A stretch of DNA of 21,497 bases, taken from IMG/VR virus record IMGVR_UViG_3300032323_001614, positions 1 through 21,497 of that record; one strand, written 5' to 3'. The stretch is from a virus. The position numbers and the translations under genes are program-made. Every line of letters starts with the position of its first letter. The first letter of the stretch is position 1. The notes under the pieces are model-generated. The model was not told the origin of the DNA. It saw only the letters and a list, made by a program, of their open reading frames with translations, and did not search any database. Of the stretch, positions 1 through 21,497 are shown in pieces.

Positions 1-2
1 TG

Positions 3-1070
3 ATAGTGGCAGTAATCCTATCAATCTATCTCACAAGGTTCACTCATGGATACATCTTTGCGCTCGCTTTGGGAGCAATCGCCTATTATGGTGGCTTCCA
101 ACTGTTTATGGGATCAGGGTATTTACTTGATGCTGTATTCCCGATTCTTACCATATTCATTGCCAGCTTCCATGGATACATTGTCAAATTCCTTGTCGAG
201 TTGCGTGCAAAACAACAAATTAAAAAACAATTTGGCGGATATGTCTCTCCAATCATTGTTAATCAATTGGCAGAAGATCCTGAAGGTGCAGCAGAACGAT
301 TGAAGGGTGAGAAGAAAGATCTCTCTATCGTTATGACCGATCTTCGTGGATTTACTACACTTGGTGAATCTTTCGGTGCTGATGTGCAAGGTTTGACTGC
401 AGTTATGAATCGTTATATGGATGCATTGTCTAAGCCAGTGCTAAAGAATGGTGGTTGCATTATCAAGTTTATTGGTGATGCGTCACTTCATGTTCACAAT
501 GCACCTGTTGATGATAATGACCACGCAGTTACTGCAGTTAAGACTGCTCTTGAGATGATTCAAGCAATTGAAGAGTTCAATAAAGAACTTCAAGCAGAAG
601 GTCGTCCACCTGTAGGTATGGGTGCTGGTGTGAACACTGGTCCAACTCTGATTGGTAACATCGGTGCCAACGATCGTTATGGTTATGATGTGCTGGGTGA
701 TTCAGTATCAACTGCAGCACGTCTTGAAGGACAAACAAAAGGTTATGGAGTTCTGCTGGTTATTGGTCCAGATACAGCGGAACGAGTGAAACATGTTTAT
801 GATGTGGCACAACTTGATTGTATTGCAGTAAAAGGTAAAACAATTGGACTTCACATTTACGCAATCGCAAAAGTGGGTGAGAAACACCAACAGTATCTAG
901 ATGCATATTATGCAGGCGATTGGAAGAGAGCGATTAAACTATGTCAGGAACTAAAAAATGGGGATTTGAGCACGAATCCCTTAATAGAGTATTACAAGCT
1001 GATGCACGAAAGAATGGAACAAGGCAAACCAAACAATTGGGACGGAGTTTACCACGCAACCAGCAAGTAG
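3..1070 (+). CDS. Membrane-bound class III adenylate cyclase, 5' end outside window
   Basis: This should make cAMP from ATP at the inner membrane. The frame is open through the left edge, so the N-terminus, probably a CHASE2-type sensor, is missing. Counting from the GTG at base 6, hydrophobic segments lie near residues 1-10, 16-36 and 42-62, followed by a linker and a class III catalytic domain (about 100-290). Metal-binding Asp is D112 in TDLRGFTT and D158 in KFIGD, with K154 as the purine-contacting Lys. D228 in DVLGD fits ATP rather than GTP specificity, and R239 is the transition-state Arg. The usual Asn of the VNxxxR motif is Ser (S235). The tail (290-354) looks TPR-like and ends in WDGVYHATSK, as in CHASE2 cyclases. 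The family is common in bacteria but unusual in a phage. The last 130 bases overlap the next gene. The family call is firm; activity is uncertain because of N-to-S. Confidence 0.9.
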   Translation: MVAVILSIYLTRFTHGYIFALALGAIAYYGGFQLFMGSGYLLDAVFPILTIFIASFHGYIVKFLVELRAKQQIKKQFGGYVSPIIVNQLAEDPEGAAERLKGEKKDLSIVMTDLRGFTTLGESFGADVQGLTAVMNRYMDALSKPVLKNGGCIIKFIGDASLHVHNAPVDDNDHAVTAVKTALEMIQAIEEFNKELQAEGRPPVGMGAGVNTGPTLIGNIGANDRYGYDVLGDSVSTAARLEGQTKGYGVLLVIGPDTAERVKHVYDVAQLDCIAVKGKTIGLHIYAIAKVGEKHQQYLDAYYAGDWKRAIKLCQELKNGDLSTNPLIEYYKLMHERMEQGKPNNWDGVYHATSK

Positions 1071-1192
1071 AAGAATGGAGTGTTTCTGAACTAGTGGGGC
1101 TGGCATTTATTGTTGGTGTTGTCACTTTTTGTTTTGTTTGGGGTTTCTTGGATATAATAAATACAATAGTTACAAAAGGATTGTTAAAATGA
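941..1192 (+). CDS. Small single-TM protein overlapping the cyclase 3' end
   Basis: The 83-aa product has a basic, polar N-terminal half and one clear membrane segment near residues 51-75 (VGLAFIVGVVTFCFVWGF). Its stop forms an ATGA overlap with the next gene, as with many junctions here, and without it 1071-1188 would be empty; both points support a real gene. The ATG at 941 lies 130 bases inside the cyclase gene, preceded by a GGAAGAG purine stretch 12 bases away. A later in-frame GTG at 1094 would give only the membrane segment. I do not recognise the family. The stop and membrane segment are more certain than the start. Confidence 0.6.
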   Translation: MSGTKKWGFEHESLNRVLQADARKNGTRQTKQLGRSLPRNQQVEEWSVSELVGLAFIVGVVTFCFVWGFLDIINTIVTKGLLK

Positions 1193-1455
1193 ACGATAAA
1201 CACCTATTCTGGGTACTGGGAGTTTTGTTACTAATACCTATTGGGTTTTCAATAGTTAGTAAAGAATCTTTCCGATATCCATGTCAAGATCCAGCGAATT
1301 GGGAGAAGGATATCTGTAAGATGCCACTATGTGATGTCAACAGAACATGTCCAGAACATATTTTTAAGGGACAGCGAGATCCTCGTCTTGGTCCACCATC
1401 TGATCAATTACCAGCTGGAACGAAACCAGCAACATCATCAGGAGCCTGCAAATGA
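1189..1455 (+). CDS. Small membrane-anchored Cys-containing protein
   Basis: The 88-aa product starts with a hydrophobic segment (residues 6-24, FWVLGVLLLIPIGFSIVS) that is either an uncleaved anchor or a signal peptide without an obvious cleavage site. A polar, proline-rich part follows with five Cys (the CQD, ICK, LCD, TCP and final ACK contexts), compatible with a periplasmic disulfide-bonded domain. I chose the ATG at 1189 because AAAGGA lies 8 bases upstream and it gives the ATGA overlap with the preceding stop; an ATG 60 bases upstream adds a non-hydrophobic leader and no ribosome site. The gene ends in a second ATGA overlap. Function unknown. Confidence 0.75.
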   Translation: MNDKHLFWVLGVLLLIPIGFSIVSKESFRYPCQDPANWEKDICKMPLCDVNRTCPEHIFKGQRDPRLGPPSDQLPAGTKPATSSGACK

Positions 1456-1946
1456 GTGATAATAATCTAATGTATACAGAAGAGCAGTTAATGGCTCGTC
1501 TTAAATTCTTCATCGGTATCTGTTTATCATTTACCCTTGTTGGAATTGTTTTCGTTGTTCTATATTCTATTATCTTTGTGACACAACCATTGAACGCTAT
1601 CAGCCCTATCGACCAGAAGTTCTTTGAGTTGATTATTCCTATCGCTACATTCTTGACTGGTACTCTATCAGGTATTATGTTGGCAGGTGGTGATAAGGAT
1701 GCGTTGAAACAATCTTTGACTGCAGCAAATAAAGGTTGGGATAAGCCACCAACTCCAACTACTCCACCTCCATCTATGCCATCGCCAATGGGTGGTGCTC
1801 GACCAATGTCTAGTATGCCTCAAATGCCAATGGGTTCTAATGGTGGATGGGGTGTTACCAATCCAGCTTCAGTTCTAGCTGAAGCAACTACTATGCCAGT
1901 GTTTGAAGCTGGTGATCCAACTCATAGAAACAGTAGAAACGATTAA
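1452..1946 (+). CDS. Two-TM protein with Pro/Met-rich tail
   Basis: The 164-aa product has membrane segments at about residues 17-43 and 54-77, separated by a short polar loop, then a soluble tail. Residues 97-135 are low complexity, rich in Pro, Met, Gly and Ser (TPTTPPPSMPSPMGG and similar). The topology is compatible with a holin-like or membrane-scaffold protein, but no lysis enzyme is adjacent and I recognise no family. It starts in an ATGA overlap with the preceding gene and is followed after one base by the lipoprotein gene, so it belongs to the same unit as the cyclase. Confidence 0.8.
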   Translation: MSDNNLMYTEEQLMARLKFFIGICLSFTLVGIVFVVLYSIIFVTQPLNAISPIDQKFFELIIPIATFLTGTLSGIMLAGGDKDALKQSLTAANKGWDKPPTPTTPPPSMPSPMGGARPMSSMPQMPMGSNGGWGVTNPASVLAEATTMPVFEAGDPTHRNSRND

Positions 1947-1947
1947 C

Positions 1948-2289
1948 ATGAAAAAACTACTGTTAATTTCTCTCTTGGTTTTATCTGGATGTTCAATCAT
2001 CCTACCAAGACCACATGATCCCGCATTATTTGATAATCTAGTTTCAACTAAAATTGCAGTAAATAAATTGTCATGTGATGATAAAAACTGGACGGATGCT
2101 GAAAACAAAATACAACATCTTAAAGTATATACTGAATTACGAAACGACCCTCAAGCAAAATCTATCGCTCAATTAGAAGAAGCAATTGGTAAAGCCAAAA
2201 CATCTAACAGCAAAGTTTTTTGTGAGAGTATCCTTAAAATAAACAAAACTCGCATTGATGTAGTTGTCGATGCATGGAGGGGAAGATGA
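1948..2289 (+). CDS. Phage lipoprotein, unknown function
   Basis: The product of 113 aa has a classic type II signal peptide: MKK, a leucine-rich core, and the lipobox LSGC with the lipidated Cys at residue 14. The mature part (about 100 aa) is mixed charge, probably helical, with further Cys in LSCDD and VFCES. I chose the ATG at 1948 over an upstream ATG at 1903 because the signal peptide begins exactly there. Small lipoproteins of this size in phages can be outer-membrane spanins or exclusion factors, but nothing in the sequence decides between these. The cell envelope is the expected location. A lipoprotein implies a Gram-negative or other lipoprotein-processing host. Confidence 0.8.
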   Translation: MKKLLLISLLVLSGCSIILPRPHDPALFDNLVSTKIAVNKLSCDDKNWTDAENKIQHLKVYTELRNDPQAKSIAQLEEAIGKAKTSNSKVFCESILKINKTRIDVVVDAWRGR

Positions 2290-2516
2290 TTGACCAATTA
2301 AGAGAAGTTGCAGGTATGGGTGGTCCTGCTGCAATGTTGGCAAATGAACTGTTAGTTCTTCGCGAACAATACGAAAGACAAGAACTTACATTTGAAGAAT
2401 ATCAATATCTTACCAATCAAATTGCTGAAGTGAGAGCTGCTCAAGAATTAAGTAGCGATGAGCAAGCATGTCGTTATATTATCGCTGCTGCTAAAGCTCT
2501 TTCAACATTTGTGTAA
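2286..2516 (+). CDS. Small helical protein, unknown
   Basis: The 76-aa acidic product is predicted to be mostly helical (EQYERQELTFEEYQYLTNQI in the middle), with a conserved-looking ASDEQACR-type segment near the C-terminus. The ATG at 2286 is preferred to the one at 2274: it has GGAGGGG just upstream and overlaps the lipoprotein stop as ATGA. The gene ends in a TAATG overlap with the phosphoesterase gene, so translation is probably coupled across the border between the membrane-protein block and the envelope-metabolism block. No family recognised. Confidence 0.75.
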   Translation: MIDQLREVAGMGGPAAMLANELLVLREQYERQELTFEEYQYLTNQIAEVRAAQELSSDEQACRYIIAAAKALSTFV

Positions 2517-3277
2517 TGAAATACCGCACGATATTCATAAGTGATGTTCACTTAGGTACTCGTGATTGTCAAGCAAACAAATTAAATAACTTTCTAAAAC
2601 ATAACTCCTGCGAGACTCTATATCTCGTGGGGGATATAATTGATGCTTGGAAAATTCAACAGAACAAATGGCGATGGAAACAAAGCCATACTAATGTTGT
2701 CCGCAGAATACTTGGTCATGCCAAGCGTGGAACAAAAGTGATTTATGTTGCAGGTAATCATGATGAATTCTTAAGACCGATGATCCCCTACGGATTCTCT
2801 TTCGGTCTAATTGAAATTACAAGCCAAACAGAACATGTCGGTGCAGATGGTAAACGATACCTAGTCACACATGGAGATCTATTCGATGGTATCACTAGAC
2901 TTGCTCCATGGCTTGCTTTTCTTGGCGATAAACTATACGATTTAGTTCTTGATTGGAACTCTCGTTTCAATTGGGTTCGTCGTAAACTGGGATTTGGTTA
3001 TTGGTCATTATCTAAGTATTTAAAACATAGAGTTAAGAAAGCGTCTGACTTTATGTTCCAGTTTGAAAAGAATCTTGCAGCATATTGTAAGAAGCGTGGC
3101 TTTGATGGTGTTATATGTGGACATATACACCATGCAGAAATCAAAGAGATTGATGGTGTTACATATATGAACGATGGTGATTGGGTTGAGTCTTGTACTG
3201 CCCTTGTTGAACATCATGATGGTCGTTGGGACATAGTAACTTGGACGCAGGAGAGCGATAATGTCGTTACAGAATAA
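2516..3277 (+). CDS. LpxH-like calcineurin-type metallophosphoesterase
   Basis: The 253-aa product carries the full set of metallophosphoesterase motifs: DVHLG (D10, H12), GDIID (D40), GNHDE (N81, H82), THGD (H119) and GHIHH (H203, H205). The tail motif NDGDWVESCTALVE (residues 219-232) is typical of COG2908, the UDP-2,3-diacylglucosamine pyrophosphatase (LpxH)-like group. LpxH proper removes UMP from the lipid A precursor; many relatives act on other nucleotide-sugar lipids or phosphodiesters, so the exact substrate is inferred. It overlaps the preceding stop by one base and the following glycosyltransferase gene by 17 bases. Genes of this kind next to glycosyltransferases and a desaturase suggest a role in remodelling host envelope glycolipids. 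Confidence 0.9.
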   Translation: MKYRTIFISDVHLGTRDCQANKLNNFLKHNSCETLYLVGDIIDAWKIQQNKWRWKQSHTNVVRRILGHAKRGTKVIYVAGNHDEFLRPMIPYGFSFGLIEITSQTEHVGADGKRYLVTHGDLFDGITRLAPWLAFLGDKLYDLVLDWNSRFNWVRRKLGFGYWSLSKYLKHRVKKASDFMFQFEKNLAAYCKKRGFDGVICGHIHHAEIKEIDGVTYMNDGDWVESCTALVEHHDGRWDIVTWTQESDNVVTE

Positions 3278-3974
3278 AATAACAATAGTTGTTCCTTGTA
3301 AAAACGAGGAAACATACATTGCGCATTTGTTAATGCATCTGCGCCAGCAAGAGATAGGTAATACCAGAATTATTATCGCTGACTGCTCGACTGACAATAC
3401 AAGAGAAGTCATTCAAACAATGAAAGGCAATCTGAATGTTGAAGTTATTGAAGGTGGACCAGTTTCTATTGCTAAAAATAATGGAGCAAAATTAGCAACA
3501 ACTCCATATATTTTATTCATTGATGCTGATGTTCGTTTCTTCAACAACAAAGTTATCCGCGATGCAGTTGATCAACTAGAAACTAATAACTTAGATCTTG
3601 TTGGATTGTATGCAAAGTGTTATGATGATGATTACCGTGCACAAATCGGCTTTATGATTTTTAACTGTATCAACAGAATTATGCAATATACAGTACCATT
3701 CGCTGTTGGTGCTTTTATGCTAACTCGCAGAGATAGGTTTGAAGAGTTCGGTGGTTTCGCTGCAAAGTATGGAACCAGCGAAGACTTCTTCTTATCTAAA
3801 CGATACGATGTTAAGAAATTTAAATTGGTGAACCACTATTTTGGACAGGACAGCAGAAGATTCCAGATAATGGGGTACTTCGGTATGGCATGGTATCTAA
3901 TAAAGAACTTGTGGAACAGAAACAATGATGCATATTGGAACACTGTAGACTACTCCAAATATTGGAATAAATAA
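3261..3974 (+). CDS. Family 2 (GT-A) glycosyltransferase
   Basis: The 237-aa product has the GT2 signature: VVPCKNEE at residues 10-17, nucleotide-binding Asp in ADCSTDNT (D41), the metal-binding DAD at 88-90, and the catalytic ED pair at 174-175 in TSEDFFLS, followed by DSRRF (197-201). A moderately hydrophobic stretch (131-153) and a C-terminal aromatic segment could bring it to the membrane. The sugar donor and acceptor cannot be read from the sequence. The start at 3261 has AGGAGAG upstream and lies inside the phosphoesterase gene. The pairing with an LpxH-like phosphatase points to a lipid-linked or surface glycan rather than DNA glucosylation, but the latter is not excluded. Confidence 0.88.
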   Translation: MSLQNKITIVVPCKNEETYIAHLLMHLRQQEIGNTRIIIADCSTDNTREVIQTMKGNLNVEVIEGGPVSIAKNNGAKLATTPYILFIDADVRFFNNKVIRDAVDQLETNNLDLVGLYAKCYDDDYRAQIGFMIFNCINRIMQYTVPFAVGAFMLTRRDRFEEFGGFAAKYGTSEDFFLSKRYDVKKFKLVNHYFGQDSRRFQIMGYFGMAWYLIKNLWNRNNDAYWNTVDYSKYWNK

Positions 3975-3978
3975 CTAC

Positions 3979-4680
3979 ATGACACCAATAATATACACCT
4001 TAATACTAACACATATTACTATTCTTTGTGTAACAATTTATTTACACAGAGGTGTAACTCATAGAGGGTTGGAGTTTCACCCAGCACTATCGCATTTCAT
4101 GCGTTTCTGGTTGTGGCTTACAACAGGTATGGTTACTAAACAATGGGTAGCCATTCATCGCAAGCATCATAGATTTATTGACACTGATGGTGATCCACAT
4201 AGTCCTAAGTTATTTGGAATTAAAAACATTGTTTTCCGTGGCGTATACTATTACTATCAAGCAGCAAAAGATGCTAGAATGGTTGTTGAGTATGGTGCTG
4301 GTACACCAAACGATTGGGTTGAACGAAAAGTTTACACCAAACATCACTTCTTAGGTGTATTATTAATGTTATCAATCAATGTTTTATTATTTGGTTGGAT
4401 AGGAATACTAATTTGGCTATTACAAATTGTCTGGATTCCATTTTGGGCAGCAGGTGTGATCAATGGGCTTGGACATTGGTGGGGCTACAGCAACACAGAT
4501 AATAAAGACAGTTCAAGAAACATACTTCCCTTCGGTATTTGGATTGGTGGCGAGGAACTACACAATAACCACCACGCTGAACCAGCAAATCCTAGACTAA
4601 GTAGAAAGTGGTGGGAAATAGATATCGGTTGGATTTGGATAAATATATTTAAGCATTTAAGATTGTTAAGGATCCGCTAA
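3979..4680 (+). CDS. Short acyl (delta-9 type) fatty acid desaturase
   Basis: The 233-aa membrane diiron enzyme has all histidine boxes of the SCD/DesC family: H23RGVTH28, H60RKHH64, H195NNHH199, plus NGLGH (162-166), which supplies an additional metal ligand. Hydrophobic segments lie at about 4-22, 37-52, 125-150 and 150-163. The family introduces a cis double bond in acyl chains of acyl-CoA, acyl-ACP or membrane lipids. Bacterial members are usually longer (about 300 aa or more); this one has short ends but no missing metal ligand. It begins 5 bases after the glycosyltransferase stop with only a weak ribosome site. In context it could raise membrane fluidity or edit a lipid made with its neighbours. 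Confidence 0.92.
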   Translation: MTPIIYTLILTHITILCVTIYLHRGVTHRGLEFHPALSHFMRFWLWLTTGMVTKQWVAIHRKHHRFIDTDGDPHSPKLFGIKNIVFRGVYYYYQAAKDARMVVEYGAGTPNDWVERKVYTKHHFLGVLLMLSINVLLFGWIGILIWLLQIVWIPFWAAGVINGLGHWWGYSNTDNKDSSRNILPFGIWIGGEELHNNHHAEPANPRLSRKWWEIDIGWIWINIFKHLRLLRIR

Positions 4681-4695
4681 CATTAGTATTTGATT

Positions 4696-5229
4696 ATGAA
4701 AATTATTATTACTGGCCATATGAATGGCATTGGAAAAGCAATCTATGATAAGTTTAGTAATTGTGGTTGGGAAGTTTCTGGCTACGATATACTAAACGAT
4801 CGCAATGTAACACTCCCCCAAACTCAGAAAAATTTGTTAGAAGAACTTCTAACGGCAGATGTATTTGTAAATAATGCATTACCATCTCAAACTGAAGTTC
4901 TAGTTTCTGCACACAAACAATGGATTGGTCAACAGAAAACCATTGTGAATATTTCCAGTGCCATAACATACATGTATGTAAACAACGATTATCCTGAATC
5001 GTTTACTGCTTACTACAATCACAAACAAACTTTAGATAATCAAACTAGAGTTTTACAAAAACAAAACAGATACCCAAATATAATAAACTTTAGACCAGCT
5101 TGGGTTGATACCCAACTAGCTGATGGTATCTATGATTTTAAAATCAAACCTGAACATCTGGCCAACCTAATTTATTTTTGTGTAGAAAACTCTGAGCATC
5201 AACAATTTTTAGATGTGGTGGTGAGATAG
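4696..5229 (+). CDS. Short-chain dehydrogenase/reductase-like protein
   Basis: The 177-aa Rossmann protein has the NAD(P)-binding TGHMNGIG (6-13), an NNA motif (59-61), the catalytic Ser region NISSA (85-89), YxxxK with Y106 and K110, and RPAWVDT after strand 6, where SDRs have PGxVxT. The protein is shorter than usual (about 245 aa): the helix region between NNA and the Ser strand and the C-terminal substrate lobe are trimmed, which suggests a small or unusual substrate. I chose the ATG at 4696; a TTG two codons earlier is possible. The gene overlaps the aminotransferase start by one base (TAGTG), so a two-step conversion, carbonyl reduction plus amino transfer, is a reasonable inference. 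Confidence 0.85.
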   Translation: MKIIITGHMNGIGKAIYDKFSNCGWEVSGYDILNDRNVTLPQTQKNLLEELLTADVFVNNALPSQTEVLVSAHKQWIGQQKTIVNISSAITYMYVNNDYPESFTAYYNHKQTLDNQTRVLQKQNRYPNIINFRPAWVDTQLADGIYDFKIKPEHLANLIYFCVENSEHQQFLDVVVR

Positions 5230-6383
5230 TGGAATTAAATCAATGGTCTTTTAATGAGACGAAGAAACAAGTAGTTAAAACTGAGGGATATTGGATTTAC
5301 TATTCTGATGGTAGTAGATGTATGGATATACAGTCAGGTAACACTGCTTTTGTTTTGGGATACTCTGATCAAGAAATTCTAAATTCAATTAGAGATAATG
5401 ATATTGGATTTCTTCGTGGTAACAGTGGAGAAAGTTCTGAAGACAATGATAAACTTGTTCAATATATTTGCCAAAGTGGTAACTGGGAATCGTTGGCTTG
5501 GGCAGTAAGTGGTAGCGATGCTGTTGAAGCAGCAATAGCCATGAATGATTGTTATTGGGAATACATCGGTAAACACAAACCAAAGATTATTTCTTTCTCT
5601 CCAGGATATCACGGAACTACCATGCTCGCTAAGCATTTTCGTGGGGAATATCTTTATCTTAATCGTGCTGAAATTATACCAGCACCAGATTGGAAATACT
5701 TGTTAGATAGAGAAGAACAAGAAACAATTGCACTAACATTAGTTGAGCAAAAGTTACAAACTGATACATCTATTGGTTGTATAATTATGGAAACACTTCC
5801 TTGGATGCCATCTATTAGTCCATACAGTCAGAACTGGTGGAAAGCAATTAGAATGCTATGCGATAAGTATAATGTTTTGATGATTGTTGATGATGTGGCA
5901 GTTTGCTGGGGAAAGAACGGAACTATGTTTGGGTGGCAGAAATACAATGTTCAACCTGACATATCCTCTTTGGGTAAATCTTTGACTGCTGGTTACTCGC
6001 CACTTGGTGCTGCAGTTTGCAATAAAAAAGTAGCTGAAGTTTTAAAGTGGAAATCATGGGAGCATGGGCATACTTGGTCGCCAAACATGCATGGTGTTAG
6101 TGCTTCTTTGATAGCAACAAAACGAATAGAATCTTTACTTGATCGTGTTCCGTTTATACATAATGAATTGGTCAGGATCGCAGAAGAATTGGAACTTGTA
6201 TGGAGAGGTGAGGGACTGTTTATTTGCTATGACTTCCCACGCTATATATCTCTTGCCGAGTTATCATCAGTTGGACTTGTAGCATCAATTCCATCAACAA
6301 CCTCTGTAAAAGTTATAGCACCGCTGATAGCTGACACAGAATATTTTACAAACTTAAAAACAAATTTACAAAGGATATTATGA
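5229..6383 (+). CDS. Class III PLP-dependent aminotransferase
   Basis: The 384-aa fold type I aminotransferase resembles glutamate-1-semialdehyde aminomutase and BioA/acetylornithine enzymes. Visible motifs are SGSDAVE (94-100, phosphate cup), YHGTT (127-131), VDDVAVCWGKNG (220-231, with D221 holding the pyridine nitrogen; most relatives have DE), PLP Lys K250 in LGKSLTAG, PLGA (258-261) and HTWS (281-284). It is compact compared with the usual 420-450 aa, mainly in the C-terminal domain. Start is GTG at 5229, sharing a base with the SDR stop. The substrate is not readable; an amino-sugar or amino-lipid product fits the operon but is only inferred. Confidence 0.9.
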   Translation: MELNQWSFNETKKQVVKTEGYWIYYSDGSRCMDIQSGNTAFVLGYSDQEILNSIRDNDIGFLRGNSGESSEDNDKLVQYICQSGNWESLAWAVSGSDAVEAAIAMNDCYWEYIGKHKPKIISFSPGYHGTTMLAKHFRGEYLYLNRAEIIPAPDWKYLLDREEQETIALTLVEQKLQTDTSIGCIIMETLPWMPSISPYSQNWWKAIRMLCDKYNVLMIVDDVAVCWGKNGTMFGWQKYNVQPDISSLGKSLTAGYSPLGAAVCNKKVAEVLKWKSWEHGHTWSPNMHGVSASLIATKRIESLLDRVPFIHNELVRIAEELELVWRGEGLFICYDFPRYISLAELSSVGLVASIPSTTSVKVIAPLIADTEYFTNLKTNLQRIL

Positions 6384-6559
6384 ATAAACCTGATAAAAAC
6401 TTTAAATTGAGCAAAACTTCTAAGAGGATTCTTGCATCGATTAAAGATAGTTCTCTCGCTTCATCTTGGAAACGCATGATGATAGATGCTGAGTTGGAGT
6501 CTAAAAAAGCTCCACCAAGGTCTGAAAAGGGATCCAAAAAGGATACCCCTACAGAGTAA
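6380..6559 (+). CDS. Small basic protein, unknown
   Basis: The 59-aa lysine/arginine-rich protein (starting MNKPDKNFKLSKTSKR and ending KKDTPTE) begins in an ATGA overlap with the aminotransferase stop and has AAAGGATAT just upstream, so it is likely translated. It has a short central helix (LASSWKRMMIDAELE) flanked by charged, probably disordered ends, compatible with nucleic-acid or protein binding. It is the last gene before a strong terminator. No family recognised. Confidence 0.65.
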   Translation: MNKPDKNFKLSKTSKRILASIKDSSLASSWKRMMIDAELESKKAPPRSEKGSKKDTPTE

Positions 6560-6579
6560 AGGGTTATTAGTCATCCTGC

Positions 6580-6605
6580 AACCCCCACCCAGCGTGGGGG
6601 TTTTT
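6580..6605 (+). terminator. Intrinsic terminator closing the envelope operon
   Basis: A 9-bp stem (AACCCCCAC with GTGGGGGTT), a 5-nt loop (CCAGC) and a T-tract lie 20 bases after the last stop codon. The GC-rich stem and immediate T-run make this a strong Rho-independent terminator, directly upstream of promoter P1. Confidence 0.92.
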
Positions 6606-6620
6606 CATTGGAAATAATGC

Positions 6621-6649
6621 TTGCTAATAATTCAGAAATATAGTATAAT
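6621..6649 (+). promoter_or_regulatory. Sigma-70-type promoter P1
   Basis: TTGCTA (6621-6626), a 17-bp spacer and TATAAT (6644-6649) lie 34 bases upstream of the GP88-like start and just after a terminator. The spacer carries ATTC at positions 4-7, as in three other promoters here. Confidence 0.85.
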
Positions 6650-6682
6650 AGTTATATTGAGTTGATAAAGCAAGGATTAATT

Positions 6683-7366
6683 ATGAAACTATTTACGACT
6701 GGTAACCCAAAATTGATGAAGGGTGAGAAGAAAGGATATTTGTCCTTTGTTTTACACTTGGCACCTGCTGATGTTTCAGGTTATAATACATGCCCCAAAG
6801 CGACTGCTGGTTGCAAGAAAGCATGTTTGAATACTGCTGGTCGTGGTGGCATTTTCAAGAAAGGCGAAACTACTAATGTGATCCAACAAGCTCGCATTCG
6901 TAAAACAAAAGAGTTCTTTGAAAATCGTGAGCAATTTTTGCAAGACTTGCGTAAAGAAATTACATTGGCAATCAAACAAGCAGAAAAGAAAGGGTTGACC
7001 CCTGCATTTCGTTTGAATGGTACCAGCGATATTTCTTGGGAGAAGTATGGTATTATTGAAGAATTTCCAAATGTGCAGTTCTACGACTATACCAAAGTGC
7101 GTAATCGTAAAGTGACACACTTGAAGAATTATCATCTTACCTTCTCTAAGGCAGATGGCAATGACAGCGATGTTGAGAAAGTTGTATCTCAGGGTATGAA
7201 TGTGGCTGCTGTTTTTGCAAAAGTGCCAGAAACATATCTCGGTCGTAAAGTAATTAATGGTGATGAAACCGACTTACGATTCCTAGATGAAAAGAATGTT
7301 ATCGTTGGTTTGAAAGCCAAAGGTAAAGCCAAAAAAGACACAACTGGTTTCGTGGTGATGTCATAA
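6683..7366 (+). CDS. GP88-like phage protein with Cys cluster
   Basis: The 227-aa product has a three-Cys cluster near the N-terminus, YNTCPKATAGCKKACLN (C37, C44, C48), followed by a helical basic segment and a beta-rich half. The pattern resembles the phage GP88-type group, in which a TCP...C...C motif follows a short N-terminal strand; its biochemical role is not established to my knowledge. The Cys cluster could hold a metal or an iron-sulfur centre. The ATG at 6683 has AAGGA 8 bases upstream and is preferred to an upstream TTG at 6662 that lies almost on the expected transcript start of P1. It is the first gene of the ligase operon and overlaps the next by one base. Confidence 0.65.
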   Translation: MKLFTTGNPKLMKGEKKGYLSFVLHLAPADVSGYNTCPKATAGCKKACLNTAGRGGIFKKGETTNVIQQARIRKTKEFFENREQFLQDLRKEITLAIKQAEKKGLTPAFRLNGTSDISWEKYGIIEEFPNVQFYDYTKVRNRKVTHLKNYHLTFSKADGNDSDVEKVVSQGMNVAAVFAKVPETYLGRKVINGDETDLRFLDEKNVIVGLKAKGKAKKDTTGFVVMS

Positions 7367-7836
7367 TGGTTGATAAAGCAAAACAAGCTGAGTATAAAAA
7401 GAATTGGCGTGTTAAGAACAAAGAAAAGATTCTTGACTATCAGCGTGACTACAGAAAAAAGAATCCTGAGAAAGTGAAGGAATATTCAAAGGAACGAAGG
7501 AAGAAAGCTGAAACCGATCCAGTTCGTTTTATTGATTTAATGTATAGAGCAATGGTAGATCGTTCTAGAAAGCGTAACCAAGAGATGAATGTTGACAGAG
7601 AATATCTGTCTAAACTTCTCAAGAAAACGAATGGTGTTTGTTCCTTGTCTGGTTTACCATTGTCGTATAAGACTCACGATCCACTTCGTGTTTCTCCCGA
7701 CAGGAAAAACAGTAAGAAGGGTTATGTAAAAGGTAATGTTCAATTTGTTGCAGCATGTGTAAACATTGCTAAGAATGACTTAACAACAAAAGAATTTATT
7801 AAAATGTGTAAGGCTGTGGCGGAGACCAATGTATGA
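7366..7836 (+). CDS. HNH-like endonuclease domain protein
   Basis: The 156-aa product has a strongly basic, helical N-terminal half (about 1-70, KKNPEKVKEYSKERRKK) and a C-terminal nuclease-like module with CSLSGLPL (92-99), SPDRKNSKKGY (110-120) and GNVQFVAACVNIAKNDLT (123-140). This arrangement (C..SG.P, then DR..S..GY..GNVQ.V....N..K) matches small phage HNH/homing-type endonucleases. The second Cys pair that often binds zinc is absent, and the catalytic His is not obvious, so activity is uncertain. It sits between unrelated small genes by coupled TAATG and ATGA overlaps, so it is built into the operon rather than inserted in a gene. Confidence 0.7.
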   Translation: MVDKAKQAEYKKNWRVKNKEKILDYQRDYRKKNPEKVKEYSKERRKKAETDPVRFIDLMYRAMVDRSRKRNQEMNVDREYLSKLLKKTNGVCSLSGLPLSYKTHDPLRVSPDRKNSKKGYVKGNVQFVAACVNIAKNDLTTKEFIKMCKAVAETNV

Positions 7837-8081
7837 AAATTGCTGGAATAGACTGCCCGATTGTTCAAGAGGACTATGGTTCTAAACTTGAGTTTGAGTG
7901 TGCTTGTGCCATTGAAGATTGGCATAATCGTATGATGAAACTGGGTGTCAATGTTCCGCATGATTTACAAGTTACAATATTTGAAATAATGTGTACTGCT
8001 TCTCACAAAACAGTAATGGGGTTATATGATGAAGATAAAGATAAAAGTAGAGACGATCCGTCCGAGGAACCATGTGGCTAA
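7833..8081 (+). CDS. Small conserved-looking phage protein, unknown
   Basis: The 82-aa acidic product starts in an ATGA overlap with the HNH-like gene. Its central part, FECACAIEDWHNRMMKLG, looks like an amphipathic helix with Cys, His and Trp; the C-terminus is charged (DEDKDKSRDDPSEE). No catalytic motif is recognisable. Position between the nuclease-like protein and DNA ligase suggests a minor role in DNA metabolism, but this is context only. Confidence 0.7.
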   Translation: MKIAGIDCPIVQEDYGSKLEFECACAIEDWHNRMMKLGVNVPHDLQVTIFEIMCTASHKTVMGLYDEDKDKSRDDPSEEPCG

Positions 8082-8172
8082 AGATCTTCGTACACCAAAG
8101 TATAAGATGAGAGTAGTCATAAGCAAAAAAGTGTATAAAAGAATTAAAGGAATAGAATATGAATTTGAATGA
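8074..8172 (+). CDS. Tiny basic protein overlapping the ligase start
   Basis: GTG at 8074 opens a 32-codon frame (MAKDLRTPKYKMRVVISKKV and onward) rich in Lys and Arg. A GAGGA ribosome site lies 5 bases upstream. It overlaps the preceding stop by 8 bases and the ligase start by 14, the same style of coupling as elsewhere. Without it, about 77 bases before the ligase would be empty. It is short enough to be chance; the ribosome site and biased composition argue for a gene. Confidence 0.45.
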   Translation: MAKDLRTPKYKMRVVISKKVYKRIKGIEYEFE

Positions 8173-9460
8173 ATTTTTTAATGACTTAGCTGCGAATAAT
8201 TCTCGCAACTATAAACTTGATAAACTCAAAGAAAATGTGAACGATGAGGTTCTTCGTTTAGTTATTAGTTTGGCGTTAGATCCATTTACTAATTTCTATC
8301 AACGAAAGATTCCTGAGTATACACGACAAAGACAAACTATTCCCATGAGGGATGTGTTTCCGTTTTTATATCAAATGTGTAATCGTTTGGTAACTGGTAA
8401 TGCTGCGATCGCTCACCTGTCGACTCTACTTGGTTCAGTCACCGAGGACAATGCAGAAGTTATCAAGCGTATCGTAACAAAAGATTTAAAGTGTGGGGTT
8501 TCAATTTCAACAGCCAATGCAGTTTGGCCAGGACTGATACGAGAATATCCTGTAATGCTTTGCTCGCCATTCGAGCAGAAGTTAGTTGATAAAATTAAAT
8601 TCCCTGCATATGCTCAGATGAAAATGGATGGAATGAGATTTAATGCCATTGTGAAAGATGGAGCAGTTGAGTATCGTAGTCGCAATGGTAAAGAGATTAA
8701 TCTACTTGGTAATTTAGATGAACAATTTCTAGCCATGGCTGATGGCGGTGATTATGTGTTTGATGGTGAGTTAATGGTAATGGATGATGATAGTTCGCAG
8801 TTTATGGATCGTCAAACAGGTAATGGTATTTTAAACAAAGCCAACAAGGGAACAATCTCAGATAAAGAAGCTGCAAAGGTTCATGCTTCTGTGTGGGATA
8901 TGATTCCGTATGTATTATTTTGTGATTCATACAGCGATACAGCATACGCAACAAGATTCTCAAAATTGGAGAACATGGTATCTAAACAGAATTCTAAAGA
9001 TAAAAGGGTTTGGTTGGTTACAAGTACAATTGTTCAAACAATTGAAGAAGCAACTGCAATATTTGAAGATTATTTGTCAAGTGGTTATGAGGGTATTATT
9101 CTTAAAGATGGTAGTGGTGTTTGGGAAGATAGACGAGCAAAGCACCAAATTAAGTTCAAAGGCGAACTCGAATGCGATCTTAAGATCGTTGGTACTGAGC
9201 CACACAAAAAGAAACCTGAGTGGCTAGGTGCTATCATTTGCGAATCTGCCGATGGTATTATTAAAGTTAATGTGGGGAGTGGGTTCAATGACACGCATCG
9301 TAAGTCGTATAAAGAGAAGGATATTTTGGGCAAGATTGTCGCTATCAAGTACAATGCTAGGATTAAAAACAAATCTGGTGAGGAGAGTTTGTTTCTCCCA
9401 GTATTTGTCGAAATCCGTGAAGACAAAGATAGTGCAGATAGTTCTAAGGAAGTAAAATGA
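8159..9460 (+). CDS. ATP-dependent DNA ligase
   Basis: The 433-aa nucleotidyltransferase seals nicks using ATP, as T4 gp30 does in replication and repair. The N-terminal 140 residues form a helical DNA-binding-like domain. Motif I is KMDGMR with the adenylated Lys at K155; then RSRNGK (173-178), FDGEL (201-205, motif III), EGIILK (311-316, motif IV) and IKFKGE (331-336, motif V), and an OB-fold domain to the end. Length is close to T4 ligase (487 aa), slightly trimmed. The start has AAAGGA 8 bases upstream. It lies within the P1 operon and overlaps the next gene by ATGA. Confidence 0.95.
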   Translation: MNLNEFFNDLAANNSRNYKLDKLKENVNDEVLRLVISLALDPFTNFYQRKIPEYTRQRQTIPMRDVFPFLYQMCNRLVTGNAAIAHLSTLLGSVTEDNAEVIKRIVTKDLKCGVSISTANAVWPGLIREYPVMLCSPFEQKLVDKIKFPAYAQMKMDGMRFNAIVKDGAVEYRSRNGKEINLLGNLDEQFLAMADGGDYVFDGELMVMDDDSSQFMDRQTGNGILNKANKGTISDKEAAKVHASVWDMIPYVLFCDSYSDTAYATRFSKLENMVSKQNSKDKRVWLVTSTIVQTIEEATAIFEDYLSSGYEGIILKDGSGVWEDRRAKHQIKFKGELECDLKIVGTEPHKKKPEWLGAIICESADGIIKVNVGSGFNDTHRKSYKEKDILGKIVAIKYNARIKNKSGEESLFLPVFVEIREDKDSADSSKEVK

Positions 9461-9681
9461 ACGATTATAATACAAGAATTGATAAGTTAGCAAATGTCTG
9501 GGCAAATGAACGAAATGAGAAAGATGGTAAGGTTTATTATGTATTCTCAGAGGAAGCATTAAACATGTTTGCTTATAAGATTGTTCATGCTTCTTGCTGG
9601 GCATTCGGTGAGACTCGTACCGAACCAAGTCTTGAGAAGTTTGTTTGTAATAAGCTGGGGATTAAGAATGAAAGCAGCTGA
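9457..9681 (+). CDS. Small phage protein, unknown
   Basis: The 74-aa product starts in an ATGA overlap with the ligase gene. It contains FAYKIVHASCWAFGETRTEP in the middle and a KFVCNKLGI tail; no known motif. Similar-sized proteins that start with a polar helix and carry an aromatic core are common orphans next to replication genes in T4-like phages, but I cannot name a family. Confidence 0.7.
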   Translation: MNDYNTRIDKLANVWANERNEKDGKVYYVFSEEALNMFAYKIVHASCWAFGETRTEPSLEKFVCNKLGIKNESS

Positions 9682-9736
9682 TGCAATTGTAATATTTTTA
9701 TTGCTTGTATTATTAGTTATTCACTTGGTGTTTTGA
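9668..9736 (+). CDS. 22-aa single-span membrane peptide
   Basis: ATG at 9668 opens a 22-codon frame, MKAADAIVIFLLLVLLVIHL plus two residues, almost all one membrane helix. GGGGATT lies just upstream, it overlaps the previous stop and ends two bases before the next ATG, so it fills the gap exactly. Such single-span peptides can inhibit membrane enzymes, but function here is unknown. Real by context, not by homology. Confidence 0.45.
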   Translation: MKAADAIVIFLLLVLLVIHLVF

Positions 9737-9737
9737 T

Positions 9738-9968
9738 ATGAACATAAAATCTGCAGCTGGAGTAGAGGGACAGTTAATTTATTGTGCTGATGGGCATTAT
9801 AGATTTAGAGTGTACACAGATACATTTGAATTTACTGATTATGATTTATTGCATTACGACTTATCTATTAAAATATTAGATTGGGATGCAACATTTTACT
9901 CAGACGAACATGGTGATAGATTAGACCACAGTCCTGCAACTTTAGGATTGCAAAATAAACTTGACTAA
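9738..9968 (+). CDS. Small acidic beta-rich protein, unknown
   Basis: The 76-aa product is rich in Asp, Tyr and Phe (YRFRVYTDTFEFTDYDLLHY) and is predicted to be mostly strands. It has no recognisable motif. It is the last gene of the P1 operon; the -35 box of P2 begins within its final three codons, so no terminator separates the two transcripts and read-through from P1 into the next operon is expected. Confidence 0.65.
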   Translation: MNIKSAAGVEGQLIYCADGHYRFRVYTDTFEFTDYDLLHYDLSIKILDWDATFYSDEHGDRLDHSPATLGLQNKLD

Positions 9969-9989
9969 AATTGAGTTATAGTGTATAAT
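9961..9989 (+). promoter_or_regulatory. Sigma-70-type promoter P2
   Basis: TTGACT (9961-9966), 17-bp spacer, TATAAT (9984-9989), 31 bases upstream of the Api92-like start. The -35 box lies in the end of the preceding coding sequence. Spacer positions 4-7 read ATTG. Confidence 0.88.
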
Positions 9990-10019
9990 AGTTTTATAGA
10001 TTAATGAAAAGGAAATGCT

Positions 10020-10721
10020 ATGCCAAACTGGTGTGATAATAGTATGCGAGTTACCCACTCTGATAAGAGTAAGGTTGATGCTCTTGAGGCAGTTCTTCAA
10101 AGTGATGACAAGGGTGTTTTCCAACACTTCCGTCCGATGCCTGATTCTGAAAAAGATAACTGGTATGATTGGAATATCAATAATTGGGGAACCAAGTGGG
10201 AATCATCTATAATCGATTGGGAACGCTGTGATGACAACACTATTTGGATTTCTTTTGAATCAGCTTGGTCACCACCTACTGCACTTTATGAGTACATTTA
10301 TCATGAACTTGATTGGGAAGTCGAAGGATTATACCATGAGGGTGGTATGGCTTTCTGTGGTATTTGGAAAGATGGTGATGATGACTTCTATGAATACGAT
10401 TTCCAAGATTTAGAAACTCTAGAAGCATTGCCTGGAGATCTACAGGATTTTACTGGGTTAATTGACTACTATCATGATCAAGAACAAGAGCGTGTTGCAG
10501 AAGAGGAATTCCAAAAAGAAGAAGAAACTAAAACAGAATGGTTTGAACCTACAGTAAAACCAGTGCATGTTGGAGAATATGAAGCGAAAGATCCAGAACA
10601 TCCTAATTGGCCATTCGCTGAGTATGCAACATGGAATGGTAAACAGTGGGTCAATGGTGATGGGAAGAAAATTAAAATTGCAAAATGGAGAGGTCTAAGA
10701 GAGGATCCGAATGGTTCTTGA
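10020..10721 (+). CDS. Api92/YubB ferredoxin-like domain protein
   Basis: The 233-aa product starts MPNWCDNSMRV and continues with NWYDWNINNWGTKWESS (47-63), FESAWSPPTALYEYI (79-93) and EGGMAFCGIWKDGDD (109-123). These are hallmarks of the DUF1281 / Api92-like (YubB ferredoxin-like) family found on phages and plasmids; the molecular role is unknown. The N-terminal 160 residues are that domain. The acidic EEEFQKEEETKTEWFEP linker and a C-terminal 50-residue segment, possibly a small beta domain (YATWNGKQWVNGDGKKI), are extra. It is the first gene of the P2 operon with AAAGGAAAT before its ATG, so probably made early and abundantly. Confidence 0.8.
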   Translation: MPNWCDNSMRVTHSDKSKVDALEAVLQSDDKGVFQHFRPMPDSEKDNWYDWNINNWGTKWESSIIDWERCDDNTIWISFESAWSPPTALYEYIYHELDWEVEGLYHEGGMAFCGIWKDGDDDFYEYDFQDLETLEALPGDLQDFTGLIDYYHDQEQERVAEEEFQKEEETKTEWFEPTVKPVHVGEYEAKDPEHPNWPFAEYATWNGKQWVNGDGKKIKIAKWRGLREDPNGS

Positions 10722-10941
10722 TGCGGTTATAAAACAAAAAGTATTTTTTAATGTAAAAAACAAAAAACACATTAAACATTACAGTGAGTTTCTTCAAACT
10801 GGAGCATGGGGAATTGATGGTTGCCCTTACATCTTGGAGTTTCCATATTTGTCAGTGCCGTACATGATTAAAGATAAATTGGTAAATAAATTTTTAAAGA
10901 TTAAAGGAATACAAACATATGCAGATCGTTATCAACGCTGA
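10711..10941 (+). CDS. Small phage protein, unknown
   Basis: The 76-aa basic, aromatic product has HYSEFLQTGAWGIDGCPYIL in the middle, which looks conserved-like, and ends KIKGIQTYADRYQR. The start lies inside the previous gene (11-base overlap) with GAGAGGAT upstream. Its segment LVNKFLK is encoded by a 22-base string that recurs identically, in the same reading frame, upstream of the MazG-like gene (10877-10898 and 16449-16470). It ends 23 bases inside the next gene. Confidence 0.65.
   Translation: MVLDAVIKQKVFFNVKNKKHIKHYSEFLQTGAWGIDGCPYILEFPYLSVPYMIKDKLVNKFLKIKGIQTYADRYQR
10877..10898 (+). repeat. 22-base string repeated at 16449-16470
   Basis: AATTGGTAAATAAATTTTTA plus AA occurs identically here and at 16449-16470, near a gene junction each time and readable as LVNKFLK in the local forward frame. 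It may be a remnant of a shared gene end or chance in AT-rich sequence. Confidence 0.6.
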
Positions 10942-11275
10942 TTTTGGTGGATTTGGGTTAAGTGATGAAGCCATAGAATACTATGGACAGATTAAAAAAC
11001 TCAACTTAGTTAAAGTAGTTAAAGATAAGACCAATCCTATTTTTGGTAGCGATTTCTACAAAAATGGTGTAGTAAGCGACGAAAACTATTTTTGGGATCA
11101 TGATATTGAACGAAGTGATCCAATCTTGATAGAAACTATTGCAGCTCTTGGTGATAAAGCCAATCATTGGTGTTCTAATCTTAAGATTGTAACAATTCCT
11201 GACGATGTTGACTGGGAAATCCATGAGTACGATGGTCGTGAACATATTGCAGAAAAACATAGGACATGGTCATGA
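10919..11275 (+). CDS. Phage protein of the ADFGGFGLS/EEHRTW type, unknown
   Basis: The 118-aa product begins MQIVINADFGGFGLSDEAIE and ends IPDDVDWEIHEYDGREHIAE followed by KHRTWS. This start/end pattern is familiar to me from many phage orphans, but I know no function. The middle carries NPIFGSDFYKNGVVSDENYF and HDIERSDPILIETIAALGDK, compatible with a small alpha/beta fold. AAAGGA lies 9 bases before the ATG. It overlaps the next gene by ATGA. Confidence 0.75.
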   Translation: MQIVINADFGGFGLSDEAIEYYGQIKKLNLVKVVKDKTNPIFGSDFYKNGVVSDENYFWDHDIERSDPILIETIAALGDKANHWCSNLKIVTIPDDVDWEIHEYDGREHIAEKHRTWS

Positions 11276-11802
11276 AACGAGAATTAGATGAAGCACTGTG
11301 CGCGAAGTATCCGCTGATCTTTAAAGATCGCCATGCGAATATGCAAACCACAGCCATGTGCTGGGGATTTGAATGTGGTAGTGGTTGGTATACCATCATT
11401 GATACACTTTGCGGTTTATTGACTTGCGACTATCGTAATGCTAAGAGTCGTTATGAAAGTATCAAAGATAAAGTTGATAAGCCACTATGGGAAGGTAGCA
11501 CTAAAATTGTTACTCAAGAACAGATTGACGAAGCAAAAACAAAACTTGATGAAGAAACTGCAAAGGTTCCAGTTGCTGTTCAAGTAAAAGAGAAGTTCGG
11601 TGGTCTGCGATTTTATGTGCAAGCTGCAACTGATAAACATCACAGTTATATTACTTTCGCTGAGTCGATGAGTTATCGTACTTGTGAAGAGTGTGGTGCT
11701 CCAGGAAAAACTTATACTGATGGGTGGCATATGACTCTCTGCGATATCCACGCTGCAATGAATGGCAAGGAAGAAGAATATGAGTATGAGGAGAATGAAT
11801 AA
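11272..11802 (+). CDS. T4-like phage protein with C-terminal zinc-ribbon-like motif
   Basis: The 176-aa product has KYPLIFKDRHANMQTTAMCW (residues 12-31) followed by GFECGSGWYTIIDTLCGLL, a conserved-looking phage N-terminal block, then a charged helical middle. It ends with KEKFGGLRFYVQ and TCEECGAPGKTYTDGWHMTL followed by CDIH, where CxxC...CxxH could bind zinc. The ATG at 11272 overlaps the preceding stop as ATGA with AGGA 7 bases upstream, and is preferred to an ATG two codons earlier. Function unknown; a metal-stabilised nucleic-acid or protein-binding role is inferred from the Cys/His set only. The stop overlaps the next start. Confidence 0.78.
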   Translation: MKRELDEALCAKYPLIFKDRHANMQTTAMCWGFECGSGWYTIIDTLCGLLTCDYRNAKSRYESIKDKVDKPLWEGSTKIVTQEQIDEAKTKLDEETAKVPVAVQVKEKFGGLRFYVQAATDKHHSYITFAESMSYRTCEECGAPGKTYTDGWHMTLCDIHAAMNGKEEEYEYEENE

Positions 11803-12176
11803 TGTTTTACAGTAGAGAAAATGTTGATGAGCAGTTCGCTCCACTTCTAAGTAAATTGGGAGAGCAACAATTGTTTCTTTTCGAACCAATGCCAAGTTAT
11901 AAAAATGGTGAAAGATGGACTGACGAATTTCGTATTCGTGATGGTCACACTAAACTTGATGATGGTTCTTGGGTAACTATTCATAAAGTGACAACATATG
12001 TTGAGGCACTACAGAAAAGCACCATTGAGTTATATGACCAACACCAAAAGATAATTCGTGAGATTGAATTGTTGAAGCGACAAAGATATGAAATGGAATA
12101 TGGATTACGAGTAGCACAAAAATCTTTAAACAATTCTCTACAACTCTCACAGGATTTTATTAACAATGAACAATAG
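11802..12176 (+). CDS. Coiled-coil-containing phage protein, unknown
   Basis: The 124-aa product begins in a TAATG overlap. Residues 1-66 look globular (FRIRDGHTKLDDGSWVTIHK); residues 67-120 form a long helix with heptad-like spacing (ALQKSTIELYDQHQKIIREI, ELLKRQRYEMEYGL), so it probably oligomerises. No catalytic motif or known family. It overlaps the next gene by 11 bases. Confidence 0.7.
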   Translation: MFYSRENVDEQFAPLLSKLGEQQLFLFEPMPSYKNGERWTDEFRIRDGHTKLDDGSWVTIHKVTTYVEALQKSTIELYDQHQKIIREIELLKRQRYEMEYGLRVAQKSLNNSLQLSQDFINNEQ

Positions 12177-12390
12177 AAAGGTACCAGCTTTGTTACAATC
12201 AAAAATGAGTATGGCAGATCAAATGTCCATGACACTAAAACGAGAATTCGTTGAGGGTTATGTTCTAAAATCTAAATGGATGCAGTTTGGTGAAACATCC
12301 CCAATTCTAGTTTCCGCACAAGAAGTGGAAAATGGTGATGGTGGATTTATTAAAGTAAAGGTAATTCCTTATGATGACACTACAGCGTAA
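12166..12390 (+). CDS. Small phage protein, unknown
   Basis: The 74-aa product has a Met-rich N-terminal helix (QSKMSMADQMSMTLKREFVE) and a beta-rich second half (SPILVSAQEVENGDGGFIKV). The second half may be a small barrel. It overlaps the genes on both sides, by 11 and 20 bases. No family recognised. Confidence 0.65.
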   Translation: MNNRKVPALLQSKMSMADQMSMTLKREFVEGYVLKSKWMQFGETSPILVSAQEVENGDGGFIKVKVIPYDDTTA

Positions 12391-12622
12391 TGTAGTTGAG
12401 TATGCTGAGATTGACTTCAGCGATGGCTATCAAGTTCGTCTTGAACATGAGCATGAGAAGAAATATGACACTCATACTATAACATTCAAGCGAAGAAATA
12501 TTGATCCCGAATACAAAGACAAACAGATATATTCAGACATTCAGTTTAATTTAGACACAAAGCATTTCAAACAATTTTGTAAATTTTTTAATACAATCGG
12601 AGAACAATATGATAACGAGTGA
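12371..12622 (+). CDS. Small beta-rich phage protein, unknown
   Basis: The 83-aa product is mostly strands (YAEIDFSDGYQVRLEHEHEK, HTITFKRRNIDPEYKD) and ends in a helix, KHFKQFCKFFNTIGEQYDNE. Two adjacent ATGs (12371, 12374) are possible; AAAGG 9 bases before the first favours it. It overlaps the next gene by 14 bases. No function can be assigned. Confidence 0.65.
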   Translation: MMTLQRNVVEYAEIDFSDGYQVRLEHEHEKKYDTHTITFKRRNIDPEYKDKQIYSDIQFNLDTKHFKQFCKFFNTIGEQYDNE

Positions 12623-12941
12623 TAGTAACATTGATTTTATTTCTTTGGCAAGAGCATCTGGTATCGATCCAGATACTATTGTCAATACACCTGAGTTTGC
12701 AGAATGGATGCGTGAATATTTGTCAGAGTCCAAAGTTGCTGTAACTTTTACGAAAAAAGATGGAAGCGAACGAAGAATGGTTTGCACTAAAAAGAGTGAT
12801 TTAATCCCAACCGACAAACTTCCAAAGGGAACTGGTACACAACCAACTGGCGATGCAGTTGCTGCATTTGATTTAGAAAAGCAAGAGTGGAGATCTTTTA
12901 ATACAAGTTCTATTAAACATATTGAATGGAATGTAGCATGA
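12609..12941 (+). CDS. DUF2693-like SH3-fold protein
   Basis: The 110-aa product's second half reads VAVTFTKKDGSERRMVCTKK, SDLIPTDKLPKGT, then AAFDLEKQEWRSFNTSSIKH. This follows the DUF2693 pattern (strand, KxxGxxRxMxCTxxxxxIP, then FDxxxxxWRSFxxxxI), a small SH3-like domain found in phages. The N-terminal 40 residues are a separate helical part (ISLARASGIDPDTIVNTPEF). Function is unknown in the family. GGAGA lies 4 bases before the ATG. It overlaps the DsbA-like gene as ATGA, and in T4-like genomes these two kinds of gene are often near each other. Confidence 0.75.
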   Translation: MITSDSNIDFISLARASGIDPDTIVNTPEFAEWMREYLSESKVAVTFTKKDGSERRMVCTKKSDLIPTDKLPKGTGTQPTGDAVAAFDLEKQEWRSFNTSSIKHIEWNVA

Positions 12942-13201
12942 GTCAAATTTCAAGTCCAGCCGATCGCGACAAAATTAAAAAAATGTTGGCGGAAATTAGT
13001 GGATCGATGACACGCATGGAAGCAGAGCGTGACTTGGTTCGTGAAACTATCAAGGATATGTCTAAGCAATTCAATTTACCTGTAAAAACATTGAATCGTA
13101 TGGCAAAGGTATATCATAAACAAAACTATAACCAAGAAGTAGCAGAACATGAAGAGTTCGAAGAGTTATATGAAACAATCGTACAAGAAAAGAATGATTA
13201 A
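12938..13201 (+). CDS. dsbA: DsbA-like dsDNA-binding protein of T4 type
   Basis: The 87-aa product resembles T4 DsbA, a small double-strand DNA-binding protein that affects late transcription (not the disulfide oxidase of the same name). Shared features: size, two long helices, and the C-terminal block FNLPVKTLNRMAKVYHKQN, then HEEFEELYETIVQ, which parallels the T4 segment with MFNRLLALYHK and EEVVELYDTVF. I chose the ATG at 12938, which overlaps the preceding stop as ATGA, over an ATG four codons earlier. Its presence supports a T4-like phage. The match is from memory of the T4 sequence, so moderately firm. Confidence 0.78.
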   Translation: MSQISSPADRDKIKKMLAEISGSMTRMEAERDLVRETIKDMSKQFNLPVKTLNRMAKVYHKQNYNQEVAEHEEFEELYETIVQEKND

Positions 13202-13203
13202 AA

Positions 13204-13392
13204 ATGGGTAAAATATTATTGGTTGTCTTAGTGATTGTTGCATTTTTGGTGTTAATACCAATTGCTACAATCTGGTCTCTTAACACATTATTCCCTGTTT
13301 TGGCAATTCCACTAACATTTGATACTTGGATTGCTGCAGTTGTTTTGGGTGGTGTAGTCGGTGGAACCACTACTGCAACCTTCAGAAAATAA
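13204..13392 (+). CDS. Two-TM small membrane protein
   Basis: The 62-aa product is almost entirely hydrophobic: segment 1 near residues 4-28 (ILLVVLVIVAFLVLIPIATI) and segment 2 near 41-58 (WIAAVVLGGVVGGTTTATF), with a short basic end. No ribosome site is visible; it starts 2 bases after the DsbA-like stop, so translation may depend on coupling. It is the last gene of the P2 operon. Possibly a holin-like or superinfection-exclusion peptide, but no evidence beyond topology. Confidence 0.6.
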   Translation: MGKILLVVLVIVAFLVLIPIATIWSLNTLFPVLAIPLTFDTWIAAVVLGGVVGGTTTATFRK

Positions 13393-13395
13393 TGC

Positions 13396-13424
13396 TTGAC
13401 ATTTATTCGTAAATAGGGTATAAT
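13396..13424 (+). promoter_or_regulatory. Sigma-70-type promoter P3
   Basis: TTGACA (13396-13401), 17-bp spacer with ATTC at positions 4-7, TATAAT (13419-13424). Both boxes are perfect. It starts 4 bases after the preceding stop; the leader to the ATG at 13450 is about 20 nt with TGAGGAGA as ribosome site. Confidence 0.95.
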
Positions 13425-13449
13425 TAATACTTAATGAGGAGATTACCCT

Positions 13450-14565
13450 ATGGCTACATCAGCTAAAAATAAGTTGCAAGCAGCAAAACATGAACGCATG
13501 GTAAAAGGTGATGAACCAACACTTCGTTCAGAAAATTATCAAGTCGATCTTTTACATGCATTGAATTATTTTAATGCACATCATGACGACAAAGATAAGA
13601 AGAAGTGGTTCATTCACTTTGTTGGTAAAACTGACAAGAAACTCGCAGTTCAATTAAACAAACTTGATGAGAAACTTTTCCGTCAAGCAGGTGTCCTTGC
13701 CAGATTACAAGACACTGGTTCAGAATTGCTAGAGAAAGAAGCTCTATACTTTGCAAATAAATTTGCCGAGTTGAAGGGAACTCTACCCAAACCTGAACCA
13801 ACAAAGACAGAAGTTGATGCATCTGCTGCCAAAGAAGCAGCAAATGTTGTCTCAATTCAAGAACGCATGCTCGATAAAGCAAGAGAAATGGCTGGTGAAT
13901 TTGAGGGAATGATTGATGATTTCATTATTAATGATAAGTCTTTTGATGCAGCAACTGTCTTGAAACATTATCAAATCAGTGGACCAGTTGCCAAACTTAT
14001 AGTAAACATGTTTGACAAAACCATTGCAGAACTTGAAGAAGTTCTTGAGGGTAATGATGAGCAACTGAATGAAGGTTACTCTCATCTCAAGAAAACAAAG
14101 ATTAAGAAACTGTTGGCACTTTATCAATCTATTGGTGAAGCATGTGGTTTGCAGGTTCAGGTTGCCAAGGCAACTCGTGCTCCTCGTAAGCGTAAAGAGA
14201 AACCAGCAGGTGTGTTGGTTGCCAAAATGAAGTTTAAGAAAGAAGATACTGATTATGGTATCAAGTCTGTCTTGGCTTCTGGTATTGTCAACAGTCAAGA
14301 ACTATGGGTATTCAATACCAAGTACAAGAAACTACAGGTATATCGTGCCATGGATGACAAGGGTTTGTCCGTCAAGGGAACTACTATCATCGGCTACGAT
14401 CCATCTAATTCAGGTAGTCGCACTTTGCGTAAACCAGAGTTGGTTTCTAGTTACCAAGGGATGGGTAAGCGTCCATTGAATGCAGCATACAAAGCATTGA
14501 CAACTAAAGAAGCATCGGTCAATGGTCGAGTTAATGAGGAATGTATCCTCTTGAAAGTATTTTAA
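13450..14565 (+). CDS. 371-aa helical phage protein with basic linker, unknown
   Basis: The product has an N-terminal helical region (1-110; LHALNYFNAHHDDKDKKKWF, then DEKLFRQAGVLARLQD). A second helical, acidic region follows (130-225), then a basic, probably disordered linker ATRAPRKRKEKPAG (about 241-254) and a beta-rich C-terminal domain (260-371) with QELWVFNTKYKKLQVYRAMD and VKGTTIIGYDPSNSGSRTLR. The architecture fits a DNA-associated scaffold or accessory protein, but I recognise no enzyme motif. It is first in the P3 operon behind the best promoter and ribosome site of the window, so likely abundant, and it immediately precedes RNase H (one-base gap), which suggests a replication-linked role. 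Confidence 0.75.
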   Translation: MATSAKNKLQAAKHERMVKGDEPTLRSENYQVDLLHALNYFNAHHDDKDKKKWFIHFVGKTDKKLAVQLNKLDEKLFRQAGVLARLQDTGSELLEKEALYFANKFAELKGTLPKPEPTKTEVDASAAKEAANVVSIQERMLDKAREMAGEFEGMIDDFIINDKSFDAATVLKHYQISGPVAKLIVNMFDKTIAELEEVLEGNDEQLNEGYSHLKKTKIKKLLALYQSIGEACGLQVQVAKATRAPRKRKEKPAGVLVAKMKFKKEDTDYGIKSVLASGIVNSQELWVFNTKYKKLQVYRAMDDKGLSVKGTTIIGYDPSNSGSRTLRKPELVSSYQGMGKRPLNAAYKALTTKEASVNGRVNEECILLKVF

Positions 14566-14566
14566 A

Positions 14567-15439
14567 ATGATTCTAATTGACTACTCGCAGGTATCGCTGG
14601 CAAATATTCTTTCCTTTAAGAAAGAGTTGATGTCAGGTGATGCTAAAGCAACAACTGATTTGATTCGTCATGCGACTCTATCAACAATCAAATCATACAA
14701 GAAAAAGTATGGTAAGGACTATGGCGACATAGTTGTTTGTTGTGATGGTCGCAACTATTGGCGTCGTCAATACTTTGAGTACTACAAGTCTGGTCGTAAG
14801 AAAGCCAGAGAAGCATCTGACTTAGATTGGCATATGATTTTCGACACACTTGGTGTGATTCGTGATGAGTTGAAGGAACACTTTCCGTATAAGATTCTAC
14901 ATATTGACCAGTGTGAAGCAGACGATATTATTGCAGTTTTGGCTAAACAAACACAAGAGTTTGGGTTTAATGAAAATGTAATGATTGTTTCCAGTGACAA
15001 GGATTTTAAACAGTTACACAAGTATACTAATGTGAAGCAGTACAGTCCACTATTGCGTAAAATGATTACAGCCAAACAAAGCGAACTACATACAAACTTG
15101 ATTGAGCATATCGTCAAGGGTGACTCTGGTGATGGTATTCCCAATATTCTAAGTAAAGATAATTGTTTTTCTGTTGGCGATCGTCAAACACCTGTCTCGG
15201 CAAAAAGACTTTCTGAGTTTTTCGAGAAGGGATATGATGCCTGTCGCAATGATGAAGAGAAACGCAACTGGAAACGAAACGAGATTCTAGTACAATTTGA
15301 GAGTATTCCTGATGCAATACAGAAAACAATTCTTGATGAATACCTAAGTAGTAAACCAAAGGGCGACAAAATGTCAATTATGAATTATCTTATTGCTAAC
15401 AGATGTCGATTGTTACTAGATGAAATTGAGGAGTTTTAA
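14567..15439 (+). CDS. rnh: RNase H / 5'-3' exonuclease, T4 Rnh (FEN-1-like) type
   Basis: The 290-aa product matches T4 RNase H, the FEN-1-like 5' nuclease that removes RNA primers from Okazaki fragments. Metal-binding residues: D5 in LIDYS, D60 in VVCCDG, E117, D119 and D120 in CEADDI, D144 and D146 in SSDKDF, and D186 and D189 in GDSGDGIPN (helix-hairpin-helix start). YWRRQYFEYYKSGRK (64-78) is the helical arch region with basic residues. Length is near T4's 305 aa. It follows the 371-aa gene with one base between and ends in a TAATG overlap with the next. With the ligase 5 kb upstream it gives the phage its own Okazaki-fragment maturation pair. Confidence 0.93.
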   Translation: MILIDYSQVSLANILSFKKELMSGDAKATTDLIRHATLSTIKSYKKKYGKDYGDIVVCCDGRNYWRRQYFEYYKSGRKKAREASDLDWHMIFDTLGVIRDELKEHFPYKILHIDQCEADDIIAVLAKQTQEFGFNENVMIVSSDKDFKQLHKYTNVKQYSPLLRKMITAKQSELHTNLIEHIVKGDSGDGIPNILSKDNCFSVGDRQTPVSAKRLSEFFEKGYDACRNDEEKRNWKRNEILVQFESIPDAIQKTILDEYLSSKPKGDKMSIMNYLIANRCRLLLDEIEEF

Positions 15440-15882
15440 TGAGTAGAATTATTACAGAAATCTTGAAAGAGATTAATACTGATTATAAGAATGCAGAAAA
15501 GTATATCAAGCAAAAACCTGCACTGACAATCATTTTTCAACATGCATACATGAAGGAAAAGAAGTTTATTCTTCCTGAAGGCGATCCTCCATACAAAAAA
15601 TCTTCTGAGCCACTCGGAATGACACCAGTAAATCTATTGACTGAACTCCGTAGATTTTATGTGTTTTGTCGAGCCGACTTGAAACAACTTCAACGAGAGC
15701 AGATGTTTGTTGGTCTTTTAGAAGGTCTTCATGCCGATGAGGTAGCTCTGATGTTGGCAATCAAGGATCAAACCCTTCACAAACTCTATCCAAAACTCAC
15801 CAGAAAGTGGGCTGAGAGCGTGAACTTAATTCCCAAAGCCGAGCCTACAACCCCCAAAAAGACCCCTGTAAAGTCCGTGTAG
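15439..15882 (+). CDS. Conserved T4-like orphan (possibly DUF6433 family)
   Basis: The 147-aa product is helical: IITEILKEINTDYKNAEKYI, then a central ALTIIFQHAYMKEKKFILPE GDPP block (split here) and LLTELRRFYVFCRADLKQLQ. It then has EQMFVGLLEGLHADEVALML followed by AIKD. The tail is Pro/Thr/Lys-rich. This pattern resembles a family of T4-like phage proteins encoded beside RNase H; I believe it is DUF6433 but cannot confirm it. Function unknown. It starts in a TAATG overlap with rnh and is the last gene before a hairpin. Confidence 0.75.
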   Translation: MSRIITEILKEINTDYKNAEKYIKQKPALTIIFQHAYMKEKKFILPEGDPPYKKSSEPLGMTPVNLLTELRRFYVFCRADLKQLQREQMFVGLLEGLHADEVALMLAIKDQTLHKLYPKLTRKWAESVNLIPKAEPTTPKKTPVKSV

Positions 15883-15910
15883 ATCCTACAAAGGCGACTT
15901 TTAGACCCAA

Positions 15911-15937
15911 AATAACCCTACTCATGGTAGGGTTATT
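15911..15937 (+). terminator. Perfect 11-bp hairpin, probable terminator
   Basis: AATAACCCTAC and GTAGGGTTATT pair perfectly around a TCATG loop, 29 bases after the stop and 12 bases before P4. There is no long T-run after the stem, though the stem itself ends in TTATT, so termination is probably weaker than at 6580 and could work on both strands. Confidence 0.7.
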
Positions 15938-15948
15938 CACACTGGTGC

Positions 15949-15977
15949 TTGACATTAATTCGTAATTCAGGTATAAT
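15949..15977 (+). promoter_or_regulatory. Sigma-70-type promoter P4
   Basis: TTGACA (15949-15954), 17-bp spacer with ATTC at positions 4-7, TATAAT (15972-15977). It is nearly identical to P3 from TGCTTGACATT through ATTCGTAA. Confidence 0.95.
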
Positions 15978-16004
15978 TATCTTATGATGATTAAAAAAGG
16001 AAAT

Positions 16005-16289
16005 ATGAATATGTTGAAAAACGAGAAATTGGCTACTGTTGGCGATATTATTCGTGCCTATGACTTTAAGCCAATGTATGGTCGTAGTGACTGTTTTGTT
16101 GAAGGTAAAGTTATTTCTATCAACGAAGATCGTGGTTACAAAGCATACAAAATTGAATGTATCAATGACTTCTTTGATGGTAAATTCCGCAAGGGTGTTC
16201 GCAGTTCTCGTGTTGCCAAAGAGGTTTATGTTCCAATGGAAGTTTCTTTCATGGAATATGATGGTCGTATTTTAAACTTGTCGAAGTGA
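16005..16289 (+). CDS. Small phage protein, unknown
   Basis: The 94-aa product contains KLATVGDIIRAYDFKPMYGR followed by SDCFVEGKVISI, and a VPMEVSFMEYDGRI end: a small beta-rich fold. The GDxIRAYDFxPMxGR...FVEG pattern looks conserved-like in T4-type phages, but I know no function. An ATG at 15984 falls on the expected transcript start of P4, so I use the ATG at 16005, which has AAAAAAGGA upstream; ATG 16011 is equally possible. Confidence 0.72.
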   Translation: MNMLKNEKLATVGDIIRAYDFKPMYGRSDCFVEGKVISINEDRGYKAYKIECINDFFDGKFRKGVRSSRVAKEVYVPMEVSFMEYDGRILNLSK

Positions 16290-16296
16290 GGATAAT

Positions 16297-16461
16297 ATGG
16301 CACAAATGAAACAACTTTGGGAAAATATCAACTGGGCTCTTGACACCTACATAGGTGCAGAATATAAATCTTGCGAAGAGATTGCTGATGAATTAAAATG
16401 TCCAGTAGAATGGGTAAATGAAATAGTTGAACAAAGATGGGAAGAAGCAATTGGTAAATAA
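16297..16461 (+). CDS. 54-aa acidic helical protein, unknown
   Basis: The product starts MAQMKQLWENINWALDTYIG and continues with KSCEEIADELKCPVEWVNEI. The second part reads like a small helix-turn-helix: EEIADEL, turn, VEWVNEIVEQRW. It may therefore be a mini DNA-binding or adaptor protein, inferred from the helix pattern only. GAGGAT lies 6 bases before the ATG. It fills the gap between two better-supported genes and shares no overlap with the upstream one. Confidence 0.65.
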   Translation: MAQMKQLWENINWALDTYIGAEYKSCEEIADELKCPVEWVNEIVEQRWEEAIGK

Positions 16462-16471
16462 ATTTTTAAAA

Positions 16472-16756
16472 ATGAAACAACTTAATGAATCAAATCAAGA
16501 AATACTGTTAATCGCACAGGAAGAATGTGCTGAGGTAACTCAGGCGATTAGTAAAGTATTTCGGTTTGGTATGGATTATGAGTATAATGGTCAAACAAAT
16601 CGTGAACACCTAGAAGAAGAAATTGGCGACCTTATGTGTATGATTGATTTAATGATTGACAATGGCATGGTTAGTGAATCGGCAGTAATGACTGCGAAGA
16701 ACGAGAAATTGAACAAGTTACTGACATGGTCGACAATCTTTAAGGAAACTGTATAA
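16472..16756 (+). CDS. MazG-like nucleotide pyrophosphohydrolase
   Basis: The 94-aa all-alpha protein has the MazG/dUTPase-type metal site: EECAE (17-21) and EEEIGD (48-53), separated by a typical RFGMDYEYNGQTNREHL segment, and a C-terminal helix ending NKLLTW. The family cleaves (d)NTPs to (d)NMP and PPi; phage members are proposed to sanitise or rebalance nucleotide pools or to lower (p)ppGpp. Substrate unknown here. Start choice is uncertain: ATG 16472 gives the usual short N-terminus but has no ribosome site, while an in-frame TTG at 16451 has GGGAAG 6 bases upstream and would lie in a 22-base string shared with 10877-10898. Fits with dCMP deaminase in the same operon. Confidence 0.82.
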   Translation: MKQLNESNQEILLIAQEECAEVTQAISKVFRFGMDYEYNGQTNREHLEEEIGDLMCMIDLMIDNGMVSESAVMTAKNEKLNKLLTWSTIFKETV

Positions 16757-16769
16757 TTACGATTCATTT

Positions 16770-17357
16770 ATGATGAATACAAAATATAAAGTTTTTGATA
16801 ATTGTGTACCAAAACAATTATCAAATGATATAGAAATTACAATGACAGGTGAGTCTTTCCCCTGGTTTTATACCAACAAAAGTGTATATACACCAGATCA
16901 GGATGATAGATTTGATGATGGAATACATTATAAAGATAAATGTTCTTTGGGTCATGCGTTCACTTTGGGTGAGCCACCAAAAATAAATTCTATTTTTTAT
17001 GAGATGATTGTGGAGTTATTAGAAACAGTTTCTAACTCAATTAATATTAAATGTGAACTTTTAAGAGCTAGAGCGAATTATACATACCCTATCTCTGCTA
17101 ACCAAACTGATATTCCATTTAGTCCTCATATAGATGGTGATTATGAACATAAAGTTTTATTATATTATGTTAATGATTCTGATGGCGACACTCTGTTGTT
17201 TGATGATGATATCAATATTATTGATAGAATCTCTCCCAGAAAAGGTAGATTCATTATATTCAATGGTAATTTGGTTCATGCTGCTTGTGCGCCAAAAGTT
17301 CATGAAAAAAGAATTGTTATAAATTACAACCTAAAGTTAGATTATGATTACAATTAA
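16770..17357 (+). CDS. 2OG-Fe(II) oxygenase (prolyl-4-hydroxylase-like)
   Basis: The 195-aa product has the double-stranded beta-helix signature of 2-oxoglutarate/Fe(II) dioxygenases: H120-x-D122 in SPHIDGD, distal H170 in NLVHAAC, and a 2OG-binding Arg at R181 in KRIVINYN. VLLYYVNDSDGDTLLF (129-144) is the core strand pair. These enzymes hydroxylate proteins, nucleic acids or small molecules; the substrate is not readable. It is a paralogue of the oxygenase at 20337 (see 17157-17185). The last 14 bases overlap the next gene. Confidence 0.88.
   Translation: MMNTKYKVFDNCVPKQLSNDIEITMTGESFPWFYTNKSVYTPDQDDRFDDGIHYKDKCSLGHAFTLGEPPKINSIFYEMIVELLETVSNSINIKCELLRARANYTYPISANQTDIPFSPHIDGDYEHKVLLYYVNDSDGDTLLFDDDINIIDRISPRKGRFIIFNGNLVHAACAPKVHEKRIVINYNLKLDYDYN
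17157..17185 (+). repeat. 29-base identical segment shared with 20673-20701
   Basis: The coding stretch for LYYVNDSDG is identical at the DNA level over 29 bases in both prolyl-hydroxylase-like genes. Identity through third codon positions suggests recent duplication or gene conversion rather than old protein homology. Confidence 0.9.
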
Positions 17358-17565
17358 TGGTCTTACAAAACGACAAGTAAAAATGCTCGACAAAATGTGG
17401 GCGATTGATGGGTATGATGAGTATATGGAGTGGAAAACTACACTATGTTATGCTCAGAAACAACAAGTTGCCACACTTGAACAACTTGTGATGTTGGCTG
17501 AAATTGATGAAGTTGACGATGTAAATGATGCAAAATTTTTAATTGAGAAAGTGATGAAACTATAA
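17344..17565 (+). CDS. Small acidic helical protein, unknown
   Basis: The 73-aa product is helical with KRQVKMLDKMWAIDGYDEYM and an acidic C-terminal half (EIDEVDDVNDAKFLIEKVMK). I know small phage proteins with a KRQxxMLDxMW start near nucleotide-metabolism genes, but not their function. It overlaps the oxygenase gene by 14 bases and ends in a TAATG overlap. Confidence 0.7.
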   Translation: MITINGLTKRQVKMLDKMWAIDGYDEYMEWKTTLCYAQKQQVATLEQLVMLAEIDEVDDVNDAKFLIEKVMKL

Positions 17566-17717
17566 TGGAAAAATATTTTACATATTTGAATGTTTTGCGT
17601 GAGAGTGGTGTTACTAACATGTTTGGAGCAGCACCTTACCTACAACAAGAATTCGGTTTATCTAGACATGAATCGAGAGATATTTTAAAACAGTGGATGG
17701 AGAGTTTCCGTGGATGA
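17565..17717 (+). CDS. 50-aa phage protein, unknown
   Basis: The frame starts in a TAATG overlap and encodes MEKYFTYLNVLRESGVTNMF followed by GAAPYLQQEFGLSRHESRDI and a basic tail. The GxxxMFGAAPYLxxEFGLSRxEARxIL pattern is one I associate with many phage and plasmid orphans, probably a small helix-turn-helix-like protein. It overlaps the next gene by 8 bases. Confidence 0.72.
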   Translation: MEKYFTYLNVLRESGVTNMFGAAPYLQQEFGLSRHESRDILKQWMESFRG

Positions 17718-17928
17718 TGACAAATTAACTTCCATGTCAATGGTTATCGATAGAGTTCTGTTGACTCTGGCTGACCAACACAATGTTTCGGCATTGTCAC
17801 TGTCGGCAGTGGTTATGGCTAGAGCGATGTTACTTTGTGACTCAGTTGGATCAGGTGAAGATCTACGACAACTATGCAACGAAATTGCCAAGACACCTGT
17901 CAAAGAACCAGAAGTGAGTTTGCATTGA
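17710..17928 (+). CDS. Small helical protein, unknown
   Basis: GTG at 17710, with GGAGAG 6 bases upstream, opens a 72-codon frame. The product is one or two long helices (SMSMVIDRVLLTLADQHNVS, LSLSAVVMARAMLLCDSVGS) rich in Ala, Leu and Met, ending in a short tail. It sits between two overlapping genes and couples to the dCMP deaminase gene by TTGA. No family recognised. Confidence 0.65.
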   Translation: MDDDKLTSMSMVIDRVLLTLADQHNVSALSLSAVVMARAMLLCDSVGSGEDLRQLCNEIAKTPVKEPEVSLH

Positions 17929-18353
17929 AACAGAAGTGGATTGATGCATTCATGGACACAGCTGAGAGATTTGCTCAGTTGAGTTCAGCAAAAAGATTGC
18001 AGGTAGGTGCAGTTGTAGTCAAGGATAATCGTATTATCTCTATTGGGTATAATGGTATGCCTGCTGGTTGGACAAATGATTGTGAAGAAGTTATACAGTT
18101 GTCAGATGACACTGTTGAATTGAAAACGAAAGATGAGGTTATTCATGCTGAAGCAAATGCTATACTCAAGTTGGCTCGTGATGGCGAATCAGGCAATGGT
18201 TCCAGTTTATTCTGTACTCATGCTCCTTGCATTCACTGTGCTAAATTGATTCACGGAGCAGGTATAAGTAAAGTTTACTATCGAGAATCGTACCGAGACA
18301 CGATAGGTTTGGACTTTCTTGAAAATTGCAAAATAAATGTTGAAAAGGTTTGA
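17925..18353 (+). CDS. dCMP deaminase
   Basis: The 142-aa zinc enzyme converts dCMP to dUMP for dTMP synthesis. Zinc and catalytic residues: H74-A-E76 in HAEAN and PC102xxC105 in APCIHCAK; VGAVVVKDNRIISIGYNGMP (27-46) is the substrate-binding block. T4 has the same activity (gene cd, 193 aa); this one is shorter, lacking the insertions of T4's. The start is taken as TTG at 17925, in a TTGA overlap with the previous stop, because the protein then begins KQKWIDAFMDTAERFAQLSS as related deaminases do; an ATG at 17874 would add an unrelated 17-residue leader, and ATG 17952 would cut the first helix. The -35 box of P5 starts in its stop codon region. Confidence 0.93.
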   Translation: MKQKWIDAFMDTAERFAQLSSAKRLQVGAVVVKDNRIISIGYNGMPAGWTNDCEEVIQLSDDTVELKTKDEVIHAEANAILKLARDGESGNGSSLFCTHAPCIHCAKLIHGAGISKVYYRESYRDTIGLDFLENCKINVEKV

Positions 18354-18378
18354 CATTTATTCATGTTTAGTGTATAAT
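18350..18378 (+). promoter_or_regulatory. Sigma-70-type promoter P5 (peptide gene and tRNA array)
   Basis: TTGACA (18350-18355), 17-bp spacer with ATTC at positions 4-7, TATAAT (18373-18378), both boxes perfect. It overlaps the dCMP deaminase stop and drives the 32-aa gene; read-through past the terminator at 18535 would feed the tRNA array. No other sigma-70-like promoter was seen before 21181. Confidence 0.93.
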
Positions 18379-18413
18379 TGATATAAATAGAAAAAGGATT
18401 CAAAGGAAATAGA

Positions 18414-18512
18414 ATGATATTAAGACCTACCAACTATAGAAATGATTTACCATCATGCAATGGTTGGACAGGATCACACTCAGAGTATCTTACTGGGGGT
18501 TTTGTGAAGTAA
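18414..18512 (+). CDS. 32-aa peptide gene ahead of the tRNA array
   Basis: ATG at 18414 with AAAGGAAAT 4-9 bases upstream opens a frame for MILRPTNYRNDLPSCNGWTG followed by SHSEYLTGGFVK. It has its own consensus promoter about 30 bases upstream and its own terminator 23 bases downstream, so it is the only coding unit on a short early transcript. The peptide is polar and aromatic with one Cys, not a membrane helix. It is either a real small protein or a translated leader that controls read-through into the tRNA array. No homologue known to me. Confidence 0.7.
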   Translation: MILRPTNYRNDLPSCNGWTGSHSEYLTGGFVK

Positions 18513-18534
18513 AAACTTTTTGAGTTTATTTCCC

Positions 18535-18569
18535 AAAACCCTCTACCTGAAAAGTTAGAGGGTTTTTTT
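18535..18569 (+). terminator. Intrinsic terminator before the tRNA array
   Basis: AAAACCCTCTA (18535-18545) pairs with TAGAGGGTTTT (18556-18566) around a 10-nt loop, followed by more T residues. It is a strong Rho-independent terminator placed between P5 and all downstream RNA genes, so the array must depend on read-through, antitermination or an unseen promoter. Confidence 0.9.
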
Positions 18570-18576
18570 GTTTTAT

Positions 18577-18848
18577 TGTTACCAAACAGAAACATATTAG
18601 GTTGCCAACACCAGTAGGTGGTTTAGGAGAGTGAACCAATCGACGGATTGGCTCTCGCTAGATTACAGGAAAGATGGAAACGAAGCGGAGATTATGGCTG
18701 GAACCCATAGTCGTTGATGTTGATACGGTGGTCACGCTGGATAATGTTGAATCGTAATGTGGAAGTTGTCTTATCGGCAGACGATGCCGTGAGAATCCAT
18801 CAGGTGATGGTTGACGACTAACATCCTAGTATGTTTCTGTTTGGTAAT
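18577..18848 (+). ncRNA. Candidate structured RNA 1, closed by a long terminal helix
   Basis: 18580-18601 pairs with 18825-18846 over 22 bp without mismatch, the only non-Watson-Crick pair being U18597-G18829; U18579-A18847 and wobble pairs extend it to about 25 bp. Inside lie CACC-AGTA-GGTG (18609-18620), a bulged hairpin 18627-18656 (GAGAG, bulge TGAA, CCAATC-GACG-GATTGG, CTCTC), an 11-bp helix 18708-18718/18810-18820 with three G-U pairs, and CGGCA-GACGA-TGCCG (18775-18789). The 3' edge is the base before tRNA-Glu, so RNase P would cut right there. No ORF of note lies inside. The class is unknown to me; RNase P RNA, tmRNA, 6S and SRP RNA signatures were looked for and not found. Confidence 0.65.
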
Positions 18849-18923
18849 GCTCGGTTCGTCTATCGGTTAGGACACTGCCCTTTCACGGCAGTAAGACCAG
18901 TTCGATTCTGGTACCGAGTACCA
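18849..18923 (+). tRNA. tRNA-Glu (TTC)
   Basis: Acceptor GCTCGGT pairs with ACCGAGT perfectly; D-arm GTCTATCGGTTAGGAC; anticodon loop CTTTCAC closed by CTGCC/GGCAG; T-arm ACCAG-TTCGATT-CTGGT; discriminator A and encoded CCA. First tRNA of the array; it is flanked directly by candidate RNAs 1 and 2, whose terminal helices touch its 5' base and its CCA. Confidence 0.95.
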
Positions 18924-19068
18924 TTTGTTTAGTGTTATCAAGGTATCGTCATAGGACGCTATGACTATTCGGGTTCAATCGGCTGGAGACGAATCCTAAC
19001 ATAACTGCCTCAGCTTTGGATGGGAAGCACCCAACTCCTAAATTGGCACGATAGCACTAAACAAATGG
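18921..19068 (+). ncRNA. Candidate structured RNA 2, closed by a 19-bp terminal helix
   Basis: 18921-18939 pairs with 19050-19068 over 19 bp; the single non-Watson-Crick pair is U18935-G19054. The first three bases are the CCA of tRNA-Glu, so 16 bp remain if the tRNA is matured first. The interior has GTCATAG-GACG-CTATGAC (18948-18965), a possible ATTCG/CGAAT pairing (18967-18971/18990-18994) enclosing a GGGTTCAATC string like a tRNA T-loop, and a TGGG-AAGCA-CCCA hairpin (about 19020-19032). No ORF with a ribosome site lies inside. The GACG loop recurs in candidate RNA 1. Class unknown to me. Confidence 0.65.
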
Positions 19069-19090
19069 CACCCATGCAAGTGCGCAAGGT

Positions 19091-19123
19091 TTGGTAGTTT
19101 TCCTTTTATCCAAAAACTACCAA
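19091..19123 (+). other. 11-bp inter-tRNA hairpin
   Basis: TTGGTAGTTTT (19091-19101) pairs perfectly with AAAACTACCAA (19113-19123) around an 11-nt pyrimidine-rich loop, in the 67-base gap between candidate RNA 2 and tRNA-His. GTTTTT follows 5 bases later, so it could be a weak terminator, or a processing stem for the tRNA-His precursor. Confidence 0.6.
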
Positions 19124-19135
19124 GATGTTTTTGGT

Positions 19136-19209
19136 GTGACTATGTTGTAATGGTAGCAACGCAGATTGTGATTCTGCTAGTCTGGGTTCAACTCCCAGTA
19201 GTCACCCCA
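19136..19209 (+). tRNA. tRNA-His (GTG)
   Basis: Acceptor GTGACTA pairs with TAGTCAC; anticodon loop TTGTGAT closed by GCAGA/TCTGC; T-arm CTGGG-TTCAACT-CCCAG; discriminator C and CCA encoded. The base before position 1 is T in DNA, so the G-1 typical of tRNA-His is not encoded opposite C73. First of four consecutive GUN-anticodon tRNAs. Confidence 0.93.
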
Positions 19210-19218
19210 AAAATATTT

Positions 19219-19303
19219 GGAGAAGAAGCATCAATGGTGATGCAGTGGACTGTAAATCCGCCACCTTCGGGTACGACTGGTTCGATCCCAGTATTCTCCA
19301 CCA
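19219..19303 (+). tRNA. tRNA-Tyr (GTA)
   Basis: Type II tRNA with long variable arm. Acceptor GGAGAAG against ATTCTCC (G-A mismatch at pair 7); anticodon loop CTGTAAA closed by GTGGA/TCCGC; T-arm ACTGG-TTCGATC-CCAGT; discriminator A, CCA encoded. Confidence 0.93.
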
Positions 19304-19310
19304 AGTTTTA

Positions 19311-19385
19311 GGCTCGTTAGTATAATGGTCATTACAGCGGATTGTCTATCCGCTTATGGGAGTTCGATTCTCCCACGAGTCGCCA
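19311..19385 (+). tRNA. tRNA-Asp (GTC)
   Basis: Acceptor GGCTCGT against ACGAGTC (one G-U); anticodon loop TTGTCTA closed by GCGGA/TCCGC; T-arm GGGAG-TTCGATT-CTCCC; discriminator G, CCA encoded. Confidence 0.95.
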
Positions 19386-19391
19386 AGTTAT

Positions 19392-19466
19392 TCCAAAGTA
19401 GCACAGCGGTAGTGCAGCAGACTGTTAATCTGTTGGTCGATGGTTCGATCCCATCCTTTGGAGCCA
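19392..19466 (+). tRNA. tRNA-Asn (GTT)
   Basis: Acceptor TCCAAAG against CTTTGGA; D-arm GCACAGCGGTAGTGC; anticodon loop CTGTTAA closed by GCAGA/TCTGT; T-arm GATGG-TTCGATC-CCATC; discriminator G, CCA encoded. Fourth of the GUN-anticodon quartet. Confidence 0.95.
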
Positions 19467-19474
19467 GTGTTATT

Positions 19475-19548
19475 GCTCTGTTAGTATATTGGTATTATTC
19501 CTGTTTTGTACTCAGGAGAAGGTAGTTCGATTCTATCATGGAGCACCA
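19475..19548 (+). tRNA. tRNA-Thr (TGT)
   Basis: Acceptor GCTCTGT against ATGGAGC (two wobbles); anticodon loop TTTGTAC closed by CCTGT/TCAGG (one T-T mismatch); T-arm GGTAG-TTCGATT-CTATC; discriminator A, CCA encoded. Weaker stems than its neighbours but complete. Confidence 0.88.
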
Positions 19549-19558
19549 TAAGTATTAT

Positions 19559-19632
19559 TACTCAGTGATGTAATGGCAGCATAATGGTCTCCAAAACCAT
19601 TCGTTGGGGTTCAAGTCCCTACTGGGTAGCCA
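19559..19632 (+). tRNA. tRNA-Trp (CCA)
   Basis: Acceptor TACTCAG against CTGGGTA (one wobble); anticodon loop CTCCAAA closed by ATGGT/ACCAT; T-arm TGGGG-TTCAAGT-CCCTA; discriminator G, CCA encoded. Confidence 0.93.
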
Positions 19633-19639
19633 AGTTTTA

Positions 19640-19727
19640 GGAAGAGTGGGTGAGTGGTTTAAACCAGCAGTCTTGAAAACTGCCGATGTGAAAGCATCCC
19701 TGAGTTCGAATCTCAGTTCTTCCGCCA
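19640..19727 (+). tRNA. tRNA-Ser (TGA)
   Basis: Type II tRNA. Acceptor GGAAGAG against TTCTTCC; anticodon loop CTTGAAA closed by GCAGT/ACTGC; long variable arm GATGTGAAAGCATC; T-arm CTGAG-TTCGAAT-CTCAG; discriminator G, CCA encoded. Followed after 17 bases by an oxygenase gene. Confidence 0.95.
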
Positions 19728-19744
19728 AATTACAGGAGTGTTTT

Positions 19745-20323
19745 ATGAATGAATTACAAGAAATAAGACCTTTTTATACGGCAATATATTCTACTACATT
19801 AGAAGTAGATAATTCTTTATTACAAAATGTTATTTTGAAAAATAAAACCGAAGATAGTGGTGTTGTGGTTAGCAATGTTGGTGGATGGCAGAGTAAAGTT
19901 TATGACGATGCACATACACCTTGTATGGTAGATTTACTTGATAAAATAATGTTATATGTAAATGCAATATATGATGTTATGAAAGTTAATGTGAAGTCAC
20001 CGACCTTAAAAGGTTATTGGTTCAATGTTAACGGTAAATATAACTATAATATAACACACTCTCATAGCCCTTGTTTCTATTCAGCTATTTACTATGTTAA
20101 ATGTCCTAAAAATAGTGGAAGTCTACACTTTGTTAGATCAGATTTATTAACAGAGGTTGTTGAATTTTGCGAGGCTAATGAAAAAAATTACGGTGAATAT
20201 TATTTACAGCCCAGTGTCGGATCTTTGTATATTTTTCCATCGTTCTTAAAACATTATGTGACACAAAATTTGTCTGAAGAAGAAGATTCTGAGAGAATCT
20301 CTATAGCCTTTAATTTTAAATAA
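19745..20323 (+). CDS. Putative 2OG-Fe(II) oxygenase (TIGR02466-like) in the tRNA array
   Basis: The 192-aa product follows the TIGR02466/PF13759 pattern: GGWQSKVYDD near residue 47, LKGYWFNVNGKYNYNITHSH followed by SPCFYSAIYYV in the core, and PSVGSLYIFPSFLKHYVTQN followed by a DSERISIAFNFK end. THSH supplies metal-ligand candidates, H in FLKHYV is the distal His and R in SERISI the 2OG-binding Arg. Substrate is unknown; members are common in marine and freshwater phages. I start it at ATG 19745 with AGGAG 6-10 bases upstream; the same frame runs back through two tRNAs, which is not coding. No promoter lies between tRNA-Ser and this gene, so it is probably cotranscribed with the tRNAs. Confidence 0.82.
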   Translation: MNELQEIRPFYTAIYSTTLEVDNSLLQNVILKNKTEDSGVVVSNVGGWQSKVYDDAHTPCMVDLLDKIMLYVNAIYDVMKVNVKSPTLKGYWFNVNGKYNYNITHSHSPCFYSAIYYVKCPKNSGSLHFVRSDLLTEVVEFCEANEKNYGEYYLQPSVGSLYIFPSFLKHYVTQNLSEEEDSERISIAFNFK

Positions 20324-20336
20324 TAAAGAACATTAC

Positions 20337-20864
20337 ATGATACAGATTATTGATAATTTCTTACCAGAAGAATATGCAGACTTAATCGAGAATGTTTTAC
20401 TTGGTAGATATTTTGAATGGTATTTTTTAGATGATGTTACTCATATGACTTTGTCTGATAATGTCGAGAAAACTTTAGGATTCTCTCATTACTATTTTGA
20501 TGATGGACAGGCTATGAGTAATCATTTTTCTTTGGTCTATAAAATACCAGAAACTTACTACAAAGAAACACCATTTAATACGATTCAAGTAAGAAGTTTT
20601 TTACAAATTGCACAACCTCATAGAAGAGAGCATGACCATAAACACACTGATCGTGGGTTAAAACATACAGTGTTATTATATTATGTTAATGATTCTGATG
20701 GTGATACATTTTTGTTCGGTAAAGACATTAACGATCCAGTTTCAAAAAGAGTGACTCCAAAGAAAAATAGATTAGTTGTTTTTGATGGTGATATTTTTCA
20801 TGCTAGCAGCCAACCAACTGTTGGTAAAAGATGTATTATCAATTTTAATATCTCGATAGTATAA
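20337..20864 (+). CDS. 2OG-Fe(II) oxygenase (prolyl-4-hydroxylase-like), 3' end overlaps tRNA-Arg
   Basis: The 175-aa product has the Fe/2OG signature: HTD (H103-x-D105) in EHDHKHTDRG, core strands HTVLLYYVNDSDGDTFLF, distal His in GDIFHASS and 2OG-binding Arg in GKRCIINFN. It is a paralogue of the oxygenase at 16770, with a 29-base stretch of identical DNA. It starts 13 bases after the other oxygenase gene and lacks a strong ribosome site. Its last five codons, including the stop, are the first 15 bases of tRNA-Arg. RNase P maturation of that tRNA would therefore cut the mRNA inside the reading frame. Confidence 0.88.
   Translation: MIQIIDNFLPEEYADLIENVLLGRYFEWYFLDDVTHMTLSDNVEKTLGFSHYYFDDGQAMSNHFSLVYKIPETYYKETPFNTIQVRSFLQIAQPHRREHDHKHTDRGLKHTVLLYYVNDSDGDTFLFGKDINDPVSKRVTPKKNRLVVFDGDIFHASSQPTVGKRCIINFNISIV
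20673..20701 (+). repeat. 29-base identical segment shared with 17157-17185
   Basis: Second copy of the segment coding LYYVNDSDG, identical to the one in the oxygenase gene of the P4 operon 3.5 kb upstream. Confidence 0.9.
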
Positions 20865-20924
20865 TGGATAATACAGCTGCCTTCTAAGCAGTCAATATAG
20901 GTTCGATTCCTGTTCGGGGTACCA
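20850..20924 (+). tRNA. tRNA-Arg (TCT)
   Basis: Acceptor ATCTCGA against TCGGGGT (two wobbles); D-arm GTATAATGGATAATAC; anticodon loop CTTCTAA closed by GCTGC/GCAGT; T-arm ATAGG-TTCGATT-CCTGT; discriminator A, CCA encoded. Its first 15 bases are the end of the oxygenase reading frame. Confidence 0.92.
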
Positions 20925-20927
20925 GTT

Positions 20928-21012
20928 GCGAGTGTGGTGAAATCGGTAGACACAAGAGACTTAAAATCTCTCGCTTCACAGCATGCCAGTTCGATTCTGG
21001 CCACTCGCACCA
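20928..21012 (+). tRNA. tRNA-Leu (TAA)
   Basis: Type II tRNA. Acceptor GCGAGTG against CACTCGC; anticodon loop CTTAAAA closed by AGAGA/TCTCT; long variable arm; T-arm GCCAG-TTCGATT-CTGGC; discriminator A, CCA encoded. Confidence 0.95.
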
Positions 21013-21017
21013 AATAC

Positions 21018-21092
21018 AGGCTGGTAGCTTAATGGTAAAGCAGAGGACTCATAATCCTTTGAGTATAGGTTCAATCCCTATCCAGCCTACCA
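21018..21092 (+). tRNA. tRNA with CAT anticodon (elongator Met, or Ile2)
   Basis: Acceptor AGGCTGG against CCAGCCT; D-arm GCTTAATGGTAAAGC; anticodon loop CTCATAA closed by GAGGA/TCCTT; T-arm ATAGG-TTCAATC-CCTAT; discriminator A, CCA encoded. A fully paired first base pair and no run of three G-C pairs in the anticodon stem argue against initiator Met. Whether C34 stays C (Met) or becomes lysidine (Ile, AUA) cannot be told by eye. Confidence 0.9.
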
Positions 21093-21094
21093 TT

Positions 21095-21169
21095 GTGAGC
21101 GTGGCAGAAAGGTCATGCGTCGGATTGCAAATCCGTTCAATGTAGGTTCGAATCCTATCGCTCACTCCA
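21095..21169 (+). tRNA. tRNA-Cys (GCA)
   Basis: Acceptor GTGAGCG against CGCTCAC; anticodon loop TTGCAAA closed by TCGGA/TCCGT; T-arm GTAGG-TTCGAAT-CCTAT; discriminator T, CCA encoded (tRNA-Cys typically has U73). Confidence 0.95.
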
Positions 21170-21178
21170 TTGCAATAG

Positions 21179-21193
21179 ACTTGCTTTGCAAGT
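21179..21193 (+). promoter_or_regulatory. Dyad over the -35 region of P6
   Basis: ACTTGC (21179-21184) and GCAAGT (21188-21193) form a perfect 6-bp dyad around TTT, covering the whole -35 box of P6. It could be an operator or a weak terminator stem for the tRNAs upstream; TATTTTAT follows. Confidence 0.45.
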
Positions 21194-21209
21194 TATTTTA
21201 TAGTATACT
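21181..21209 (+). promoter_or_regulatory. Sigma-70-type promoter P6
   Basis: TTGCTT (21181-21186), 17-bp spacer, TATACT (21204-21209). It is the weakest of the six and lacks the ATTC spacer block. It would start transcription at about 21216, at the 5' base of the terminal helix of candidate RNA 3. Confidence 0.65.
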
Positions 21210-21212
21210 TAA

Positions 21213-21423
21213 TGTATTGATTGTTGAGAGTTTGTGAGAAAGAATAAGCAATCCAAACTGTTATGGAATATAACCATCCTTATCAAGTCAGCCCTATGTG
21301 GAAATAGTAGCTTGCCGACGCTACATAAACGATGAGATTAGGAGAGATCAAAGCGATGACTGGGTTCATCCAGAGCAAGCGAGAATCTCTTAAACATAGA
21401 ACAGTACTTTCAACAATCAATAT
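21213..21423 (+). ncRNA. Candidate structured RNA 3, closed by a 17-19 bp terminal helix
   Basis: 21215-21231 pairs with 21406-21422 over 17 bp, the only wobble being G21228-U21409; two outer wobbles (21214-21423, 21213-21424) could extend it to the first base of tRNA-Gly. Interior helices: GTTAT-GGAAT-ATAAC (21260-21274), GTAGC...GCTAC (around 21307-21324), GAGATT/AATCTC (21334-21339/21384-21389) enclosing CTGG-GTTCAT-CCAG (around 21360-21373). The expected start of P6 transcripts coincides with the 5' arm and RNase P would cut at the 3' arm, so both ends of a discrete RNA are predicted by independent signals. No ORF with a ribosome site. Class unknown to me. Confidence 0.65.
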
Positions 21424-21497
21424 GCGGGATTAGTTTAATGGTAAAACAGCAGATTTCCAATCTTCGGTCGTCAGTTCGATTCTGACATTCCGCTCCA
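21424..21497 (+). tRNA. tRNA-Gly (TCC)
   Basis: Acceptor GCGGGAT against ATTCCGC (one wobble); D-arm GTTTAATGGTAAAAC; anticodon loop TTTCCAA closed by GCAGA/TCTTC (one mismatch); T-arm GTCAG-TTCGATT-CTGAC; discriminator T, CCA encoded. Complete; it ends exactly at the window edge, so the array may continue. Confidence 0.93.

Follow-up and report, generated by a model that had tools for sequence, protein, structure and literature searches.

The window, a 21,497-base virus record of IMG/VR, begins inside a coding sequence. An open reading frame of 355 codons runs on the plus strand from position 3 to 1070; it is open at the first bases of the contig and its true start is lost. This frame covers the 3' half of a gene for a class III nucleotide cyclase. 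PF00211 (Guanylate_cyc) matched residues 104–280 with 66.4 bits (cut-off 21.9), and apart from it no family was matched by the frame in the Pfam search. When the IMG/VR viral contigs were scanned, at least 587 stretches related to the window cyclase were found, of which the best 80 were kept in the first scan. Because of these relatives and of the purifying selection described below, the frame is far beyond chance. L002, the closest relative among the matches listed, is 94% identical to the window cyclase, and about 320 more residues are expected from it for the 5' part lost at the contig end. The features of the fragment are listed below. The original prediction counted residues from a GTG at base 6, and its numbers are given in brackets.

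3..1070, plus strand: C-terminal 355 residues of a CHASE2-type class III nucleotide cyclase (open frame, PF00211, full-length relatives)
51..233, plus strand: predicted final two transmembrane helices with the beginning of the coiled linker, residues 17–38 and 45–77 (transferred from the L002 AlphaFold model)
198..239, plus strand: linker ELRAKQQIKKQFGG, residues 66–79, exchange point between sensor and catalytic parts (identity drop in Ser/Asn pairs)
312..842, plus strand: class III catalytic domain (PF00211 match, residues 104–280; Foldseek matches of the L002 model)
339..341, plus strand: metal Asp113 (D112), invariant in 198/198
465..467, plus strand: ATP-specifying Lys155 (K154), invariant in 198/198
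477..479, plus strand: metal Asp159 (D158), invariant in 198/198
489..497, plus strand: H163-V-H165, diagnostic of the Ser type, where Asn-type proteins have A-x-W; in 94/94 Ser-type versus 0/104 Asn-type proteins
687..689, plus strand: Asp229, second substrate-specifying site, Asp in 94/94 of the Ser type (Asn type: Thr 88, Ser 16)
708..710, plus strand: Ser236 (S235) replacing the transition-state Asn; 94 Ser and 104 Asn, n = 198
720..722, plus strand: transition-state Arg240 (R239), invariant in 198/198
873..1067, plus strand: C-terminal tail ending in WDGVYHATSK, the end being kept in 10/10 aligned Ser-class proteins

Full-length relatives and the curli/FecR module

The full-length relatives have about 670–690 amino acids and consist of an N-terminal CHASE2 domain and a cyclase domain. 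CHASE2 (PF05226) was found N-terminal of the transmembrane helices in all six full-length phage relatives scanned, at 123–140 bits. The truncated window has no CHASE2 and holds only transmembrane segments, and its sensor would be of the same type, judging from these relatives. The AlphaFold model of L002 (mean pLDDT 81.5, pTM 0.58) has three long helices behind the sensor domain. It is a model of the monomer, with weak stretches in the active-site loops 476–480 and 539–551. Its helices 337–358 and 365–397, minus 320, gave the helix positions in the window. Its catalytic part matched the class III cyclases CyaB, CyaC, Cya2 and OaPAC in Foldseek.

The observation in the original prediction was confirmed, namely a phage-encoded, membrane-bound, CHASE2-type cyclase with the metal Asp, Lys, Asp and Arg residues and an Asn-to-Ser change; its interpretation was partly supported. 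Identification of the sensor domain succeeded in every full-length relative scanned, not in the window itself. The statement that cyclases are rare in phages held for isolates, since only 9 of 50,697 named phage records contain a relative. It did not hold for uncultured aquatic phages, in which the gene is common, as the related stretches in IMG/VR indicate.

Two further scans brought the collection to 236 loci with 198 distinct phage proteins; the loci were collected by similarity, and all counts therefore describe the sampled relatives rather than all phages. Of the 102 distinct phage loci that extend 7 kb or more upstream, 96 have csgF, csgG and fecR near the cyclase (Ser class 48 of 53, Asn class 48 of 49). 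The count set no condition on position; the median distance of FecR was 1.3 kb, with a few hits elsewhere in the locus. In L002, L004 and L006, csgF-like, csgG-like, curlin-repeat-like and FecR-like genes precede the cyclase, and those of L002 were confirmed by Pfam. The cultured phages Melnitz, which grows on OM43, and HTVC008M, which grows on Pelagibacter, have the order csgF, csgG, curlin, fecR, a second repeat or hypothetical protein, and cyclase. The upstream DNA of the window itself lies beyond the contig, and the window would begin within the gene that closes a phage curli (type VIII secretion) module, as its relatives suggest. The original prediction had treated the cyclase as a lone cargo gene, which is not what the relatives show: it is the last gene of a phage curli/FecR module. 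The same prediction had named upstream host chromosomal genes as evidence of a contig join; in the relatives, phage curli genes lie upstream and not host chromosome.

The association of the cyclase with curli genes is already known. An adenylate cyclase was named as part of the pelagiphage type VIII secretion module together with FecR in 2022 (PMC9599517), and the module is matched by the closest relatives, in which csgF, csgG, a curlin repeat, fecR, another curlin repeat and the cyclase follow one another. The phage curli pore is also discussed in PMC9004378 and PMC7029224, the main texts of which contain no mention of the cyclase. The Ser and the two catalytic classes are not described in the available part of PMC9599517, nor is any exchange between the classes or a link to secretion operons with cNMP-binding domains. 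Within the literature consulted, some of it available in part, the new points here are an old Ser lineage, repeated exchange on phage sensors, and bacterial neighbours with secretion-linked cNMP-binding domains. Phage curli modules are widespread in the ocean.

Two catalytic classes and their exchange

D113, D159, K155 and R240 were invariant in all 198 phage cyclases. The conservation of the Ser in phage homologues, a question raised by the original prediction, could be answered from the same set: site 236 is Ser in 94 proteins and Asn in 104. The motif around it reads GDSVSTAAR in the window versus GDxVNxxxR in bacterial relatives. At site 229, every one of the 94 Ser proteins carries Asp, whereas the 104 Asn proteins have Thr in 88 cases and Ser in 16. 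Sites 120, 121, 154, 163 and 165 also split along the two classes, site 120 with one exception. The most striking split is H-x-H in the Ser class versus A-x-W in the Asn class, on the strand behind the second metal Asp. Because all these sites split together with site 236, the Ser is one element of an active-site form whose residues are inherited together. The dN/dS values between the window and its relatives were 0.08–0.17 for the whole fragment and 0.03–0.11 for the catalytic domain (Nei-Gojobori). On this sequence evidence, Ser236 is no lesion and marks one of two old classes of catalytic domain kept by selection.

The residues by which class III cyclases are recognized, two metal Asp, Lys, Asp/Thr and Arg, are all present, and only site 229 varies, by class. 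The transition-state Asn, usual and not obligatory in this class, is replaced by Ser236. The missing Asn was not taken as excluding class III membership, because an adenylyl cyclase of M. avium, Ma1120, has Ala at this position and is nevertheless active, as described in the available part of PMC4215837. According to the same source, the activity of Ma1120 is drastically lost once Asn is put at the Ala site, and Lys and Asp are its ATP-specifying pair. Ma1120 and the phage cyclase both belong to class III and share Lys and Asp at the substrate sites, a kept Arg and a replaced Asn. They differ in that the replacement in Ma1120 is Ala, not Ser, and that no CHASE2 or curli context is described for it in the part of PMC4215837 available. 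The Lys and Asp/Thr at the purine-specifying sites would place the phage enzymes with adenylate rather than guanylate cyclases.

For the history of the two classes, 84 representatives were used to build one tree from the sensor and transmembrane columns and another from the catalytic columns minus seven trait columns. Both trees were built by quick search with SH-aLRT support only, and the pairwise evidence given below is independent of them. On the catalytic tree, a single branch (SH-aLRT 99) separates the Ser class from the rest, so that one change suffices. Ser and Asn are mixed on the sensor tree, where 15 changes are needed; for the phage Ser group, starred branches make at least 11 of them unavoidable. 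A sensor tree constrained to keep the phage Ser rows in a single clade was rejected (p = 1.4e-9). Consistently, pairs of opposite class with sensors 80–90% identical have catalytic domains only 54% identical, versus 89% for the catalytic domains of same-class pairs.

L006 (Ser) and L144 (Asn) form the clearest pair, with 92% identity between sensors and 54% between catalytic domains. Their flanking DNA is alike, with 90% identity over about 8.1 kb upstream and 91% over 2.2 kb downstream. Identity falls from near codon 395, in the linker around QIKKQFG, until just past the stop codon. These two near-isogenic loci also differ in a region just upstream of the cyclase gene. Because the Ser class has a single origin on the catalytic tree and is scattered on the sensor tree, these results indicate that phages exchange the catalytic domain as a whole, the linker being the fixed point of exchange. 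Strong constraint and a repeatedly replaced catalytic half on a stable sensor suggest that the output of the enzyme matters to the phage. The Ser/Asp/HxH and Asn/Thr/AxW forms on near-identical sensors are also a natural set of active-site variants, the effect of which is directly testable.

Bacterial relatives of the cyclase

When 84,980 species genomes were scanned with the Ser-class alignment, using two exact peptide patterns that could miss divergent Ser-class genes, five bacterial loci (L237–L241) were found. L239–L241 look like phage DNA binned into genomes: csgF, csgG, curlin and fecR precede the cyclase in L239 and L240, and L241 begins with fecR, followed by the cyclase. L237 and L238 are SAR116 single-cell genomes with a cyclase of the Ser, Asp and H-I-H form. 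On the trees, the catalytic domain of SAR116 is nested among the phage Ser proteins, while the SAR116 sensor is remote from all phage sensors. A catalytic domain passed between phage and bacterium would fit this placement. With a wider profile search, cyclase relatives were detected in 166 of 385 genomes of the class to which SAR116 belongs. Outside SAR116, the 29 bacterial relatives ranked best carry Asn and MAFWNAP without exception (29/29), and the Ser class was found only in SAR116.

Alphaproteobacterial CHASE2 adenylate cyclases have the same CHASE2 and Guanylate_cyc architecture as the phage proteins, and some adjoin FecR. In contrast to the phage genes, which adjoin curli genes, they may adjoin genes for a C39-peptidase ABC exporter, for a cNMP-binding domain fused to HlyD and for other cNMP-binding proteins. 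In SAR116 (L237 and L238), the cyclase has as neighbours FecR, a C39-peptidase ABC exporter and a protein in which HlyD is fused to a cNMP-binding domain. Locus L276 (6600–13783) encodes C39-ABC, cNMP-binding-HlyD, the cyclase and then two cNMP-binding genes; L279 and L280 resemble it, and L282 and L289 have FecR adjacent. Among the 20 bacterial loci fetched, cNMP-binding genes were thus present in three and FecR was directly adjacent in two, and the two SAR116 genomes besides have both. With five of 20 loci, the association is recurrent but not general. No publication on bacterial operons of C39-ABC, cNMP-binding-HlyD and CHASE2 cyclase was found in a literature search. The gene arrangement of these operons suggests a secretion-coupled cAMP signal. 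Since they fuse a cNMP-binding domain to a secretion protein, control of export would be the best guess for the ancestral role, and they suggest where such a signal can go in general.

Proposed role, rival explanations and other genes of the window

The cyclase is proposed to sit in the inner membrane, where three transmembrane helices and a coiled linker would connect a CHASE2 sensor in the periplasm to a class III cyclase domain in the cytoplasm, and this domain would work as a homodimer. It most likely makes cAMP from ATP, as the Lys and Asp residues suggest. The sensor may respond to the state of curli export or of the envelope, perhaps jointly with the periplasmic FecR-domain protein encoded in the operon. 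Between phages, the class with Ser236, Asp229 and HxH and that with Asn236, Thr/Ser229 and AxW are exchanged at the linker, with sensor and flanks kept. A cNMP-binding domain (PF00027) was found in none of 22 cyclase-bearing phage records, most of which are not known to be complete, and the same search was positive in 11 of 14 control genomes. No phage-encoded cAMP receptor was found in these records; because the phages carry no such domain, the cAMP would be read by a host protein. The phage may in this way alter host cAMP signalling, as the original prediction suggested. Taken as a whole, this explanation of a curli-module CHASE2 cyclase that likely makes cAMP, with exchanged classes and a host readout, is considered probable.

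The original prediction had suggested that the Ser may lower activity or change the product. Both remain guesses without support, because dN/dS is low, the Ser belongs to a co-inherited form with invariant Lys and Asp, and Ma1120 is active with Ala (available part of PMC4215837). The title of Yan et al. 1997, cited in the available part of PMC4215837, calls Asn and Arg at these sites essential in mammalian adenylyl cyclase, and would agree with a phage protein that is degenerate or that regulates by binding nucleotide without turnover. Such a protein is unlikely, since the metal Asp, Lys, Asp and Arg are invariant in 94/94 Ser-class proteins down to about 50% identity, the catalytic domain is constrained at the dN/dS given above, and Ma1120 loses rather than gains activity with Asn. 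About equally unlikely is that the Ser class makes cGMP, cCMP or cUMP and that exchange changes the message to the host. The two classes do differ at a substrate-specifying site and in the HxH strand and were repeatedly exchanged on the same sensors, and there is a weak similarity to Pycsar cyclase models (PADLOC, best E 2e-17). Against this, Lys and Asp specify ATP in Ma1120 (PMC4215837, available part), the Lys site is invariant in both classes, the 22 phage records contain no cNMP-binding effector domain, and PADLOC matches of this kind would be expected of any class III domain. A related and similarly speculative view is that the cassettes are exchanged because their message differs in nucleotide, strength or regulation, and that hosts read, degrade or counter only one of the two, in an arms race over a curli-tied cyclic-nucleotide signal.

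Pycsar defence itself was rejected on context. The phage cyclase shares with PycC a class III cyclase domain, matched weakly by the PADLOC models. It differs in having a CHASE2 membrane sensor and a curli operon, and the cyclic-nucleotide-binding effector with which a Pycsar cyclase is paired is absent, no PF00027 being found in the 22 phage records. A cyclase that rides along as a passenger of the curli module, signals nothing during infection and is retained only because the module travels as one block is very unlikely. The available part of PMC9599517 reports that the module moves between phage families and that the cyclase is less often present in podoviruses, but strong purifying selection and repeated renewal of the catalytic domain are unexpected of a passenger. 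That the gene sits at a contig end would suit a host chromosome fragment or a contig join; this was rejected from the relatives, which lie inside long viral contigs and cultured phage genomes, and has a negligible probability. The window also shares phage DNA with other loci (1–1764 with L004 at 85%, 2515–3975 with L011 at 90%).

Several other features of the window were recorded. An open reading frame at 941–1192 starts inside the cyclase gene, overlaps it and ends in a hydrophobic stretch (TFCFVWGFLD). Similar peptides are present in L004 and L006 and absent behind the Asn-class gene of L144; a small membrane protein as a general companion of the Ser class was rejected. A calcineurin-like phosphoesterase at 2516–3277 was rejected as a cAMP phosphodiesterase, its nearest models being LpxH-type UDP-2,3-diacylglucosamine diphosphatases, with matches below their cut-offs. 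The region 2516–6383 encodes this LpxH-like phosphoesterase, a family 2 glycosyltransferase, a DesA-like desaturase, an SDR and a class III aminotransferase, a cluster suggestive of envelope lipid or sugar change. Three proteins, at 16770–17357, 19604–20323 and 20337–20864, are related to 2OG-Fe(II) oxygenases, and for two of them the best match is a PHROG labelled DNA endonuclease V. Twelve tRNA genes were found by ARAGORN at 18849–21497, and a weak thirteenth at 19219–19300 by Rfam (35 bits). The DNA ligase of the window is T4-like, with at most 41% identity to the best named phages.
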